From Mariprofundus ferrinatatus (GTDB lineage: Bacteria > Pseudomonadota > Zetaproteobacteria > Mariprofundales > Mariprofundaceae): a DNA stretch of 64,000 bases. Location: contig NZ_CP018800.1 of NCBI RefSeq assembly GCF_002795825.1, positions 1,178,001 through 1,242,000 on the forward strand. Direction: 5' to 3'. The notes beneath the pieces are model-generated. The model worked only from the letters and a program-made list of their open reading frames with translations. It was not told the origin of the DNA and searched no databases. Shown in pieces: positions 1 through 64,000 of the stretch. Position numbers and translations under genes: made by a program. How positions within the stretch are numbered: the stretch's first letter is position 1; each line of letters opens with the position of its first letter.

Positions 1-1
1 T

Positions 2-664
<663 letters not shown>

Positions 665-681
665 GCAGAAGGTATTCGCTG

Positions 682-1086
682 ATGGGCAGAGATCTGAAAA
701 TGTATGTGCGTGGCAAGGGCGTATCAATGCTTCAGGAGTTGTTGCAACGCATGGGCTACCCCATGAACGACCGACCCGGCCTGTTTGGCGTTTCAACCCG
801 CGATGCCGTTAAAGATTTCCAGTCAAAGAAAGGCCTGAAGCCCACTGGTGTGGTTGATGAAGCGCTTTTGAACATGCTGCGCCAGAATTTCGGAATCGAT
901 GTGCAAGCCAGAAGCAGTGCCGTCAAGGCTACGGATAAGGCCCTCCCAGATGACCGCGATCATCAGATACAACTGCATGCCATTACCCGTCTCCTGATTC
1001 AGAAAGGCATTATTACTGAAGATGAGTTACGGCAGGAGATCGAGCGCCCTCAACCTGTGCGGATTTCGGAGCCGCCACTTACCTGA
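682..1086 (+). CDS. Small peptidoglycan-binding domain protein
   Basis: 134 residues. Residues ~10-70 form a PG_binding_1 repeat: the pattern VSMLQELLQRMGYP, GLFGVSTRDAVKDFQ and LKPTGVVDEALLNML is the usual three-helix murein-binding fold. The remaining C-terminal half is charged and helical, without a recognised domain. There is no signal peptide, so either the protein is cytoplasmic or it reaches the cell wall through a partner. Its stop codon overlaps the start of the next gene by one base (TGATG), implying translational coupling. A PG-binding unit beside an ATPase-like protein recalls the ExeA/GspA arrangement, where both are on one chain; here they are separate. That comparison is inference. 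Confidence 0.7.
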   Translation: MGRDLKMYVRGKGVSMLQELLQRMGYPMNDRPGLFGVSTRDAVKDFQSKKGLKPTGVVDEALLNMLRQNFGIDVQARSSAVKATDKALPDDRDHQIQLHAITRLLIQKGIITEDELRQEIERPQPVRISEPPLT

Positions 1087-1748
1087 TGCAGCATGAATCT
1101 CCCAGCATCCTGAGGCCCGAGTTCACAATCTCTCTGGCCGACAGGTTATGTTTGGGTGAGTCGATCAACCTGATAAGTCCGCATGGTCAGGGACGCAGGC
1201 GGACACTGGAGGATCTGCAGCAATACATCCCCCCCTCCATTCTGATCATTCAGATTAATATGTGCTTCTATCGTCTTGATTACAAAGGGCTTCTGAAGGC
1301 CATATCAAGCAACTTCTGGCATCATGATGATCAGATATCTTCTCTCGGAGATATATTCGATCAGATGCAGGAGAAGAGTCTGAACGCGCTGCTTATTCTG
1401 CATAATTTTGACGAACTCTGGTGCAGCAATCATTTGCAGGAGAGTTATCCTCGCCGCTTTATTGATGACCTGAACGATATAAGAAACAGGGCCAATATTT
1501 CGCTGCTCTGCGTATCAGAAGATAGGCTTGAACCGATAGATCATATCAAGCTGGATGCATCCCCGCTTCTCCTGCCCGAAATAACCCACAGTCAACTGCT
1601 TACCGAGATCCGCTACCGATCTCTTCCGGTCAAACACTCCGATTTTTCATCACTTGCAGAGTGGCTGTTGAAACAGAAAGCGCCCTACTCTCTGCTTGAT
1701 GAGCTTGATCCGGAGTGGTTCTCCAGCAAGGGGTGGAAAACCCCTTAG
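1086..1748 (+). CDS. Degenerate P-loop ATPase-like protein, coupled to the PG-binding protein
   Basis: 220 residues, not confidently assigned to a family. The order of elements resembles a small AAA/STAND ATPase: an N-terminal strand plus loop ISPHGQGRRRT (residues ~30-40) where Walker A would lie, and a hydrophobic strand ending in acidic residues, LLILHNFDEL (~102-111), where Walker B would lie. The Walker A lysine is missing and replaced by arginines. The start overlaps the upstream stop by one base, so the two are probably made together. It may be a nucleotide-binding scaffold rather than an active ATPase. It ends 10 bases from the convergent purA; a small inverted repeat (1728-1746) sits across its end. 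Confidence 0.6.
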   Translation: MQHESPSILRPEFTISLADRLCLGESINLISPHGQGRRRTLEDLQQYIPPSILIIQINMCFYRLDYKGLLKAISSNFWHHDDQISSLGDIFDQMQEKSLNALLILHNFDELWCSNHLQESYPRRFIDDLNDIRNRANISLLCVSEDRLEPIDHIKLDASPLLLPEITHSQLLTEIRYRSLPVKHSDFSSLAEWLLKQKAPYSLLDELDPEWFSSKGWKTP

Positions 1749-1757
1749 CGATGATAA

Positions 1758-3047
1758 TCAGAGGTGAATGATATGGTTACGATCCGGACCCGTTGAGAGC
1801 ATCGATACCGGGCAGTCACATACCTCTTCAATCCTTCTCAACAGCGCAACCGCATTGGCAGGCAGCTGGTCCAGTGATGTGGCACCAAACGTGTTCTCGC
1901 TCCAGCCCGGAAGCGTCTCATAGACAGGCGTGACCTGATCCAGTTGCTGGCAGCAGGCCGGCACCGATTCCAGTACTTCACCATTCAGCTCATAGCCGGT
2001 ACAGAGCTTCACCTCTTTGAGGCCATCAAGCACATCCATCTTGGTAATCGCAAGGCCGGTCACGCCGTTGATGCGCACCGCATGTTTAACCACGACGGCA
2101 TCAAACCAGCCAGTTCGACGAGGGCGTCCGGTTGTGGCGCCAAACTCGTTACCCTTCTCAGCCATGTGGCGACCGGATGGGCAATCCATACCCTCTGCAT
2201 TGTAGAGTTCAGTAGGAAAAGGACCCGAACCGACACGCGTCGTATATGCCTTGCAAATGCCGAGAACCGCATCCACCTGACCTGGCCCGACACCAAGACC
2301 TGCAAGCGCTGCACCGGCTACAGTGTTCGAGGATGTCACAAACGGGTATGTACCGTGATCAACGTCGAGCATCGAACCTTGTGCACCCTCATAAAGCACC
2401 TTGTCTCCCGCTTTGATGCGCTTCTGCAGAATCAACGGCACATCGGCTGATAGCGGCAGCAGACGTTCTCTGGCCAAATCCAGTGCCTTGTCCACTTCAG
2501 TTCGGCTTACCGGTTCCGCCTTCAGGTACTGGGTAAGCATGAAGTTCACATATTCGAGATTTGAATCGATTCGCGCATCAAGGTCGGCAGAAGTCAGGTC
2601 AACCAGACGGATACCACGGCGAGCGGTCTTATCTTCATAGCAGGGGCCGATGCCCTTGCCAGTGGTTCCGATTTTACCTTTGCCTTTGGCCGCTTCACGC
2701 GCCGCATCAAGCGAACGGTGATACGGCAGGATCAACTGGCAACGCTCGGAAATTTTCAGACGCTCTGCTACAGGAATACCTGCAGTGAGCAGCATGTCCA
2801 TCTCCTCCACGAGTCGGAACGGATCAACCACAGTGCCGTTACCGATCAGGCAGAGTGTCTCGTCATGAAGAATACCGGACGGAATGTGGTTCAATACGGT
2901 CTTCTGGTCACCAATAACCAGTGTATGTCCTGCATTGGGACCGCCCTGAAAGCGGGCTACCACATCCATTTCAGGAGCCATAAGATCAACGATCTTACCT
3001 TTTCCCTCATCGCCCCACTGGATTCCGATTGCAACTGTATTTGTCAT
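1758..3047 (-). CDS. purA: Adenylosuccinate synthetase
   Basis: 429 residues, full length (E. coli PurA is 432). It catalyses GTP-dependent condensation of IMP with aspartate, the first committed step to AMP. Visible motifs are the N-terminal phosphate loop QWGDEGKGK, the IMP-binding stretch GTTGKGIGPCYEDK at ~126-139, and GATTGRPRRTGWFD near residue 300. AAGAGG lies seven bases before ATG. It is the last gene of serA-hisZ-purA; hisZ ends 59 bases upstream, and that gap contains a perfect 6-bp hairpin (3069-3084) of unknown role. hisZ-purA adjacency is common in proteobacteria. Cytoplasmic homodimer by family knowledge. Confidence 0.98.
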   Translation of the reverse strand: MTNTVAIGIQWGDEGKGKIVDLMAPEMDVVARFQGGPNAGHTLVIGDQKTVLNHIPSGILHDETLCLIGNGTVVDPFRLVEEMDMLLTAGIPVAERLKISERCQLILPYHRSLDAAREAAKGKGKIGTTGKGIGPCYEDKTARRGIRLVDLTSADLDARIDSNLEYVNFMLTQYLKAEPVSRTEVDKALDLARERLLPLSADVPLILQKRIKAGDKVLYEGAQGSMLDVDHGTYPFVTSSNTVAGAALAGLGVGPGQVDAVLGICKAYTTRVGSGPFPTELYNAEGMDCPSGRHMAEKGNEFGATTGRPRRTGWFDAVVVKHAVRINGVTGLAITKMDVLDGLKEVKLCTGYELNGEVLESVPACCQQLDQVTPVYETLPGWSENTFGATSLDQLPANAVALLRRIEEVCDCPVSMLSTGPDRNHIIHL

Positions 3048-3106
3048 ATCATTCCTCTTGTTTTACATGCCATCACGAGATGGCTCACACCCTTACGGGC
3101 ATCCAT

Positions 3107-4063
3107 TCAAACTTCGTCGATCAGTGCCCAGAGGTCACATGAAAATCCAGTCGCCGGCATATCACGGCCATGTGCCTTCATCATCGCATCGTAACGTCCG
3201 CCATAAAGCAGAGCCTGTGAAGCGCCTGCAGCGTAACCGGCAAACAGGATGCCGCTGTGGTAAAGGAAGCGCGGCATCACAGCAGCATCAGCGTAGAGGC
3301 TGACGTCGCCCTCAACCCTTTCTCCCACCTGCTGAACAAGCTCAAGCAGTTCATTGGCGGCCTGGTCAAAATCAGCCCCGAATTTACCAACATTTTCGGC
3401 AATCCAGTGCTGGTCTCCCCTGCCCCTGGCAAGCGCAACAAGCGCATCAACACGATCCTGTGCAAGCGGTTCATTGCGGGTTATCTCCAGCAGGTCATCA
3501 GGTGAGCGGCGCGCCAGAAGAGCGGTCCACTTCTCAAGCGGCGTTGAACAACCGGCCACCAGTGCCTTCAGCAGCCCGATATGGCCCACCTGCAACACCG
3601 GCTTGTTAAAGCCTGCTGCGAGCATCGAACGGGCTGCCAGATGCAGTACCTCGATATCCCCGGCCGCTCCTGCCACGCCGAGACACTCCACACCGGTCTG
3701 CCACTGCTGACGCGAACCGCCTCGCACATCCGGACGTGCCAGCATCACCGTGCCTGAATAGCATAGTTTGAGGACAGCTTCAGCCTGCAGACGGGTGGCG
3801 GCGATGCGGGCAATCTGAGGTGTCATATCAGATCGAATTGCCAGGGTTCCTGCACCGGCAGGGTCGGAAAACACAACGGTCTGGTCAGCCAGAAAACGGC
3901 CAGCGCCCGATTTCAATGCATCGGGACGCTCCAGAATCGGTGGAATAACCTCTTCGTAGCCGGCTGCCTCAAAAAGCTCAAGCAGCTTGCCCTGCATGTT
4001 TCGCAGCGCTTTTGCACGGGAGCCAAATGCATCATCCAGCCCGATGATCGGTTTATGTTTCAC
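3107..4063 (-). CDS. hisZ: ATP phosphoribosyltransferase regulatory subunit HisZ
   Basis: 318 residues, a histidyl-tRNA synthetase paralogue without aminoacylation function. Class II synthetase elements are present: motif 1-like EEVIPPILERPD (~38-49), motif 2-like RSDMTPQIARI (~78-88) and motif 3-like LLYGGRYD near the C-terminus. The anticodon-binding domain of true HisRS is missing, as usual for HisZ. It partners with short-form HisG to start histidine biosynthesis; no hisG is in this window. The start ATG overlaps the serA stop by four bases (ATGA), so it is translationally coupled to serA. A short HisS fragment is the alternative, but context and length favour HisZ. Confidence 0.93.
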   Translation of the reverse strand: MKHKPIIGLDDAFGSRAKALRNMQGKLLELFEAAGYEEVIPPILERPDALKSGAGRFLADQTVVFSDPAGAGTLAIRSDMTPQIARIAATRLQAEAVLKLCYSGTVMLARPDVRGGSRQQWQTGVECLGVAGAAGDIEVLHLAARSMLAAGFNKPVLQVGHIGLLKALVAGCSTPLEKWTALLARRSPDDLLEITRNEPLAQDRVDALVALARGRGDQHWIAENVGKFGADFDQAANELLELVQQVGERVEGDVSLYADAAVMPRFLYHSGILFAGYAAGASQALLYGGRYDAMMKAHGRDMPATGFSCDLWALIDEV

Positions 4064-5649
4064 ATATCCCCCAGTTCGGCATACCGGACTTCCAGAACAT
4101 GTCTGAGTTCAGACATACGATCGAGAACATCCTGACTTGGTGGCGTATCCACCTGAATCAGGGCTACGGCGCTACCGGTGTCCTCACGGCGACCAAGCCT
4201 GAAGTCTCCGATATTGATGCCGGCATCTGCAAGCACTGCACCGATTGATGCAATCACGCCCGGTTTGTCTTCGTTCTGGAAGAAGATCAGGTTACCTACC
4301 GGCGCAATTTCAACCTCGCAGGTATCGATATTCACAAGGCGCGGACGACGTTCATCGAACAGCGTGCCGGAAACCGTACGCACCCCTTCATCACCTTCCA
4401 CCTCCAGCTTGATCAGGGTGGCAAAGTGATCCGACGAATCAGACCCCGTCTCCGAAATATCAATACCGCGATCCTTGGCCAGCATACCGGCATTAACAGC
4501 ATTGACCTCTTCCATACTCTGGGAGAGCAGTCCCTGCAGTATTACGTTGATCAACGGTTTGCGGTTGATTGATGCCGCCTTACCCTCGAAGGAGACCTTA
4601 ACCCGCGAATAACCCGGCTTCATGGTCTGGCCGATAAAACTTCCCATGCGCTCGGCCAGCAACAGGTATGGTGCGAGCAGGCGCTGTTCTTCCTGGGTCA
4701 GCGAAGGTACGTTGACCGCATTGGATACCACACCTGAAAGCAGGTAATCGGCCATCTGCTCGGCCACCTGTACCGCCACATTCTCCTGTGCCTCGTTGGT
4801 TGAGGCGCCGATATGAGGCGTGCAGCTGATGTTGTCCAGTTCGAACAGGCGATTTTCACGTGCCGGTTCAGTCGCGAACACGTCCAGAGCCGCCGCTCTG
4901 AGATGGCCCGATGCACATGCGTCATAAAGTGCATCCTCATCAACAATACCACCACGGGCACAGTTGACGAGAATAGAGCCCTTCTTCATACGTCCGATGA
5001 TGTCGGCATTGATCAAATTGCGGGTGGCTGCAAGAAGCGGAACATGGATGGTCAGGATATCAACGGTTTCGGCAAGCTCAGCAACTGTCTCCACCTTGGT
5101 GACACCCATCGCTGATGCGCGCTCGTCGGAGATAAATGGATCATAGACAAACACCGACATATGCAGCCCTTTCAGGCGATCGCATACGATCGCGCCGATA
5201 TTGCCCGCACCAATCACACCCGCCTTCTTGCCGGTCAACTCCATTCCCATGAAACGGGACTTCTCCCATTTGCCGGCCTTGGTCGATTCGGAAGCCTGCG
5301 GAATCATACGGGCAGCCGCCACGATGTGTGCCACGGCAAGTTCAGCGGTGGTGATGGTATTGCCGAAAGGCGTATTCATCACCACGATTCCGCGCCTGGA
5401 GCACCCCTCAACGTCGACATTATCGACACCGATGCCGGCACGTCCGATCACTTTTACGCGCTTGGCTGCTTCGAGAAGTTCACCCTTCAGTGTTGTCGAA
5501 GAACGAACCGCAATGGCATCGTAGTCACCGACAATAGACAACTTCTCTTCATCGGAGAGGCCGGGTTTATAATCAACCTCGATATTGCGCGCCTTGAACA
5601 CTTCAATCGCACGGGAGGACATCTTGTCAGCAATCCAGACTTTGGGCAC
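4060..5649 (-). CDS. serA: D-3-phosphoglycerate dehydrogenase (long, ACT-containing form)
   Basis: 529 residues with a GTG start at 5649, chosen because GAGGAG lies eight bases upstream and VPKVWIADKMS matches the normal SerA N-terminus; the frame is open 25 codons further to an ATG at 5724 without a ribosome site. Order: substrate domain, Rossmann domain with GVIGAGNIGAIV, catalytic NCARGGIVDE and HIGAST, an intervening ASB domain, and a C-terminal ACT domain (FFQNEDKPGVIASIG). It oxidises 3-phosphoglycerate to begin serine synthesis; the ACT domain is the usual serine-feedback site. First gene of serA-hisZ-purA. Three small stem-loops lie just upstream. Confidence 0.96.
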   Translation of the reverse strand: MPKVWIADKMSSRAIEVFKARNIEVDYKPGLSDEEKLSIVGDYDAIAVRSSTTLKGELLEAAKRVKVIGRAGIGVDNVDVEGCSRRGIVVMNTPFGNTITTAELAVAHIVAAARMIPQASESTKAGKWEKSRFMGMELTGKKAGVIGAGNIGAIVCDRLKGLHMSVFVYDPFISDERASAMGVTKVETVAELAETVDILTIHVPLLAATRNLINADIIGRMKKGSILVNCARGGIVDEDALYDACASGHLRAAALDVFATEPARENRLFELDNISCTPHIGASTNEAQENVAVQVAEQMADYLLSGVVSNAVNVPSLTQEEQRLLAPYLLLAERMGSFIGQTMKPGYSRVKVSFEGKAASINRKPLINVILQGLLSQSMEEVNAVNAGMLAKDRGIDISETGSDSSDHFATLIKLEVEGDEGVRTVSGTLFDERRPRLVNIDTCEVEIAPVGNLIFFQNEDKPGVIASIGAVLADAGINIGDFRLGRREDTGSAVALIQVDTPPSQDVLDRMSELRHVLEVRYAELGDM

Positions 5650-5658
5650 TTTATTAAC

Positions 5659-5758
5659 TCCTCGGCAAATAGCTGTTTGCACGCCAGGAGGACGAATATG
5701 CGACATGCCCGTTTTTCGGGCCATCAGGCGTCTAGCGAACCGGAGTGCGTGGGCACTC
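5659..5758 (-). promoter_or_regulatory. Structured leader of serA with three stem-loops
   Basis: Upstream of serA the minus strand can form three hairpins: 5743-5758 (6-bp stem GAGTGC/GCACTC, 4-base loop), 5707-5721 (5-bp GC-only stem, loop of five A on the minus strand) and 5665-5680 (5-bp stem), the last next to the GAGGAG ribosome site at 5659-5664. No poly-T run follows the second hairpin, so it is not a plain terminator. The element could set translation of serA, but no known riboswitch class is recognised. The rest of the 5650-5886 spacer also contains the divergent rnd promoter region. Confidence 0.35.
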
Positions 5759-5886
5759 TATATCCAGAGTCCCAACGGTCAACTTGCAAAGATTAAACTG
5801 TGAGAGTGTGGCACATCGCGATACCGGAAATGCCAAACTGCAGACTAGAAACTGTTCTTATCAGAATTCCAAGCTAGGCTCTCGCC

Positions 5887-7086
5887 ATGTCCGACTCATC
5901 CTACCAGTTCATTAACTCCCAGACGCAGCTAGAGAAAGCGTGCATCGAGATCAGCCGCTGCCGTGTACTCTGTGTCGATACAGAGTTTCACCGTGAATCA
6001 ACTTACTATCCTGAGTTTGCGCTGCTTCAGATTTACGGTTGTGGCCAGTGCTGGATTATCGACCCGATAGAATTACCAGACCTGACCCCCATCTGGAAAA
6101 TCATGGCCAATCCCGAGATTCTGAAAGTATTTCATGCCGGCCGACAGGATGTTGAGATTGTTGTCAAGGAATCGGGATTCATGCCTCTGCCGCTGTTTGA
6201 CACGCAGATTGCTGCTGCACTGCTCGGATTCGGACAGCAGATAGGCTTTGGCAACCTTGTACAGCGCATCACCAAGAAAACACTGGCCAAACAGGAGTCT
6301 TTCAGCGACTGGAAAGCGCGGCCGCTACGGCAGAAGCAGCTTGATTACGCTGCTGACGATGTAATCTGGTTGATGCCTGTCTACCAGCACCTGAAAGAGC
6401 GGCTGGAAGCCCAGGGCCGCATGAATTGGCTAATCGAAGAGCAGGCTTCGCTCTGTGACCCGGCCACATACGAAAGTGATGAAGCGAATGTTTTCTGGCG
6501 TGTAAAAGGCTCTAACCGCCTGAAAGGCAGGCAACTGGCAACACTCAGGGCTCTTTCGGCATGGCGGGAGCGCCAGGCACAGCACCACAATATTCCGAGG
6601 CGCCGCATGATTGCGGATGAGCAACTGCTTGAAATGTCACGCAGGGACAAATTGACTCTGGAGAGCATGAGTGGGATCCGCGGCGTTAACTCTGGTTTCG
6701 TCAAACGCCATGGCGATGCGATTATCAATGCATGGCAGAGTGGCATGGAGTGCCCTGAAGAGCATTGGCCAAAGCTTCCTGCACGCCGCCACAATACAAA
6801 AGGAACCGAACTGAGGCTGGAGATGCTGGACACGCTGGTGCGGCTGAAGGCTGAAGATGGAGAGATCGCCTCCCCGATACTTGCCAGCAAGTCGGACCTC
6901 TCAGAACTTGCTTCATGGGGCTATCGTTGCAAGGGAGATGTTCCCGAGGTGGCCTGCCTGCATGGCTGGCGATACGAACTCGTTGGCCATGATCTGTTGC
7001 GGCTTTTACGCGGTGAGATATGCCTGCACCTTGATCCGAATACCGGCATGCCAGTCATCACAGAATTTGATCAGACATGCCAGTGA
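5887..7086 (+). CDS. rnd: Ribonuclease D
   Basis: 399 residues. The DEDDy 3'-5' exonuclease domain occupies residues ~1-180: motif I is VDTEFHRESTY, motif II surrounds FHAGRQDVEI, and motif III is LDYAADDVIWL with the tyrosine and aspartate of the DEDDy class. An HRDC domain follows (~RLKGRQLATLRALSAWRERQ, residues ~205-280), then a second helical region as in E. coli Rnd. It trims 3' ends of tRNA precursors and other small structured RNAs in the cytoplasm. Its stop overlaps the next start by one base (TGATG), so it forms a unit with the unknown gene downstream. Confidence 0.95.
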   Translation: MSDSSYQFINSQTQLEKACIEISRCRVLCVDTEFHRESTYYPEFALLQIYGCGQCWIIDPIELPDLTPIWKIMANPEILKVFHAGRQDVEIVVKESGFMPLPLFDTQIAAALLGFGQQIGFGNLVQRITKKTLAKQESFSDWKARPLRQKQLDYAADDVIWLMPVYQHLKERLEAQGRMNWLIEEQASLCDPATYESDEANVFWRVKGSNRLKGRQLATLRALSAWRERQAQHHNIPRRRMIADEQLLEMSRRDKLTLESMSGIRGVNSGFVKRHGDAIINAWQSGMECPEEHWPKLPARRHNTKGTELRLEMLDTLVRLKAEDGEIASPILASKSDLSELASWGYRCKGDVPEVACLHGWRYELVGHDLLRLLRGEICLHLDPNTGMPVITEFDQTCQ

Positions 7087-7715
7087 TGAAACTCTGCTTC
7101 TCTATAGATGCCCTCTCCCCCTCCGGCGCCCATGCATGGCGACTGCAGAAGGATCAGACATGGCGCGAATGCACCTATGCCGAACCCCTGGAAGATGGTG
7201 ATGCGTGCATTACGGATAAGAAAACAGCCGAAGAGTGGAGTGGTCGCCGACTGACAAAAGATATGTCTCAGGTACTGATACCCCAGAAGAAAGCCGGCAC
7301 ATTTGATTTTCTGATGCGCGGCATCTTTGCCCATGCCGTTCTGCACCGTAATTCAAGTGCGCCGCTGCCGGACAAGAGACAGATGCTTGAGTGCATCGCA
7401 GTCCTTAAACCAGGCACACCGTGGCTGGTTTACCTTAATGTTTCCGGTCACTTCGCTGCTCTCGATACAAGTACCGTTTCAATCATATCCAATCTCGATA
7501 TTGCAGTTCGCGGTGAGATCGCTTCAAGTGGTGACTATATAGGTGCCAGGGCTGCCCGTGACGATAAGATGATGGATGAACTCTACCGCCAGTTTCTAGG
7601 CGGCTGGCTGGATCACCTCAACTCATCAAACATGAATGTATTTGTTCCCGATGCTGAAAAGCTGAAAGATGAGGCTGACTATGTCGAAGCGATCCGGAAC
7701 TGGTCACACGAATAG
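7086..7715 (+). CDS. Conserved-looking protein of unknown function, coupled to rnd
   Basis: 209 residues from the ATG at 7086, which overlaps the rnd stop; an in-frame ATG at 7077 would add three residues. I do not recognise the family. There is no signal peptide, membrane segment or obvious catalytic motif. The C-terminal ~50 residues (YRQFLGGWLDHLNSSN and NVFVPDAEKLKDEADYVEAI) look like a helical, possibly interacting tail. Residues ~95-140 alternate strand-like hydrophobic segments (PWLVYLNVSGHFAALD, VSIISNLDIAVRG). Translational coupling suggests synthesis at a fixed ratio with RNase D; a role in RNA handling is only a guess. Confidence 0.65.
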   Translation: MKLCFSIDALSPSGAHAWRLQKDQTWRECTYAEPLEDGDACITDKKTAEEWSGRRLTKDMSQVLIPQKKAGTFDFLMRGIFAHAVLHRNSSAPLPDKRQMLECIAVLKPGTPWLVYLNVSGHFAALDTSTVSIISNLDIAVRGEIASSGDYIGARAARDDKMMDELYRQFLGGWLDHLNSSNMNVFVPDAEKLKDEADYVEAIRNWSHE

Positions 7716-7894
7716 CCTGATTCAATAATTGCCAAGGGCAAGTTATGGAGAGGTGAGTCCATGCGCTCTGGCTGCTGCAGTTCTGTTTACCAGCCTTTAC
7801 GCCTCTATTCATCACTTCCGCCCACACAAATTATTAAAGAGTCGGAGTTATTTTCCGATATACCATAATCAGGCCCTGGCGACGGAGGTGTCCC

Positions 7895-9370
7895 GTGAAA
7901 TATATCAGAAGCGAAGAGGAGCTTCAGAAGCTTTCGGAAACGATAGCTAGCGTCACCAACAATGCTAAAACGTTGGAGGTGCTTGTTTTCGGTGGTGGTA
8001 TCGGCGGGCTGTCGATTCTGGATGTGCTTAGCGGTTACGATGGCGTTTCAGTGTCCACCATTGTGGACAAGGTAGAGAATGCACCGGCCTTTGAGTTAGC
8101 CAGAATGCTGGGTGTTAAAACATCTACCGATTTCGATACAGCACTGGAAGCATTCAGGGGCGATATTGTCATTGATGTCACTGGCGATCCGGACCTCTAT
8201 AAAAAACTTCGTGATTATACCGAACCCCACCATATAGAACTGATATCAGCCAAGTCGGCCAAGCTACTGTTTGATCAGGCAAATCACCTGCTAAAAGATG
8301 AACAGACCATTCAGAAGCAGAGCTCCCGCCTAAACCTGCTTGACCAGATGATGGATATATCGCTGCTGCTTGAAGAGAGGCCGCCGCTATCTGAACTGAC
8401 CAGCAAATCTTTCGAAGGCATTCACTCTCACATGAATGCCAGCAAAGGCCTGGCTATCATGATCGACAAGCAAGGCAAGATTGAATTTATTGGCGCCATT
8501 GGCAGCAAGAAACCTGAATGTGCGAGTCACTCCTGCGGATTTTCGGCCTGTAAGAATATTGGCGAGGCATGTGCCACACTTACGTGGAGCGACCGCTATA
8601 AAGAGCTCCATCCTCCCATTCAGCTTGCTTGTACAGAGCTGGATGTCAGCTACAATATTATCCTGCCGGTCTGGCAGGATCAAAGGCTTGCTGGCGCACT
8701 GCTGTTCGACTTCCAGCATGCGCTCTCCAGAGATCAGAAAACCTCCCTGGAGTTGGCTTCAATTCACCTTAACATGACTTTCAAGACGCTTGATCATCTG
8801 CATACGCTGGAAGAGATGGCGATCTTCGACGGACTGACTGGGGTTTTTAACCGGCGAAAGTTCGATATGCAGCTCTATCATGAAGTCAGCCGTACCAAAC
8901 GAACAAGAAATGGCACACTCTCCTGCGGTTTTATCGACCTGGATAATTTCAAGCATATCAATGACACCTATGGCCATCAGGTCGGCGATCAGGTGCTTAA
9001 GCATATCTCAGACAGTATCCGTGAGAGCCTTCGCGACTATGACACCTGTGCCCGCTATGGCGGCGATGAGTTTGTAATGCTTATTCCCAGCGACAATGGC
9101 ATTGAAGGCTCCGGGCTTGAAGCTATAGGTATGAGAATCCTGGAAAAGGTGTCAAAGCTCCGTCTTGCCAACCATCCCAAGTTAAGAGCAGGTGTCTCGA
9201 TCGGGATCTGCACACAGTCCTGTGAAACGGTGGATGCTGAAGGCATTCTGAAACAGGCGGATGAAGCGCTCTACATGGCTAAAAAGGCCGGCAAGGGGTG
9301 CATGCGCATATTTGCCGACGAACAGTACCACTTAACGACAGATGAGACGGCAGTGAAAGCCATCGCGTGA
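7895..9370 (+). CDS. Diguanylate cyclase with N-terminal Rossmann-like and Cys-rich middle domain
   Basis: 491 residues from GTG, with GGAGG six bases upstream. Residues ~27-125 look like a Rossmann nucleotide-binding fold: EVLVFGGGIGGLSILDVL, then VIDVTGDPDLY. Residues ~145-300 resemble a GAF-type sensor carrying a cysteine cluster C209, C214, C219, C226 plus C246. Residues ~305-475 are a GGDEF domain with intact active site GGDEF (389-393) and an RxxD inhibitory site (R380-D383) exactly five residues before it, so it should make c-di-GMP and be product-inhibited. No transmembrane segment, so cytosolic. The 179-base spacer upstream holds its leader. The inputs (NAD(P)-like ligand, metal or Fe-S) are inferred. 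Confidence 0.88.
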   Translation: MKYIRSEEELQKLSETIASVTNNAKTLEVLVFGGGIGGLSILDVLSGYDGVSVSTIVDKVENAPAFELARMLGVKTSTDFDTALEAFRGDIVIDVTGDPDLYKKLRDYTEPHHIELISAKSAKLLFDQANHLLKDEQTIQKQSSRLNLLDQMMDISLLLEERPPLSELTSKSFEGIHSHMNASKGLAIMIDKQGKIEFIGAIGSKKPECASHSCGFSACKNIGEACATLTWSDRYKELHPPIQLACTELDVSYNIILPVWQDQRLAGALLFDFQHALSRDQKTSLELASIHLNMTFKTLDHLHTLEEMAIFDGLTGVFNRRKFDMQLYHEVSRTKRTRNGTLSCGFIDLDNFKHINDTYGHQVGDQVLKHISDSIRESLRDYDTCARYGGDEFVMLIPSDNGIEGSGLEAIGMRILEKVSKLRLANHPKLRAGVSIGICTQSCETVDAEGILKQADEALYMAKKAGKGCMRIFADEQYHLTTDETAVKAIA

Positions 9371-9397
9371 AACCGTCCGCATTTTCTTTATCTCTTG

Positions 9398-10210
9398 TTA
9401 CATTGTCTGTGCAGCAATCACCCACTGCCCTCTCGGTTTGAGCTTGGCCAGCGTCAGGCTCCCCCCCCAGACGCATCCGGTATCCAGTCCGAGCACATAG
9501 GGTTTATCTACCACTAGCCCCATTGCTGCCCAGTGGCCGTAGACGACATGGCAGTTTCTATGCCAGGCCAACCGACTGTGTTCGAACCAGGGTTTTTCAC
9601 GTCTGTTGCGGCTTTTCCCCGATCGAACATCCCAGTTGAATTTACCATCTCTGGTGCAGTAACGGGTCCTCGTAAATACGGCAGCAGAAAACAGTGCTCG
9701 CTCATCTCCACCCCTCTTCGGTTCACGAAGAGGAAACATTCGGTGGTGCATCTGTTTGCAGAACCCCTTCCACTGCGCGCCTTGAAGCCTCTTTTCCACC
9801 TTTCTGGCACGCTTCTTTGCCTTTTTCAGGCTCCAGTCAGGATGCAGACCTGCATGCACCATGCACCAGCCAAGCTTTTTGTCGTGATGCAGCAAAGGAA
9901 GGTGGCGAAGCCACTCAATAAGTTCATCACGATCATCTGCCTTGAGAATCTTTCTCAGCGTATCACGTCGGTAGCTCTGTCCACCTGCCGCCAGTTCAAG
10001 CAGATGCAGATCATGGTTGCCCAGAACACAGACTGCGGCATCACCCAACGATTTGAGAAAACGGAGCGTTTTAAGCGATTTTGGCCCGCGATTTACCAGA
10101 TCACCTGCACACCAGAGCGTGTCTTTTTCGGGGTTGAATCTCACTTTATTCAAAAGCTCTTTCAGCTGATCATAACAGCCCTGAATATCCCCAACCGCAT
10201 ATACTGTCAT
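9398..10210 (-). CDS. apaH: Bis(5'-nucleosyl)-tetraphosphatase, symmetrical
   Basis: 270 residues, close to E. coli ApaH (280). Calcineurin-like metallophosphatase motifs are in order: GDIQGCYDQL (GDxxG), GDLVNRGPKS (GDxVxRG), LGNHDLHLL (GNHD) and later MVHAGLHPDW, with GHWA near the C-terminus. It hydrolyses Ap4A to two ADP, removing alarmone-like dinucleotides and RNA Np4 caps. It lies nine bases after rdgC on the same strand and is probably co-transcribed. Its end faces the diguanylate cyclase across 27 bases in which I see no clear terminator. Confidence 0.96.
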   Translation of the reverse strand: MTVYAVGDIQGCYDQLKELLNKVRFNPEKDTLWCAGDLVNRGPKSLKTLRFLKSLGDAAVCVLGNHDLHLLELAAGGQSYRRDTLRKILKADDRDELIEWLRHLPLLHHDKKLGWCMVHAGLHPDWSLKKAKKRARKVEKRLQGAQWKGFCKQMHHRMFPLREPKRGGDERALFSAAVFTRTRYCTRDGKFNWDVRSGKSRNRREKPWFEHSRLAWHRNCHVVYGHWAAMGLVVDKPYVLGLDTGCVWGGSLTLAKLKPRGQWVIAAQTM

Positions 10211-10219
10211 AGCAAAACC

Positions 10220-11116
10220 CTACGCTTTGCTGTTCAACGCAGCCAATAGAATCGGGATGAATTCTGCCAGTTCTGAAGCCATAATGGTGAAGTCGGCATC
10301 GAAACGGCTTGCATCATCATCGCCCTCAGACTCATCCAGCACAGCAGAATCAAAGCGCATGCGATGCACCGACAGATCCTCGTGCAGGATGAAACTCATC
10401 CGCTCCTGCCAGTTCATCGCCATACGCCGAACCCGGTAACCTGCGGCAAGATGGGCTCGAACCTCGTCACGAGAAATATCCACATTGCGACAGCGAATAA
10501 CACCTCCTGCATCAGTTGCAGCATACAACTCGCAGGCATCTTCAAGCGAAAACCCCTGAGGCAGGCTTGCTTCGTTTTGAAGCCAGCGCGTCATCGCCCC
10601 TTCCGGCGACTCCTCCGTTGCCGGAATCACAACGTTGAGCGTACCGAGCGTTTTCCTCAGCGTCTCCATCAACTCTTCACATTTTTTGGCGCTGGCGGCA
10701 TTAATAATCAACCAGCCCGACTCGGGCAAAATAGCGGCAAAGGTCTGGCTGGCACGAACCAGCGCTTTGGGCATCAACTCCTGCAATACGGCATCCTTGA
10801 TATCCCGGCGCTCTTTACGGCCAACCGGGCGCCCCGCCTCCGCTTCAATAGCCAGAGCCTGCTCCTCAACACGTTCGCGAACCAGTGAGGAAGGCAGCAC
10901 CTTCTCTTCACGGCGCAGGCAGATCATCAGGTTGGCGCCACTCTGATGCACAAGCATCTCGCTGCTCATGCCAAGTGGTGGACACCAGCCCTGACTTGTC
11001 ATCTCCATCTGTCCGCAGCGACGCGCCTTTTGTTTAAACAGTGCCTCGTTCAGTTGCTGACCGGTCAGCTTGAATGGCGCCTCGAATTGATAAAAATGTA
11101 TATTTTTAAACCACAT
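10220..11116 (-). CDS. rdgC: Recombination-associated protein RdgC
   Basis: 298 residues, the usual RdgC length (~303). The N-terminus MWFKNIHFYQF and the GWCPPLG stretch are family signatures. RdgC forms a ring-shaped dimer around double-stranded DNA and limits RecA loading; it is found in beta-, gamma- and some neighbouring proteobacteria. First gene of the rdgC-apaH unit. It is divergent from the carboxylate-amine ligase at 11270; the 153-base spacer between them holds promoters for both. Confidence 0.95.
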   Translation of the reverse strand: MWFKNIHFYQFEAPFKLTGQQLNEALFKQKARRCGQMEMTSQGWCPPLGMSSEMLVHQSGANLMICLRREEKVLPSSLVRERVEEQALAIEAEAGRPVGRKERRDIKDAVLQELMPKALVRASQTFAAILPESGWLIINAASAKKCEELMETLRKTLGTLNVVIPATEESPEGAMTRWLQNEASLPQGFSLEDACELYAATDAGGVIRCRNVDISRDEVRAHLAAGYRVRRMAMNWQERMSFILHEDLSVHRMRFDSAVLDESEGDDDASRFDADFTIMASELAEFIPILLAALNSKA

Positions 11117-11255
11117 GAATGGCTGTCCCCTCTACCCGGATGTGCGATTCATATACCGGGTGCTTCGTGCGCTGCGCAATGTACCAAAGGCGTCAAACAT
11201 CACAACATATCTCTGGCCTCTCTCCAAAAGCTTTTATAGAGACAGCCACTTAGGC

Positions 11256-11261
11256 TATAAT
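11256..11261 (+). promoter_or_regulatory. -10 element (TATAAT) of the carboxylate-amine ligase gene
   Basis: A perfect TATAAT ends eight bases before the ATG at 11270; the -35 region is poor. Transcription would begin at or within a base or two of the ATG, and no Shine-Dalgarno sequence is visible, so a leaderless mRNA is possible. Confidence 0.4.
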
Positions 11262-11269
11262 TAACAGCA

Positions 11270-12397
11270 ATGGGCACTCCTGATTCCACAATCCCCTTTA
11301 ACAGCTCCGCTTTCGGAACGCTGGGCGTGGAGATGGAGTGGATGTGTGTAGATGGGAATTCGGGCAGCCAGATTCCCGCAGCTCCGAACGTATTTGCTGC
11401 GGTTGGCAATACACCGCGTATCAAGCCGGAACTCTTCACATCGATTGTCGAAACCAACACGGACATCCAGCGCAATACTCCTGATGCCATGCGGCAGCTG
11501 GCCGAACTCTACAGGGATGTTGATGCGGTGCTCAGAAAAGAGAATGCCGCCCTGCTCTCCTCCGGAACGCATCCGGTATCCCACTGGCGTGAACAGGTGG
11601 TCAGTGACGACACGCGTTACTACAAACTGCTTAAACGCCTGCAGTGGGTCGCACGCCGCTTCAATATCTGCGGCATTCATGTCCATGTCGGCATGCCCGA
11701 CGGAGATACCTGCATCAAAGCAATGAACCACCTGCTTCCGATCATGCCTATTTTCCTGGCCATATCCGCCAACTCTCCTTTCTGGCACGGAGAAAAAACT
11801 GGACTGGCTGCCAGTCGCATCAAAATTTTTGAGGGTTTGAGCCAGGGGGGCATGCCCTTCTACTTTGCAGACTGGAAAGATTTCGAACACTGTACCGCCC
11901 GGCTTACTGCGACAGGCAGCATCGAATCGGTACGCGATATATGGTGGGAAATGCGCCCACATCCCGATTTCGGAACACTTGAAGTCCGTATCGGAGATAT
12001 GCCGACCAGTTATAACGACACGGCTGCCTATATCGCCTATGTCCGTGCGGAAGCAATGGCTGCCGCACAGGATTCTGAGCGCCCCAAGGTTCACCCCTCC
12101 CTGATCAGAGAAAATCGCTGGCGTGCATGCCGCTACGGCATACGAGCAACGATTATCGATCCCTTCACCGAAGAGCTTGTTCCGGTTCTGGACTGGCTTG
12201 AACACAGATTACAGCAGCTTGCCGATCAGGGATATGCAGCCAGCGAACTTGAACTGGTTTCTTCCCAGATCGATCGCTGGCGGAACAATGGGGGCGGAGC
12301 CGAATCACAGCGCGAACTGTTCGATACAACTGACGATTTTTCAGCCATGATACGAGCCATGCGTGAACTGGATGGTTGGAGCAACAGATGCGAGTAG
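11270..12397 (+). CDS. GCS2-family carboxylate-amine ligase (YbdK-like glutamate-cysteine ligase)
   Basis: 375 residues, typical for the YbdK branch. It starts with TLGVEMEWMCV (GxExE-like ATP-grasp glutamate ligase motif), followed by ICGIHVHVGMPDGD (~145) and ISANSPFWHG (~170), all family hallmarks. YbdK proteins show weak gamma-glutamylcysteine ligase activity, but the physiological amine is often unknown; no gshB or conventional gshA is seen here, so calling it glutathione synthesis would be inference. The downstream M20D amidohydrolase starts inside its last codons, suggesting a two-gene unit that makes and breaks amide bonds. No ribosome site precedes ATG; see the adjacent -10 element. 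Confidence 0.88.
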   Translation: MGTPDSTIPFNSSAFGTLGVEMEWMCVDGNSGSQIPAAPNVFAAVGNTPRIKPELFTSIVETNTDIQRNTPDAMRQLAELYRDVDAVLRKENAALLSSGTHPVSHWREQVVSDDTRYYKLLKRLQWVARRFNICGIHVHVGMPDGDTCIKAMNHLLPIMPIFLAISANSPFWHGEKTGLAASRIKIFEGLSQGGMPFYFADWKDFEHCTARLTATGSIESVRDIWWEMRPHPDFGTLEVRIGDMPTSYNDTAAYIAYVRAEAMAAAQDSERPKVHPSLIRENRWRACRYGIRATIIDPFTEELVPVLDWLEHRLQQLADQGYAASELELVSSQIDRWRNNGGGAESQRELFDTTDDFSAMIRAMRELDGWSNRCE

Positions 12398-13569
12398 ATA
12401 ACAACATACTGGCTACCACAGTAGACCGGATGATACCGGAGATCATCAGAATCCGCCGCCATATTCATGAACATCCGGAGCTCTCGGGAGCGGAGGAGAA
12501 AACGGCCCTGCTGGTCGCCGGTGAATGCCGGAAGCTGGGATTGGAAGTGCGTGAAAACATTGGCGGCTTCGGAGTTCTGGCCACATTGTGCATTGATCCC
12601 GCCAAATCGTGGATCGCCTTTCGTGCCGACATGGATGCCCTGCCGATCCGTGATGGAAAACAGCTGCCCTATGCATCCCACTTTGAGGGCATTTCACACA
12701 GCTGCGGCCACGATGTGCACACTGCAGTCCTGCTCGGCGCCGCAAAAGTAATCTGCAGCCACAAAGAGACGCTGAATCACAATATCGCGTTTGTCTTCCA
12801 GCCTGCAGAGGAGACCTGTGAAGGCGCTGCAGCCATGCTGCGTGAACACCTTTTCGAATCGACCGGACAACCTGAGCAGATCTATGCCATGCATGTCTTC
12901 CCCTATCTTCCCGCCGGCTCCGTCGGCATGAGGCAGGGCCCTATGTGTGCGGCAGCTGACATGTTTGATGTCGAGATCCAAGGGCGTGGCGGCCACGCTG
13001 CCCGACCGCACGAATGTATAGATGTCATCCTGATCGCAAGCCACGTCATTCAGGCGCTGCACCACATTGTCAGTCGCCGGGTTAATCCGCTGCATCCGGC
13101 TGTGCTTACCATCGGACAGATTCAGGGCGGATATGCGGGCAATGTGATTCCCGATCGGGTTGGCTTCTCCGGCACCATCCGCAGCCTGCATCCGGAGTCG
13201 CATGAAGAGATTCGTGCGCTGATGGATCGCATCATCCGCCAGACCTGTGAAGCCTGGGGGGCCACCGCCCGCTTTACCCTGAAACAGGCCACGCCCGTAT
13301 TAACCAACGACTCGAAACTATTATCACAAGCTGCTGAAATAATTAGCGAATCATTTCCTGATATTGCCCAGGTAGATCTTCCTGAACCATCATTGGGCGG
13401 CGAGGATTTCGCCGAGTTCATGCGTGAGATTCCAGGCTGCCTGTTCCGCCTCGGCACAGGAGGCGGGCCGGAAACCCGTTACCCTCTGCACCACCCCAAT
13501 TTCGATATTGATGAGTCCTCAATGCGCTCCGGCATAGCCGCCTTCGCAGCGCTCGCGCTGAACCAGTAA
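12388..13569 (+). CDS. M20D-family amidohydrolase (hippurate hydrolase/amino-acid deacylase type)
   Basis: 393 residues from ATG 12388, chosen because GGAG lies six bases upstream; a TTG at 12376 would add four residues. Family motifs: IRRHIHEHPELSGAE, IAFRADMDALPI, HSCGHDVHTAVLLG (metal-binding Cys-Gly-His), FQPAEE with the catalytic glutamate, and SLGGEDFAEF near the C-terminus. It is a cytosolic dinuclear metalloenzyme that removes acyl groups from N-acyl amino acids or related amides; the substrate is not predictable from sequence. It overlaps the end of the carboxylate-amine ligase by ten bases, so it is translationally coupled. Confidence 0.9.
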   Translation: MRVDNNILATTVDRMIPEIIRIRRHIHEHPELSGAEEKTALLVAGECRKLGLEVRENIGGFGVLATLCIDPAKSWIAFRADMDALPIRDGKQLPYASHFEGISHSCGHDVHTAVLLGAAKVICSHKETLNHNIAFVFQPAEETCEGAAAMLREHLFESTGQPEQIYAMHVFPYLPAGSVGMRQGPMCAAADMFDVEIQGRGGHAARPHECIDVILIASHVIQALHHIVSRRVNPLHPAVLTIGQIQGGYAGNVIPDRVGFSGTIRSLHPESHEEIRALMDRIIRQTCEAWGATARFTLKQATPVLTNDSKLLSQAAEIISESFPDIAQVDLPEPSLGGEDFAEFMREIPGCLFRLGTGGGPETRYPLHHPNFDIDESSMRSGIAAFAALALNQ

Positions 13570-13575
13570 ACGGAT

Positions 13576-14115
13576 TCAGCTCTGCAAAGCTTCGAACATC
13601 AGAGCGACCGGATTGGCAGTTTCACCTATCAGGTAGGGTTCGCTGCCGACTGTAGCGAATCCATGATGCTGGTAGAAGCGGATCGCCCCCTCATTCTTCT
13701 CCCATACGCGCAGCCACCAGCCGGAATAGCCGGAAGCAACTGCCTTTGATCGTGCTGCGGACAAGAGTCGCTCACCAATGCCTTTACCGTAGTGATTCGC
13801 ATCGACATAGAGACGCACCAGTTCAATGAAGCCTTTATCAGGTAACAACCGGGGAGTGGTGGTTACCATTAATTTGGCATACCCCAACACCTGTTTTTCA
13901 TCTTCAGCGACAAAGTAGATGGCCCTGGAGTGCTTAATTTCAAGGGCAATTTGCAATGGATCGAACATACGCTCCAGATATTCGGCCATATCCTCAGGTC
14001 GCACGATGGCACCGTAAGCACGCGCAAAGGTGGTGGAACCAACCACACTGATCGCCTCTGCATCACCTGCATTTGCCTGTCGTACCGCGTAGCGAATTGA
14101 TCGAACCTCTTCCAT
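13576..14115 (-). CDS. GNAT-family N-acetyltransferase
   Basis: 179 residues from ATG 14115. The body is a standard GNAT fold: beta-strand pair VLGYAKLMV, ELVRLYVDANHYGKGIGERL (motif A, Q/RxxGxG/A acetyl-CoA loop as HYGKGIG), and a C-terminal GWWLRVWEKNEGAIRFYQHHGF typical of RimI/PhnO-like enzymes. The acceptor is unknown. The frame is open far upstream, but homology begins at SIRYAVRQANAGD. A near-consensus promoter overlaps the alternative ATG at 14124, so longer starts are unlikely and the mRNA may be leaderless. It is convergent with the amidohydrolase (six bases apart). Confidence 0.82.
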   Translation of the reverse strand: MEEVRSIRYAVRQANAGDAEAISVVGSTTFARAYGAIVRPEDMAEYLERMFDPLQIALEIKHSRAIYFVAEDEKQVLGYAKLMVTTTPRLLPDKGFIELVRLYVDANHYGKGIGERLLSAARSKAVASGYSGWWLRVWEKNEGAIRFYQHHGFATVGSEPYLIGETANPVALMFEALQS

Positions 14116-14122
14116 AAGCGCC

Positions 14123-14150
14123 ATTATAGAATGTGGAAGGCAGCTGCCAA
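14123..14150 (-). promoter_or_regulatory. Sigma70-type promoter of the GNAT gene
   Basis: Minus strand: TTGGCA (14150-14145), 16-base spacer, perfect TATAAT (14128-14123). The -10 box overlaps an in-frame ATG at 14124, so transcription should begin close to the next in-frame ATG at 14115. Confidence 0.55.
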
Positions 14151-14237
14151 CTTGCAGATTCACCATTTGCCATGCCCAACCAAATCGCTGAGCGTTGGGG
14201 CTATCCGCCAGCAGCAGAGTCAAACCAAAGAGGCCCC

Positions 14238-15473
14238 ATGAAATTTGATCGCTATTACATCTCATCAGAGCTGAAGAAGAACCTGAAAAGTCTAGGATTT
14301 AAACGACCTACCGACATCCAGTTCAAGGCGATTCCGTCGATTCTGAACGGAGAGGATGTGCTGGCCATTGCTCAGACCGGAACAGGAAAAACGGCAGCCT
14401 TTGCCATTCCGGTGATCGACAAGGTGCATCGCGCCAAGACCAGCAAGCGTAGCCGCGGCATCAAGTGCATCGTCATGGCCCCTACCCGCGAACTGACGCA
14501 GCAGATCGGCCAGGTGTTCGAAACGCTCGCCAACCATACCAAGGTCAAAACCTTTGCGCTTTTCGGCGGTGTTGAGCAGGAGCGACAGATCGCCAGGCTG
14601 CAGGATGGTATCGATATCCTTGTCACCACACCCGGGCGCATGTTCGACCTGATCAATCAGGAGGTGATCCGCCTGCACATGGTTGATACGCTCGTGCTCG
14701 ATGAGGCCGACCACATGCTTGATCTCGGCTTTATCGAGGATATCAAGTACGTGAAGAAGATGCTGACGCGCCCGCACCAGACCCTCTTCTTCTCTGCCAC
14801 CATCAATGATGAGATTCGAAAACTTGCCTACTCGCAGGTAAAGAGTGCCGCCATCCGCATTCAGGTCTCGCCCGAGGACAAGGTTTCCAGGAATGTATCC
14901 CATGCCGTGATGTTCGTTGAGCAGGACGACAAACGCTTCTTTCTTGAGCGACTGCTCAATGAAAACCCTGAGAGTAAAATGATTGTCTTCGTTCGCACCA
15001 AAGTGCGCGCTGAACGCGTTGTAAAGGCCATGGAGCGTGTAGGCATCACTGCTGTGAACATTCATGGTGACAAGGAGCAGAAAGAACGCACAGAGGCAAT
15101 GCAGCAGTTCAGGGATGGAGCGTGTCGCATTATGGTCGCCACCGATGTCAGTGCACGAGGCATCGATATCCCGGATGTGAGCTATGTGATTAATTATGAT
15201 CTTCCTGAAAAGCCTGAAAACTATGTACACCGGGTTGGCCGTACCGGTCGAGGTGTTAACAAAGGAACAGCCATCTCATTTTGCAGCCAGAAAGAGAAAG
15301 CACTGCTTGAAGAGATTCAGGGCTTCCTCAATAAACCGATCGAGGTTCTGAGTATCGGCAAAGAGGATTATGCCGCGACCATCGCGCTTTCACCTGAAGC
15401 GGCTGACCTTAAATCACTTGTCGAAGAACATGACGCATGGCTGAACAAAAAGAGACCAAGGCGCCGGAAGTAG
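14238..15473 (+). CDS. DEAD-box RNA helicase (RhlE-like)
   Basis: 411 residues from ATG 14238, preceded by AAAGAGG; the frame is open to 14133 but MKFDRYYISSELKKNLKSLG is the natural N-terminus. All core motifs are present: Q motif PTDIQFKAIP, Walker A AQTGTGKT, APTRELTQQ, TPGRMFD, DEAD in LVLDEADHML, SAT in FFSATIND, then the second RecA domain with VFVRTKVRAE, ATDVSARGIDIP and HRVGRTGRG. The C-terminal tail is short and basic (NKKRPRRRK), typical of RhlE-type helicases in ribosome assembly or RNA turnover. Monocistronic; I see no terminator downstream. Confidence 0.93.
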   Translation: MKFDRYYISSELKKNLKSLGFKRPTDIQFKAIPSILNGEDVLAIAQTGTGKTAAFAIPVIDKVHRAKTSKRSRGIKCIVMAPTRELTQQIGQVFETLANHTKVKTFALFGGVEQERQIARLQDGIDILVTTPGRMFDLINQEVIRLHMVDTLVLDEADHMLDLGFIEDIKYVKKMLTRPHQTLFFSATINDEIRKLAYSQVKSAAIRIQVSPEDKVSRNVSHAVMFVEQDDKRFFLERLLNENPESKMIVFVRTKVRAERVVKAMERVGITAVNIHGDKEQKERTEAMQQFRDGACRIMVATDVSARGIDIPDVSYVINYDLPEKPENYVHRVGRTGRGVNKGTAISFCSQKEKALLEEIQGFLNKPIEVLSIGKEDYAATIALSPEAADLKSLVEEHDAWLNKKRPRRRK

Positions 15474-15496
15474 CGAGCGGTTAACCTTTACGGAGC

Positions 15497-15928
15497 TTAT
15501 TTATCAGTTCGCAGGTAATCGATGTACTGGGTATCCTCAACCAGAACATGTTCAACCAGAACATGTTCAACCAGAAGATTCTTGATTTTCAATCCCATTT
15601 CAATCCACTCACGACTGAATTCTGTATCCTGAATGTCCTTCAGAATTTGAACAAAGGTTTCGGTGAGTTCTACATGAGCTTGGACATGCGCTTCAGCAGA
15701 AGGGAAACCCTTCTCCTCGAAAAGATCCTCCTCATGTGCAAAATGCGCTACCGCCTCATCGAGCATTTGCATCATAATGTTGAGAACATCCTCTTTTTCA
15801 CGCCTGCTTACGATGGCGTCGTTGAACTCATTCACCCGTTGTACAAACTGTTTATGTTCCGCATCAATCTCCGGATTCGACATGCTGAGTGCATCTGACC
15901 ACGCAATTCTCCATGGTGCCCCTTCCAT
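15497..15928 (-). CDS. Bacteriohemerythrin with a five-residue duplication before the last metal ligands
   Basis: 143 residues from ATG 15928 (AGGAGG upstream; GTG 15931 is too close to it). A single-domain, soluble O2-binding di-iron protein. Expected ligands are visible: H25, H62, E66 (HFAHE), H81 and H85 (HVQAH), and the closing H-x4-D pair at H127/D132. The last helix carries VEHVL twice in a row (residues ~120-129), caused by an exact 15-base duplication at 15539-15568, so H122 copies ligand H127 five residues earlier. Likely role: oxygen storage, delivery or sensing. Convergent with the helicase. Confidence 0.92.
   Translation of the reverse strand: MEGAPWRIAWSDALSMSNPEIDAEHKQFVQRVNEFNDAIVSRREKEDVLNIMMQMLDEAVAHFAHEEDLFEEKGFPSAEAHVQAHVELTETFVQILKDIQDTEFSREWIEMGLKIKNLLVEHVLVEHVLVEDTQYIDYLRTDK
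15539..15568 (-). repeat. 15-bp perfect tandem duplication inside the hemerythrin gene
   Basis: Two exact copies of AACCAGAACATGTTC on the plus strand, followed by a partial third copy (AACCAGAA). Each copy contains the 10-bp palindrome GAACATGTTC. The length is a multiple of three, so the frame is kept. Confidence 0.95.
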
Positions 15929-15954
15929 CACACCTCCTTCAATTCCCTGTGCTT

Positions 15955-15960
15955 AGTATA
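15955..15960 (-). promoter_or_regulatory. Candidate -10 (TATACT) of the hemerythrin gene
   Basis: TATACT on the minus strand, 26 bases before the ATG; about 17 bases further upstream is CTGCTT, a weak -35. The 15929-16076 spacer otherwise holds the divergent leader of the ABC-F gene. Confidence 0.3.
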
Positions 15961-16076
15961 GCAGGAGAGCGTGAGAAAAGCAGCCGCACTTGTATATATC
16001 ATGCCCATCACTAAGCTGCGCCACCCTTCAAGCCATAGGTACACATGGTTAATCCACGCGACAACGGAACTTCATC

Positions 16077-17669
16077 TTGATCTCTACATCCGGTATTACA
16101 ATGCAGTTCGGGGATAAGCCCCTGTTTGAAAACATCTCGGTCAAATTCGGAGATGGCAACCGCTATGGCCTGATTGGCGCAAACGGCTGCGGCAAATCCA
16201 CCCTGATGAAGATTCTCGGTGGGGATCTGGAACCGACTGCGGGCAATGTAATCATCGACCAGCACGAGCGGCTCGGAAAGCTGCGCCAGGATCACTTCGC
16301 ATTCGAAGAGTTCACTGTTCTCGATACCGTGATGATGGGCCATGAGGAGCTCTGGAAGATCAAGCAGGAACGTGATCACCTCTACTCCCAGAGCGAATTG
16401 AGCGAAGAGGATGGCATGCGCGCCGGCGATCTGGAAAGTCACTTCGCCGATCTGGATGGCTACAGTGCGGAACCCAATGCAGGAGACCTGTTGATCAGCA
16501 TGGGCATTCCGGTGGAAAACCACTACAACCTGATGAAATCGATTGCGCCGGGCTGGAAACTGCGCGTGCTGCTGGCACAGGCACTGTTTGGTGACCCGGA
16601 GATCATCCTTCTGGATGAGCCGACCAACAACCTGGATATCAATGCCATCCGCTGGCTTGAGGGGGTGATCAATGCGCGCAACAGCACCATGATCATCATC
16701 TCCCATGACCGCCACTTCCTCAACAGCGTCTGCACCCATATGGCGGATCTTGATTACGGAGAGTTACGCATCTATCCCGGCAATTATGATGAGTACATGA
16801 CAGCTGCATCCCAGGTGCAGCAGAAATTACTCTCAGACAATGCCAAGAAAACCGCACAGATTCAGGAGCTGCAGGCATTCGTCAGCCGCTTCTCGGCCAA
16901 TGCCTCCAAGTCGAGTCAGGCCACATCGCGTGCGAAACAGATCGAAAAGATCAAGCTGGATGAGGTAAAACCTTCGAGCCGCGTGAACCCGTTCATGCGT
17001 TTCGTTCAGGACAAAAAACTTTACCGCAATGCACTCGAACTGAAGGGGCTGAGCAAGGGTTTTGATGACAAACCACTGTTTGAAAATTTTAATCTGATGG
17101 TGCCTGTTGGGGAACGCGTTGCCGTGATCGGCCCCAACGGTATTGGTAAAACCACACTGCTACGCTGTCTTGCGGGTGACCTTGAGCCGACCAGCGGTGA
17201 GATTAAATGGTCTGAAAATGTGAAAATGGGTTATTACGCGCAGGATCACTCCGCAGATTTTTCCGAGGAGATAAGCCTCTTTGACTGGATGGCACAGTGG
17301 AAGAAAAAGGAGCATGGCGAGCAGGAGGTGCGTGGCAACCTTGGCCGCATGCTCTTCTCTCAGAATGAGATCAAGAAGTCGGTCAAGGCGCTCTCAGGCG
17401 GCGAAAAGGGGCGTATGCTTTTCGGAAAATTCATGTTCCTGAACCCCAATGTGCTTCTGCTGGATGAGCCGACCAACCACATGGACATGGAGTTCATCGA
17501 ATCGCTGAACACTGCGCTCGAGAACTACCCGGGCACCCTGATCTTTGTCAGCCATGACCGTGAATTGATCGCCTCAATTGCCACCCGCATCATTGAACTG
17601 ACGCCGGACGGAATTGTCGATTATCACGGCAGCTATGAAGAGTACCTCAGGAGTCAGGGCATCGAATAA
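16077..17669 (+). CDS. ybiT: ABC-F family ATPase, YbiT type
   Basis: 530 residues with a TTG start at 16077, selected because [19 protein letters not shown] aligns with the start of YbiT; ATG 16101 would truncate the first strand. Two ATP-binding cassettes without membrane segments: Walker [10 protein letters not shown] and GPNGIGKTT, Walker [13 protein letters not shown] and [12 protein letters not shown]. The signature of the first cassette is APGWKLR, as in YbiT, and that of the second is LSGGEKGR. The linker between cassettes (~240-310) is charged and helical, as in ribosome-bound ABC-F factors. Family role: ribosome-associated translation factor. Confidence 0.93.
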
Positions 17670-17727
17670 ACGCCAGGCAGGTTTACTCCCCCTTGATTCC
17701 CCTGTCCATCGCCCCTATACATAGCCT

Positions 17728-18183
17728 ATGTTAAGAATCCTGTTCCTACTGTTTATCACCATTCCACTGCTGGAGCTCTGGCTGCTGATCGAGGTTGGCA
17801 GCGGCATTGGCGGACTCCCTACCATCGCACTCTGCCTGCTTACCGCGGCACTTGGTGGATGGCTGATCCGCATGCAGGGCATCAGCACACTGGTGGATGC
17901 ACAGCATCGCATGGCGCAAGGAGAGCTTCCCGCTGATCACGGCTTTCACGGGCTTATGCTGGCAATTTCCGGCCTCCTGCTTTTCACACCGGGCTTTATC
18001 ACCGACACGCTCGGTTTCCTGCTGCTGGTTCCGCAGCTTCGCCAGCTCATCATCAACAGGGTGATGCCCGTCCAGCAGATCGGCAGACCTGCCGGGGGGG
18101 CGCCAAACAGCAGCTCCAGAAAAACGCATGATCCGCTCATTATCGATGCGGAAATAGTTTCGGAAGAGAGACATCGCCCCTAA
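17728..18183 (+). CDS. fxsA: FxsA family membrane protein
   Basis: 151 residues. The N-terminus has two closely spaced hydrophobic segments (RILFLLFITIPLLELWLLIE and TIALCLLTAALGGWLI), then a third and fourth around ISGLLLFTPGFITDTLGFLL; the GFxTDxLG turn is the FxsA hallmark. The tail (~residues 115-151) is polar and cytosolic. E. coli FxsA was named for suppressing F-plasmid exclusion of phage T7; its cellular role is unclear. Independent gene, 58 bases after ybiT. Confidence 0.92.
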   Translation: MLRILFLLFITIPLLELWLLIEVGSGIGGLPTIALCLLTAALGGWLIRMQGISTLVDAQHRMAQGELPADHGFHGLMLAISGLLLFTPGFITDTLGFLLLVPQLRQLIINRVMPVQQIGRPAGGAPNSSSRKTHDPLIIDAEIVSEERHRP

Positions 18184-18188
18184 TCGCC

Positions 18189-18216
18189 TTGACCCGCACT
18201 ATTTAGCCCCTACATT
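18189..18216 (+). promoter_or_regulatory. Sigma70-like promoter of the Bax-inhibitor-1 gene
   Basis: TTGACC (18189-18194), 16-base spacer, TACATT (18211-18216); transcription would begin near 18223, leaving a leader with GGAGG at 18231 before ATG 18241. Confidence 0.5.
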
Positions 18217-18240
18217 ACGACTGATCTTTCGGAGGTACTC

Positions 18241-18900
18241 ATGAACACGGCTACAATTTCATCCACCCAACTGGCTGACGCACGCATCTCATTTCTCGGC
18301 AAAACCTACGGCATGCTCGCCCTCTGCATTGCAGCTGGCAGCATCGGCGCCTATCTCTCTCTCGGCATGGCTTTTCCGTATGAACACCCCTGGATGATGC
18401 TGTTCATCATGATCGGTGGCATCTTCGCTGTGCAGGCAGTTCGCCATGTCAAAGGCATCAATTTCATCGCCCTGCTCGCTTTCGGCGCCATTACCGGCAT
18501 GGCCATTTCACCTCTCGTTGGCATGGTGGCCGCAAAATCCGGAACACTTGTTCTGCAGGCCTATATGACGACTGCCGTTGCCTTCGTTTCATTGACCGCT
18601 TACACCTTTATCTCCAAACGCGACTTCTCTTTTCTCAAGGGTTTTGTCTGGACCGGCTTGATCGCCATGATCGTGCTCGGGCTTTCCAACTATTTCTTCT
18701 TTGAGTCCCCTATGCTCGCCTTGACCCTGTCAGGTGTTGGCGTACTGCTCTTCTCGGCATTCATTCTCTATGACACGTCGAACATCCTGCGCGACTATCC
18801 GAATAATGAATTTATCGCCGCAGCCCTGACGCTTTATCTCGATGTCTTCCTGCTATTCCAGCATCTGCTCTCCATGTTTGGCATACTCAGCGACGAATAA
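18241..18900 (+). CDS. Bax inhibitor-1/YccA family membrane protein
   Basis: 219 residues with about seven hydrophobic segments spread over the chain. TISSTQLADARISFLGKTYG at the N-terminus, and the last segments with the family-typical acidic motif FILYDTSNIL (aspartate in a membrane-adjacent turn) identify the UPF0005/BI-1 superfamily. E. coli YccA binds and modulates FtsH; BI-1 relatives leak protons or calcium. FtsH's other modulators HflK/HflC are encoded at 57065-59031 in the same window. The gene has its own promoter and a terminator downstream. Confidence 0.92.
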   Translation: MNTATISSTQLADARISFLGKTYGMLALCIAAGSIGAYLSLGMAFPYEHPWMMLFIMIGGIFAVQAVRHVKGINFIALLAFGAITGMAISPLVGMVAAKSGTLVLQAYMTTAVAFVSLTAYTFISKRDFSFLKGFVWTGLIAMIVLGLSNYFFFESPMLALTLSGVGVLLFSAFILYDTSNILRDYPNNEFIAAALTLYLDVFLLFQHLLSMFGILSDE

Positions 18901-18925
18901 ATCGAGAAATTGCATATTGATCAAC

Positions 18926-18953
18926 AATGCGGCCTGTTTTCGGGCCGCATTTT
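18926..18953 (+). terminator. Rho-independent terminator after the BI-1 gene
   Basis: Perfect 9-bp stem AATGCGGCC/GGCCGCATT with an 8-base loop, immediately followed by a short T-rich run (TTTTCGTT). Placed 25 bases after the stop at 18900 and before the next gene. Confidence 0.85.
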
Positions 18954-18996
18954 CGTTATCATACCCCCCTTTGTTACCGTACCAATGGAGTGAACC

Positions 18997-19167
18997 ATGT
19001 TGGATAAAGCACTGATGGAAATTCTCGCCTGCCCGAAATGCAAGGGTGACATCCGCTATAACGACAAAAAAAACGGACTGGTGTGCGACAGCTGCAGGCT
19101 TGAGTATCCGATCCGCGATGATATTCCCGTCATGTTGATCGACGAGGCAAAAGAGCTTACCGATTAA
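18997..19167 (+). CDS. Trm112/YcaR-like zinc-ribbon peptide
   Basis: 56 residues, preceded by GGAG seven bases before ATG. The sequence begins MLDKALMEILACPKCKGDI and includes a second pair CDSC at 30-33, so CPKC and CDSC form a four-cysteine zinc site. It ends DDIPVMLIDEAKEL, exactly the pattern of the UPF0434/Trm112-like family (E. coli YcaR). YcaR commonly sits with lpxK and kdsB; here it precedes lpxL by 26 bases, opening the envelope gene region. Its function in bacteria is unsettled; a role activating a methyltransferase is known for eukaryotic and archaeal Trm112. Confidence 0.92.
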   Translation: MLDKALMEILACPKCKGDIRYNDKKNGLVCDSCRLEYPIRDDIPVMLIDEAKELTD

Positions 19168-19193
19168 CAAAAACAGCCGGCTCGGAATCGACA

Positions 19194-20084
19194 TTGGCCC
19201 TCCTCGTCAAATCCCTCTTTTTTCTGCTGCAGTTACTGCCGGTGCGCCTTGTGGGTGCCTTCGGGGCCGGGCTCGGGCGTCTCTTCTACCTGATTGATGG
19301 CCGCCACAGGACAATTGTGCTTCGGAATCTGGATCGTATCTATCCGGAGAGGGAGAGTGCCTGGAAAATCCGCATTGCCCATGAATCATTTGCTGAACTC
19401 GGACGAACCATGCTGGAGACACCGCATGTATTTATGCGTTCGCGTGAATACCTGCTCTCCCGAATTGAGATGGAGGGTGAAGAGGCTTTCAGAGATGCTG
19501 TAGCACAAGGTAAAGGGGTTATCCTGACGGCCATGCACCACAGCAACTGGGAACTCGGCGCACTCTCGTTTTCAATGATGGGGTATGAAACAGACATTAT
19601 CTACCGCCCCCTCAGGCAGGAGAGTCTGGACAAATTTCTTCTGGATTCCCGTACCCGGTTCGGTGCCCATCTGCGGTCTAGAAACGAAGGATTGCGCTGG
19701 CTTCCTAAAGCACTGAAAAACGGACATGCCATTGCAGTCATGGTCGATCAGCATCTCTCCAACGGCACACCGGTTCCCTTTCTTGGACACCTTGGAAATA
19801 CGACCACCCTTCCAGCCACCTTTGCCGCCAAATACGCCACACCTCTTTTCGGCGTGCGACTGGATCGCATTGGCAGATCGTTCCGCTTCAAGCTCCAGTT
19901 CTGGCCGATTGAGCTTCCAGCGCTCAGCGAGGGCCATCAACACAGCGATATTGAAATCATGCGCACAATTTGTGACTCCTTTGCTCCCGCCATCCACCAG
20001 CGTCCCGAGCTGTGGCTCTGGGTGCACAGGCGCTGGCTCTATCTCGATGAGCTGGAACAGAAACAACAAGAGAGCCTGAAATGA
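19194..20084 (+). CDS. lpxL: Lipid A biosynthesis acyltransferase (LpxL/HtrB family)
   Basis: 296 residues from TTG 19194. An N-terminal hydrophobic anchor (LVKSLFFLLQLLPVRLV) is followed by the acyltransferase core with the H-x4-D/E catalytic motif in MHHSNWELG (~115-123), then an arginine-rich acyl-ACP-binding segment and VMVDQHLSNGTPVPFLG, a typical LpxL/LpxM motif. It adds a secondary acyl chain to Kdo2-lipid IVA at the inner membrane. Whether it is the first or second late acyltransferase cannot be told. It heads a tightly packed operon; the next ATG overlaps its stop (ATGA). Confidence 0.92.
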   Translation: MALLVKSLFFLLQLLPVRLVGAFGAGLGRLFYLIDGRHRTIVLRNLDRIYPERESAWKIRIAHESFAELGRTMLETPHVFMRSREYLLSRIEMEGEEAFRDAVAQGKGVILTAMHHSNWELGALSFSMMGYETDIIYRPLRQESLDKFLLDSRTRFGAHLRSRNEGLRWLPKALKNGHAIAVMVDQHLSNGTPVPFLGHLGNTTTLPATFAAKYATPLFGVRLDRIGRSFRFKLQFWPIELPALSEGHQHSDIEIMRTICDSFAPAIHQRPELWLWVHRRWLYLDELEQKQQESLK

Positions 20085-20779
20085 GCAACAGACACAAGCC
20101 CATTTCCCGCAACCGCTGGCAGGCATCCCAGAATGAAACCATGGCCAGGTGGAGAAAACACAGCCCCAACATCGACCGTGAGCAACAGGAGAGGGATATA
20201 CTTCCGGTTATTCAGCGATATGCAGCCCAGTATCCTGAAGATGGATTCATTCTTGAGATTGGCTGCGGCCCCGTCTGCCTGAGCCAGAACCTGCCGCAAA
20301 AGAACAAAACCTATCTTGATCCACTTATTGAAGATTTTCGCAGGCGTTTTCCAGGAGTCCTCCCCGATGGAGAGTTTCTTGCCACAACAGCGGAACGCAT
20401 TAACAAACCGGCTGACAGCTTTGATATGGTAATCTGCCTGAATACAATATCGTTCTCTCTCAATCCCGAGTTGATTATGCATGAGATTGAACGCGTCCTT
20501 AAACCAGAGGGAACACTGGTTGTCGATATGCGAACCCACAGTCCGCTGGAAGCAAGGCTGCACTACTGGGCAGAGCAGCTGATCCCCAGCCTCTGCTCAA
20601 AAACCCGCCCCTACTACTACTCCCTCAGGGGTATCCGCCGTACTCTGGCCCGCCATTTCAAGATCGAAGAGGAACTTAATCAGAGCAGGTTCAAATTCTG
20701 GTTTCCTTTTAAACGACAGCAGATGCTGTTTATCTGCAGCAGAAATGACAGCCACAGGAAAACGGTCTCCCCTTCATGA
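20081..20779 (+). CDS. SAM-dependent methyltransferase in the LPS operon
   Basis: 232 residues. Class I methyltransferase fold: ILEIGCGPVCLSQNL (motif I, SAM loop, ~57-71), acidic YLDPLIEDF as motif II, DSFDMVICLNTI (~116) and the post-motif HEIERVLKPEGTLVVDM. Overlaps of four bases with both lpxL and waaF show full operon coupling. The target is unknown; a sugar or glycolipid methylation is plausible by location. The C-terminal third is basic and aromatic-rich, which could help membrane association. Confidence 0.82.
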   Translation: MSNRHKPISRNRWQASQNETMARWRKHSPNIDREQQERDILPVIQRYAAQYPEDGFILEIGCGPVCLSQNLPQKNKTYLDPLIEDFRRRFPGVLPDGEFLATTAERINKPADSFDMVICLNTISFSLNPELIMHEIERVLKPEGTLVVDMRTHSPLEARLHYWAEQLIPSLCSKTRPYYYSLRGIRRTLARHFKIEEELNQSRFKFWFPFKRQQMLFICSRNDSHRKTVSPS

Positions 20780-21756
20780 GCAATGAACATCAGCTTCTAT
20801 TGATGCCACCCAACTGGATTGGGGATGTTGTCATGGCGCAACCTGCAATGTCAGCTATCGCCACCCACTACCGCATGCATCATGAGCATTGCCGGATCAC
20901 ACTCTGCGGGCGAAGCTGGCTGAAAGAGCTGCTCCCATGGCTGAATATCAAAGGGGCAGAGTATGCCAGCGACATCCCTGCCGCTGACACCGCCTACCTC
21001 TTCCCCAACAGTTTCAGGGTCGCGTGGCAATGCAAACGGGCAGGGGTAAAAAAGATCATCGGCTATCGCGGGCAGTGGCGCTCTCTTCTCCTGAGCCAGC
21101 CCGTGCGACACCGCATCGACACCAGAACCGATCATCATCGCCTTTTCCACCTCGATCTGGCACGCCAGACAGGCATCACCACAGGCAGTGACAGGGTTGA
21201 ACTATCCGTTCCCGAAAATGGCCTTGAGCTTGGCAGAGCAGCGATAGAGAAGCATGGAATGAATCCGGAACGAACCATTTCTGTTGCACCTGGCGCACAG
21301 TTCGGGGGTGCCAAATGCTATCCTTCTGACGGCTTCAGAGCGGTAGTCCACGCACTGGCCGAAAAAGGATGGCAACCGCTGATTCTCGGCATGCAGGAGG
21401 ACCGAAACGTCGCCGAATCAATTCTTGAAGGTATTGGCTCCCCAGCCTGGAACGCCGCTGGTGAAACAGCACTGAGTGAAGCGCTGCAGCTTATAGCCGC
21501 TTCAAAGCTGATGCTCTGCAATGACTCTGGCCTGATGCATGTTGCAGCGGGGCTTGGCATTCCAACCGTGGCCCCATTTGGTGCCACTGATCCTGAGCGC
21601 ACATCACCCAGCGGGGATAAGGTTGCCATCCTCTACGAACCGGCAGATTGCAGTCCCTGCCTTCAGCGCGAATGCTCGGTTCCTGGACACCCCTGCATGG
21701 CCAATATTCCACCGCAAACACTGACCGATGCCTGCCTCAATATGCTGGAACACTAG
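20776..21756 (+). CDS. waaF: ADP-heptose:LPS heptosyltransferase II
   Basis: 326 residues, GT9 family. The N-terminus LLLMPPNWIGDVVMAQPAM is the WaaF signature (N-W-I-GD). C-terminal donor-binding elements: SVAPGAQFGGAKCYP, LMLCNDSGLMHVAAGLGIPT and VAPFGATDPERTSP, with a late Cys-rich SPCLQRECSVPGHPC. It adds the second L-glycero-D-manno-heptose to the inner core on the cytosolic face of the inner membrane. ATGA-coupled to the upstream methyltransferase; waaC follows after a few bases. Confidence 0.94.
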   Translation: MSNEHQLLLMPPNWIGDVVMAQPAMSAIATHYRMHHEHCRITLCGRSWLKELLPWLNIKGAEYASDIPAADTAYLFPNSFRVAWQCKRAGVKKIIGYRGQWRSLLLSQPVRHRIDTRTDHHRLFHLDLARQTGITTGSDRVELSVPENGLELGRAAIEKHGMNPERTISVAPGAQFGGAKCYPSDGFRAVVHALAEKGWQPLILGMQEDRNVAESILEGIGSPAWNAAGETALSEALQLIAASKLMLCNDSGLMHVAAGLGIPTVAPFGATDPERTSPSGDKVAILYEPADCSPCLQRECSVPGHPCMANIPPQTLTDACLNMLEH

Positions 21757-21765
21757 CCCTTGGCC

Positions 21766-22797
21766 ATGAAGATCCTGATTGTTCGGCTTTCGGCCTTCGG
21801 CGATATCATCCACTGTCTGCCCGCACTTGATGACCTGCTGGCGCGTCCTGAGGTAACCGAGGTGCACTGGCTGGTTGATGAGCGCTATAAATTTGTCACG
21901 GATATCCTTCCGAAGCAGGTGCATGTACATGCCGTCGCCCTGAAAGGTGATCACCCCATTCACTCTGCATGGAAGGCTATTCGAACACTTCGCGCCACTG
22001 GCTTTGGAGCGGTGATTGATCTGCAGGGGTTGATAAAATCAGCAGTGCTTTCGCGCCTTTGCGGTAGCCCGGTTTATGGTTTCGATAACAACCTTATGCG
22101 GGAAAAACCGGCCAGTCTGCTTCTGCACAATGTCACTTTCCACCCTGATGAGCGACATGTTGTGCAGCAATATCGTCGAATTGCCACAGGCCCGTTCACC
22201 TCTGAACCCGCATCTGTTGCCATTCCCTATGCGAAACCCTCTATCAACCTTGCTGACAGCCGCTGTCCAGACGATGGCGAGATCATCGCCCTTCTGGGGC
22301 TTGAGGAGAAAAGCTATGTGATACTTCATGCGGCCGGCGGTTGGGAAACCAAACAACTTCCGGCAAGCACCTGGATCAGCGTGGCTAAGGGGCTGAAAGA
22401 AAAAAACATCACCCCCCTGTTTACCTGGGGTAACGACGCCGAGCGCGCCCAGGCGGAAAGTTACGCCGATCGGAGCAATGGCTTCGCCTTACCCAAACGT
22501 TTAACTATGCCATCATTATGCTCACTGATTTTGCATGCCCGTGCCGTGGTCGGTGCAGATACGGGCATGCTTCATCTGACAGCGGCTTTAGGAAAGCCAA
22601 CGGTTACATTCTGGGGCCCTTCGGCATCGTGGCGATCTGCCCCCCTGGAGGTTGAACACGATATGAGTAGACCATTGCACTTGCATATCGAATCAAATCC
22701 CGCATGCGGCCCATGCTTTAAGCGGACATGCGACAACTTTGTCTGCATGGACATGATCCTCCCTGAGTCGATTTTAAGGGCAATAGATGAGCTGTGA
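21766..22797 (+). CDS. waaC: ADP-heptose:LPS heptosyltransferase I
   Basis: 343 residues from ATG 21766 (MKILIVRLSAFGDIIHCLPA, the WaaC N-terminus); TTG 21760 would add two residues, and neither has a good ribosome site. GT9 elements: VIDLQGLIKSAVLS, ILHAAGGWETKQLP, VVGADTGMLHLTAALGKPTV and FWGPSASWRSAP. It attaches the first heptose to Kdo2-lipid A. With waaF, hldA and kdsB in the same region, the organism clearly builds a heptose-containing inner core. The next gene starts 11 bases before its stop. Confidence 0.92.
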   Translation: MKILIVRLSAFGDIIHCLPALDDLLARPEVTEVHWLVDERYKFVTDILPKQVHVHAVALKGDHPIHSAWKAIRTLRATGFGAVIDLQGLIKSAVLSRLCGSPVYGFDNNLMREKPASLLLHNVTFHPDERHVVQQYRRIATGPFTSEPASVAIPYAKPSINLADSRCPDDGEIIALLGLEEKSYVILHAAGGWETKQLPASTWISVAKGLKEKNITPLFTWGNDAERAQAESYADRSNGFALPKRLTMPSLCSLILHARAVVGADTGMLHLTAALGKPTVTFWGPSASWRSAPLEVEHDMSRPLHLHIESNPACGPCFKRTCDNFVCMDMILPESILRAIDEL

Positions 22798-23629
22798 ATT
22801 TTTATTAGGGCAACGCCATCAGCACTTTCCGGGCAAAGTACTGCTGCTGCTCATCCCCTTTATGTTTGGTATCTGTTCCTCTTACTCCGCCCATGCTGAA
22901 ACAGTGGAGATCAGAGCGGCTCACTGCATGCCATATATAGGCGAGCACCTGGAGTTCGACGTTAACTGGGAGTTCATCAATGCCGGTTCAGCAAGCATGG
23001 ATGTACTTCCCAAGAGTGGAGGCTGGCAGGTCAATACCGTTGCCAAAACGAACAAGGCTCTCGATATTTTCAGAAAGGTGCGCGACTACATTACGGCTGA
23101 AGGCCTCTGTGTGAACGGGCGCATGCAGAGCACACTTTTTGATGCCAATCTGCACGAGCGCAAATACGTTGCAAAAAAACGTACCGAATTTCTCTGGCAG
23201 GAGAACAGGGTCAGGCATTCACAAAACAAGGTGGTCGAGGATTTCGATGTACCAGCCGGCCACCTTAGTGTGATCGACGCATTCTTTGCCGTGCGCAACC
23301 TTAAACTCATCCCGGGCCAGAAGCTTAAAGTTCCGGTCTTCGACTCGCGCAAACGTTACGAGATCGAAGTGACTGTCTTGCCAGAAAGAGAAGTTTTAAC
23401 TGCTCCGTGGGGTAAGAAAGTGGAGTGTATTGTGGTCCGTCCTCTCTTGAAATCTGAAGGAATCTTTACCAATAAAGGTGAGATGACGCTCTGGCTCTCC
23501 AATGATGAACGACACATACCGATCAAAGTGGCTGCAAAAATAAAATTTGGAAGTATCTTTGCACACTTGACGTCCTACCAGTACACAGCACCAACGAAAT
23601 CAAGCACCATAAGAGAAAACAGCAAATGA
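22787..23629 (+). CDS. DUF3108 family exported protein
   Basis: 280 residues. A hydrophobic stretch VLLLLIPFMFGICSSYSAHA (~18-37) followed by AETVE reads as a cleavable signal peptide, so the mature part is periplasmic. The rest matches DUF3108: an initial GEHLEFDVNWEFINAGSASM, LDIFRKVRDYITAEG, and later GIFTNKGEMTLWLSNDERHIPI with a basic patch. The family is beta-rich and of unknown function, often near envelope genes. It overlaps waaC and the following gene by 11 and 4 bases, so it is embedded in the LPS operon and may bind or process a glycolipid. Confidence 0.85.
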   Translation: MSCEFLLGQRHQHFPGKVLLLLIPFMFGICSSYSAHAETVEIRAAHCMPYIGEHLEFDVNWEFINAGSASMDVLPKSGGWQVNTVAKTNKALDIFRKVRDYITAEGLCVNGRMQSTLFDANLHERKYVAKKRTEFLWQENRVRHSQNKVVEDFDVPAGHLSVIDAFFAVRNLKLIPGQKLKVPVFDSRKRYEIEVTVLPEREVLTAPWGKKVECIVVRPLLKSEGIFTNKGEMTLWLSNDERHIPIKVAAKIKFGSIFAHLTSYQYTAPTKSSTIRENSK

Positions 23630-24198
23630 GCACTGAGATTGCAAATAAATCCGCATGGCACCGACTGGTTATTGAGCACCGCATTAAGCTCACTTATGCG
23701 TTCGCCATTCTGGCCCTGATATTTATCCGTCCAAGTCTGGAAGCGATGATCTGGGGGCTGCCATTTGTTGTGGGCGGCGAGCTTATTCGCATCTGGGCAT
23801 CCGGCCACATTCACAAATTCAAGGAGGTGACCCGTACCGGCCCTTATGCGCTCTGCAGGCACCCGCTCTACCTTGGCCACTTTCTTATCCTGATTGGCTT
23901 CATGATTGCAGGCAACCAGATATGGGTAGCCATATCCGGCATTGTGATTTTCTGGTTGATTTTCATCCCGACAATGCAGCGAGAGGAGACCCAGCTGACC
24001 GAAATGTTCGGTGATGAATACCGCAGATACATGCAGACGACCCCACGCGTCATTCCTCGCTGGAATGCGAAGGGAAGAAATGCAGGAAGCTTTAATCCGG
24101 CCCTGGTAGCCCAGCATCGGGAGCTGAACAATATCATTGGTCTTGCTGCCGCACTGCTAATTTTTGCCACTTTGGGACTGTTGCATGCCAGCTGGTAA
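23626..24198 (+). CDS. Isoprenylcysteine carboxyl methyltransferase-like membrane protein
   Basis: 190 residues with four to five hydrophobic segments. The stretch VTRTGPYALCRHPLYLGHFL (~67-86) is the ICMT/PEMT SAM-binding hallmark (RHPxY), followed by E-E-T-Q-L and a FGDEYRRYMQ motif near residue 130. Bacterial members have varied or unknown substrates; prenylated proteins are not expected. ATGA-coupled to the DUF3108 gene, so a lipid or glycolipid substrate is a reasonable guess, unproven. Confidence 0.85.
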   Translation: MSTEIANKSAWHRLVIEHRIKLTYAFAILALIFIRPSLEAMIWGLPFVVGGELIRIWASGHIHKFKEVTRTGPYALCRHPLYLGHFLILIGFMIAGNQIWVAISGIVIFWLIFIPTMQREETQLTEMFGDEYRRYMQTTPRVIPRWNAKGRNAGSFNPALVAQHRELNNIIGLAAALLIFATLGLLHASW

Positions 24199-24258
24199 GA
24201 TACGTCTCTATTACATAGCCTTTGCTGACCTATACATGTAACCAAGGAACGGATTGAA

Positions 24259-24858
24259 ATGGCCCGACTATTTGATCATCCGCTGAAGCGGAAAGCTCGT
24301 TACGAAGCTGAATATGCAGACAGAAAGGTGCTCGATGTGGCCTGTGGCTGCGTCAAATTTAAAGGCGCCACCGGTCTCGATTACAACGTACGCTCCTATA
24401 TGCCTCAGGAGCTGCAGGCCGATATCACCTATGATCTCAATCAGTTCCCCTATCCATTTGAAGATAGCAGTTTTGACATGATCTGGTGCTTCCACTTTCT
24501 CGAGCATTTCCAGGATCTGCCAAAGATCATGGAGGAGTTTTACCGCCTGTTAAAACCGGGCGGGAAACTGGTCATCAATACACCCCACTTTTCAAGCGTT
24601 GAGGCCTACCGCCACTGGCAGCACTGCCACTTCTTTGCACGCGGCTCGTTTGACTATTTTTGTGAAGACTCCCATGAGTGGGAGTTCTACAACTGCCGCT
24701 TCAAACTTGCCGACAGCAAGATTTTCTTTGATGACCTCTACACCGCCCTGGGCGTCGGCGTTATCGCCAACACCTTTTCATGGCAGTTTGAGCGACGCCT
24801 GTCATGGATATTTCCAGCCTCCAGCGTCTACTTTGAACTTCAAGCCATCAAAGACTGA
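24259..24858 (+). CDS. SAM-dependent methyltransferase (type 11)
   Basis: 199 residues. Motif I is VLDVACGCVKFKGATGLDYN (~24-43), shorter and less glycine-rich than usual; then ITYDLNQFPYPFEDSSFDM, a strong FHFLEHFQDLPKIMEE and LKPGGKLVINTPHFSS, as in the methyltransferase-11 group. The C-terminal half is aromatic and histidine-rich (HWQHCHFFARGSFDYF). Target unknown; it lies at the head of the carbamoyltransferase/glycosyltransferase group, so modification of a core sugar is plausible. AAGGA precedes ATG. It is separated from the upstream operon by 60 bases. Confidence 0.85.
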   Translation: MARLFDHPLKRKARYEAEYADRKVLDVACGCVKFKGATGLDYNVRSYMPQELQADITYDLNQFPYPFEDSSFDMIWCFHFLEHFQDLPKIMEEFYRLLKPGGKLVINTPHFSSVEAYRHWQHCHFFARGSFDYFCEDSHEWEFYNCRFKLADSKIFFDDLYTALGVGVIANTFSWQFERRLSWIFPASSVYFELQAIKD

Positions 24859-24896
24859 ACGCCCGAACAAATTCAATCCCCAGGCAGAGGAGCACC

Positions 24897-26591
24897 ATGA
24901 TCATACTTGGCATTAACGACATCGCGCATCACAACACCTCTGCAGCCATCGTCAAAGATGGAGAGATTGTCGCCGCCATCGAAGAGGAACGCATCTCCAG
25001 GATCAAGCTGGACAATGGTTATCCTTATGCAGCTATCAATGAGGTGCTTGAGATCGCCGGCCTGTCGGCAGGTGATATCGATCATGTTGCACTGGCCGGA
25101 CTGGATCATGTCCAGCAGCGCCCAGCTCTGAACCTCATGTTTGACCATATCGCCGAACTGGCCAAAGAGGATGATGAGATTCGTCGCTTCTATCGTAAGC
25201 AACAGCTAGACCGCTACTCCCGTCTATTGCGCTCTCGACCGAAGCTACCCAAGGCTTTCAAAGACAAGGTTTCCACCATCGTCGAACATCATCAGGCACA
25301 TGCCGCATCCGCCTATTTTGCTTCACCGTTTGAAGGTAAAAAGGTTGGCGTGATCTCTCTGGATGGATCGGGAGACTTCTCATGGGGCTCTGTCTGGGTT
25401 GGCGAAAACGGAAAAATGGAGCATGTGGAGCATCTGCATGCCCTGAATAGCCTTGCCCTGCTCTACTCTGCATTCACCATATTCCTCGGATTCAAGGCTA
25501 CCCGCCATGAAGGAAAAGTGCTCGGTCTTGCAGCATTCGGGAAGCCCGAACCGCTCTACAGCCGACTGATGGATTTGGTGAACCCTGATGACTGGGATCA
25601 CCTTCTGCATCCCAGACTGGCAAAATGCACGCTCAGGCAGCACGGCGATATGGCCCAGAACAGTATTCGCGAATTGACTGAAGGGTTGTGCAAGGAGGAC
25701 ATTGCCGCAGGCCTGCAGGCATTCACCGAGAAACTTGTATGTGACAAGGTTGAGTCTTACGCAAAAGAGCTGGATGTACGCTATCTGGCTCTGGCAGGCG
25801 GTATTTTTGCCAATGTAAAACTCAACCAGCGAATCCTAGAACTGCCTGCAATCGATAACATCTATATCCATCCCAATATGGGAGATGGCGGATTGGCCGC
25901 CGGTGCTGCACTGCAGGCATATGCCAACCTGAATCCTGAGCGTATGCCGATGTTCATGAACAATGTTTACCTTGGCACCAGAATCACCAGAGAGAGTGCT
26001 GAAGCTGCGCTGGTTGAGAGCGGCCTTGGCTTTGAGGCTCCGGAGAATATGGCCAAGGCAGCTGCCGGACTTCTCGCAGATGGCAAGGTCGTCGCACGCG
26101 CCTGCGACGGCATGGAGTATGGTCCGCGCGCACTCGGTAACAGAACTGTAATGGCTGCATGCTCTGATCCAACCATCAATGACTGGCTCAACAAAAAGTT
26201 TCAGCGCACCGAATTCATGCCGTTTGCTCCAGTCATACTGGAGGAGCACTGTGCCGAATACTTCCCAGCCTGGGTTCCGGACCATAAAGCCGCCCGCTTT
26301 ATGACACTCACCTACGATGCTGCGGATGTTGCCAAAGAGAAAATCCCCGCCGCCGTCCATGTTGACCAGACCGCCCGACCGCAGGTCATTCGACGTGAGG
26401 ACAACAGGGATTATTACGATATCCTTCATGAGTTTCATGCACTTACAGGTGTCGCCAGCGTGATCAATACCAGCTTCAACATGCATGAGGAGCCGATTGT
26501 CTGCACTGCATCGGATGCAATTCGAGCATTCCTCGACGCAAAACTTGATGCCCTGATCCTCGGGCCGTTCCTGGTATTTCAACCTGAATGA
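24897..26591 (+). CDS. NodU/TobZ-family O-carbamoyltransferase
   Basis: 564 residues, GAGGAG before ATG. The N-terminus MIILGINDIAHHNTSAAIVK and VEHHQAHAASAYF (metal-binding histidines) with SLDGSGDFSWGSVW define the Kae1-like carbamoyl transfer domain. The C-terminal region shows VARACDGMEYGPRALGNR and NTSFNMHEEPIV, the carbamoyl-phosphate/ATP half. It transfers a carbamoyl group from carbamoyl-adenylate to a sugar hydroxyl. In Pseudomonas aeruginosa a homologue within the core cluster carbamoylates inner-core heptose; the same use is likely here given waaC/waaF nearby. The stop overlaps the next ATG by four bases. Confidence 0.92.
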   Translation: MIILGINDIAHHNTSAAIVKDGEIVAAIEEERISRIKLDNGYPYAAINEVLEIAGLSAGDIDHVALAGLDHVQQRPALNLMFDHIAELAKEDDEIRRFYRKQQLDRYSRLLRSRPKLPKAFKDKVSTIVEHHQAHAASAYFASPFEGKKVGVISLDGSGDFSWGSVWVGENGKMEHVEHLHALNSLALLYSAFTIFLGFKATRHEGKVLGLAAFGKPEPLYSRLMDLVNPDDWDHLLHPRLAKCTLRQHGDMAQNSIRELTEGLCKEDIAAGLQAFTEKLVCDKVESYAKELDVRYLALAGGIFANVKLNQRILELPAIDNIYIHPNMGDGGLAAGAALQAYANLNPERMPMFMNNVYLGTRITRESAEAALVESGLGFEAPENMAKAAAGLLADGKVVARACDGMEYGPRALGNRTVMAACSDPTINDWLNKKFQRTEFMPFAPVILEEHCAEYFPAWVPDHKAARFMTLTYDAADVAKEKIPAAVHVDQTARPQVIRREDNRDYYDILHEFHALTGVASVINTSFNMHEEPIVCTASDAIRAFLDAKLDALILGPFLVFQPE

Positions 26592-27364
26592 ACCAGACCG
26601 GAAAACTTCCGATTACCGTAACGATCATTGCCTGCAATGAAGAGAAACGCATTGGGGAGTGTCTAAGCAGCGTACAGTGGTCAGATGATATTGTTGTCGT
26701 TGATTCCGGCAGCAGTGACAGAACCGTTGAAATTGCAGAATCACATGGCGCAAGGGTCATTCATAATCCATGGCCGGGATATGGCGAACAGAAGCAGTTT
26801 GCGAGCAGCCAGGCAAAGAATGAGTGGATTCTAAACCTCGATGCGGACGAGTATATCACTCCGGAACTGGCGGAAAGCATCCGTTCTGCCTTTAGTACGA
26901 CATCCCCGGAATCCCCGGTTGCCTTTGAATGCAACTTCGAACACTTTCTGATGGGAAAGTGGCTTCGTCATGGTGAAGCCTTCCCTGATCCGCATATTCG
27001 CCTGTTTAATCGCCAACATGGCGACTGGAACAGTCGCCCAATCCACGAACATATCGAGATCAGCGGTGAAATCGGAAAACTGGAAGGAACGATTCGCCAC
27101 AGAACGGTTGAATCGCTCGCTGAATATATTGATAAAATCAACCGCTATACCGATCTACAGGCGGAAATTGTTCTACAATCCGGAGTCAGGGTAACATTCC
27201 CCCAGCTGTTTACCCGGTCTTTGTGGCGCTTTCTGAGAGGTTATATTTTAAGACTTGGTTTTCTGGATGGCGTTGCAGGCTTAACCCACAGCATGACATC
27301 CACGCTCACCTCCTACCTGAAATACGCCAAGGCATACGAACTACAGAACAGGGAAAAGGAATAG
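26588..27364 (+). CDS. Glycosyltransferase family 2 (WaaE/KdtX-like LPS core)
   Basis: 258 residues. GT-A fold: VTIIACNEEKRIGECLSSVQ at the N-terminus, VVVDSGSSDRTVEIAE, and the metal-binding LNLDADEYITPEL (DxD, ~80-92). The C-terminal part with RLFNRQHGDWNSRPIHEHIE and a final amphipathic/hydrophobic segment (SLWRFLRGYILRLGFLDGV) is typical of WaaE-type beta-1,4-glucosyltransferases of LPS core, which act on heptose I. The exact sugar cannot be read. ATGA-coupled to the carbamoyltransferase and followed after eight bases by a GT4 enzyme. Confidence 0.88.
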   Translation: MNQTGKLPITVTIIACNEEKRIGECLSSVQWSDDIVVVDSGSSDRTVEIAESHGARVIHNPWPGYGEQKQFASSQAKNEWILNLDADEYITPELAESIRSAFSTTSPESPVAFECNFEHFLMGKWLRHGEAFPDPHIRLFNRQHGDWNSRPIHEHIEISGEIGKLEGTIRHRTVESLAEYIDKINRYTDLQAEIVLQSGVRVTFPQLFTRSLWRFLRGYILRLGFLDGVAGLTHSMTSTLTSYLKYAKAYELQNREKE

Positions 27365-27372
27365 CAGCCATT

Positions 27373-28449
27373 GTGAAGGTGCTGCACATCGTTCGCCAGT
27401 ATGGCCCGGTCGGTGGCATGGAGCGCTATGTCTGGGAGGTTAGCCGGGCACAGGCAGAGCTCGGCATGGAAGTTAATGTTCTATGCGAAGAAGTTCATGG
27501 TAATGGCCATGAAAACATTAATGTTTTCCAACTCGGAAAGGGATTGCGAAAGCCAAGATGGCTGGCCGCCCTTCTTTTCTCCCGCAGGGTGACAAGGTGG
27601 ATTCGTAAGCATCCGCAAAAGGGAACAATCATTCACAGCCATGAAACAACAGCTGTTCACCACATCACCACCTTCCATGGCCCTCCTTTCGCACGCATCC
27701 GCCAATATCCATGGTGGAAGCGCGTATCGCTTCGCGTTTATGCCAACCTCTGGCTGGAACAGCGCGAATTGTGCGGGGATCAGGTTCAAAAAGTGGTTCC
27801 CAATTCAGCACTGATCGCCAAGGAGTTGCTCGCCGCCTACCCCTCTATCAAAGCGCGCCTTACTGATCCGGTCATTCCCGGTGTTGGCAAATGTATAGAG
27901 CGCCCTGATCGCATCATTCCTCCCACAGGCGGTGTGATCGGCTTTATCGGTAAGGAGTGGCAGCGTAAGGGACTGGACAGAGCAATAGCTATCGTCGAAA
28001 AACTGCGTCAGTCGCGGCCGGAATGCGAACTATGGGTTGCGGGACCGGCTCCTGATGATGTTGCTCATCTATTCAAGACTTGGGATGGCGGCTACCGGCT
28101 GCTGGGCCTGACCGATAGCCGGGAGATCATGCCACAACTGGACCTGTTGATTCATCCGGCTCGGCGAGAGCCTTTCGGTATGGTGATCACCGAGGCTTTA
28201 GCTGCGAATGTGCCAGCCGTTGTATCGAGGCAATGCGGCGCTGCAAGTGAGATTGGCAATAAGCAAGGGATGGTCCTGGATGAGTCCGAAAACAGATCAA
28301 AATGGGTTGAGGCATGCAATGAACTGCTCAACCGCTCAGAGCCCCCACCCCCCTATCAACACAGTTGGAGGGAGGTTGCACTCGAATACGCAAACCTCTA
28401 CAGGTTAATTAATACCGAGAACCAAGATATCAGAGCTTATTCTTCTTAG
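27373..28449 (+). CDS. Glycosyltransferase family 4
   Basis: 358 residues from GTG 27373; the frame continues upstream, but VKVLHIVRQYGPVGGMERYV is the natural GT4 start (the GG-M-E-R loop). The C-terminal domain has IGFIGKEWQRKGLDRAIAI, LWVAGPAP and the E-x7-E nucleotide-sugar motif REPFGMVITEALAANVPAVV. A WaaG-like role (first outer-core hexose) is likely by position but not proven. Its last 20 bases overlap the end of the convergent lptF, so the two mRNAs share 3' ends. Confidence 0.87.
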   Translation: MKVLHIVRQYGPVGGMERYVWEVSRAQAELGMEVNVLCEEVHGNGHENINVFQLGKGLRKPRWLAALLFSRRVTRWIRKHPQKGTIIHSHETTAVHHITTFHGPPFARIRQYPWWKRVSLRVYANLWLEQRELCGDQVQKVVPNSALIAKELLAAYPSIKARLTDPVIPGVGKCIERPDRIIPPTGGVIGFIGKEWQRKGLDRAIAIVEKLRQSRPECELWVAGPAPDDVAHLFKTWDGGYRLLGLTDSREIMPQLDLLIHPARREPFGMVITEALAANVPAVVSRQCGAASEIGNKQGMVLDESENRSKWVEACNELLNRSEPPPPYQHSWREVALEYANLYRLINTENQDIRAYSS

Positions 28450-29593
28450 ACCAGCGGTGAGCAAACCAGTGGGTCGAGGCCTGATGCAGAAGGTAAAACC
28501 ACTCACCAGCCGCTGAAAACACTTTGGGCAGCCGATCTGCCTCAGCCCGTATCCAGAGGAAAACGCCCATCGCAAGCATGGCGATCTGAGCAGCCCACAT
28601 AGACCAGCCCGGATATGCCCCCTGACTGACCTGACGATGCAACATCAACTGAATATTGTAGACCAACACCAGTACGGCGATACCGACTATGAGCGATCCC
28701 GCCTTACCCGAACGCTTCTGAGTCAATGACAATGGAAGAGAAAAAAAGAGCAATATCAGTACGGTTGACGGAAGCAGAAGCCTACGGTTCCACTCTGCTA
28801 CAGCATCCGGTTTCGTTAAGGCTTGCAGATGATCCCACAACTCCGAGACAGTCATCATCGTCACATGATCACCTGATTGTCGTTCCTGCCACCTTCCACC
28901 AGAGACGGGAATAGTTACCTGATAATGCTCAAATGCGAGCATGCGCTGGTCTGCCCCCTTCCCCTCCAGCCTAACTCCGTCATTCATGCGCAGCTCAAGA
29001 TAATCTCCGCGCATCTCAAAACGGGCTGACTCAGCTGTATAAATCACGGAGATATTGTCACGAGCATCCTCAAGGATAACACCGCGGTAAAGACCCGAGT
29101 CATCCTCACCGTCAACATATACTGTCACGCCGTCCAGGCCCTCTGTAAACCGTTGGGGAGAAAAGGTGATTGCACCCTTCATTGCATAGACCTTGACCAG
29201 AATATTGTTAAAACCAAGCTGCCCCTGCGGCAGCAATACCATAGAGGTAAAGGTCAATCCGGCCCAAAGCAGTGCAACCACGAGAAAGAAACTTCGGAAC
29301 ATACGCGTATACGAAACTCCAGACGCGCGCAATGCATCCATTTCACTGCTCTGCTGCAGTGATGTGACGGTATTCTGCATGGAGAGGAAAAAAGCCATGG
29401 GAACAGTTAAAAGAAGAAAGTATGGCATGGTTAAAATCAGCAGCTCGCCTATCAATACCCATGCCTGTCCACTGTCACTGACCGTTTCAAGCAACTTAAG
29501 AGCTCGTCCCAATAGCAGGACACCCAGCACAAGAAGCAACCCCCCGAGAAACGGACCCATCCAGAGTCGCAGAATATATCGGTCCAGTATCAT
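28430..29593 (-). CDS. lptF: LPS export permease LptF/LptG family
   Basis: 387 residues, YjgP/YjgQ family. Three N-terminal transmembrane segments (from ~10 to ~120), a periplasmic beta-jellyroll (~125-255) and three more helices (~268-355). AEWNRRLLLPSTVLILLFFS and the preceding TVSELWDHL fit LptF more than LptG. It works with LptB2 and a partner permease to extract LPS from the inner membrane. It stands alone on the minus strand inside the plus-strand polysaccharide genes, its usual partner lptG not being adjacent. The chain continues ~35 residues past the last helix with a basic, aromatic tail. Confidence 0.88.
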   Translation of the reverse strand: MILDRYILRLWMGPFLGGLLLVLGVLLLGRALKLLETVSDSGQAWVLIGELLILTMPYFLLLTVPMAFFLSMQNTVTSLQQSSEMDALRASGVSYTRMFRSFFLVVALLWAGLTFTSMVLLPQGQLGFNNILVKVYAMKGAITFSPQRFTEGLDGVTVYVDGEDDSGLYRGVILEDARDNISVIYTAESARFEMRGDYLELRMNDGVRLEGKGADQRMLAFEHYQVTIPVSGGRWQERQSGDHVTMMTVSELWDHLQALTKPDAVAEWNRRLLLPSTVLILLFFSLPLSLTQKRSGKAGSLIVGIAVLVLVYNIQLMLHRQVSQGAYPGWSMWAAQIAMLAMGVFLWIRAEADRLPKVFSAAGEWFYLLHQASTHWFAHRWSKKNKL

Positions 29594-29685
29594 AACTCTC
29601 CGTGATTGCTTTGGATTTGAAACATGTGCGATGATAGCATCCGGTCCACGTTTGGTAAGGGCGATTTTCTAAACATCTATCAGGA

Positions 29686-30594
29686 GTGCGACCAATTCTT
29701 ACAGCCACACAGCAATCAGCATTGAAATCTGCACAGGAGCGTTTTCTTGAACAGCTCCCTGTTGAGAGCATTTCCGCCCGGGTTGCAGAGCAATCAGGTC
29801 ACGATCGGAATGAGATCTCGGCACTGATGAATACCTTCAGCAATGAAAGCCGTATTACACTTGATCTTGTGATAGATAAGCTTGATCCAGAAAAGAGAAT
29901 GCTTGAAGTGGGGGCTGGCCTCTGCCTGCTAAGCCTGTTCCTAACGCAGCAGGGCTTCCGGATTGTTGCATTAGAGCCTGCACTGGGAGGGTTTGGCCTC
30001 TTTGAGCGGTTGAAAGCAGCAATTCTTAGCGAACTTTCTCACATTGACCTTACTGTGCTTGATAAACCCGCCCAAAACCTGAATGCAAAAGAGGATGGCC
30101 CATTTGACCTAATCTTCAGCAATAATGTTATCGAGCATATTCCGGACTGGCATGATGCAATGGAATCGATGGTTGAAGTTTTAAAGCCATCCGGCTTGAT
30201 GATCCATGCCTGCCCGAACTATTCTATCCCCTATGAACCGCACTATGGCGTACCGGTATTTCGGCACTTCCCTTCATTCAGCAGGAAGCTTTTTTTGCCG
30301 TCCGGAAGCGACCCGGAAATCTGGGACTCTCTCAATTTCATCACTTGCAATGAGATCAGAAACTACTGCAACAAAAACAACCTAAGTTATCTATTTAGAA
30401 AAGAATTGTTGTTCAATGCTATCAAGAGAATTGATGAAGACACTGCATTCAGGGAGCGTCACAAAGGTTTGGTTGCCACTGTGGCCTCATTGATCATAAG
30501 ATCAGGGATGGGAGCACTTATCAAACGCATTCCGCCTGCACTATCAACACCATTGATAGTCGAGATCAGAAAATCGCAGACAGGGGCTAAATAG
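29686..30594 (+). CDS. SAM-dependent methyltransferase with C-terminal extension
   Basis: Up to 302 residues. Motif I RMLEVGAGLCLLSLFLTQQG, VALEPALGGF as motif II, FDLIFSNNVIEHIPDWHDAM and VLKPSGLMIHACPNY make a classic methyltransferase-11 fold. The C-terminal ~90 residues are an extra helical domain. The GTG at 29686 directly overlaps AGGAG and is poorly placed; ATT at 29695 lies eight bases after AGGAG and is an unusual but known start codon type, so the true N-terminus is uncertain by a few residues. It is divergent from lptF, and coupled (one-base overlap) to the next methyltransferase. Confidence 0.83.
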   Translation: MRPILTATQQSALKSAQERFLEQLPVESISARVAEQSGHDRNEISALMNTFSNESRITLDLVIDKLDPEKRMLEVGAGLCLLSLFLTQQGFRIVALEPALGGFGLFERLKAAILSELSHIDLTVLDKPAQNLNAKEDGPFDLIFSNNVIEHIPDWHDAMESMVEVLKPSGLMIHACPNYSIPYEPHYGVPVFRHFPSFSRKLFLPSGSDPEIWDSLNFITCNEIRNYCNKNNLSYLFRKELLFNAIKRIDEDTAFRERHKGLVATVASLIIRSGMGALIKRIPPALSTPLIVEIRKSQTGAK

Positions 30595-31214
30595 TGGCCC
30601 AGAATACTTCTGGCATCCGCGCCATCTTCTCGCATGCATCGGTATATAACATTGCGCAACGCCTGGTTGGTGCAGAAAAGGCGCGCACTATCCTTGTGAA
30701 AGATTATTTTCCCAAATCTGAAAGTTATCGCATGCTTGATATCGGCTGCGGCACTGCGGAAATCCTTCGCCACCTTCCATATGACCTCGACTATGTCGGC
30801 TTCGATGCCTCGGCCACATATATTACCGAGGCGTGCCGCCAGTTCGGTAACAGGGGCACATTTAAGGCGGAACTGGTCAGAGAGGCAATACTTGATCAGA
30901 TGCAGCCATTTGATCTGGTGCTTGCATTTGGTCTACTGCATCATCTTGATGACAAAGAGGGTGAAACCCTCTTTTCTCTCGCAAGGCAGGCGCTGAAGCC
31001 CGGTGGGAAATTGATTACTGTTGATCCTGTTTATGTTCCTGACCAGCGCTCACTGGCACGCTGGATCATCAGTAAGGATCGAGGGCAGAACATCCGCACA
31101 GCTGAAGCCTACCAAGAACTTGCCCTGTCTCACTTCACTGATATTAAAGTTACCGTGCGTCATGACATGCTTCACATCCCCTACTCCCACTTGATACTAG
31201 AGTGTAGAAAATAA
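30594..31214 (+). CDS. SAM-dependent methyltransferase
   Basis: 206 residues from GTG 30594, which overlaps the previous TAG. Motif I RMLDIGCGTAEILRHLP (~48), FDASATYITEAC, PFDLVLAFGLLHHLDDKEGE and LKPGGKLITVDPVYVPDQ are a complete class I methyltransferase. Paired with the preceding one, it may act on a polysaccharide or polyprenyl-linked sugar, but the substrate is unknown. An AT-rich stem-loop follows at 31216-31238 before the GT2 gene. Confidence 0.86.
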   Translation: MAQNTSGIRAIFSHASVYNIAQRLVGAEKARTILVKDYFPKSESYRMLDIGCGTAEILRHLPYDLDYVGFDASATYITEACRQFGNRGTFKAELVREAILDQMQPFDLVLAFGLLHHLDDKEGETLFSLARQALKPGGKLITVDPVYVPDQRSLARWIISKDRGQNIRTAEAYQELALSHFTDIKVTVRHDMLHIPYSHLILECRK

Positions 31215-31215
31215 T

Positions 31216-31238
31216 GGTATCTAAATCTTTTAGATATC
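31216..31238. other. AT-rich stem-loop between methyltransferase and GT2 genes
   Basis: Eight-base perfect arms (TATCTAAA/TTTAGATA) separated by TCT, extendable by G-T and G-C pairs. No T-run follows on either strand, so it is not a standard terminator; a processing or attenuation site is possible. Confidence 0.35.
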
Positions 31239-31264
31239 GACAATTCATGTGATAAGGTTGCTGC

Positions 31265-32194
31265 ATGGCACATATCTCAGTCGTCATACCCGTCTATAAG
31301 GCCGAAGGATGCCTGCATGAGTTGCAGCGCAGGCTTACTGCTTCGCTTACAAAGATCAGCGAGGATTTTGAATGCCTGCTGATCGAGGATTGCGGCGGTG
31401 ACAGATCATGGGAGATCATTCAGCAGATTGCCTCTGAGGATTCCCGCTTCAAGGGCGTGCAGTTCAGTCGCAACTTTGGCCAGCACTACGGCATCACGGC
31501 AGGACTGGATATCAGTAGCGGTGACTGGACAGTGGTAATGGACTGCGACCTTCAGGATCCCCCTGAAGCCATCCCTGCACTTTACGCTAAAGCCCAGGAG
31601 GGCTTTGAAGTTGTGCTTGCCCAGCGCATTAACCGCAAGGACGATGCAGGTAAAACACTCTCTTCCAGGATCTTCTACAGACTTTTTAACTACCTCACCG
31701 GCATGGAATACGACCCCAAGGTAGGTAATTTCCGCATCATGTCCGCCAAGGTTGTAAATAACTGCCGCAACATGCGCGAGGGGCTTCGGTTCTTGCCTGG
31801 CATGGTGGAGTGGATAGGCTTCCCGGCAGCCAAGGTCGAGGTGGAACACGGAAGCCGTTATGCAGGTGAATCAACCTACACCTTCCGAAAACTGCTCTCG
31901 CTGGCCACCGATACAATTATCGCATATTCCGATAAGCCGTTACGCTTGTCGATTAAACTCGGCTTTTCGATTGCAGGACTCGCATTCATCGCAGGCATCG
32001 CACTAATGGTTTACGCAATCTTTTATGATACTCCAATCATGGGCTGGAGCAGCTTGATTGTTTCACTCTACTTCCTCGGTGGCATCATTATTGCCAACCT
32101 TGGCATTGTCGGCATATATCTCGGAAAGACCTTCGACGAAACAAAGAACCGGCCGCTCTACATTATCAATCACACCACCTTTAACCATGAGTGA
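31265..32194 (+). CDS. DPM/ArnC-like glycosyltransferase 2 (polyprenyl-phosphate sugar synthase)
   Basis: 309 residues. GT-A domain with ISVVIPVYKAEGCL, LLIEDCGGDRSWE, SRNFGQHYGITAGL and the metal motif VVMDCDLQDPPEAIP (~95-109). Two C-terminal transmembrane helices (~240-262 and ~270-290) mark the ArnC/DPM1 subgroup that loads a nucleotide sugar onto undecaprenyl phosphate. AAGG lies upstream of ATG. The next gene begins eight bases before its stop. With a WecE-like aminotransferase and a WecD-like acetyltransferase beside it, the donor is probably dTDP-Fuc4N(Ac). That is inference. Confidence 0.88.
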   Translation: MAHISVVIPVYKAEGCLHELQRRLTASLTKISEDFECLLIEDCGGDRSWEIIQQIASEDSRFKGVQFSRNFGQHYGITAGLDISSGDWTVVMDCDLQDPPEAIPALYAKAQEGFEVVLAQRINRKDDAGKTLSSRIFYRLFNYLTGMEYDPKVGNFRIMSAKVVNNCRNMREGLRFLPGMVEWIGFPAAKVEVEHGSRYAGESTYTFRKLLSLATDTIIAYSDKPLRLSIKLGFSIAGLAFIAGIALMVYAIFYDTPIMGWSSLIVSLYFLGGIIIANLGIVGIYLGKTFDETKNRPLYIINHTTFNHE

Positions 32195-32861
32195 TCCTGC
32201 CATCCACCCAGTACCATGGGATTCAGCGGTGTTTGGAATCGACTGTTTTGAGATCAGTGATCCTAGTAACGCATCTGCGCTTGCCGAAGCATCCACAACT
32301 CCAGGTCACTACAGCATCAAGGTCGACCCTCTGGCCTCCAAGGCGCTTCTGAACAAGTACGGCTTTTACTACACCGACACTTTGATCGAGCCTTACTGCA
32401 ACAGTAGCGACATCACCATGTATAATAATCCGGAGGTAAGTGTCGACAACCAAGTGGATATCAATCTGCTACTAGCGATGTGTGATGCCAGCTTCTTGTA
32501 CGGACGTTTTCACCGCGATTTTAACCTGAACCATGATATGGCCGACCGTCGCTACAAGAACTGGCTGAAGCAACTGGCCGATGAGGAAAACGTACTTGGC
32601 CTTTATCACTGTAACCAGTTGGCTGGATTTATCGCCCACAACAACGGGAACCTTCTGCTGCACGCCATTGATAGGAAATTTCGCAGCCAAGGGCTAGCCA
32701 AATATTTCTGGTCAGCAGCCTGCCAAGAACTGATAGAGCGTGGCATTACTGAATTTCGCAGTTCGATCTCCGCAAGCAATCTGGCTGTACTCAACCTCTA
32801 CTGCTCACTCGGCTTCCGCTTCAATAAAGCAGTCGATGTCTATCACCGATTAACAAGATAA
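32187..32861 (+). CDS. WecD-like N-acetyltransferase (probable dTDP-4-amino-dideoxygalactose acetylation)
   Basis: 224 residues from ATG 32187 (the frame extends upstream inside the GT2 gene). The layout is WecD-like: an N-terminal PWDSAVFGIDCF, the central FLYGRFHRDFNLN and ADRRYKNWL, and a C-terminal GNAT part with GLYHCNQLAGFIAH and SQGLAKYFWSAAC. WecD acetylates the amine that WecE installs, giving dTDP-Fuc4NAc. The wecE-like gene is two genes downstream. A different amino sugar is possible. Overlaps the GT2 gene by eight bases. Confidence 0.75.
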   Translation: MSDPAIHPVPWDSAVFGIDCFEISDPSNASALAEASTTPGHYSIKVDPLASKALLNKYGFYYTDTLIEPYCNSSDITMYNNPEVSVDNQVDINLLLAMCDASFLYGRFHRDFNLNHDMADRRYKNWLKQLADEENVLGLYHCNQLAGFIAHNNGNLLLHAIDRKFRSQGLAKYFWSAACQELIERGITEFRSSISASNLAVLNLYCSLGFRFNKAVDVYHRLTR

Positions 32862-32867
32862 TGACAC

Positions 32868-34256
32868 ATGCCCATCTCCTTTGAACCGTCACTACAACTC
32901 TATAAACGACTGACGCTACTCGCAGCCCTGCTGATGCTGTTGCCACTCCCGATCATGCAGTATGTCGGTGAAGAGGGACTAATGGCGATCAAGTCCTATG
33001 AGATGCATGTTCGAGGAGACTGGCTGCACCCCTCTATTCTGGGGAGTGTCTGGCCTCACTCTCCACTCTGGCACTGGCCGGTGATGATCATCAGCAACCT
33101 GATCGGCTGGGAACACGTTGATATTGCCATACGTCTGGTTTCAGTCACCTCCTCCTGGATAAGCGCATGCGTTGTCGGATTTACAGCCTCCTGGCTTTTC
33201 CGAGAAACACCTCATGCCAACTGGTTAGGGGCATTGATCTACCTGAGTATGGGAGAAATCGCATTCTGGTATGGGTGGCTTGGCTATCTTGATGCCACCT
33301 TTGGCCTGTTTGTTTTTTCATCAATTGTTGCCTTGTGGCGTGCAATCAGTGAAGAGAGTCTAAAGTGGCTGTTGATCTCATTGCTACTGGTTTCACTCGC
33401 TTTTTTGACCAAGAATATTACCGCATATGCACTATTCGGTTTGTCTGGATTTGTTCTTCTTTGGCGATGCAACAAATGGCATCTACTAAAATCGCCGGCC
33501 TACATAGTTCCCGGAGTTGCTGCACTTGCTGTTCCTTGGCTGTGGCAAAGTTTTATCGTTCCATCCGGCGCCAATACCGCCACAACAACTATCAACGATG
33601 TACTTCGCAACTTTATCGGTTATGGCATTCTGAATTATCTGAATCACTGGATAACTTTTCCGCTGCTCTTTGCCTCACGTGCACTGCCAGTGAGTCTATT
33701 CATCATATGGTTGTGGCTGCGGCGAAAACAGCAGTTTTTCATCGATCAGAACCTGACCACGCTGCTACTTATCCTGTTCGTATGTCTGCTTCCATTCTGG
33801 TTGTCTGCCAATGCCACTCCGCGTTATCTCGTCCCATTCTACGGTCTCTTTGCACTACTACTAACCGGCCTTACACTACAGCTGAGCGCAACGCGACTTC
33901 GTCAGAGTGTAACCCTGATCGCACTCTTCATACTGCTGAAGATTCCTTACAGCTTCGTTGTCCTCCCCTATATCAAGGACTGGCGACCCGAACGGAATGT
34001 GAAATTAGTAGCTGAAGAGGTAATCAAGCTGACCGAAAATGCTCCACTTCTCTCACAAAATGATGTGGCATCAGGCCTTGCAGTTACAGCTTACATTGAT
34101 GTTTGGCGACAGGATCGCCAGCCAGTCACTTGGTACCGTGGCAAAGTTCAGAATGTGTATATTCTAGCTGAGGTTGAATCACCCCATCTAGGAAAGTTGA
34201 TAAAATCATGGCGGCTGCGCGGTGACAACCTCTATCTCTACTGGAAAGGGGAATAA
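32868..34256 (+). CDS. GT39/ArnT-like polyprenyl-phosphate-sugar glycosyltransferase
   Basis: 462 residues with about eleven to twelve hydrophobic segments. The first periplasmic loop holds acidic and aromatic residues, YVGEEGLMAIKSYEM followed by RGDWLHP, which corresponds to the catalytic loop of ArnT/PMT enzymes (E/D pair then GDW). The C-terminal ~60 residues form a soluble tail. Such enzymes use undecaprenyl-phosphate sugar on the periplasmic face to modify lipid A, core or protein. Together with the ArnC-like GT2 it forms a load-and-transfer pair. The acceptor is unknown. Confidence 0.83.
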   Translation: MPISFEPSLQLYKRLTLLAALLMLLPLPIMQYVGEEGLMAIKSYEMHVRGDWLHPSILGSVWPHSPLWHWPVMIISNLIGWEHVDIAIRLVSVTSSWISACVVGFTASWLFRETPHANWLGALIYLSMGEIAFWYGWLGYLDATFGLFVFSSIVALWRAISEESLKWLLISLLLVSLAFLTKNITAYALFGLSGFVLLWRCNKWHLLKSPAYIVPGVAALAVPWLWQSFIVPSGANTATTTINDVLRNFIGYGILNYLNHWITFPLLFASRALPVSLFIIWLWLRRKQQFFIDQNLTTLLLILFVCLLPFWLSANATPRYLVPFYGLFALLLTGLTLQLSATRLRQSVTLIALFILLKIPYSFVVLPYIKDWRPERNVKLVAEEVIKLTENAPLLSQNDVASGLAVTAYIDVWRQDRQPVTWYRGKVQNVYILAEVESPHLGKLIKSWRLRGDNLYLYWKGE

Positions 34257-34263
34257 ACATCCA

Positions 34264-35403
34264 ATGAACAACAGAATAATCCCCTTCAACAAACCATTTA
34301 TGACCGGTGATGAAGTCGACCATATTCTTAAGGCTCACAGCAACGGACAGCTGGCCGGCAACGGACCATTCACAGAACGATGTCAGCACTGGTTGGAGAA
34401 TAAAACCAGCAGCAGAAAGGCGTTGCTTACCCACTCCTGTACTGCAGCCTTGGAGATGGCAGCAATCCTGATTGACCTGAAGCCCGGCGACGAAGTGATC
34501 ATGCCCTCCTACACCTTCGTCTCAACTGCTAACGCATTCGTTCTCCGCGGCGCTATACCTGTCTTTGTCGATATTCGTGAGGACACGCTTAATATTAATG
34601 AGACCCTGATCGAGGCTGCAATTACTGCTAAAACCAAGGCGGTTGTAGTCGTCCATTATGCCGGCGTTGCCTGTGAAATGGATACAATCATGGCGCTGGC
34701 TGCAAGGCATGACCTGTTTGTGATTGAAGATGCGGCTCAAGGTGTCATGGCCGAGTACAAAGGAAAACCGTTGGGCGGCATTGGCCACCTTGCCGCCTAC
34801 AGTTTTCACGAAACCAAAAATGTCATCTCAGGTGAAGGTGGTGCTCTTCTAATCAACGATGAGCGCTTTATTGAACGTGCCGAAATCATCTGGGAAAAAG
34901 GCACCAATCGCAGTAGTTTCTTCAGAGGTGAAGTTGATAAATACACTTGGGTTGATGTCGGCTCATCTTTCCTCCCGGGCGAACTGATTGCAGCCTTTCT
35001 CTGGGCACAACTTGAGCACGCCAATGAAATCACTGATCGGCGTCTGCAAATTTGGCAGAACTATCACAAGGCTTTCGTTTCAATAGAGACGACAGGCAGA
35101 ATAAGGCGGCCGATTATTCCTGACAGATGCCGGCATAATGCACACATGTATTATCTGCTTCTCAATTCGCTTGAGGAGAGGTCGCAGCTCATTTCAGGGC
35201 TGAAAATTGATGGCATCATGAGTGTCTTTCACTATGTTCCACTGCATCTGGCGCCGGCGGGGAAAAAATATTGCCGAGCACATGGTTCCCTGACTGTAAC
35301 TGAGCAGCTTTCAGACCGACTTGTTCGCCTGCCGCTCTGGCCCGGGCTGGAAGAACAGCAGCCGTATGTCATTGAGAGAGCACTTTTCCATCTTAATAAG
35401 TAA
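34264..35403 (+). CDS. wecE: dTDP-4-amino-4,6-dideoxygalactose transaminase
   Basis: 379 residues from ATG 34264. DegT/DnrJ/EryC1 aminotransferase very close to E. coli WecE/RffA: IPFNKPFMTGDEVDHIL, LLTHSCTAALEMAAIL, GDEVIMPSYTFVSTANAFVL, VHYAGVACEMDTIMALA, EDAAQGVMAEYKG, the PLP-lysine segment YSFHETKNVISGEGG and GTNRSSFFRGEVDKYTWVD. It transaminates dTDP-4-keto-6-deoxyglucose to the 4-amino-galacto sugar. rmlA/rmlB for the precursor are not in the window. It closes the GT2-acetyltransferase-GT39 module; usually WecE feeds enterobacterial common antigen, for which no other genes are present here. Confidence 0.9.
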   Translation: MNNRIIPFNKPFMTGDEVDHILKAHSNGQLAGNGPFTERCQHWLENKTSSRKALLTHSCTAALEMAAILIDLKPGDEVIMPSYTFVSTANAFVLRGAIPVFVDIREDTLNINETLIEAAITAKTKAVVVVHYAGVACEMDTIMALAARHDLFVIEDAAQGVMAEYKGKPLGGIGHLAAYSFHETKNVISGEGGALLINDERFIERAEIIWEKGTNRSSFFRGEVDKYTWVDVGSSFLPGELIAAFLWAQLEHANEITDRRLQIWQNYHKAFVSIETTGRIRRPIIPDRCRHNAHMYYLLLNSLEERSQLISGLKIDGIMSVFHYVPLHLAPAGKKYCRAHGSLTVTEQLSDRLVRLPLWPGLEEQQPYVIERALFHLNK

Positions 35404-35490
35404 CAGAACAGCCTGTGTCGCTACCCTGCAATAACTAAAAACCCTATACTGTCGACTTTACTGAGATAAGATGAGGCGAGGAGAGGCATT

Positions 35491-36408
35491 TTGATTCTTG
35501 TTATCGGCGATATTATTGTGGATGAATTTATCTGGGGCGATGTCTCGCGCATATCACCCGAGGCGCCTGTTCCTGTCGTCAATGTCGACCGTATCGACCG
35601 CAGACTTGGCGGCTCGGCCAATGTCGTGCGTAACCTGCATGCACTGAACACCCGTTCTGCCATGTTCGGGCTTGTTGGTGATGATGAAGCGGGCCAGTGG
35701 GTGAAAACCCGCCTCTCCGAACTGGACTCGGATAACCGTGGCGTGGTAACGAAATCCAATGACCGCCCCACTGCTATCAAAACCCGCATTATTGCCCGCC
35801 ACCAGCAGGTGGTGCGCTATGACCGCGAATGGACGCAGCCAGCAATGCCTGAGACTCAGGCGAAGATTCTTTCAAGCCTTGAAGCTGTACTGCCAGAATC
35901 AACGGCCACCATCCTTTCCGATTACGGGAAAGGTGTACTCACCCCCGATTTCATTCGCCAGCTCATCCAGCGCTTACATGGTGCTATTATCGGCGTCGAC
36001 CCGAAACCCGAACATACTGATGCCTATCGCGGTGCCACCTTCATCACGCCCAACCTTACCGAAGCCGCGGCTATGGCTGGCATGCAGCCACGCAATGACG
36101 ATGCCAATGCCGAAGCGATTGCCAAGAAGCTACATGCAGAGCTCGAGCTGAAATATGTGCTGCTTACGCGCTCCGAACGCGGCATGACCCTTTATGACGG
36201 CAAGCAGAGCCACCATATCCCGACTGCAGCCCGAGACGTATTCGATGTGACCGGTGCTGGTGACACGGTGATCGCAGTATTTACCGCCTGTCTTGCTCGA
36301 GGCGACGATCCCCTGAGCGCCGCAATAATCGCAAACCGTGCAGCAGGCGTTGTGGTTGGCAAAGTCGGCACAGCAACTGCAAACTGGGACGAAATCGAGA
36401 GCCACTGA
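35491..36408 (+). CDS. hldA: D-glycero-beta-D-manno-heptose-7-phosphate kinase
   Basis: 305 residues from TTG 35491, with GAGGAGAGG upstream. PfkB-family kinase: ILVIGDIIVDEFIWGDVSRI at the N-terminus, RRLGGSANVVRNLHAL, ILSDYGKGVL and the catalytic DVTGAGDTVIAVFTA. It corresponds to the first half of the fused HldE (RfaE); the nucleotidyltransferase domain is absent, so HldC must lie elsewhere. It makes heptose-1,7-bisphosphate for the ADP-heptose used by WaaC/WaaF. kdsB begins one base after its stop. Confidence 0.94.
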   Translation: MILVIGDIIVDEFIWGDVSRISPEAPVPVVNVDRIDRRLGGSANVVRNLHALNTRSAMFGLVGDDEAGQWVKTRLSELDSDNRGVVTKSNDRPTAIKTRIIARHQQVVRYDREWTQPAMPETQAKILSSLEAVLPESTATILSDYGKGVLTPDFIRQLIQRLHGAIIGVDPKPEHTDAYRGATFITPNLTEAAAMAGMQPRNDDANAEAIAKKLHAELELKYVLLTRSERGMTLYDGKQSHHIPTAARDVFDVTGAGDTVIAVFTACLARGDDPLSAAIIANRAAGVVVGKVGTATANWDEIESH

Positions 36409-36409
36409 T

Positions 36410-37138
36410 ATGCACGCCATAAAAACCGCCATCGGTATTCCGGCCCGCATGGGCTCCACCCGTTTTCCCGGCAAACCGCTTGCGAAGATTGCCGGCAAGG
36501 AGATGATTGTTCATGTCATCGAAAAAGCACATGCAGCAGCTATAGGACCTGTATTTGTCGCTACCGATGACGAACGCATCGCAGAGGTTGTTACCCGCAA
36601 CGGGGGCGAGGTCCGCATGACCTCCCCCGATCACAACAGCGGCACTGAGAGACTGGCAGAGGCCTTCCGGGAGCTCGATTTCGACATCATCGTGAACGTT
36701 CAGGGTGATGAGCCGTTAATTGACCCGGCAGCCATCCGATCCGTCGTCAAACCTTTCGATGAAGACGCCTATCTTCCTATGGCAACGCTTGCTCATCCGA
36801 TCAGGGAGAGTGCTGACCTGCATGAACCCAATGTCGTTAAGGTAGTGTGCAATGCCAAGGGTCGCGCCCTCTATTTCAGCCGTGCTGCGATTCCCTATCC
36901 ACGTTCAGGGCTTCCAAAGGCTCTGCAGCATGTCGGCCTCTACGCTTACCGCAAAGAGTTTCTGCTGATCTACTCTTCGCTCGATTCATGCCAGGCGGAA
37001 CAAACAGAACAGCTTGAGCAGCTGCGTGTCCTTCACCATGGCTATGACATCGCCGTCACTGTAGGTGATTTTCACTGTATCGGTGTCGACACACCTGAAG
37101 ATCTTGCTCGTGCCGAAGAGATGATGAAAGCAGCATGA
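36410..37138 (+). CDS. kdsB: CMP-Kdo synthetase (3-deoxy-manno-octulosonate cytidylyltransferase)
   Basis: 242 residues from ATG 36410; the frame is open upstream inside hldA. Cytidylyltransferase motifs: TAIGIPARMGSTRFPGKPLA (~6-25), VATDDERIAEV, NSGTERLAEA, IIVNVQGDEPLI and YFSRAAIPYPRSG. It activates Kdo as CMP-Kdo for lipid A glycosylation. Directly after hldA, so heptose and Kdo precursor genes form a unit at the end of the envelope region. Confidence 0.96.
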   Translation: MHAIKTAIGIPARMGSTRFPGKPLAKIAGKEMIVHVIEKAHAAAIGPVFVATDDERIAEVVTRNGGEVRMTSPDHNSGTERLAEAFRELDFDIIVNVQGDEPLIDPAAIRSVVKPFDEDAYLPMATLAHPIRESADLHEPNVVKVVCNAKGRALYFSRAAIPYPRSGLPKALQHVGLYAYRKEFLLIYSSLDSCQAEQTEQLEQLRVLHHGYDIAVTVGDFHCIGVDTPEDLARAEEMMKAA

Positions 37139-37238
37139 TTCCACCTCGGGCCGCTTTCAATGCGGGGAGTGTAATGCAACACACACTTTCTTCACCACAA
37201 ACAGGTAGAGTTAGCATCATATCATCCGGAGGTGTGGC

Positions 37239-37856
37239 ATGGCCCCAATCAGTCGCTTACCCATTATTTCAATGTTTCTGGCGAGTCTGTTTCTTGCCTC
37301 ATGCGCAACCATGCAACATGTATCAGAGCTCTCGAATGTGAAATTCACTCTCGATCGTGTTTCGGATGTGCGCATTGCCGGAATTGATGTGATGAATTTC
37401 TCTGATGCTCAACAGCTCAATGTCTATCAGGTTGGCCGCATCACACTGGCTACAGCACGGGAAAACCTTCCTCTAGACATTACACTGCACCTGAAAACCG
37501 AAAATCCTGTGATTAACCAGGTGGCGGCCACGCTGACGCGAATGGAGTGGACGCTTATGCTGGATGGGCGTGACACCATCAGCGGTGTATTACAGGATCA
37601 GATCACACTGCAGGCTGGAGAAACCAGCGATATCCCACTCAGACTGAGCCTGAATATGTTCCAGTTCTTCGATGAAAAAAACGCCCTGGACATGCTTGAT
37701 CTGGCACTTGCCTTTGCCGGCGAGGGCGGTGGCATTCCTCAGGGCGTAGCCTTAAAGATCCGCCCTACCATCAATACGATTTTCGGCCCTTTCACCTATA
37801 AACCGATCCTCATAGAGCCACGCCCGAAAGAGCGCTCCCAAAGACGCACCTTCTAA
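37239..37856 (+). CDS. LEA14-like lipoprotein
   Basis: 205 residues, GGAGG before ATG. A signal peptide ends in the lipobox LASC (cysteine at about 22), so it is probably an outer-membrane or periplasmic lipoprotein. The body has a LEA14/WHy beta-sandwich look: LNVYQVGRITLATARENLPL, LHLKTENPVINQVAATLTRM and a C-terminal LKIRPTINTIFGPFTY. Such proteins are linked to stress tolerance in plants and archaea; the bacterial role is unclear. Preceded by a 100-base spacer after kdsB with no terminator hairpin that I can identify. Confidence 0.8.
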   Translation: MAPISRLPIISMFLASLFLASCATMQHVSELSNVKFTLDRVSDVRIAGIDVMNFSDAQQLNVYQVGRITLATARENLPLDITLHLKTENPVINQVAATLTRMEWTLMLDGRDTISGVLQDQITLQAGETSDIPLRLSLNMFQFFDEKNALDMLDLALAFAGEGGGIPQGVALKIRPTINTIFGPFTYKPILIEPRPKERSQRRTF

Positions 37857-37944
37857 TCCCGGCAAGGGTGTATGCGGGCATCTGCTGCCTGCCATGATCA
37901 GATGAAAAACTGACATAAATATGCTCGAGTGGTTGTACGGGAAG

Positions 37945-40860
37945 CTAATTCTGCTTGCGTGTATCAAGTGAGCGTATAATCAATTGCGACAGGCTTTCTA
38001 CAGTGAATGGTTTATTGATGATCTCATGGTCGGAGATCTCTCTGCCCGCATCATCCAGACTGCCTCTGTCATAGCCTGTGGCAAAAATTATGGGAAGTTT
38101 TTCATCCAATTCCCTGATCCTCTTGGCGGCATCCATTCCACCCATAACCGGCATAACAACATCAAGAACGACAAGAGAGATATCTCGCATATTCCGTTCA
38201 AACTGCTGCACGGCCTCCTCGCCATTGTGGGCGGCAATGACCCTGTAACCGAGATGACTCAATACGCTTTTGTACATCTCCAGAATCAATGCTTCGTCAT
38301 CGGCAACCAGAATCAGTTCATTTTGACCTGTTACGGCTTGCTGCAGGGAAACCTGCTCTTGCTCCGGCTTGGCATCGACAAGAGGCAGGTAGATCGTAAA
38401 TGTCGTACCTTCGCCTGGAACGCTATCCACCTCAATTGCTCCCATGTGCCCCTCAATAGCACCATAAACCATTGCCAATCCAAGCCCCGTCCCTTTTCCA
38501 ACGCCTTTCGTCGTAAAGAAAGGATCGAAGATTTTAGATACAACATTCTCCGGGATGCCTCCGCCATTATCACTCACGGTCAGGCAGGCAAACATTTCCC
38601 CTTTGCAGTTAGGGTGACGCTGCCAGAAAGAGTCATCAGCGATGTATGGCTTGAGAGAACAGGATATTTTTCCGTTTTTGATGCCCTCAAGCGCATCTTT
38701 AGCGTTGTTGATAAGGTTCATTATAACCTGTTGTAACTGGGTTGAATCGCCATGAATGTAGAGCTCTTCAGGTGACGTCTCGCAGCTCCTTTCAATGCTC
38801 TCCGGAATTGCCGTGGCAGCGAGTTTTATGGCTTCGTTCAGGAAATTGGTTAATGAGAAAGTGCTCATTTCCACATGCTCTTTGCGGGCAAAGGTCAGCA
38901 ACTGTTTGATCATGCCTGCTGCACGCATACTGATCCTTTCGATCGCCTCAATATTCCCCAACAGCTTCTCATCATCCTTGATTCGGGTCTTGGCCATATA
39001 GGTGTTGCCCACAATGCCTGCCAGCATGTTGTTAAAATCGTGGGCAATCCCGCCGACAAGAACGCCAATGGCCTCCATCTTCTGTGACTGCAGGAACTGC
39101 TCCTCAAGCCTCTTGTACTCGCTCATATCCTGTTGCAGTGAAACGAAGTGGGTGACTTTGCCACTATCGTCATGAATAGGCGCCACAGACATCAATGCCG
39201 GGTAGTACGTTCCATCCTTGCGGCGGTCAATCAGTGTACCCTGCCAGACATCTCCGCGTAGAATCGTATCCCACAGAACCTTGTAGAAAGATGGATCCTG
39301 AGCCGAGCTCTTAAGAATATTCGGCTTCTTGCCGACGATCTCTTCAAAAGAGTATCCGGTGATTTTAGTAAATGCAGGATTTATATATTCGATGACAGCA
39401 TCGTGGTCGGTAACCACGGCAGCTTCACCGGCATACTCTAAAGCCTTAGTCAGTGTTTTAAGTTTTGTTTCAGCCTTCTTGCGTTCAGTGATGTCGCTAA
39501 CCACGCCGCTCCACAGGCTTCCTGATTCGTCCACTGCCGTGATGTCGGACTCGATTTGCACCCAGCGTGTATTGCCGTTGATGATAAAGCGGCCTTCCCA
39601 TCGAAAAGGTTCCAGACTTTCCTTCGCTGCCTTGTTAGCCCGGATCAGGTTATCCAGATCGTCATGGTGAGCGGCAGAAAAGGCTATGCTGCCATCTTGC
39701 AGGACCGCATCAGCGTCAAGGCCTAGAATCTTGCAAAAGTTCGGACTGACATACTCAAAGCCCATAGAATCATCGTTATAAAAGCGGAAGAGATAGACAC
39801 CGACCGGAATGGACTTCACCAGATTATCGTAGCGGGCCATGCTATCACTCAACTTGTTCTTTTCTGCATGGAGCTCAGCGGTTCGCTGTTTTACCGTCTC
39901 GGCAATCTCTTTGGTTCTGCGTGTTGTCATCCAGAGGTATCCTGACAACATGAACGACAGCAATAACACCAGCCCCATGCTTTGCAGGGCTGTAAAACTT
40001 TGATGCTGCTGCAGGAAAGCAGGAGCAGCCTCGAACCGGACACGCCACCGGTGTTCGCCTGTCACGATAAACTTCTCTGTGCTGACCCCTGTTTTCAGAG
40101 CCTGATCTTTTCCTGAACGGGTGCGCGACGAGTGAAAGTAAAAAGGCATGTTTTGAGGATCCGACGCATCGCTTAGATAATAGTCGATTGCACCAACAGG
40201 CATGGTTCTGAGCGATTCATCGATTAATGGGGCCACATCCCATTCACTAACGACAAAACCAAGCAGGGCCTCTCTTCGTTCAGCTGGGTTATCTGCAGCG
40301 CTGCGTTTATATACAGGCGAGAAGATAACCAGCACATGGCGGTCATCTCCTTCAGTGTAGATATCTATCTGATGGTGGCCAGTATCCATGGCCATCAGCA
40401 TATGCTCCCAACGGCTAGGAATCGAGAGGTGTTCGGGTTTGAACCAGTTCTCTCTATTCTGGTCAGCCATCAACAGTTGATAATCAAAATCACTGTATTC
40501 AGGCGCACGATGATGGTTTGCGTCGGCGGAATCCAAACGGGGAAGCCATGCCAGCATGCCTACTTCCGGGTTTTTCGGGTCAGAGATTCCTGCCAGAGCT
40601 CCAATCTCAGCACTTACCAGTTCATCTCGCCGTTCAACTACAAGCTCATGATGAATAACTGCAACCACATGATCCGCAGTTTCAAACACATGATCCAGCA
40701 CACTCTTAATTGCAGATGTTCGGGTATCTGCCCGATATTCAAACGTGTGCTGAAAATGGGCATTCTCCCAGCTTTTAACCTGATAAAACACTAGGGCAGA
40801 TAGAATAACCCCTATCAACAGAGACCAGAGAGGCGCCTGAAATTTTAAAAAGTTGCCCAT
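37945..40860 (-). CDS. Hybrid sensor histidine kinase: CHASE-PAS-PAS-HisKA-HATPase-REC
   Basis: 971 residues. Transmembrane helix at ~11-28, a periplasmic CHASE sensor (~45-290), second transmembrane helix ~293-311, coiled coil ~318-345, two PAS domains (~345-460 and ~470-590), H-box [13 protein letters not shown] with phospho-acceptor H607, the N box [13 protein letters not shown] lids [10 protein letters not shown] and [13 protein letters not shown], and a C-terminal receiver whose phospho-aspartate D900 is in LVVLDVVMP. No output regulator adjoins, so it likely signals through an unlinked phosphotransfer protein. It is divergent from the HAD gene over a long inverted repeat. CHASE domains bind small extracellular ligands such as cytokinin-like or peptide signals; the ligand is unknown here. 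Confidence 0.92.
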
Positions 40861-40878
40861 GAATTTAATTTAGCAGCA

Positions 40879-40943
40879 GATCTGAGGTTATGCCAGCGGA
40901 TTGATTCGTCCGAATCGCCCGTCTAATGGCATAACCTCAGATC
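40879..40943. repeat. Inverted repeat with 17-bp perfect arms between divergent genes
   Basis: Arms GATCTGAGGTTATGCCA (40879-40895) and its exact complement TGGCATAACCTCAGATC (40927-40943), with a 31-base centre that itself contains GATTCG-TC-CGAATC (40903-40916). It begins 19 bases upstream of the kinase ATG and lies about 70 bases upstream of the HAD ATG. One arm falls between a possible -35 (CTGGCA) and -10 (TAAATT) of the kinase promoter, so it may be an operator or a cruciform. Not a transcription terminator by position. Confidence 0.8.
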
Positions 40944-41014
40944 CGTTCCATGTAGTCTCTTCTGCCAGGGTGACTGCAACAGCAAGGTTGCAAATATAGT
41001 GCTAAACTCCGTTT

Positions 41015-41797
41015 ATGAAGCAGCGAGATCGAGAAGCTATCCAAGCCGTATTGTTGGACCTGGACGGTGTGTTATATGTCGGTGACAAAATCATTCGCGG
41101 CGGCGCATCTGCGGTTCGACATATTCGGGAGCTTGCTCTGCCTGTCGCAGGTGTTACCAACACCACGACTCAGCCAAGAAGCATCATTGCTGCCAAACTG
41201 GCTGGATTCGGCATCCCCATTACCGAAACGGAAATCTTCACCCCGGCCGCACTGGCCCTGAAGGCCATAGGAGCCAGAAGTGCCCGGCTCTATGTGCGGG
41301 AACCACTGCTGGAAGATTTTAACAGTGTTCGCATCTCAGACAGCAATCCGGATTATGTTGTCATGGGTGATATCGGTGGCGAAGGATACCCGCCTGATAC
41401 GCTGCTGGAGATATTCCGCCTGGTGATGAACGGTGCAAAAATACTGGCGCTGCACAAAAACCGCTTCTGGCAGAAGCCGGATGGGCTGCATCTCGATATC
41501 GGCCCGTTTGTGGCAGCTGTCGAATATGCCACAGGCAAGGAAGCTGCAATCCTAGGCAAGCCATCACGCGACTTCTTTCACGGCGTATGTGAAGCTGTGA
41601 ATGTACGCCCCGAACAAGCCCTGATGGTCGGAGACGATATAGAATCGGATATCGCCGGAGCCCGGGACTCGGGATTGAGAACGGCCTTGGTGCAGACTGG
41701 AAAATACCGTTCTGAATTCGTTAAACGCAGCGGTATTCGGGCCGATCTGGTCATCCCTTCCATCGCCGATTTGCCAGATGCCTTAAAGCTTCTATAG
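41015..41797 (+). CDS. HAD-IIA phosphatase (LHPP-like)
   Basis: 260 residues. HAD motifs: VLLDLDGVLYVGD (motif I, nucleophile Asp), GVTNTTTQPRS (motif II with a Thr), and KPSRDFFHGVCEAVNV plus MVGDDIESDIAGARDSGLRT (motifs III/IV). The cap is of the C2 type, as in NagD-, pyridoxal phosphatase- and LHPP-like enzymes; LHPP relatives act on phospholysine, phosphohistidine or pyrophosphate. The assignment within the group is not firm. A possible -10 sits only a few bases before ATG and no ribosome site is seen. Confidence 0.88.
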   Translation: MKQRDREAIQAVLLDLDGVLYVGDKIIRGGASAVRHIRELALPVAGVTNTTTQPRSIIAAKLAGFGIPITETEIFTPAALALKAIGARSARLYVREPLLEDFNSVRISDSNPDYVVMGDIGGEGYPPDTLLEIFRLVMNGAKILALHKNRFWQKPDGLHLDIGPFVAAVEYATGKEAAILGKPSRDFFHGVCEAVNVRPEQALMVGDDIESDIAGARDSGLRTALVQTGKYRSEFVKRSGIRADLVIPSIADLPDALKLL

Positions 41798-41803
41798 CAA
41801 CAA

Positions 41804-42796
41804 CTATTTCAATCTTTCAATTAACATGCTCAAGGCGGCATTGACCGTTCGCCACTGAATCTCATTGCGACTTCCGGATAACTGCAGCTGTTGTGTTTCG
41901 GCATTTTCTCCCGTCATAGCTACGGCAACCCACACGGTACCCACCGGTTTTTCATCAGAGCCACCGGCGGGTCCTGCAACTCCGCTGACGGCGATGCATA
42001 CACAGCCATCACTGATGCCCCCCTCTGCCATTGCAGAAACCACTTCCCGGCTAACTGCGCCGCACTTTTCGATCATTTCAGCCGGAACATCAACCTCATC
42101 GGATTTTGCATCGTTACTGTAGGTCACCCAGGCACGCTCCAGAACATCCGATGCACCTGGAACACGTCCGATTCGTGCAGCAATCGCACCGGCAGTACAG
42201 GACTCAACGGTTCGAAGAGATAGCCCACGCTTGCGCAACTGATCAACCACCTGCTCTTCTAGCAGCACTCCATCACAGTTCAAAGCGTTGTGCGGCGGCA
42301 GCTCTGTACCTGAAACAAGTGTTCCGCTCAGGCCCGGCTCCAGCTTCATTGCACCTGATTCATCGGGCAGAATGGCCAGCGAGCGAAGCGGCCTGCCACC
42401 ATTGATATGCTTAAGGTACTGCATTCTCTGATAAGCGATATCTCCCTTAGGTATAAAGAGAATTAATCTTTCACCATTCCGGTATACCCAGCAGGTGCGT
42501 TGCGGATTATCGAGCCCGAAACTGGATGCATCAGCAATTTCCAGCCGGCCGAACTGGTCGAACCCGACCTGTAGCCCAAGAGCAATTGCAGCCCCGGCCA
42601 GTTCAGACTCATCGGCAAAGATGATGCGCCAATCGGCATGCTCATGCTGCCACCTTTCCGACTCCAGAAGGTGAACAGAGATGCTATCCGCACCCGCCGA
42701 TCGAACCCATGCCTTCAGCCAACCGATTGAGTGCCCCGCAGCAGTCAGACTCTGCAAACCGGTTTCACTGAAGATCCATTGCGAACGAATGGTCAA
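41804..42796 (-). CDS. CinA-like protein: divergent N-terminal region plus PncC amidase domain
   Basis: 330 residues from TTG 42796, chosen over TTG 42826 because a G-rich ribosome site precedes it and it starts one base after the pgpA stop. The C-terminal ~160 residues are a normal CinA/PncC nicotinamide-mononucleotide deamidase: TVESCTAGAIAARIG, WVTYSNDAKSDEVDVP and AVSGVAGPAGGSDEKPVGTV. The N-terminal ~165 residues occupy the place of the MoaB-like CinA domain but lack its TELLLG and GGLGPT motifs. So it may be a degenerate CinA or a new sensor domain joined to PncC. It ends seven bases from the convergent HAD gene. Confidence 0.82.
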   Translation of the reverse strand: MTIRSQWIFSETGLQSLTAAGHSIGWLKAWVRSAGADSISVHLLESERWQHEHADWRIIFADESELAGAAIALGLQVGFDQFGRLEIADASSFGLDNPQRTCWVYRNGERLILFIPKGDIAYQRMQYLKHINGGRPLRSLAILPDESGAMKLEPGLSGTLVSGTELPPHNALNCDGVLLEEQVVDQLRKRGLSLRTVESCTAGAIAARIGRVPGASDVLERAWVTYSNDAKSDEVDVPAEMIEKCGAVSREVVSAMAEGGISDGCVCIAVSGVAGPAGGSDEKPVGTVWVAVAMTGENAETQQLQLSGSRNEIQWRTVNAALSMLIERLK

Positions 42797-42797
42797 T

Positions 42798-43277
42798 TCA
42801 GCCCCCCAAAGCCATTGATCCGACAACCACTACGGTTGCGCCCATCAGACCTGCCACCACATCATCCGCCATGATTGACCACCACGGAGGCCCTAGGGTT
42901 TCGACGTAGGAGACCGGCCAGGGTTTAAAGACATCGAACCCCCTGAATGCGATAAACGCAACTGCCATATGGGCGAAGGAGGAGTCGAGGAATATCAGAA
43001 TCACTCCAAGGCATAGCCACTGCCCCACCCACTCATCGATTACGATCCAGCCAGGGTCCTTGTCGGCAAGCTGTGGCAACACAATTGAGCAGTTCCAGCA
43101 GCCCAGAACCAGCAGCATGAGTGAGGCGGCAATCAACGTTAAGGCACCAGACTGTTCAACCAGAAACCACGCCGGCAACAGCGATGTGAGAGAACCCCAG
43201 GTGCCGGGAGCCCTGGGCAACCAGCCGCTGCCGAAGCCTGCAGCCAGCCAGTGATGAATGGTTCGTGATTCAGCCAA
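42798..43277 (-). CDS. pgpA: Phosphatidylglycerophosphatase A
   Basis: 159 residues from a TTG overlapping the thiL stop by eight bases. PgpA signature: GFGSGWLPRAPGTWGSL (~14-30), then DEWVGQWLCL, FRGFDVFKPWPV and IMADDVVAGL, with aspartates of the active site and about four membrane segments. It dephosphorylates phosphatidylglycerol phosphate to phosphatidylglycerol at the inner membrane. thiL-pgpA coupling is the common proteobacterial arrangement. Confidence 0.95.
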   Translation of the reverse strand: MAESRTIHHWLAAGFGSGWLPRAPGTWGSLTSLLPAWFLVEQSGALTLIAASLMLLVLGCWNCSIVLPQLADKDPGWIVIDEWVGQWLCLGVILIFLDSSFAHMAVAFIAFRGFDVFKPWPVSYVETLGPPWWSIMADDVVAGLMGATVVVVGSMALGG

Positions 43278-44199
43278 AATGCAGGAATCCGCGCTGTTCT
43301 ACTTCGCAGGGTTCGCCATTACGGAATACGGACACCCCACTACCCTCACGGCAGCAGCCGATTTTCACTGCAAGTGCCTCGGGTATCTCCATCTCCGCCG
43401 GAGCGGTAAAGAGCAGGGCATAATCTTCGCCGCCATGGAGTACCGCTTCGTAAAACGCTTTCCGGCCAACCGATCGACACATATGAATCCAGTTCGGTAG
43501 CTGCAGCAACTCGATATCGATACCAATACGGGAAGCCTTTGCTATGTGACCGGCATCCTGCAGCAGACCATCACTGACATCGATACAGCAGCGGACCCCC
43601 ATTTCCCTCAGATGAATTCCTGCCGATATCAGCGGCGTGATCTCCTCCAGATGGTGCACATACTCACCGTCGCGTTGATGATGAAGCCACTGCTGCAGTC
43701 CCAGCGCATGGAATCCAAGCTTGCCGGAGAGCCAGACATTATCATCAGACCTGGCCAGATCGCGACGCATGGCGGTTCCTTCAGGAAGCTCGCCTGCAAC
43801 CGTGACCGCGATAGCGTTTACGGGAGAACGGCATGTGTCTCCGCCCACCAGCTCAACGTTATATCGTTTCAGAGCACTGCTGACCCCTTTCCCCATTTTC
43901 CTTACCGAGGATTCATCCTTTGCCATCACATTGACCCAGACAGCCACCGCATCAGCGCCCATGGCGGCAAGATCGGAAAGCGCAGCACAGACCGCCCTGT
44001 CTGCAGCTCTGGAACGCGGGAAATCGACCGGCCAGTGCACCCCTTCAACGGATGTATCGCTACTCACAACCAGATCAAAACCTGCGCGCGGGTGATGGAT
44101 CGAAGCATCGTCTCCTATGGCAAATCGCGTAAAAGGGCTGGAATGCCCCCCCTTGCCTTTAAAGCAGCTTTCGATCAGTTCAAATTCGTTATCACTCAT
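43270..44199 (-). CDS. thiL: Thiamine-monophosphate kinase
   Basis: 309 residues from ATG 44199 (GAGAG upstream; the frame extends 12 codons further inside rsmB). PurM-like fold: FTRFAIGDDASIHHP, LVVSSDTSVEGVHWP, AALSDLAAMGADAVAVWVNV, ELVGGDTCRSPVN and IDVSDGLLQDAGHIA. It phosphorylates thiamine monophosphate to the active diphosphate. It overlaps rsmB by eight bases and pgpA by eight bases, making the coupled set rsmB-thiL-pgpA-cinA-like. Confidence 0.95.
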   Translation of the reverse strand: MSDNEFELIESCFKGKGGHSSPFTRFAIGDDASIHHPRAGFDLVVSSDTSVEGVHWPVDFPRSRAADRAVCAALSDLAAMGADAVAVWVNVMAKDESSVRKMGKGVSSALKRYNVELVGGDTCRSPVNAIAVTVAGELPEGTAMRRDLARSDDNVWLSGKLGFHALGLQQWLHHQRDGEYVHHLEEITPLISAGIHLREMGVRCCIDVSDGLLQDAGHIAKASRIGIDIELLQLPNWIHMCRSVGRKAFYEAVLHGGEDYALLFTAPAEMEIPEALAVKIGCCREGSGVSVFRNGEPCEVEQRGFLHFG

Positions 44200-45439
44200 G
44201 ACTCTCACACTCTGATATGGACTGTATCGATGCACTACCGCCTATACGGGCAAAAAAGAATCCATCGTGGCTCTCTGAAGGCAACAGTCGCTCTGCTGCT
44301 CTCAGCTCAGAAACGCCCTCTATTACCTTCTCATTCTCGCGAGGGTGGACTGAGCATACAGCGTAGATCATCTCCCCATCCGGATTAAGGACACGCAATG
44401 ACTCCGAAATCAAAGTTTTCTGTACATCTGCAAGCCTCTCCACCGCCTCACTATCGTGCATGAACTTGGCATCGGGATGACGCCTTAGCACCCCAGATGC
44501 TGAGCAAGGTGCATCAAGCATGATCGCGTCTGCGCTCTGATTCCGCAAAGGTAAAGTACCGGCATCGGCTTGAATAACAGTCACATTGCTGCAGTTCAGG
44601 CGGTCAAGATTCTCCCGCAGACGCGGAATCCGACGGGGGTTCAGTTCGATTGCTAATATTTTTGCACTGGAAAAACGATGTGCCAACAGTGAAGCCTTGC
44701 CACCGGGTGCAGCACAGATATCGAGAATCAGGCCATCCGGTTTTGAAAGTTCCAATGCCATAACAGAAGCCTGAGCAGCCTGATCCATCACCGTAAACGC
44801 CCCCTCTTCAAAGCCGGGAAGTCTGGCCACATCGGTTCCCGAAGGCAGTAGAACTGCATAGGGAGAAAGTTCTCCGGCAACAGCTGCAATCCCCATGCCC
44901 GTCACAGTTTCGATCCAGCTTTCACGATCCACAAACAGTGCCAGCGATAGCTTCGGCGGCTCCTTCAGCGCTTGACCGAACTCGCTTACGGCCTCGGCAC
45001 CAAATGCATCGCGCCATTCGGTATAGATCCATTTTGGCAATTCCATACGCTGATGGGGCTTAAGTTTTTTCGGCGCCTCACTTTCAGCCACACGGCGCAG
45101 TACCGCATTAACAAAGTTGGCCGCCTTCGGTTGAAGGCATTTTACAGCTGACACCGTTTCGGAGACTGCTGCGTGAGTCGGAATTCGCATGTGTCTTAAC
45201 TGGTAGGTTCCGGTTAGAAGAGCGATATGAGAAACCGGATCAGGTTTCACTCTGCTGAATCGGGAAAAATCAGCTTCCAGTGAATAGAAGCGACGCAGTA
45301 CACCATAAACCATCTCGTGCAGCAGTCTTCGGTCACGATCCTGAAAAGTTGCTCCTATCGACTCAAGCGCCTCTCCAGCCTTGATCCGGTCGGAAAATAC
45401 CCTGTTCAATATCTCTATGGCGGCCTGGCGTACTGACAT
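44192..45439 (-). CDS. rsmB: 16S rRNA (cytosine-967-C5)-methyltransferase
   Basis: 415 residues from ATG 45439 (MSVRQAAIEILNRVFSDRI, the usual start); the frame continues to 45538 with no clear ribosome site at any candidate. N-terminal NusB-like domain (~1-130: DRRLLHEMVYGVLRRF), a linker, and a C-terminal methyltransferase: ILDICAAPGGKASLLAH (motif I), VIQADAGTLPL, MLDAPCSASGVLRRHPDAKF (catalytic Cys of motif IV) and YAVCSVHPRENEKV (motif VI Cys). It methylates C967 of 16S rRNA. First gene of a coupled four-gene run. Confidence 0.94.
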   Translation of the reverse strand: MSVRQAAIEILNRVFSDRIKAGEALESIGATFQDRDRRLLHEMVYGVLRRFYSLEADFSRFSRVKPDPVSHIALLTGTYQLRHMRIPTHAAVSETVSAVKCLQPKAANFVNAVLRRVAESEAPKKLKPHQRMELPKWIYTEWRDAFGAEAVSEFGQALKEPPKLSLALFVDRESWIETVTGMGIAAVAGELSPYAVLLPSGTDVARLPGFEEGAFTVMDQAAQASVMALELSKPDGLILDICAAPGGKASLLAHRFSSAKILAIELNPRRIPRLRENLDRLNCSNVTVIQADAGTLPLRNQSADAIMLDAPCSASGVLRRHPDAKFMHDSEAVERLADVQKTLISESLRVLNPDGEMIYAVCSVHPRENEKVIEGVSELRAAERLLPSESHDGFFFARIGGSASIQSISECESHE

Positions 45440-45588
45440 ATTCGGCAGGCTACATCCGGGGAGGAGATTTGCTACCTGTGATCGGAAGAGGGCCCTGACA
45501 GTTGTCATGACTTCACAATGACTCTGAGACTGCTTCACAACATAACCGTGAACATAGTAGTGTCTCAGCGGTTACATCAGGAGAACAC

Positions 45589-46881
45589 ATGCCGGATAAG
45601 CTCTTGGAAACTCTTGCAACATGGCAATCCCACATCTACCAGTCCGATTTCTGGTGGCAAATGGTTGTGCTGGCAATCGGTGCAGCTTGCGCCCTGTTCA
45701 TCCGCAGCCGCATGGATGCCATTATTGACAACAACAAGCCTGGAGATGAGAGAAGCAGGCTGCGTAAAATGTCGATCAAAAGTCTGGAGCGCATCCAGTT
45801 CCCATTGTCGATGCTCATGGTCACCTTGATCGGGAAGTCGATATTCACTCATCTTGGGTTCCAGGCAAACATTTTAGAGCTTGCAACGCCTCTGCTTCTG
45901 TCTCTGGCCGGCATTCGCATTGCCATCTATATGCTCCGTAAAGGTTTTGCACCGAGTCCGCTGGTCAAGGCATCAGAAAACATTATCGCCTCAACTGTCT
46001 GGGGAATGGTTGCGCTTCATCTGCTTGGCTGGCTTCCGGATGTGCTGGCGGCACTCGATAGCCTTGCTTTCAGCCTGGGAACCAGCCGCATCTCCCTATT
46101 GCTGGTTATGAAACTGATTATGACGGTGATCTTCTTCTGGGTTCTGGCTCTCTGGCTGGCCAATCTGATTGAGAGTCGGTTGAATCAATCGGAGCATTTC
46201 AGCAGCAGTGCACGCGTGGCCCTCTCCAAGTTCAGTAAATTCTTCCTGATCGCCATCGCCATCTTCGTTGCACTTGATGCGGCAGGCATCGATCTGACAG
46301 CTCTCACTGTATTCAGTGGTGCGGTTGGTGTCGGTATCGGCTTCGGCCTGCAACGCATATCAAGCAACTTTATCAGCGGTTTCATTCTGCTTTTCGACCG
46401 CTCTATTAAACCGGGTGATGTTATTACGGTGCGCGACAAGTTCGGCTGGGTTCAGGAACTCAGGGCCCGCTACATCGTCGTGCGTGACCGCGATGGCGTG
46501 GAAACACTGATCCCCAACGAAAACCTGGTGACATCCGAAGTGATCAACTGGAGTTATACCGACCCCGACATCCGCATGAAGATCCGTGTGCAGATCAGTT
46601 ATGATGACGATCCGGAAGAGGCCATGGCTCTCATGCTGGCATGCGCCAAAGCCAGTCCGCGAGTGCAGGATGATCCGATTCCGCTAACACGCCTGATGGA
46701 GTTCGGTGATAACGGCATCGTACTGGAACTGCGCATCTGGATACTTGATCCTGAAAACGGATTGGGTGGTGTACGTTCTGAAGTGAATCTGGCTATCTGG
46801 AAAGCCTTCAAAAAGGCGGGTATCACCATCCCCTACCCACAACGCGACATTCACATCAAGTCCGGACAGGTTGCCGGCTAA
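45589..46881 (+). CDS. MscS-family mechanosensitive channel with extra N-terminal helices
   Basis: 430 residues, AGGAG before ATG. About five to six transmembrane segments; the last, DLTALTVFSGAVGVGIGFGL (~231-250), is the pore-lining TM3 with the conserved small-residue packing, followed by SNFISGFILLFDRSIKPGDV and the beta-domain VVRDRDGVETLIPNENL. C-terminal alpha/beta domain to ~425. It releases solutes on hypo-osmotic shock in the inner membrane. Longer than E. coli MscS (286), so a MscS-like homologue with two or three additional helices. Divergent from rsmB. Confidence 0.92.
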   Translation: MPDKLLETLATWQSHIYQSDFWWQMVVLAIGAACALFIRSRMDAIIDNNKPGDERSRLRKMSIKSLERIQFPLSMLMVTLIGKSIFTHLGFQANILELATPLLLSLAGIRIAIYMLRKGFAPSPLVKASENIIASTVWGMVALHLLGWLPDVLAALDSLAFSLGTSRISLLLVMKLIMTVIFFWVLALWLANLIESRLNQSEHFSSSARVALSKFSKFFLIAIAIFVALDAAGIDLTALTVFSGAVGVGIGFGLQRISSNFISGFILLFDRSIKPGDVITVRDKFGWVQELRARYIVVRDRDGVETLIPNENLVTSEVINWSYTDPDIRMKIRVQISYDDDPEEAMALMLACAKASPRVQDDPIPLTRLMEFGDNGIVLELRIWILDPENGLGGVRSEVNLAIWKAFKKAGITIPYPQRDIHIKSGQVAG

Positions 46882-46926
46882 TATCACAGGAAGGGTGGCT
46901 TTTTCCTCTCCTCCAGGTTGCGCAGG

Positions 46927-47760
46927 TTAGCAGCAACTGCTTGATGAACAGCCGCCGCCCGGCTTCTCTGCCTCGATGTAAGCGGAAACAACATAGGCCT
47001 CCACCCCCCGGCCCGGCGCCCAGTCGCGGATAAATTCGCGCGATTCATCCTTGGGGACAAGGCGGATTTTCTCAAACCCTGCATCAGTCATCATCGTCTC
47101 CAGTGCATCAATCATGGATGCGCCGGCCATGCAGCCTGCATGCAACACCTGATCGTTTTTCATCTCCTCCGGCATCTCTGCAGTCGCCACCACATCGGAG
47201 ATAGCAAGGCGACTCCCCGGCTTCAGAACCCTGAAGGCATCGGCAAAGACGAGCTCTTTGTGAGGCGAGAGGTTGATCACGCAGTTGGAGATGATGATAT
47301 CAGCTGTATTGTCGGCCACCGGCAGGTGTTCGATCTCGCCAAGCCTGAACTCCACATTACTGAATTCGCCCTTCTCGGCATTCTGACGCGCTTTAGAGAG
47401 CATCGCCGGGGTCATGTCTATTCCGATCACCCGGCCGCCCTCACCGACCTCCTGAGCGGCCAGAAACGCATCGAAACCACCGCCGGCACCAAGATCAACC
47501 ACCACCTCTCCGGGTTTAAGGCTGGCAATGGCGCGTGGATTGCCGCACCCCAACCCCATATCAGCCCCCTCAGGAACTTTTGAAAGATCATCATCGGAGT
47601 ACCCGAGGCGAGTGGAGATCAGCCGGTTGATCGCCGTATCATCGGAAACGCCGCAGCAGCTGGATGCCTCGCCGCAGCAACCACCCGTATTGCTCGCTTC
47701 GGCCACCTCTGCATAACTTTTCCGTACCTGCTGGCGTACACTATCGGCTTTCACACTCAT
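46927..47760 (-). CDS. arsM: Arsenite S-adenosylmethionine methyltransferase
   Basis: 277 residues, GGAGAG before ATG. N-terminal VRQQVRKSYAEVAEA is followed by a Cys-rich segment (GGCCGEASSCCGVSD); then DMGLGCGNPRAIASLKPGEV (ArsM signature), SAM loop VVDLGAGGGFDAFLAA, and SNCVINLSPHKELVFADAFR with the conserved As(III)-binding Cys, plus the late Cys in HAGCMAG. A Cys-rich tail (CSSSSCC) ends the chain. It methylates arsenite to mono- and dimethyl arsenicals. Placed with arsS, 16 codons into the next entry, it supplies dimethylarsenate for arsenosugars. Confidence 0.94.
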   Translation of the reverse strand: MSVKADSVRQQVRKSYAEVAEASNTGGCCGEASSCCGVSDDTAINRLISTRLGYSDDDLSKVPEGADMGLGCGNPRAIASLKPGEVVVDLGAGGGFDAFLAAQEVGEGGRVIGIDMTPAMLSKARQNAEKGEFSNVEFRLGEIEHLPVADNTADIIISNCVINLSPHKELVFADAFRVLKPGSRLAISDVVATAEMPEEMKNDQVLHAGCMAGASMIDALETMMTDAGFEKIRLVPKDESREFIRDWAPGRGVEAYVVSAYIEAEKPGGGCSSSSCC

Positions 47761-47771
47761 CTGACTCTCCG

Positions 47772-47954
47772 TTACAGGTTATTAACTATCGCAATGATTT
47801 CTGACGGCCTCATACGTCTGGTGTAATCCACATTCACAAATCTGTGAATCACAATACCATCACGGCCTACAATATAAGTTGCCGGCACTGGCAGTTCAAA
47901 GCGGTCATTACCCTGATTGGCTGCCGGATCAATGCAGAACCCATATCGCCTGCG
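47772..47954 (-). pseudogene. C-terminal fragment of an AhpC/TSA peroxiredoxin-like gene
   Basis: Sixty in-frame codons ending at TAA 47772-47774 resemble the end of thioredoxin-fold peroxiredoxins (AhpC/TSA): the stretch RFELPVPATYIVGRDGIVIH then FVNVDYTRRMRPSEIIAIV. Upstream of it the frame meets a stop near the arsS end, with no plausible start codon and no N-terminal domain. The 250-base space between arsM and arsS thus holds the remnant of a third gene. In other bacteria a full AhpC/TSA-like gene often accompanies arsM/arsS. A sequence error could also explain the loss. Confidence 0.7.
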
Positions 47955-48009
47955 GTAACAATTACAGTATGTTCGCCTGAAATCTCCTGATCTGATCTGT
48001 TCAGATCAT

Positions 48010-48978
48010 TCACCCATCCAGTGCGCCTCCACAACTTGAACCCTGACCGGCCGTACAGCCGTAACAGTGATCCATCACGATAACTGGCCGACCCGATAAC
48101 TCTTCACACATCAGGTCTCGAAGGTGCAATCTGTTTCCGGTTTCCTCCTGCTGCATTGGAAGGTCGAGCATCTGGTTAAAATCGCAGTCGTATACATACC
48201 CCTGCCAGTCGATACTGATCAGATTCCTGCACATCACTCCCGGAAGGTTATCTTCGCTATAAGCTTCTTTAAGAAGCTGCATGTAACTGGCGAATTCCCC
48301 ACGTGAAATCAAGGTGCTGCCAAATCGCTGTATCGGCATATTGGTAATGGTGAAAAGCTTGTTGAACTGAATCCCGTAGCGGATATGCAGCTCACGTTTA
48401 TAAGCCACTTCAAGCTCCGCTTGCGACGGAGGCAGACAGGCCCCCTGCGGGTTGTACACCAGAGTCAGTGTCAGCCCTGAGCCATCCACACCATATCCAA
48501 GCTGGTTTAACCTTTTGAGTGCCCTGATACTGCTATCGAAAACACCTTTGCCACGTTGTGCATCGACATTATCGCTCAGGTAACAGGGTAGCGAAGCAAC
48601 CACCTCAACCTTGTGCTCAGCCAGAAATCCGGCAGCCCATTCAAACCCTTCCTCTTCAAGGATCGTCAGGTTGCAGCGATCAATAATGCGCAGCCCCAGC
48701 TCTCTTGCTTTACGGACAAGATACCGGAAATGGACATTCATTTCCGGAGCACCGCCAGTCAGATCAAGGGTTTTTACATGATGAGTAGCGAGGTAATCAA
48801 TGACCGACTGTACGGTCTTATCGGACATCACCTCTTTACGCCGGGGACCAGCATTGACATGGCAGTGCAGACAGGTCTGATTGCAGAGATAACCGAGATT
48901 GACCTGCAACGTATCCAGCTTGCCACGATTGATGGCTGGAAAATCTGTCTCTTTAAGTAATGGCAGCGTTGCATGCAT
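48010..48978 (-). CDS. arsS: Arsenosugar biosynthesis radical SAM protein ArsS
   Basis: 322 residues. Radical SAM cluster motif CNQTCLHCHVNAGP (CxxxCxxC, ~32-45), LDLTGGAPEMNVHFRYLVR (GGAP-type motif), TLVYNPQGACLPPSQAELE and the C-terminal MDHCYGCTAGQGSSCGG, which would hold an auxiliary cluster. ArsS is thought to attach the 5'-deoxyadenosyl group from SAM to dimethylarsenite, making dimethylarsinoyl-adenosine on the way to arsenosugars. Usually next to arsM, as here. Upstream of its ATG is a 311-base spacer. Confidence 0.93.
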   Translation of the reverse strand: MHATLPLLKETDFPAINRGKLDTLQVNLGYLCNQTCLHCHVNAGPRRKEVMSDKTVQSVIDYLATHHVKTLDLTGGAPEMNVHFRYLVRKARELGLRIIDRCNLTILEEEGFEWAAGFLAEHKVEVVASLPCYLSDNVDAQRGKGVFDSSIRALKRLNQLGYGVDGSGLTLTLVYNPQGACLPPSQAELEVAYKRELHIRYGIQFNKLFTITNMPIQRFGSTLISRGEFASYMQLLKEAYSEDNLPGVMCRNLISIDWQGYVYDCDFNQMLDLPMQQEETGNRLHLRDLMCEELSGRPVIVMDHCYGCTAGQGSSCGGALDG

Positions 48979-49289
48979 CCGGGGGCTTCTCCTCTATCTT
49001 TATCTGAACGCTTCGTGAGTCGTGGCCAATCAACTTTTATTACAACCCATTTCTACATGGGGCGCCCAGTGATGAAAACATGAATCATGATGGAGGCATT
49101 ATAGCTTCAACCATCTACTCATAGTGCTATCATAAACATTTGAAAACAGGTCTGTTTTGCACTCTGTTTAACCGTATTCAAATCATTGTTGGCCTGATGG
49201 CAATTGTCCTGATTCTTATCACTGCCGAGCTGATCACCGGCTGAAGATTTCCCCTGTAAAAAATCGCATCGTCACGCCGGACAGCAGCA
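48979..49289. other. Spacer upstream of arsS / after recG, with a possible 34-residue membrane peptide
   Basis: No known gene. On the plus strand 49140-49244 encodes from TTG a 34-residue peptide ending IIVGLMAIVLILITAELITG, one hydrophobic span after a short basic start; no ribosome site is visible. The sequence AAAACAG-GT-CTGTTTT (around 49144-49159) is an inverted repeat and might be an operator for arsS on the minus strand. The arsS promoter must lie here. Confidence 0.35.
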
Positions 49290-51308
49290 TCAGTCGGTTG
49301 CTTCGGCAAAAGGGCGCCAGAAGCGCTGCATCGACTCATCCGGAGCAAAATCCGGAAGGTTGGCATACCACTGTCGAATCAGGGCAGCATCCCCGGCCGT
49401 ATCGAGCAGTCGGAAGCCCGCATTGCCGTGCTGGCGTGTTCCGACGGCATCACCGCCGCCACGGATAGCGAGATCGGCTTCAGCAAGCTCGAGCCCGTCG
49501 TGGCAGTTAACCATTTTTTTGAGTCTGGCCATGGAAGCATCAGACACATCGCTGCCGGCGACCAGCATACAGTAACCCTGATCGGATGAGCGACCTACCC
49601 TGCCCCTTAACTGATGCAGTTGCGCAAGCCCGTAGTTTTCCGCCTGCTCGATCACAATCAGGCGCGCCTCCGGTACATTGACCCCTACCTCGACCACGGT
49701 AGTGGAAACAAGAATCTTACAGGCTCCAGAGGAGAAGGCTTCCAACGCACTGTTCTTATCCCTGGCCTTCATACGCCCATGCAGGCCGATCACACTGGCA
49801 TCGGGAAAGTAACGTTTCAGCAACTCCACCCGCTGATCAACGGAGATTCCATCCTCATCCTCATCGATGCGCGGTACAATCCAGTAGATGCGTCCCTCAG
49901 CGTCCAGAATTCGCTTCATGCCTTCAGCCAGAGGTTTCATCTTCTCCGCAGCAATCACGCGCGTCTCCACAGGCTTTCTGCCCGGCGGCATACCTCGCAT
50001 GATGGAGAGATCCATATCGCCGTAGAGTGCCAGCGCCAGCGATCGGGGGATTGGCGTTGCTGTCATGCCGAGCAGATGAACCGCCCCATGGTTTCCACTC
50101 GTTTTTTCGGCCAGCGCCCAGCGCTGCTTCACTCCGAATCGATGCTGTTCATCCACCAGTGCCAGCGCCAGATGCTTGAACTGCACATCTTCGCTCAGCA
50201 GGGCATGCGTTCCGACAATCAACTGTAGCGAGCCATCCTGCAAGCGGCCAACCATCTCCCGCCGCGCTCTGCTGCGTGTACTGCCAGTCAATAGCGCCAC
50301 CTCCATCTCCAGCGGTGAAAACAGCGCCTGCAGTGTTTCTGCATGCTGATTGGCCAGCACCTCGGTTGGTGCAAGCAGTGCTGCCTGACTTCCACTGCCG
50401 GCAACCTTTGCCATCGCCAGTGCAGCAATCCAGGTCTTGCCTGCACCCACATCACCCTGCAGAAGTCTGTGCATCCGACTTCCCGATTCGAGATCAGATG
50501 AAATATCGGACCAGACCAGCTCCTGCGCTTCGGTCAACGGAAAAGGGAATTCCTCAAGCATGCTCTGACTCTTGATTCCATCAGTTAATGCAGCCGCCGG
50601 AGAGACCGCCTTCAGCTTCTTCTCACGCATCAGGTGAAGGTAGATGATAATCTCTTCGCTTTTCAGGCGCCCTATAGCTCGTTCCAGCATCTCATGGCCA
50701 ATGCTGTCCGGGTGATGGATCTGCCTGAAGGCCTGTAGCATGGCAGGCAGATGGAACTGTTCGGCCAGTCGTTGATCAAGCGGACTCTTTAATGTGTCAG
50801 GAATCAGTGAAAGTGCCTGACTGACTATGGAACCCACCCGCCTGCCGCCAAGCCCTGCAAGGCTGGCATAGACCGGCTGAAATCCGGGCTGAAACGATTC
50901 GGTCACACACCACTCGGGATGGCTCATCTGCCAGTACCCCTTCCAGCGCTCGGCAACTCCGCGTACGGATATCTCCCTGCCTTCTGAGAGACGAGCATCG
51001 CTCATCATGTAACCGGAGTGGAAGAAGTTCAGGGAGATCTGGCCGGTATCATCCGCCAGTCTGATGCATACCTGACGGTTTCTCCCGAATCCTCGCGCCT
51101 GTTTGCTGACTATTCGGCCTATGATGCGGGCGCTGGCCCCCTCCTGCAGCCGGGTGATTGAGCAGATGTGCCGATCATCAACATACTCCTTGGGCAGATG
51201 TAGCAACAGATCCCCAAGGCAGGCAATGCCACGAGCAATGAATCGCTTTTCCAGTGCGGTGCCTACCCCAGGTATGCGGGTCAGCGGCTGAGCCAGATAA
51301 TCGTACAT
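49290..51308 (-). CDS. recG: ATP-dependent DNA helicase RecG
   Basis: 672 residues from ATG 51308 (MYDYLAQPLTRIPGVGTALE), a normal RecG start; the frame runs 45 codons further upstream. Wedge/OB domain (~60-150) with IIGRIVSKQARGFGRNRQVC, Walker A LLQGDVGAGKTWIA, DEQH box LALVDEQHRFGV, TATPIPR and the C-terminal helicase plus TRG motifs (RGRVGRSSDQGYCMLVAG). It remodels stalled forks and branched DNA. Upstream (51309-51618) is shared with the divergent rpmB. Confidence 0.95.
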   Translation of the reverse strand: MYDYLAQPLTRIPGVGTALEKRFIARGIACLGDLLLHLPKEYVDDRHICSITRLQEGASARIIGRIVSKQARGFGRNRQVCIRLADDTGQISLNFFHSGYMMSDARLSEGREISVRGVAERWKGYWQMSHPEWCVTESFQPGFQPVYASLAGLGGRRVGSIVSQALSLIPDTLKSPLDQRLAEQFHLPAMLQAFRQIHHPDSIGHEMLERAIGRLKSEEIIIYLHLMREKKLKAVSPAAALTDGIKSQSMLEEFPFPLTEAQELVWSDISSDLESGSRMHRLLQGDVGAGKTWIAALAMAKVAGSGSQAALLAPTEVLANQHAETLQALFSPLEMEVALLTGSTRSRARREMVGRLQDGSLQLIVGTHALLSEDVQFKHLALALVDEQHRFGVKQRWALAEKTSGNHGAVHLLGMTATPIPRSLALALYGDMDLSIMRGMPPGRKPVETRVIAAEKMKPLAEGMKRILDAEGRIYWIVPRIDEDEDGISVDQRVELLKRYFPDASVIGLHGRMKARDKNSALEAFSSGACKILVSTTVVEVGVNVPEARLIVIEQAENYGLAQLHQLRGRVGRSSDQGYCMLVAGSDVSDASMARLKKMVNCHDGLELAEADLAIRGGGDAVGTRQHGNAGFRLLDTAGDAALIRQWYANLPDFAPDESMQRFWRPFAEATD

Positions 51309-51618
51309 CGCCTTATCTTGAACGATTGAGGTAACGCACTCAACCAGCATAGTGTAACCATGCTGCCAGTGATGAATGGCCCAGCACAGCTGAATGGGAA
51401 TGAAATCGGTTGGCGCAGCGTAAAAAAACAGCGATCTGCACAAGATGTTGTTGGCAGCTTACCGGATGCCTCCCATACCTTGGGGATATGCAACTGAATT
51501 GAGGCAATGCTCATATTAAATGTGAGCAACCCCGGCCACAGTCAAAAAAGCGTCATATTTTGCTTGTATGTCTTGTTCCGTTCACCTAAAGTGCGCCCCG
51601 TTTTTGGAGGTATTAGTC
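51309..51618. promoter_or_regulatory. Divergent spacer between recG and rpmB
   Basis: 310 bases without a gene. An 8-bp hairpin/dyad TGCTCATA-TTAAA-TGTGAGCA (51508-51528, one G-T pair) lies in the middle and could be a repressor or activator site. A weak rpmB promoter may be TTGTAT (51564-51569), 17-base spacer, TAAAGT (51587-51592), giving a start near 51599 and a short leader with GGAGG at 51606. No recG promoter is obvious. Confidence 0.35.
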
Positions 51619-51810
51619 ATGGCTAAGCGTTGTGAAGTATGTGGAAAAGGTCCAATGGCCGGCAATAATGTCAGTCATGCGCATAATACGACTCGTCGTC
51701 GTTTTCTGCCTAACCTGATGCAGGTTCGTGCTATTGTTGAAGGTCAGACACGCAAAGTGAAGGTATGCGCAAGCTGCCTGCGTTCCGGCAAGATCGAAAA
51801 AGCTGCCTGA
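51619..51810 (+). CDS. rpmB: 50S ribosomal protein L28
   Basis: 63 residues from ATG 51619 with GGAGG upstream. N-terminus [20 protein letters not shown] and [14 protein letters not shown] are diagnostic for L28; CEVC plus CASC give the zinc-binding (C+) form of the protein. In many proteobacteria rpmB is followed by rpmG; here no rpmG follows and a terminator comes 22 bases after the stop, so rpmB is monocistronic. Confidence 0.97.
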
Positions 51811-51832
51811 TTTACCGCATTCTTAATTATTC

Positions 51833-51860
51833 AAAGGGCGCCTGTTAAGGCGCCCTTTTT
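51833..51860 (+). terminator. Rho-independent terminator after rpmB
   Basis: Perfect 10-bp stem AAAGGGCGCC/GGCGCCCTTT with loop TGTTAA, running into a T-tract (TTTTTGTTGTTT). It lies 22 bases after the rpmB stop and ends 33 bases before the convergent ridA end, so it may serve both directions. Confidence 0.93.
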
Positions 51861-51892
51861 GTTGTTTCATGTCTGCGCTGCCGCAACAGCAG

Positions 51893-52279
51893 TTATCCGG
51901 CTTTGGCCACCAGATCCATCTCCACCTTTGCACCGAGCGGCAGTGCGGCCACCGCGACCGTGGCGCGTGCCGGCCTGTGATCACCAAGCCATTGCGCATA
52001 AATCCCATTCACCTTCGGGAAATCGCCCATGTCGGTCAGGAATATATTCACCTTGAGAATATCGGTTAGTGATGCGCCCGCCTCAGCCAATACAGCCGAG
52101 AGGTTCTTTGTCACCTGAACGGCCTGAGACTCAACATCGTCAGCCACCAGCGTGCCTGCTTGAGGATCAAGGCCAATCTGGCCCGATGCATAGAGAACGC
52201 CGCCACTCACCACCGCCTGTGAATAGGGCCCGACCGCTTTCGGTGCACGCTCTGAATGAATTACCTCTATTGAACTCAT
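51893..52279 (-). CDS. ridA: RidA family enamine/imine deaminase
   Basis: 128 residues. YjgF/YER057c/UK114 family: APKAVGPYSQAVVSGGVLYASG at the N-terminus, DVESQAVQVTKNLSAVLAEAG, DILKVNIFLTDMGDFPKVN and the ring-arginine stretch HRPARATVAVAALPLG (R of RidA active site). It hydrolyses 2-aminoacrylate and other reactive enamines to protect PLP enzymes. Four-base overlap with spoT (ATGA), as the last gene of the rpoZ-spoT-ridA set. Confidence 0.96.
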   Translation of the reverse strand: MSSIEVIHSERAPKAVGPYSQAVVSGGVLYASGQIGLDPQAGTLVADDVESQAVQVTKNLSAVLAEAGASLTDILKVNIFLTDMGDFPKVNGIYAQWLGDHRPARATVAVAALPLGAKVEMDLVAKAG

Positions 52280-54432
52280 ATCTGCTTTTCCTTTTTAGTT
52301 GATTTTGATGATGATTTCCTGCTGAAGAAATCACGCAGCGTTTCACCAAGCGCCTTGGAACTCGGTCTGTTCTCACCCAGCCCCACCTGATTGCGACGTC
52401 CTACCGTGATAACCCCTTCAATCGATTTGAGCGAACGCATCACCTTGGCCAGATGGGTACGATCCTCCACCTCAACCAGGAACAGCAGTTCAGTCATTGA
52501 ACCGCCACGCTGCTTCAGCCTCAGGTCTTCGATTCCCGAAGATGCATCAGCAATACTCTTGGTTACCCTTGCCAGCATGCCGCGCTCGTTATGCGCATGC
52601 ACTACGATACCTGTACGGAACAGCTGTCCGGGCTGCGCCCCCCACTCCACCTCAAGCCAGTCCCTGTTATCCATGTCGGCGACCTCGGAGCATTTGCGAT
52701 GATGAAGAATCATACCTTCACCGGTGCTGAACTGACCAAGCACCGGATCGCCCGGAATCGGATGGCAGCACTCTGCCGGCTGCATAATCGAACGCTTGAG
52801 TCCTCTCAGCTTCAGCGGCAACTTGCGCTGCTCCTGATCAACGGTGTCAAGCAGCTTGTGAATCGGAATATCGCCGCTGCCCAGGGATATCTTCAAATCC
52901 TCCATGCTGCGGCAGTTCAGTTTCTCAAGGGTATTCTTGTCGAGTTCTTTCTTGCCGATCGATTCCTTGAGAATCTTCTCTCCCATGCGAATACAGGTTT
53001 CGCGCTCCTGCCTTCTGAACCACTGACGGATCGAATGACGGGCACGCGGTGTTTTCACATACTGCAGCCACTGGCGGCTTGGCGTCTGATCAGGGGAGGT
53101 CATGATCTCAATCGAATCACCGTTTCTCAGCCGAGTAGAAAAATCGGCCATTTCACCGTTGATACGAACACCCATGCAGTGATGGCCAATATCAGTATGC
53201 ACAGCATAAGCAAAATCGAGCGGCCTCGCCCCGCGTGGCAGGGCGAAGATATCGCCGTCGCGACTGAATACATAAACCTCCTGCACAAACAAATCCAGGC
53301 GAACATTCTCAAGGAACTCATTCGGGCTTTCCGTGTCGTGCAGCAGCTCTGTCAACTGCTTCAGCCACTTATAGCTCTCTCCCTCGCCATCGGCGCTGCT
53401 CCCCTCCTTGTAGGCCCAGTGCGCGGCCACACCATCCTCGGCATAGGAGTGCATCGCTTCGGTTCGAACCTGAACCTCAATACGGAAATTTTCCGGCCCG
53501 ATCACCGTTGTATGCAGTGACTGGTAACCGTTCGGTTTGGGCAATGCGATATAATCCTTAAACCTGCCAGGCACCGGACGATAGAGGCTATGCACCACAC
53601 CGAGTGCCTTATAGCAGGTCTGCATATCGTCGACGATGACACGGAAGGCCACCAGATCAAAAATCTCATCGAAATTCACATGCTTGCGCTGCATCTTCTC
53701 GTAAATGCTGTAGAGGTGTTTCATACGACCCTGCACGCGCGCTTTCAGCCCCTGCCGCTGCAAGGCCTCCTGAATAATACTCTCCAGTCGCTCTCTGGTC
53801 TGATTAAGGCTCTCAAGACGACCTGCCATTTCGCTTAACAGCTCTTTATAGGCATCGGTTTCGATATAGGAGAAGCCGAGATCCTCCATCTCCTGCTTGA
53901 CCCAGTGAATGCCCAGCCGGTGCGCGAGCGGCGCATAGATCTGAATGGTTTCCTCGGCGATCGCCTTGCGCTTCTCATCACGCATAAAGCCGAGCGTTCG
54001 CATATTGTGCAGGCGATCGGCAAGCTTAACGATCAGCACGCGCAGATCCTGGGCTGTAGCCAGAATCATTTTGCGAAAGTTTTCCGCCTGCTTCTGCTCT
54101 TTTGTATTAAAGTGGATCTGACCGATCTTGGTGACGCCATCAACAAGTCGGGCCACATCACTTCCGAAATGGCGCTCGACCTCTTCGAGCGTAACAGTGG
54201 TATCCTCGACGGTATCATGCAGCAGAGCTGTAACTATGGTCGAATCATCCATGCCCAGGCTGGCCAGAATATCGGCCACGGCTAGCGGATGCACAATGTA
54301 TGGCTCGCCTGAGTTGCGCACCTGCCCGGCATGGGCATGGGCGGCAAATACATAGGCGCGATTGATCAGATCAAGATCGGCCTTCGGCGAATACGATGCA
54401 ACTCGTTCTGTAATTTCAAAAATGCGGCTCAC
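52276..54432 (-). CDS. spoT: Bifunctional (p)ppGpp synthetase/hydrolase SpoT/Rel
   Basis: 718 residues. HD hydrolase domain (~20-190: GEPYIVHPLAVADIL, TALLHDTVEDT), synthetase domain (~235-350) with the RxKD motif GRFKDYIALPKPNGYQSLHT that marks the bifunctional type, TGS (~385-445), then zinc-finger/helical part (PAECCHPIPGDPVLGQ) and C-terminal ACT (ARVTKSIADASSGIEDLRL). No separate RelA is in the window. In-order neighbours rpoZ and ridA match the common rpoZ-spoT arrangement. It makes and breaks the starvation alarmone in the cytoplasm. Confidence 0.97.
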   Translation of the reverse strand: MSRIFEITERVASYSPKADLDLINRAYVFAAHAHAGQVRNSGEPYIVHPLAVADILASLGMDDSTIVTALLHDTVEDTTVTLEEVERHFGSDVARLVDGVTKIGQIHFNTKEQKQAENFRKMILATAQDLRVLIVKLADRLHNMRTLGFMRDEKRKAIAEETIQIYAPLAHRLGIHWVKQEMEDLGFSYIETDAYKELLSEMAGRLESLNQTRERLESIIQEALQRQGLKARVQGRMKHLYSIYEKMQRKHVNFDEIFDLVAFRVIVDDMQTCYKALGVVHSLYRPVPGRFKDYIALPKPNGYQSLHTTVIGPENFRIEVQVRTEAMHSYAEDGVAAHWAYKEGSSADGEGESYKWLKQLTELLHDTESPNEFLENVRLDLFVQEVYVFSRDGDIFALPRGARPLDFAYAVHTDIGHHCMGVRINGEMADFSTRLRNGDSIEIMTSPDQTPSRQWLQYVKTPRARHSIRQWFRRQERETCIRMGEKILKESIGKKELDKNTLEKLNCRSMEDLKISLGSGDIPIHKLLDTVDQEQRKLPLKLRGLKRSIMQPAECCHPIPGDPVLGQFSTGEGMILHHRKCSEVADMDNRDWLEVEWGAQPGQLFRTGIVVHAHNERGMLARVTKSIADASSGIEDLRLKQRGGSMTELLFLVEVEDRTHLAKVMRSLKSIEGVITVGRRNQVGLGENRPSSKALGETLRDFFSRKSSSKSTKKEKQI

Positions 54433-54479
54433 AACTTAATGCTGATTATGGATCAGAAACGTGTAAGCCATAGCATAAA

Positions 54480-54734
54480 TCAGACTTCGCCCTCATCATC
54501 GGCAAACTGGTCGAGGCGACGACGCTCTAAATCGCCCTGCTCGAACAGGACATCCCAGGAGATATAACCGTCACCCATTTCGCGCAGCGCCTGCACAGTA
54601 GGCTTGTCATCTTCAGTCTCAAGCATAGCCGGCATGCCGTTAAGCAGCTGGCGAGCACGCCTGGATGCAAGATGAACCATTTCAAAGCGATTCGGATAAT
54701 AACGAATGCAATCTTCAACTGTTACGCGAGCCAT
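54480..54734 (-). CDS. rpoZ: RNA polymerase omega subunit
   Basis: 84 residues from ATG 54734 with GGAGGT six bases upstream. MARVTVEDCIRYYPNRFEMV followed by HLASRRARQLLNG is the omega signature. The tail is acidic (FADDEGEV). It aids assembly of RNA polymerase and is a ppGpp-binding partner; located directly before spoT (47-base gap) and after gmk, the classic gmk-rpoZ-spoT order. Confidence 0.96.
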   Translation of the reverse strand: MARVTVEDCIRYYPNRFEMVHLASRRARQLLNGMPAMLETEDDKPTVQALREMGDGYISWDVLFEQGDLERRRLDQFADDEGEV

Positions 54735-54805
54735 ACGGCTACCTCCAAATAAACAATGGGTTAAACCTAGAAGTGGTTGCGCAAAAAGCAACCGTCTAAA
54801 ATCTG

Positions 54806-55617
<812 letters not shown>

Positions 55618-55745
55618 TCAGAGGGATGAACACTAATTATCCAGAGTATCAAATGCGAAGCCTTTTCACTCCTGTTGCAATTGAACCGTGATCTCAGGAA
55701 AAATTCAGGCTAGTGTAAACTCCATTCCGGGAGCGCAAACCAACA

Positions 55746-56810
55746 ATGAGCAACGAGCAGAAAAACGAGCTGAATGTCTATGCCGATCTGGTAAAACTTT
55801 ACCCGGAAAATGAGACATATCTCAGGAAATATATCGATATACTTCTGCAGGAAGAGAGACACTCCGCTGCGGCAGAAGCCATACGTCAGCTTCACAGCCT
55901 GCTTCTAAGCAGCGGCAGAGAGGAAGCGGCAGACAACCTGACCAGCGAATTTCCGCAAATAGGTCGCATTCGTAGCGGCAATGCCCCTTATGAGGATAAC
56001 ATCAACCTGCTTCTGCCCTCGATGATGCAGAACAACCTCTGGCTTCGCCTTCACCAGCATAAGCTGAAGGAGGGTCGCCACCTGATTCATCGCGGCGACC
56101 ATGAAGAGACGGTTTATCTGGTCTGCGAAGGCGAACTCGCCGAGTTCGTCCGGAACTCTGAGGGTAAACCTGTACTGCTGAACCTGATCGGGGCAGGCAA
56201 TGTCGTTGGAGAGGGACACCTCTTCAATCCCGGCCCCCATCTGTCGGATATCGTGGCCAACAAGGATTCCATTATTGCCAAACTGCCACGAAAAAGGATG
56301 CTGGCCACACTCGATACGCACCCGATCCTCAAGTCTGCCCTGCAGCGCAAGGCCGATGTGCGCCGTACAGTTGCCAGAATCTCGGTATGTCCGCTGTTGC
56401 AGAATGTACCGCTGGAGATGCGTAAGCAACTGGCTGAAGTAAGCCGCACCCGCGAGTATGCTGCCGGAGATACGGTTCACAAGCCGGGAGAAAAGTTTGA
56501 CCACGTCGATCTTGTGGCCAAGGGAAGTGCCAGTTTTCAGCTGTTGGAGAAAGGGATATTCAAGGAACTGAAAACACTAGGGCCGGGTTCACTGGTGGGT
56601 GAATCGGCAACCACCCATGAACAGGGTGCGCCTGCCGAGATGGTCGCCAACAGCACGCTGATAATTGTTGAAATCCCCTACTCCGAATTTACCAGTGTGG
56701 CCGAAGCCTATCCTCCGCTGAGCAGGGCACTGCTCGCCTATGCCGAGAAAAATCAGAGCCAGATCATGAGCAAACTCAACGAATTGCAATCCGATCAAGC
56801 GGGGACTTAA
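55746..56810 (+). CDS. Protein with two cyclic-nucleotide-binding-like domains
   Basis: 354 residues. The N-terminal ~80 residues are helical and TPR-like (VYADLVKLYPENETYLRKYI and AAEAIRQLHSLLLSSG). Two cNMP-fold domains follow: ~95-200 with IHRGDHEETVYLVCEGELAE and VVGEGHLFNPG, and ~215-335 with AAGDTVHKPGEKFDHVDLVA and GSLVGESATTHEQGAPAE. No DNA-binding or enzyme domain. The phosphate-binding RxA arginine is not obvious in either, so ligand binding is doubtful. Divergent from the ferredoxin gene; 140-base spacer. Perhaps a regulatory scaffold; the function is not known. Confidence 0.83.
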   Translation: MSNEQKNELNVYADLVKLYPENETYLRKYIDILLQEERHSAAAEAIRQLHSLLLSSGREEAADNLTSEFPQIGRIRSGNAPYEDNINLLLPSMMQNNLWLRLHQHKLKEGRHLIHRGDHEETVYLVCEGELAEFVRNSEGKPVLLNLIGAGNVVGEGHLFNPGPHLSDIVANKDSIIAKLPRKRMLATLDTHPILKSALQRKADVRRTVARISVCPLLQNVPLEMRKQLAEVSRTREYAAGDTVHKPGEKFDHVDLVAKGSASFQLLEKGIFKELKTLGPGSLVGESATTHEQGAPAEMVANSTLIIVEIPYSEFTSVAEAYPPLSRALLAYAEKNQSQIMSKLNELQSDQAGT

Positions 56811-56849
56811 AACAGGATAGGTTAAGAGCCCCATTGTATAATCAGATGG

Positions 56850-57035
56850 TCAGCTTCGGATAAATCGGACAACCATCCAGCCCAGAGCCACTGCCACTAT
56901 TCCTGCCAAGCGAATACTGCGCGGCGAAATCTCGGGAAGCCTTCGCATCATGTCGATCATCGCCTGCGGAAAGAGGGCGTAGATCGCCCCCTCAATCACC
57001 AGCACCAGGCCTAATGCAGCCCAGAGATCATCCAT
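56850..57035 (-). CDS. DUF2065 (YjeT-like) small membrane protein
   Basis: 61 residues with two hydrophobic segments (LGLVLVIEGAIYALFPQAMI and IRLAGIVAVALGWMVVRFI). The pattern DDLWAALGLVLVIEG and R-L-A-G at the second helix is DUF2065. In enterobacteria yjeT lies next to hflC/purA; here it follows hflC by 29 bases, so the hflK-hflC-DUF2065 order is kept while hisZ-purA has moved to 1758-4063. Function unknown. Confidence 0.88.
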   Translation of the reverse strand: MDDLWAALGLVLVIEGAIYALFPQAMIDMMRRLPEISPRSIRLAGIVAVALGWMVVRFIRS

Positions 57036-57064
57036 GGTACTTCTCCCCCGCTACCCCTCTCTTG

Positions 57065-57937
57065 TTACTTTCTGGACTGCTGGAAGAAGTTAAAGAATTC
57101 CGAATCAGGTGAAATGACCAGACGCGTATTCTCGTCAATCGACTTACGATACGCCTCCAGCGAGCGAGTAAAGGCATAGAATTGGCGGTCTTTCTCAAAT
57201 GCCTTGGCATAGATTGCCGTGGTCAACGCATCCGCTTTACCACGAATAATCTCAGACTCCTTGTAGGCCTCTGCCAGCACGGTCTTCTGCGTCTTTTCGG
57301 CAGTTGCCCGAATCTCCTTGGCAGCCTCTTCACCCTCGGAACGATACTCCTTGGCGATTCGGTTACGCTCAGCTTTCATACGCTGGAATACGGCCTCCGA
57401 GTTCTCCTGTGGCAGGTCGGCACGCTTGATGCGCACGTCAACCACCGTAATACCGTACTCCTGCACACCCTCATCGGCACGATCCCGGATCGACTGCATC
57501 AGTTCGGCACGCAGGTTCTCCTTGTCCCCGCCGGAGACAATCTCATGCAGGGTATGCTGACCGAGCACCTCACGCACCTTACCGCGAACAACGTCGTCCA
57601 TTCGTGCAGCAACACCCGTCTGGGTACGTGCAACCTGATACACCTTCAACGGATCGGTAATACGCCAGCGGGCATAGTTATCCACGAGGATCGATTTTTT
57701 GTCCTTGGTAATCACCTCATTAGGCGGCACATCGTTTTCAAGCAGGCGGGAATCAAAGGTCTCAACGCTCTGCCACGGCAACTTGAAGTGGAGACCAGCC
57801 TCTTTCACCACATCTTTCGGATTACCGAACTGCAGCACCAATGCCTGTTCACGCTGATCCACAACAAAAGCACTCATGCCAATGATGGTGGCCACCGCCA
57901 CTGCGACAATTGCAATCAAAGTCTGTTTCGGGCTCAT
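57065..57937 (-). CDS. hflC: HflC, SPFH/prohibitin subunit of the FtsH modulator complex
   Basis: 290 residues. An N-terminal signal anchor (TLIAIVAVAVATIIGMSAFV) then the SPFH domain (QREQALVLQFGNPKDVV, FKLPWQSVETFDSRLL) and a long coiled coil (~200-260) rich in E/A/K. It pairs with HflK in a periplasm-facing cage around FtsH that restrains proteolysis of membrane proteins. The ATG overlaps the hflK stop by one base (TAATG), i.e. strict coupling and fixed ratio. Confidence 0.95.
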   Translation of the reverse strand: MSPKQTLIAIVAVAVATIIGMSAFVVDQREQALVLQFGNPKDVVKEAGLHFKLPWQSVETFDSRLLENDVPPNEVITKDKKSILVDNYARWRITDPLKVYQVARTQTGVAARMDDVVRGKVREVLGQHTLHEIVSGGDKENLRAELMQSIRDRADEGVQEYGITVVDVRIKRADLPQENSEAVFQRMKAERNRIAKEYRSEGEEAAKEIRATAEKTQKTVLAEAYKESEIIRGKADALTTAIYAKAFEKDRQFYAFTRSLEAYRKSIDENTRLVISPDSEFFNFFQQSRK

Positions 57938-59031
57938 TACTTCACCTCCACCTTGTTACCCACCCGATCGAGCGGAAGATATGGCAACACATTGCCGGCT
58001 ACAGAGCCATCAACAATAATTTTATCAGCACGAGTCAGCACGTACTGCATCGTATCCATATAGAGACGTTTACGCGTCACTTCAGGTGCCAGCTTGTAGG
58101 CGCCGAGAATGCTTTCAAAGCGATCAGCCTCACCCTTGGAGCGTTCAACCACCTCCTTGGCATAGGCCTCGGCATCCAGAACCATCTTTTTACCTTCACC
58201 GCGCGCTTTTGGAATAATGTCATTGGCATAGGCTTCTGCCTCGTTCTTGGCACGCTCGCGATCCTCACGCGCACTCGCCACATCCTTAAACTCCTTGATC
58301 ACGCGCTCTGGTGGCTGCACATCCTGCAGTTTGACGGTGCTCACAGAGATACCTGCCCCATAACTGTCGAGGATCTGCTGGATTAACTGTTGCGTTTCAA
58401 CCTCCACCTCGGCTTTCTTGGTGGTCAGCACATCGTCAATGAAGGTACGCCCAATCACTTCACGAATAGCCGACTCTGCAGCATCGCGAACAGTCTTTGG
58501 CGCGTTTTCGATATTAAAGAGGAAATTCTCGACGCTCTTGATCTTGTATTGAACGATAAATGAGATATCGACGATATTCTCGTCCTTGGTCAGCATCAGT
58601 GACTCATTGGTACGCTTACGGATGGCACCATCCTCGTACTGGCGGAAGCCGATCTCAAGACGCTGAACACGGGTTACAGGCAGCTTCTCGACGGTTTCAA
58701 CCGGATAAGGAATCGCCCAGTTCAGGCCGGGACCCTTGGTTGCCACATGCTTGCCGAAACGCAGCACTACGGCCTCTTCGTCCGCCGCCACCATGTAAAA
58801 TCCCGTAAGGCCCCAGAACAGAAGAACTGCTCCGAGAATTCCAGAAATCATCCCTTTGCTCAGACTTGGACCACCGGAACCGCCCTTGCCGCCACCACCG
58901 AAGAGGCCTCCAAAGCGCTCCTGCAGACGGCGGATCACCTCATCCAGATCCGGCGGAGTCTGGTTACCACCGCCGGGACGCTGTCCCCACGGGTTCTGAT
59001 TCTGATTGTTATCGTTGTTACTCCAGGGCAT
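57937..59031 (-). CDS. hflK: HflK, SPFH/prohibitin subunit of the FtsH modulator complex
   Basis: 364 residues. An N-terminal asparagine/glycine-rich segment (NNDNNQNQNPWGQRPGGGNQ, then GLFGGGGKGGSGGP) precedes one transmembrane helix (ISGILGAVLLFWGLTGFYMV, ~64-83), the SPFH domain (EEAVVLRFGKHVATKGPGLN, WAIPYPVETVEKLPV) and a coiled coil. Typical full-length HflK. The FtsH-modulating BI-1/YccA homologue is also in the window at 18241. HflK-HflC are cotranscribed; the hflX-hfq genes that often precede are absent. Confidence 0.95.
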   Translation of the reverse strand: MPWSNNDNNQNQNPWGQRPGGGNQTPPDLDEVIRRLQERFGGLFGGGGKGGSGGPSLSKGMISGILGAVLLFWGLTGFYMVAADEEAVVLRFGKHVATKGPGLNWAIPYPVETVEKLPVTRVQRLEIGFRQYEDGAIRKRTNESLMLTKDENIVDISFIVQYKIKSVENFLFNIENAPKTVRDAAESAIREVIGRTFIDDVLTTKKAEVEVETQQLIQQILDSYGAGISVSTVKLQDVQPPERVIKEFKDVASAREDRERAKNEAEAYANDIIPKARGEGKKMVLDAEAYAKEVVERSKGEADRFESILGAYKLAPEVTRKRLYMDTMQYVLTRADKIIVDGSVAGNVLPYLPLDRVGNKVEVK

Positions 59032-59115
59032 TGCTGACCTCCAAAGAAGTAGAGCGCAGCAGTGTAGCGGCCTGAATCGACCATTGCATCCCCTGCGTTT
59101 TAGCGGCTTCTATGA

Positions 59116-59820
59116 TCAGGGCTCCTGCCGGGAAAAATGCAGTGACAGGCCCGCAACCGCTGCAGGAATGACGGTAAGGTTTACTATCGGTACCAAGAGC
59201 ATCAGGGCTGCCACTCCTGAAAAACCGACATAGAACCAGCGACTCTCATCCAGTCTCGATTTACGATCGGCGAAACTCCAGTTCCGCCGTGAGGCAGGTG
59301 TATCGATCAGTTCAAACATCAGGAAACGAATACCGGCATATCCCCAGATTGCGGTTGCCAGCGGCGGCAACCAGAAAAAAAGAAGCGCAATCACTCCCCA
59401 GGCCAGCAAGCCCAGCAGCGGTCGAATCGAGTGGACCAGGCTCTGCAGTACCATTGCCGGCCATGCTGCTGAGGCCGGCTGCAATGGCTTTCCGGCAACT
59501 GCTTCAGTACGGGCGGCCAGTTCATCAAGCCACGGCGCCACAGCAGCAGAGCCGAACATGACAAATGAAATGGCCGCAGTGAACAGTGCCAGCAGCAGTG
59601 CCAGCAGCCAGGCGAACCAGGAAACCACCTGCCAGTACCACGCCTCCCCTTCGGGAATCCAGAGGGTCGCCACATAATCCACCATGCAGAAAGCGGCTCC
59701 GGAGAGCAGCACCATAAACAGCAACAGCAGCCCGGCCATACGCATAAGGATGCTGCGCAGTTCAGAGCGTGCAAACAGCAGTTTCAGGCCTGCCATAAAA
59801 GCCAGCACACCTTTGATCAC
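59116..59820 (-). CDS. cysZ: CysZ/EI24 family membrane protein
   Basis: 234 residues from GTG 59820 (GTGA overlap with the DUF2007 gene). Four to five hydrophobic segments; the first is MAGLLLLFMVLLSGAAFCMV, and PAMVLQSLVHSIRPLLGLLA and FFWLPPLATAIWGYAGIRFL follow. It belongs to UPF0259/EI24 (formerly DUF540), the family of the sulfate transporter CysZ. Whether it moves sulfate here is uncertain, since no cys genes adjoin. It is upstream of hflK by 84 bases in the same direction. Confidence 0.8.
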   Translation of the reverse strand: MIKGVLAFMAGLKLLFARSELRSILMRMAGLLLLFMVLLSGAAFCMVDYVATLWIPEGEAWYWQVVSWFAWLLALLLALFTAAISFVMFGSAAVAPWLDELAARTEAVAGKPLQPASAAWPAMVLQSLVHSIRPLLGLLAWGVIALLFFWLPPLATAIWGYAGIRFLMFELIDTPASRRNWSFADRKSRLDESRWFYVGFSGVAALMLLVPIVNLTVIPAAVAGLSLHFSRQEP

Positions 59821-60026
59821 CCTTCAATCTCCAAATCCTGCAGGATCAATGCTGCTGCAGAGAGATCATCCTCTTCAACAAGAATACGCGCATCCATAAT
59901 GCCCGGCAGCGGCATAAGTGCCTGCATGCCTGCATTTTCGACCCGGAAACGGATTGAGCGCGAGGTCAGTGCATCGCTGATTACCTGCAACAGCACCTGA
60001 TCGGAAATCTTCAGTAACTCCACCAT
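59817..60026 (-). CDS. DUF2007 small protein
   Basis: 69 residues from ATG 60026; the frame is open further upstream but MVELLKISDQVLLQVISDAL is the usual DUF2007 start. FRVENAGMQALMPLPGIMDA and ILVEEDDLSAAALILQDL complete the ~65-residue ferredoxin-like PII/GlnB-resembling fold described as a putative signal-transducing domain. Function unknown. ATGA/GTGA-type overlap with cysZ, and it is divergent from tldD (73 bases). Confidence 0.85.
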   Translation of the reverse strand: MVELLKISDQVLLQVISDALTSRSIRFRVENAGMQALMPLPGIMDARILVEEDDLSAAALILQDLEIEG

Positions 60027-60064
60027 CGCCGGCAAGCTAGGTTGTAACTCGCAACCAGTCACGC

Positions 60065-60093
60065 TTGACAGAAAGTGGCAGTCCACGACGATT
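60065..60093 (+). promoter_or_regulatory. Candidate tldD promoter
   Basis: Perfect -35 TTGACA (60065-60070), 17-base spacer, weak -10 ACGATT (60088-60093). Transcription would begin at about the ATG (60100), and no ribosome site precedes it. Confidence 0.3.
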
Positions 60094-60099
60094 GCCAAT

Positions 60100-61536
60100 A
60101 TGTCCGATCCACAAAGCAATCAGAACCCAGATCATTCACCGCTCCCTATTGAAACCCTGCAAGCCGTTCTTTCACATATGCTTCCAGCCGGTGCCGATGA
60201 CGGAGACCTCTACCTTGAACACACTGTTTCCGAGTCGCTTGCCCTCGAAGAGGGGCGCGTCAAACATGTTTCTGCTTCAACCAATCAGGGGTTGGGAGCC
60301 CGCGTCATCAAAGGGGAAGCAGGCGGCCACGCCTTTACAGACAGGCTCGATACTGCAGCCCTGATGCAGGCTGCCGGCTCAGCTCGTGCCATCGCAGAAT
60401 CGGGCCAACAGCGCTCCCCTGTCGCCATCCACAGGGAGGCGCAGGCTCCGCTGCTCTATGCCGCCACTGATCCTGCTGCCGCGCTCGGCTTTGGTGAACG
60501 CAAAGCACTGCTGGAGAGACTGGATCAACTGGCCCGAAGCATTGATCCGCGCGTCAAACAGGTTTTTGCCAGCATCGCATCATCCTTTTCAGACATCCAT
60601 ATCGTGCGCATGGATGGGGCATATATTCGCGATGCCAGGCCTCTGGTAAGACTCAATGTTTCGGTTGTGGTCGAACAAAACGGAAAAAAAGAAACAGGTA
60701 CGGCAGGTGGTGGCGGTCGTTTTTCACTCGCCCGACTCGTCGAACAGGATCATGCCGAGGAGCTGGTACGCAAGGCAGTCCGGCTTGCCCTGTTGAATCT
60801 CGATGCACACGAGGCCCCTGCCGGCACCATGCCGGTCGTACTTGGCCCTGGTTGGCCAGGCATCCTGCTGCATGAGGCGATCGGCCACGGACTTGAAGGC
60901 GACTTCAACCGCAAGGGAACCTCGGTATTTGCTGATAAGATGGGCAAACAGGTTGCAGCCAGGGGTATTACCGTGGTCGATGATGGTACCATTCCTGATC
61001 GACGCGGTTCACTTAATGTAGATGACGAAGGAACTGCAAGCAACAGAACCGTACTGATTGAGGATGGCATCCTCACCGGCTACCTGCTCGACCGACAGAA
61101 TGCCCGCCTGATGGGCATGCAGCCGACCGGTAACGGCCGGCGTGAGTCCTATTCCCATCCGGTACTGCCGCGTATGACCAACACATTTATGCTGGCAGGC
61201 AATGATAACCCCGGTGATATCGTTGCATCGCTTGATCGAGGAATCTATGCGGTCAACTTCGGCGGCGGACAGGTCGACATCACCTCGGGTAAATTTGTAT
61301 TCACCACTTCAGAGGCGTACTACGTGGAAAACGGCAAGGTCCAGTACCCGGTTAAGGGGGCCACACTGATCGGCTCAGGCCATGAAGTGCTGCAAAAGGT
61401 ATCCATGATCGGTAACGATCTCGAACTCGACCCCGGCGTCGGCACCTGCGGAAAAGGCGGGCAGTCGGTGCCGGTTGGTGTAGGACTCCCTACCCTTCGC
61501 ATTGATGAACTGACCGTGGGAGGAACCGAGGCATGA
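60100..61536 (+). CDS. tldD: Metalloprotease TldD
   Basis: 478 residues (E. coli 481). Zinc motif HEAIGHGLEGD (HExxxH, ~263-273), preceded by VVLGPGWPGILL; GTAGGGGRFSL and a C-terminal FGGGQVDITSGKFVF and GTCGKGGQSVPVGVG match TldD. With its partner TldE (PmbA) it forms the heterodimeric protease that trims unfolded peptides such as microcin B17 and CcdA. The ATGA overlap with pmbA ensures equal synthesis. Confidence 0.97.
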   Translation: MSDPQSNQNPDHSPLPIETLQAVLSHMLPAGADDGDLYLEHTVSESLALEEGRVKHVSASTNQGLGARVIKGEAGGHAFTDRLDTAALMQAAGSARAIAESGQQRSPVAIHREAQAPLLYAATDPAAALGFGERKALLERLDQLARSIDPRVKQVFASIASSFSDIHIVRMDGAYIRDARPLVRLNVSVVVEQNGKKETGTAGGGGRFSLARLVEQDHAEELVRKAVRLALLNLDAHEAPAGTMPVVLGPGWPGILLHEAIGHGLEGDFNRKGTSVFADKMGKQVAARGITVVDDGTIPDRRGSLNVDDEGTASNRTVLIEDGILTGYLLDRQNARLMGMQPTGNGRRESYSHPVLPRMTNTFMLAGNDNPGDIVASLDRGIYAVNFGGGQVDITSGKFVFTTSEAYYVENGKVQYPVKGATLIGSGHEVLQKVSMIGNDLELDPGVGTCGKGGQSVPVGVGLPTLRIDELTVGGTEA

Positions 61537-62921
61537 GTTCTGTGAATCCGAAATCCGATACCATCACAAGTTATGCGGAACGGCTGATCAAGTCGGCAAA
61601 GAGAGCGGGCGCTATCCATGTCGATGCACTTGCTATCCGTAATACGGGAGACTCTATATCCGTCCGGAATGGCCATATCGAGTCGGTCGAGCATGAGGAT
61701 GCTCAGGGCTTTGGCCTGCGCGCCTTTGTCGAAACGAGCAACGGCCTGGCTTTTGCTACCGCGTCCAGCTCAGACCTCTCCGAGGCAGGTCTTCAGAAGC
61801 TGGCACAGCAGGTGGTGGCGATGGCAAAAATATCCGAGCCCGATCCCGATGCGGTGCCGCCAACCGGCGCTAATCATCCAAGCAGGACAGAGCAGAAGGC
61901 ATGGCAAACCTCCCACCCCGACCGGAACCACGGCTGGAGCATTGAAAAGGCCAGAGATGCCGCACTTGCCTGTGAAGAGCTGGCACGCACCCACTCGACA
62001 GAGATCAGCAACTCCGAAGGAGCGGATGCGAGCTTCGGCAACACCCATATCGCCTACGCATCCAGCGACGGTTTCTGTGATGATTACAGTAAGTCTTCGG
62101 CTTCACTCAGCGTTTCAGTGATTGCAGGCCACGGTGATGGCATGCAGCGCGATTACGCCTGGCACCGTGCCTTCAACGCATCCGACCTGAGAACGCCGGA
62201 TAGTATTGCTGAAGAGGCTGCAACTCGCGCAGTGGCAAGACTTAATCCCGGCACGATGGCAAGCGGTAAAGCGACAGTGGTTTTTGAGCCGCGCACGGCA
62301 TCATCCATGCTCGGCCACTTCATCAGCGCCATCAACGGACGCGCAGTGCTACAGCAGCGCACCTTTCTGGCCGATGCGCTCGAACAGAATATCTTTCCTG
62401 AATTTGTCACCATTGAGGATAACCCCAACCACACGGACGGCATGGGCAACCGTCTTTTCGATGGCGAAGGCACCCGCTGCGTCGGCCATAAACTGATTGA
62501 AAACGGTAAACTGAACTTCTTTCTGACCGACCGCTACGCCGCCAAACGCCTGAAAATGGCTGAGACAGGAAGCGCCGTTCGCGGACTGACCGGTGATATC
62601 GCTATCGGCTCATCAAACCTGATCTGGCACCCCGGCAATATGGATCAACAGGCAATTATCGGCGACATCGATCACGGCCTGCTGGTCACCGAGATGATCG
62701 GGTTCGGCATCAATGGTGTTACCGGCGACTATTCGCGCGGCGCAGCCGGCTTTCTGATCGAGAATGGCAAGATCGTGCGCCCTGTTTCCGGTATTACCAT
62801 CGCAGGCAACCTGAAGGAGATGTTTGCCAATATTGAAATGGTTGGCTCTGATCTCACATGGTTCGGCTCCAGCGCTGTGCCCACCATCGCCATCTCGGGC
62901 ATGACCGTCGCCGGGAAATAG
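61533..62921 (+). CDS. pmbA: TldE/PmbA partner subunit
   Basis: 462 residues. The fold is homologous to TldD but without the HExxxH zinc site. Signals are AIRNTGDSISVRNGHIESVE, VVFEPRTASSMLGHFISAIN and VTEMIGFGINGVTGDYSRGA near the C-terminus. It supports substrate entry and processing by TldD. tldD and pmbA are often unlinked in other bacteria; here they are adjacent and translationally coupled. Confidence 0.95.
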   Translation: MSSVNPKSDTITSYAERLIKSAKRAGAIHVDALAIRNTGDSISVRNGHIESVEHEDAQGFGLRAFVETSNGLAFATASSSDLSEAGLQKLAQQVVAMAKISEPDPDAVPPTGANHPSRTEQKAWQTSHPDRNHGWSIEKARDAALACEELARTHSTEISNSEGADASFGNTHIAYASSDGFCDDYSKSSASLSVSVIAGHGDGMQRDYAWHRAFNASDLRTPDSIAEEAATRAVARLNPGTMASGKATVVFEPRTASSMLGHFISAINGRAVLQQRTFLADALEQNIFPEFVTIEDNPNHTDGMGNRLFDGEGTRCVGHKLIENGKLNFFLTDRYAAKRLKMAETGSAVRGLTGDIAIGSSNLIWHPGNMDQQAIIGDIDHGLLVTEMIGFGINGVTGDYSRGAAGFLIENGKIVRPVSGITIAGNLKEMFANIEMVGSDLTWFGSSAVPTIAISGMTVAGK

Positions 62922-62956
62922 AAATTTTAGTTTATTGCTGCTAAGGAGAACGTTTC

Positions 62957-63334
62957 GTGCCGCATTCAATAGTTTGGGAACCTGAAGGTATATTCAGGGC
63001 ATTCTCCGGCATAGTCAGCGGAGAGGAGATTCTGGAATCCAATCTTGTGTTGTACGATGATGTTCGTTTCGAAAGCGCCAGGTATATTATTAATAACTTC
63101 ACAGAAATATCAGGCCACGCAATTGAACCCGATCATTTGTCCGCCTTTGCATCAACAGATGAGATGATATCTCAGCTTAAGCACGAATTTAAAATTGCCC
63201 TGATTGTACCTCAGGATGCCTATGTTGGTCTCGCCAGGAGACTTTGCGCTATAACGAACAACAAGTTATTTGAATATCGGATTTTCAACACTGTTGATGA
63301 TGCTCGCAAATGGGTCAAGATATCATCCGAATAA
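62957..63334 (+). CDS. Uncharacterised STAS/SpoIIAA-like small protein
   Basis: 125 residues from GTG 62957 with AAGGAG nine bases upstream. Not firmly recognised. The alternation IVWEPEGIFRAFSGIVSGEE, VRFESARYIINNFTEI, FKIALIVPQDAYVGLARRLC and FEYRIFNTVDDARKWVK resembles the short SpoIIAA/STAS-like proteins with an effect-of-stress or ligand-sensing role. No membrane or signal sequence. Follows pmbA by 35 bases but with a fresh ribosome site. Confidence 0.55.
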   Translation: MPHSIVWEPEGIFRAFSGIVSGEEILESNLVLYDDVRFESARYIINNFTEISGHAIEPDHLSAFASTDEMISQLKHEFKIALIVPQDAYVGLARRLCAITNNKLFEYRIFNTVDDARKWVKISSE

Positions 63335-63348
63335 ATTCTGAAAGTATA

Positions 63349-64000
63349 TTAGATCCGTTCGAATGAAGCCTCTGAAAGAAGCATATCGATCATTGAGGAT
63401 GCCTGTGAGGCGTAGCCGCCGCCGAAGAGATTGGCGTGGTTGAGGATGTGGTAAAGATTGTAGAGCGTTTTGCGCACTCTGTAGCCCTCATCTAGCGGCC
63501 AGGATTCGTTGTAGGCGTCATAGAAGTCAGAACCAAAGCCGCCGAAGAGTTCGGTCATGGCGATATCCGCCTCGCGATCACCATAATATACCGCAGGATC
63601 AAAGATCACCGGAGCACCATTTTCATCAAAAGCGTGATTGCCTCCCCACAGATCGCCGTGCAAAAGTGAGGGCTCAGGGGTGTAACTGGAAAAGAAGCGA
63701 TCCAGGTCGGACAGCAGCCGTTCACCATTGCGCAGCAAGGCGCCTCCAAAGCCGTTGTGACCAGCCAGTTCAAGCTGGAACCCAAGACGCTGATCACGAT
63801 AGAAATTGACCCAGTTCGATGTTTGCGCATTGGGCTGAGGCGTTGTGCCGATGGTGTTGTCTCGAAACCAGCCGAATCTGTCGGCTGTTTTCCGATGCAG
63901 CGCGGCCATCTGCCTTCCCATCTCTGCCGCTGAATCACCCCTGCCACGACCAATCCGGATATATTCGCTGACAAACCATGCCCGGCCTGCTCCGCTACCG
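63349..64000 (-). CDS. Fructosamine/ketosamine-3-kinase family protein (C-terminal part)
   Basis: Partial: open to the window end, so the N-terminal lobe is missing. Visible residues (~217) include AWFVSEYIRIGRGR, MGRQMAALHRKTAD, the catalytic loop SLLHGDLWGGNHAFDENG and the DFG-like FDPAVYYGDREADIAMTEL, then FGGFGSDFYDAYNESWPL. These are the hallmarks of the APH-like fructosamine-3-kinase family, which phosphorylates glycated proteins or sugars for deglycation. Convergent with the preceding gene (14 bases). Confidence 0.93.
   Translation of the reverse strand, partial: GSGAGRAWFVSEYIRIGRGRGDSAAEMGRQMAALHRKTADRFGWFRDNTIGTTPQPNAQTSNWVNFYRDQRLGFQLELAGHNGFGGALLRNGERLLSDLDRFFSSYTPEPSLLHGDLWGGNHAFDENGAPVIFDPAVYYGDREADIAMTELFGGFGSDFYDAYNESWPLDEGYRVRKTLYNLYHILNHANLFGGGYASQASSMIDMLLSEASFERI

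Follow-up and report, generated by a model that had tools for sequence, protein, structure and literature searches.

The window analysed here is a 64,000-nucleotide stretch (positions 1178001 to 1242000) of the 2.30-Mb, one-contig genome of a Mariprofundus, a marine iron oxidiser of the Zetaproteobacteria. Near its start lies a gene for a soluble protein in which a Rossmann-type domain, a GAF-like domain and a diguanylate cyclase (GGDEF) domain are predicted to follow one another (Table 1). As read from the sequence, the frame opens with a GTG codon, at a position that agrees with the start in the orthologues, and runs for 491 codons to a stop at 9370.

Table 1. Features of the cyclase gene and its product, with positions in the window
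Feature	Residues	Position	Strand	Basis
Ribosome-binding site GGAGGT, 5 bases 5' of the GTG		7884..7889	+	sequence read directly
Soluble diguanylate cyclase gene, 491 aa, Rossmann-GAF-GGDEF		7895..9370	+	ORF, Pfam, orthologues
Rossmann-type input domain, five beta-alpha units (predicted)	27-118	7973..8248	+	AlphaFold, Foldseek, profile
GGGIGG dinucleotide-binding loop (predicted)	33-38	7991..8008	+	conserved glycines
Asp58, end of beta2	58	8066..8068	+	invariant 28/28, most informative column of the domain
Long signalling helix joining Rossmann strand 5 to the GAF-like domain (predicted)	119-164	8249..8386	+	AlphaFold
GAF-like domain and exit helix (predicted)	165-304	8387..8806	+	AlphaFold, Foldseek
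Cysteine loop (Cys209, Cys214, Cys219, Cys226)	209-226	8519..8572	+	sequence; clade-restricted
Cys246, fifth cysteine of the GAF-like domain	246	8630..8632	+	sequence
GGDEF catalytic domain	309-467	8819..9295	+	PF00990, E 2.2e-41
Inhibitory site RxxD (R380-x-x-D383)	380-383	9032..9043	+	sequence motif
GGDEF signature	389-393	9059..9073	+	sequence motif

In those orthologues of the genus that could be checked, apaH and rdgC are conserved beside the cyclase gene, which is convergent with them, and in several relatives rnd and a gene for a 212-amino-acid protein lie upstream of it. The latter gene (window positions 7077 to 7715), which overlaps the end of rnd and adjoins the cyclase in several relatives, encodes a conserved protein to which no function is assigned and for which a Pfam search gave no match. 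A redox or iron role argued from an operon or the neighborhood was considered and dropped, the conserved neighbors being apaH, rdgC, rnd and the 212-amino-acid gene. No c-di-GMP riboswitch or other Rfam RNA was found within the window, and promoter and terminator scans scored no better than shuffled sequences. The gene is not part of the core genome: several near-complete Mariprofundus genomes (for example G002, G003, G009 and G010) lack it, and genome G019 has a remnant beside apaH (L026; contig C15, about 47783-48140) in which the N-terminal part is missing and the frame is shifted. Because this remnant has decayed, the gene is regarded as dispensable.

The GGDEF domain is the only Pfam domain recognized in the protein, and the earlier description of a soluble GGDEF protein with intact active and inhibitory sites agrees with what we find. 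The residues equivalent to those of PleD (D348, N356, D365, R380, D383 and D391) are all present when placed by the residue spacing of PleD, and the inhibitory RxxD site lies five residues upstream of the GGDEF signature. The protein should hence be an active cyclase that makes c-di-GMP and is subject to feedback inhibition. In enzymes that make cGAMP (Hypr enzymes), the selectivity residue is a serine (PMC6456294); the aspartate at this position, Asp365, indicates GTP as the probable substrate and c-di-GMP as the probable product, and a cGAMP output was rejected on this residue. Elsewhere in the same genome, a GGDEF match runs across one TGA stop (G000:C1:1886720-1887241) and adjoins a GGDEF gene (1885764-1886285), which could possibly represent a broken cyclase or two short genes.

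The Rossmann-type input domain

When residues 1-143 were searched against the PDB as a single sequence, chance matches only were returned, with DnaK first, and no Pfam model matched the domain of the window protein itself above the cut-off. The picture changes with an alignment of 28 relatives of the domain (alignment A1), the profile of which matches acylating acetaldehyde dehydrogenases in the PDB (E 1.1e-6 to 5.6e-6); kinship with dehydrogenases is thus visible only with the alignment profile and not from the single sequence. True acetaldehyde dehydrogenases of other genomes form the tail of the profile search. Taken member by member, 16 of the 28 relatives match the Pfam family GFO_IDH_MocA (best 4.4e-6), 12 match DapB_N (best 5.3e-8) and 15 match the NCBIfam acetaldehyde dehydrogenase. 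Neither Pfam nor NCBIfam holds a dedicated model for this domain.

An AlphaFold model built from alignment A1 (mean pLDDT 84.5, pTM 0.68) alternates strands (E) and helices (H) in the order E27-32, H36-45, E51-57, H64-71, E75-77, H80-86, E91-94, H99-112 and E115-118, followed by a helix spanning residues 119-149. Foldseek searches with this model are led by acetaldehyde dehydrogenases and inositol dehydrogenases of the Gfo/Idh/MocA type, from E 7e-5 onward. Structure prediction, structural search and profile all concur with the proposal, made in the earlier note, of an N-terminal GGGIGG Rossmann-like fold, and the models identify this fold as that of the NAD-binding dehydrogenases. The C-terminal catalytic domain of such dehydrogenases is absent, with the helix, the GAF-like domain and the GGDEF domain in its place, and a non-catalytic, nucleotide-holding sensor would be the natural reading of the N-terminal domain.

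Ranked by information, the leading columns of alignment A1 are D58, G33, A69, G35, D90 and T96, and these hold across proteins with wholly different outputs. Among the GGGIGG glycines, G33 is found in all 28 relatives, G35 in about 95% and G38 in about 80% of the weighted relatives; the third glycine of the GxGxxG pattern is absent in many relatives that are fused to a methyl-accepting chemotaxis protein (MCP) signaling domain. G33, G35 and D58 belong to the loop and the beta2 end that form the dinucleotide site in folds of this kind. Asp58 occupies the position at which NAD-specific Rossmann folds grip the adenosine ribose, and we infer the same role for it in the cyclase. FAD was judged an unlikely ligand, given that the matches are to NAD dehydrogenases and that the residue after beta2 is Asp rather than Glu.

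The GAF-like domain and its cysteines

The helix that leaves the Rossmann domain (119-149 in the Rossmann model, 129-161 in the GAF model) leads into a domain that Pfam scarcely recognizes: the GAF model does not match the window protein at E 0.1 or better, and it matches weakly in three of 16 orthologues at this threshold (best 0.0022). An AlphaFold model based on the 16 orthologues (pLDDT 83.7, pTM 0.79) gives the order helix, helix, two strands, cysteine loop with a short helix, three strands and exit helix, and its best Foldseek matches are the GAF domains 3cit and 3oov, with 3ci6 and phytochrome GAF domains also listed. As modeled, the middle domain is a GAF domain by fold and divergent by sequence, in keeping with the GAF-like middle suggested earlier. 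A bilin-type GAF was rejected; phytochromes are listed by fold, but at an identity of about 10%, and neither a PAS nor a PHY domain occurs in the layout.

The cysteines of the window protein are at positions 209, 214, 219, 226, 246, 344, 385, 439, 443 and 469. The four to which attention had been drawn previously (C209, C214, C219 and C226) are all exactly placed, and Cys246, in the same domain, had been missed. Residues 200-250 contain five cysteines where 1.04 would be expected (hypergeometric p = 0.0017), and any four cysteines within 18 residues occur in 2.2% of shuffles of the protein; the clustering is beyond chance, if not overwhelmingly so.

In a maximum-likelihood tree of 21 full-length orthologues, the window protein falls in a supported clade of six sequences of the same genus. 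All five cysteines of the 200-250 region are present in five of these six (the window protein, L042, L044, L046 and L047) and in the fragment L086, and the sixth member, L041, has three. The next relatives outside the clade have three (L043, the partial L025 and the remnant L026) or two (L045 and L049), and orthologues from other genera mostly have none, with L061 having four in a different arrangement. The five-cysteine set is thus kept in this clade, L041 excepted, and dwindles or disappears outside it. Within the clade the loop is poorly conserved, four of 26 positions being fixed, two of them cysteines, and the retention of cysteines amid such variation suggests selection; the loop around residues 211-214 is also the least certain part of the GAF model. 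Because orthologues that lack the cysteines keep the same Rossmann, GAF and GGDEF layout, the cluster appears not to be central to how the family works. The earlier note's cysteine cluster is not supported as a mechanism of general reach, for it is complete in one Mariprofundus clade only and lost in most other genera.

Carriers of the Rossmann domain

The Mariprofundus genome has four carriers of the domain, including the cyclase of the window. The simplest is a 302-amino-acid Rossmann-GGDEF protein (L084:1717-2625; G000:C1, about 314216-315124), and the other two are a 436-amino-acid Rossmann-PAS-GGDEF protein (L085) and a 1026-amino-acid hybrid kinase with the order Rossmann-GAF-HisKA-HATPase-REC-REC-GGDEF (L083:1596-4676). 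Because the GGDEF signature of the kinase has decayed to RTDEF, this terminal domain probably has no cyclase activity. In other Pseudomonadota, the Rossmann domain heads proteins of 215-260 amino acids that end in an MCP signaling domain, and these share no broad genomic neighborhood. A further protein of about 190 amino acids (L090; G204:C21) seemingly consists of the Rossmann domain with no recognizable output domain.

At E 1e-8 or better, the profile of alignment A1 finds matches in 99 of 299 sampled Pseudomonadota genomes, and in 58 of the 239 of good quality, in a sample that is rich in close relatives and in which a few of the weakest matches are true acetaldehyde dehydrogenases (L091 and L092). 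The spread beyond Pseudomonadota is represented by one record, that of the clostridium Acetoanaerobium noterae (NZ_CP154629.1), which encodes a 260-amino-acid soluble Rossmann-MCP protein (L107:4001-4783; profile E 5e-25). This record is labeled as a plasmid, yet it is 2.6 Mb long. From these architectures, the Rossmann domain appears to be a mobile sensor module common to cyclases, kinases and chemoreceptor-like proteins across phyla.

Proposed ligand, signal path and relation to known systems

We favor, with moderate confidence, a diguanylate cyclase in which a non-catalytic Rossmann sensor binds the nucleotide that gates activity, NAD(H) being the likeliest. The cytosolic enzyme would be controlled by a domain akin to the NAD-binding half of acetaldehyde dehydrogenase and Gfo/Idh/MocA proteins, with the GGGxGG loop and Asp58 as the seat of the nucleotide, most likely NAD+ or NADH. 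Whether this ligand is bound, or in which redox state, may shift the Rossmann sheet at its C-terminal end; the helix from residue 119 could relay the shift through the GAF-like domain to the GGDEF dimer and so alter c-di-GMP synthesis, with product feedback expected through the RxxD site. Helical linkers usually carry the signal in signaling proteins, and such a route would fit here because every kind of output (kinase, PAS, GGDEF or MCP) is attached at the same end of the Rossmann domain. A second input is conceivable in one Mariprofundus clade, whose five-cysteine GAF site could hold a metal or Fe-S center or become disulfide-bonded. The broader proposal, that the domain is an undescribed, Rex-like mobile NAD(H)-sensing module feeding c-di-GMP, phosphorelay and chemotaxis signaling in at least two phyla, seems to us about evenly balanced between right and wrong.

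By analogy with the dehydrogenases, NAD(H) is our best guess for the ligand; however, kindred Rossmann folds bind UDP-sugars or CoA, many of the MCP-fused relatives lack the third glycine, the domain of the window protein itself reaches no Pfam cut-off, the gene is not core, and the neighboring genes give no redox hint. The N-terminal Rossmann domain of the NeuD/PglB and PglD_N families holds a UDP-sugar. A sensor for a different nucleotide (UDP-sugar, CoA or ADP-ribose), which would couple c-di-GMP to envelope or stalk polysaccharide precursors instead of to redox state, would be in keeping with the weaker Pfam and NCBIfam matches among the relatives, eight to the NeuD/PglB family, three to PglD_N and four to CoA_binding, and with the link between c-di-GMP and stalk formation in Zetaproteobacteria (PMC8250860). 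We nevertheless consider it unlikely, since the matches to NAD(P)-dependent dehydrogenases are both better and more numerous and an aspartate (Asp58) closing beta2 suits NAD.

Two further readings would move the decisive input away from a bound nucleotide. The main signal could come from a metal or Fe-S center on Cys209, Cys214, Cys219, Cys226 and Cys246 that senses iron, oxygen or redox state: the clustering exceeds chance, the five cysteines persist in a variable loop, the host is an iron oxidizer and Fe-S GAF domains are known, for example in the chloroplast sensor kinase (PMC6949291). The loss of some or all of these cysteines in L041, the sister sequences and most orthologues of other genera, with the layout intact, and the low confidence at which the loop is modeled nonetheless make this reading less likely still. 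Least likely of all, in our estimate, is a Rossmann domain that is a fold relic, serving dimerization or protein contacts with no ligand and leaving activity to be set by the GAF-like domain or by partners. Some MCP-fused relatives do keep the domain even though the third glycine has been lost; however, the ligand-facing loops and Asp58 are its most conserved parts, among relatives that share less than 30% identity and have different outputs, and it is these parts that should disappear first from a relic.

If the NAD(H)-gated reading is true, the fusion of a Rossmann sensor to cyclases, kinases and proteins of the chemoreceptor type would give redox state a direct route to behavior. NADH balance is known to act on attachment and movement mostly via transcription, through Rex, or via flavin or heme PAS domains. 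Because neutrophilic iron oxidizers need reverse electron flow to make NADH, the NADH ratio would be a reasonable signal by which to remain in the iron-oxygen gradient or move away from it, and the sensor may tie the redox state of the cell to its behavior. The 302-amino-acid Rossmann-GGDEF paralogue makes this idea readily testable.

The literature searched, largely without subscription journals, contained nothing on point about cyclases, kinases or chemoreceptors with a Rossmann or NAD-binding input, and the word Rossmann does not occur in a 2022 inventory of stimuli for c-di-GMP signaling (PMC8846402), in line with the earlier remark that no characterized cyclase has this arrangement. Both GAF-input cyclases and sensors of the Rossmann type, Rex among them, have been described; their combination was not found in that literature. 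In Rex, the repressor that senses NADH/NAD+, a Rossmann domain likewise serves as a sensor with no enzyme activity, and Rex is a weak match to the profile of alignment A1 (E 0.014); unlike Rex, the cyclase has no winged-helix DNA-binding domain, and its output is c-di-GMP rather than transcription. Rex was not found in the 46 genomes searched, including that of the window, whereas control genomes were positive, which is only consistent with the NADH-sensor idea; Rex is rare in Pseudomonadota in any case.

With acylating acetaldehyde dehydrogenase (PDB: 1nvm, 4jn6 and 4lrs) and Gfo/Idh/MocA proteins, the cyclase shares the Rossmann half, the glycine loop and the acidic residue after beta2; it differs in having no catalytic domain, strand 5 passing straight into the signaling helix. 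The cyclases Lcd1 (cAMP) and DcpA (GDP) also have a GAF-like domain before the GGDEF domain (PMC8846402), but the window protein has an additional Rossmann domain in front, a GAF domain too divergent for Pfam and a cysteine cluster restricted to one clade. The chloroplast sensor kinase likewise has cysteine in its Fe-S GAF sensor domain (PMC6949291), whereas the cyclase has five cysteines that form a candidate cluster site, with a different spacing and a cyclase output. Set beside these systems, the protein is an ordinary cyclase joined to an unnamed, dehydrogenase-related sensor domain.

Follow-up and report, generated by a model that had tools for sequence, protein, structure and literature searches.

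A hemerythrin gene in Mariprofundus ferrinatatus encodes the same five residues twice in succession in the helix that carries its last pair of metal ligands, which raises the question of whether this duplication is real, how it arose, and what it does to the iron site. The gene lies on the minus strand of the window, that is, the whole 64,000-nucleotide stretch of DNA that was analyzed, and runs from an ATG at 15928 to a stop codon at 15500 in the list of open reading frames (15500..15928), encoding 143 amino acids with a single hemerythrin domain. The ATG was preferred over a GTG one codon earlier because direct reading found AAGGAGG, a Shine-Dalgarno-like sequence, four bases upstream of it (15933..15939, minus strand). 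Its 3′ end faces a convergent DEAD-box helicase gene that stops at 15473, and at its 5′ end it diverges from an ABC-transporter-type gene (listed from 16077); promoter and terminator scans over 15400-16150 found neither element. A plus-strand antisense ORF of 116 amino acids containing the peptide MFNQNMFNQ was also considered and set aside, there being no reason to assume a gene.

The 144-amino-acid GTG version of the protein served as the query for the profile scans. It scored above the cut-off with Pfam PF01814 (32.6 bits against 25.3) and NCBIfam TIGR02481 (85.6 bits against 51.75), and narrowly missed that of the subfamily_domain profile NF033749, bacteriohemerythrin (82.3 against 84 bits); the protein was therefore filed under the hemerythrin domain rather than under NF033749. 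The nearest solved structure by sequence was DcrH-Hr, 2avk (E 1.8e-11). Together with the PF01814 and TIGR02481 matches, this bears out a sequence-only reading of the locus, which had called the product a bacteriohemerythrin, in the sense of a bacterial hemerythrin-domain protein.

The coding strand reads CTT CTG GTT GAA CAT GTT CTG GTT GAA CAT GTT CTG GTT GAG GAT, translated as LLVEHVLVEHVLVED, and contains a perfect in-frame tandem duplication of 15 bp without a mismatch, so that VEHVL occurs twice at residues 120-129. The first GTTGAACATGTTCTG copy (15557..15571, minus strand) encodes residues 120-124 and includes H122, and the second (15542..15556, minus strand) encodes residues 125-129 and includes the ligand H127. 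The same reading had reported an exact 15-bp in-frame duplication of VEHVL before the H-x4-D pair, with H122 and H127 five residues apart; numbered from the ATG at 15928, the sequence confirms this, and the duplication is a real observation. According to TRF, simulations, and reading of the coding strand, it forms part of a tandem array of period 15 and 2.7 copies (15537..15576, minus strand), consisting of TTCTGGTTGAACATG twice followed by TTCTGGTTGA. The whole array is 40 bp long and 100% identical, and the ten bases of its third copy extend toward the ligand Asp. Its TRF score of 80 was the highest of 16 rows in the 64-kb window, and none of 200 simulated 64-kb windows from a first-order Markov model reached it, their maximum being 66. 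A 38-bp core was unique in the window at up to three mismatches, with no occurrence in shuffles, while a 22-bp core at up to two mismatches was found genome-wide at only two overlapping places, both in the hemerythrin gene.

The genome consists of one contig of 2,301,665 bases with a G+C content of 53% in the sample, and 54% is given for M. ferrinatatus CP-8 in its genome report (PMC5513912). When TRF was run on 464 kb (the window plus a 400-kb sample), 11 rows with a score of at least 50 were obtained, representing 10 distinct arrays, nine of which had a period that was a multiple of three. Short tandem arrays that keep the frame are thus normal, if infrequent, in this genome. Two arrays in the 464 kb outscored the hemerythrin array (375 and 110), and apart from the hemerythrin array no perfectly identical one there exceeded 2.2 copies. 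A 20-copy array of the 15-bp unit GAACCCGTGGCAGCC was observed at another place in this genome (L101, 18990-19292).

The analysis covered one genome of the species, as assembled sequence, and the second copy could in principle be an assembly or sequencing artefact that is not present in the organism. Reads from the usual platforms are longer than the 40 bp of the array, and the typical residual errors of PacBio assemblies are 1-bp indels rather than exact 15-bp insertions. Strain CP-8 was assembled from PacBio reads with a mean length of 8,877 bp at 300x (PMC5513912). If the genome is that of CP-8, an assembly error is unlikely, and we give this explanation hardly any chance.

The age of the duplication was addressed by comparison with homologues. 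None of the 52 assessable homologues (0/52) contained the five extra residues; the alignment columns W108 through D132 hold 20 residues in all 48 A2 rows and all seven A1 rows, against 25 in the window protein. The 52 were obtained from 52 homologous loci by removing L075, which stops before the motif, and L092, which is out of frame, and by adding to the remaining 50 the loci L002 and L006, which are present in A1 and absent from A2; five further A1 rows duplicate loci already counted. L078, with an internal stop, and the fragment L080 were read by eye outside A2 and are counted among the 52, while the assessment left out the weaker, distant hits L008-L012, L014-L019, and L022-L040 and the fragment L021. 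Since none of the 52 carries the repeat, an ancestral insertion was ruled out. A comparison of homologues was the check proposed with the sequence-only reading, which had also taken the event to be recent; with identical copies here and no insertion in any of the 52, the duplication is derived, as judged from these sequences, and looks recent. The identity of the copies extends to synonymous positions, which agrees with a recent event, although a stretch of 15 bp does not suffice for dating.

Two further searches returned no second case. A degenerate DNA pattern for E-H-x3-E-H-x3-E-D, which detects Glu-His versions only, matched in 18 of 398 phylum-sample genomes, the genome of the window included, at 20 places, two of which were the hemerythrin gene on both strands. 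Judged by eye, the translated neighborhoods of the 18 other places do not resemble hemerythrins, and one of them resembles an AMP-binding-type enzyme. Searches of an open-access library, which is a part of the literature, brought up a paper on a P. gingivalis diguanylate cyclase and no report of a duplication in hemerythrin helix D, and the words "insertion" and "indel" are absent from PMC4919030.

A tree was calculated from the window protein, 28 of the 48 A2 homologues, L002, and L006, the last with its 3′ part only, leaving out 20 distant rows; its bootstrap had not settled. The end branch of the window protein, with the insert left out, was 0.32 and thereby shorter than the paths of all six sister rows (0.37-0.85), the adjoining fork being weakly supported (89/58). 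As far as the sequences go, this short branch agrees with constraint until recently. The copy of M. ferrooxydans PV-1 (L007/L060), one of seven close matches in the genus, was placed outside the seven-row Zetaproteobacterial clade, and its grouping among Gallionella, Sideroxydans, and other Nitrosomonadales is a hint of transfer between iron oxidizers.

The mechanism is suggested by the reconstructed single-copy form. Removal of one unit yields CTTCTGGTTGAACATGTTCTGGTTGAG, in which the 10-bp sequence TTCTGGTTGA occurs twice at a spacing of 15 bp, and this is the longest direct repeat at spacings of 3-60 in the single-copy gene. By chance, repeats of at least 10 bp at such spacing are not very rare (about 4%), appearing in 82 of 2000 sequences from a Markov model and in 70 of 2000 after shuffling of the codon order, so that their coincidence with the duplication is suggestive without being compelling. 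The locus thus shows what a slippage-type tandem duplication leaves behind, namely a flanking direct repeat in the reconstructed single-copy form and relatives without the extra unit. Among eight Zetaproteobacterial genes, two of them partial, none had a period-15 match of at least 7 bases, and the Val of LVED was seen in none of the eight; the empty site is consequently a reconstruction. A change to this Val would probably have primed the site by creating the direct repeat, and strand slippage between the two 10-bp TTCTGGTTGA repeats, 15 bp apart, would then have added exactly one 15-bp unit in frame.

Searches for a mobile or phage origin gave no match in a phage collection of 50,697 records at E values up to 1e-5. 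Among 72,556 plasmid records, 15 matched, all below 60% identity and with a query coverage short of 80%, and scans of viral contigs and genome contigs with the single protein returned no relative. Of six neighboring genes in the window, none had a match in the flanks of the orthologue loci compared, which comprised about 1.5 kb on each side and less in some, so that gene order was uninformative.

The effect on the protein depends on the ligands. The canonical hemerythrin motif is H-HxxxE-HxxxH-HxxxxD according to PMC9388753, and the window protein has it complete, as H25, H62-x3-E66, H81-x3-H85, and H127-x4-D132, all in columns that are invariant in the 48 aligned relatives. On the minus strand, the ligand codons are H25 at 15854..15856, H62 at 15743..15745, the bridging E66 at 15731..15733, H81 at 15686..15688, and H85 at 15674..15676, each conserved in 48/48 homologues, followed in helix D by the ligand H127 at 15548..15550 (His in 48/48) and the bridging D132 at 15533..15535 (Asp in 48/48).

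Two AlphaFold models were generated from the same 49 sequences, one of the window protein (pLDDT 83.0, pTM 0.76) and one of a control orthologue, L043 from Mariprofundus sp. KV (89.0 and 0.82). Helix D spans residues 105-141 in the former (37 residues), compared with 106-137 in the latter (32). From the start of the helix to the ligand His there are 22 residues in the window protein and 17 in the control, and from the ligand Asp to the helix end nine in both, which places the extra five ahead of the ligand pair, toward the N-terminus. The claim that five residues were added to the last helix is therefore upheld by the models. The predicted structure of the window protein is a four-helix bundle, which Foldseek matched to 2avk with E 1.1e-5 and TM scores of 0.82/0.88. 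VIA-align on 2avk gave a Z of 19.8 for each model, with rmsd values of 1.8 for the window protein and 1.9 for L043 over 131 and 130 aligned positions, respectively. The end of the aligned range pairs H127 with H118 of 2avk, provided there is no gap between, and the end offsets place both D132 and D128 of L043 on chain residue 123, provided there is no gap near the end. Since the input alignment had already paired H127 and D132 with the family ligands, the model is no independent test of the register.

In 40 of 48 relatives, the position five before the ligand His, where H122 would lie, holds D, Q, N, E, S, or T, and this mostly polar character makes H122 probably a surface residue and a changed ligand set unlikely, as far as sequences and models can tell. 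The proposal of the sequence-only reading that the ligand register had changed was thus not borne out: all ligands, including the H-x4-D pair, are intact, H127 and D132 keep their native places in the model, and the position of H122 is mostly polar in relatives. Its suggestion of an altered oxygen affinity is likewise not supported by these data. The protein would still fold as a hemerythrin four-helix bundle and bind two irons via H25, H62, E66, H81, H85, H127, and D132, with the extra residues preceding H127-x4-D132 in helix D, the helix about one and a half turns longer, and H122 presumably a surface His and not a ligand.

Not all of the evidence fits an unperturbed helix. The subfamily segment W-I-E-x-G-L-x-I-K has a profile score of +24.3 at its native place compared with -6.9 in an unbroken helix anchored on H127/D132, a value no better than that of shuffled residues, 26% of which reach it. 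An unbroken helix in this register should accordingly disturb the packing at the segment, and both helix ends could probably be kept only with a bulge.

One response to this misfit is to shift the anchor, so that H122 replaces the ligand His and H127 the bridging Asp, or so that the two registers interchange; the diiron site would then have His in place of Asp, and its O2 or peroxide chemistry would be altered. H122, H127, and D132 are spaced five and five, and H-x4-H has the same spacing as H-x4-D, which makes both registers conceivable. Over residues 108-133, moreover, the unbroken helix anchored at the N-terminal side scores 35.7 (24.3 + 11.4), compared with 24.7 (-6.9 + 31.6) for the one anchored at the C-terminal side. 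The N-anchored register, however, loses the Asp found in 48/48 relatives together with the conserved Tyr that follows it, so that the downstream part scores 11.4 against 31.6, and it moves the C-terminal end by five residues. D132 also stays in place in the AlphaFold model and its PDB alignment, although the model came from an input alignment in that register. A precedent for a ligand swap with a neighboring His is documented in the engineered variant DcrH I119H, where an extra His adjoins the ligand His and displaces it on Fe1 in the crystal (PMC3947700). The window protein is like DcrH-Hr I119H in that an extra His lies close to the helix D ligand His, and unlike it in that this His is five residues earlier, probably at a surface position. 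We regard the shifted register as very unlikely. A helix D with two interchangeable registers, H122/H127 and H127/D132, and hence a switchable or His-for-Asp diiron site, might be imagined, and is about as improbable; if it were true, the two-register protein would be a natural counterpart of DcrH I119H with changed O2 or peroxide reactivity.

The other possibility is a disabled protein, in which helix D would be unable to keep its conserved N-terminal half in place together with the ligand pair, iron binding would fail, and a dispensable gene would be starting to decay. Besides the displacement of the W-I-E-x-G-L segment in a continuous helix, this is favored by the fall in model confidence, the helix D blocks at 101-130 having a pLDDT of 74-75 compared with 86-88 in L043, while the other helices are mostly at 88-91 compared with 90-95. 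The gene can also be absent in the genus, with a match at E 6e-30 or better in seven of 23 genomes, that of the window included; among the 10 genomes that are 99% complete, seven have it and three (G004, G007, and G011) are without a close copy. The genome of the window has a second hemerythrin gene (L041) with a full-looking ligand set, and the orthologue in G001 is split by a frameshift. Yet 13 of the 23 genomes are less than 99% complete, and the gene is kept in seven of the 10 nearly complete ones. The ligands, start codon, Shine-Dalgarno-like site, and frame are intact, the rest of the protein is not fast-evolving, and the model fits onto DcrH-Hr no less well than that of the orthologue. 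The G001 frameshift comes down to one surplus base, which could be a sequencing error if G001 is strain CP-5, a PacBio-only assembly (PMC5513912). On balance, partial or full loss of function is unlikely, though it is the most probable of the alternatives.

Two loci named here were also noted in their own right. In G001, the orthologue (L006, 1501-1915, minus strand) loses its frame after about residue 36 through one extra base, either a real frameshift or a sequencing error. The second, divergent hemerythrin-type gene (L041, 1471-1923, minus strand, at ~164.4-164.7 kb of the window's genome) encodes 150 amino acids with a TTG start as listed; near it, at L041 2490-3248, lies an ORF with many calcium-binding-like repeats, which we take to be of the GGxGxDxLxG type.

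The explanation that we prefer, and consider probable, is a recent slippage event in a single-domain bacterial hemerythrin that kept the seven-ligand diiron fold and lengthened helix D with a near-neutral to mildly destabilizing effect. A longer helix D of this kind, in the product of an accessory gene and without novel chemistry, would be the most likely outcome. What the locus offers is a clean in-frame slippage duplication, apparently caught soon after arising, inside the helix of a metal-ligand pair. Should the protein be functional, the duplication shows how much change in length a hemerythrin ligand helix tolerates; if the protein fails, the duplication marks the start of accessory gene loss in a probable iron oxidizer. 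No new system is implied, and an ordinary slip of DNA copying is the best reading.

Among known proteins, the closest are the single-domain hemerythrins of Mariprofundus, Gallionella, and Sideroxydans, which belong to the same subfamily and share 32-60% identity with the window protein in the first 25 homologue rows. The first 25 loci in the list of homologous loci are all labeled as Zetaproteobacteria, Mariprofundus, Gallionella/Gallionellaceae, Sideroxydans, Sideroxyarcus, Nitrosomonadales, or beta-, gamma-, or other proteobacteria; the single-domain subfamily (L043-L067) was seen to be common to Mariprofundus, Gallionella, Sideroxydans, and other Nitrosomonadales. Unlike the window protein, the assessable single-domain relatives are without the insertion. 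The bacteriohemerythrin structures 4xpx and 4xpw, presumably from Methylococcus, share the hemerythrin fold (Z 17.7-17.9) at about 20% identity, with a sequence match over the first two thirds only. Hemerythrins in iron oxidizers have been discussed, without proof, as possible oxygen sensors or stores (PMC3770913). Among solved structures, the best match in both sequence and structure is the DcrH hemerythrin domain of Desulfovibrio vulgaris (PDB 2avk, 2awc, 3waq, and 3whn), described in PMC9388753 as a domain of a chemotaxis receptor. Compared with DcrH-Hr, the window protein consists of a single domain, and its helix D is longer by five residues ahead of the last ligand pair.
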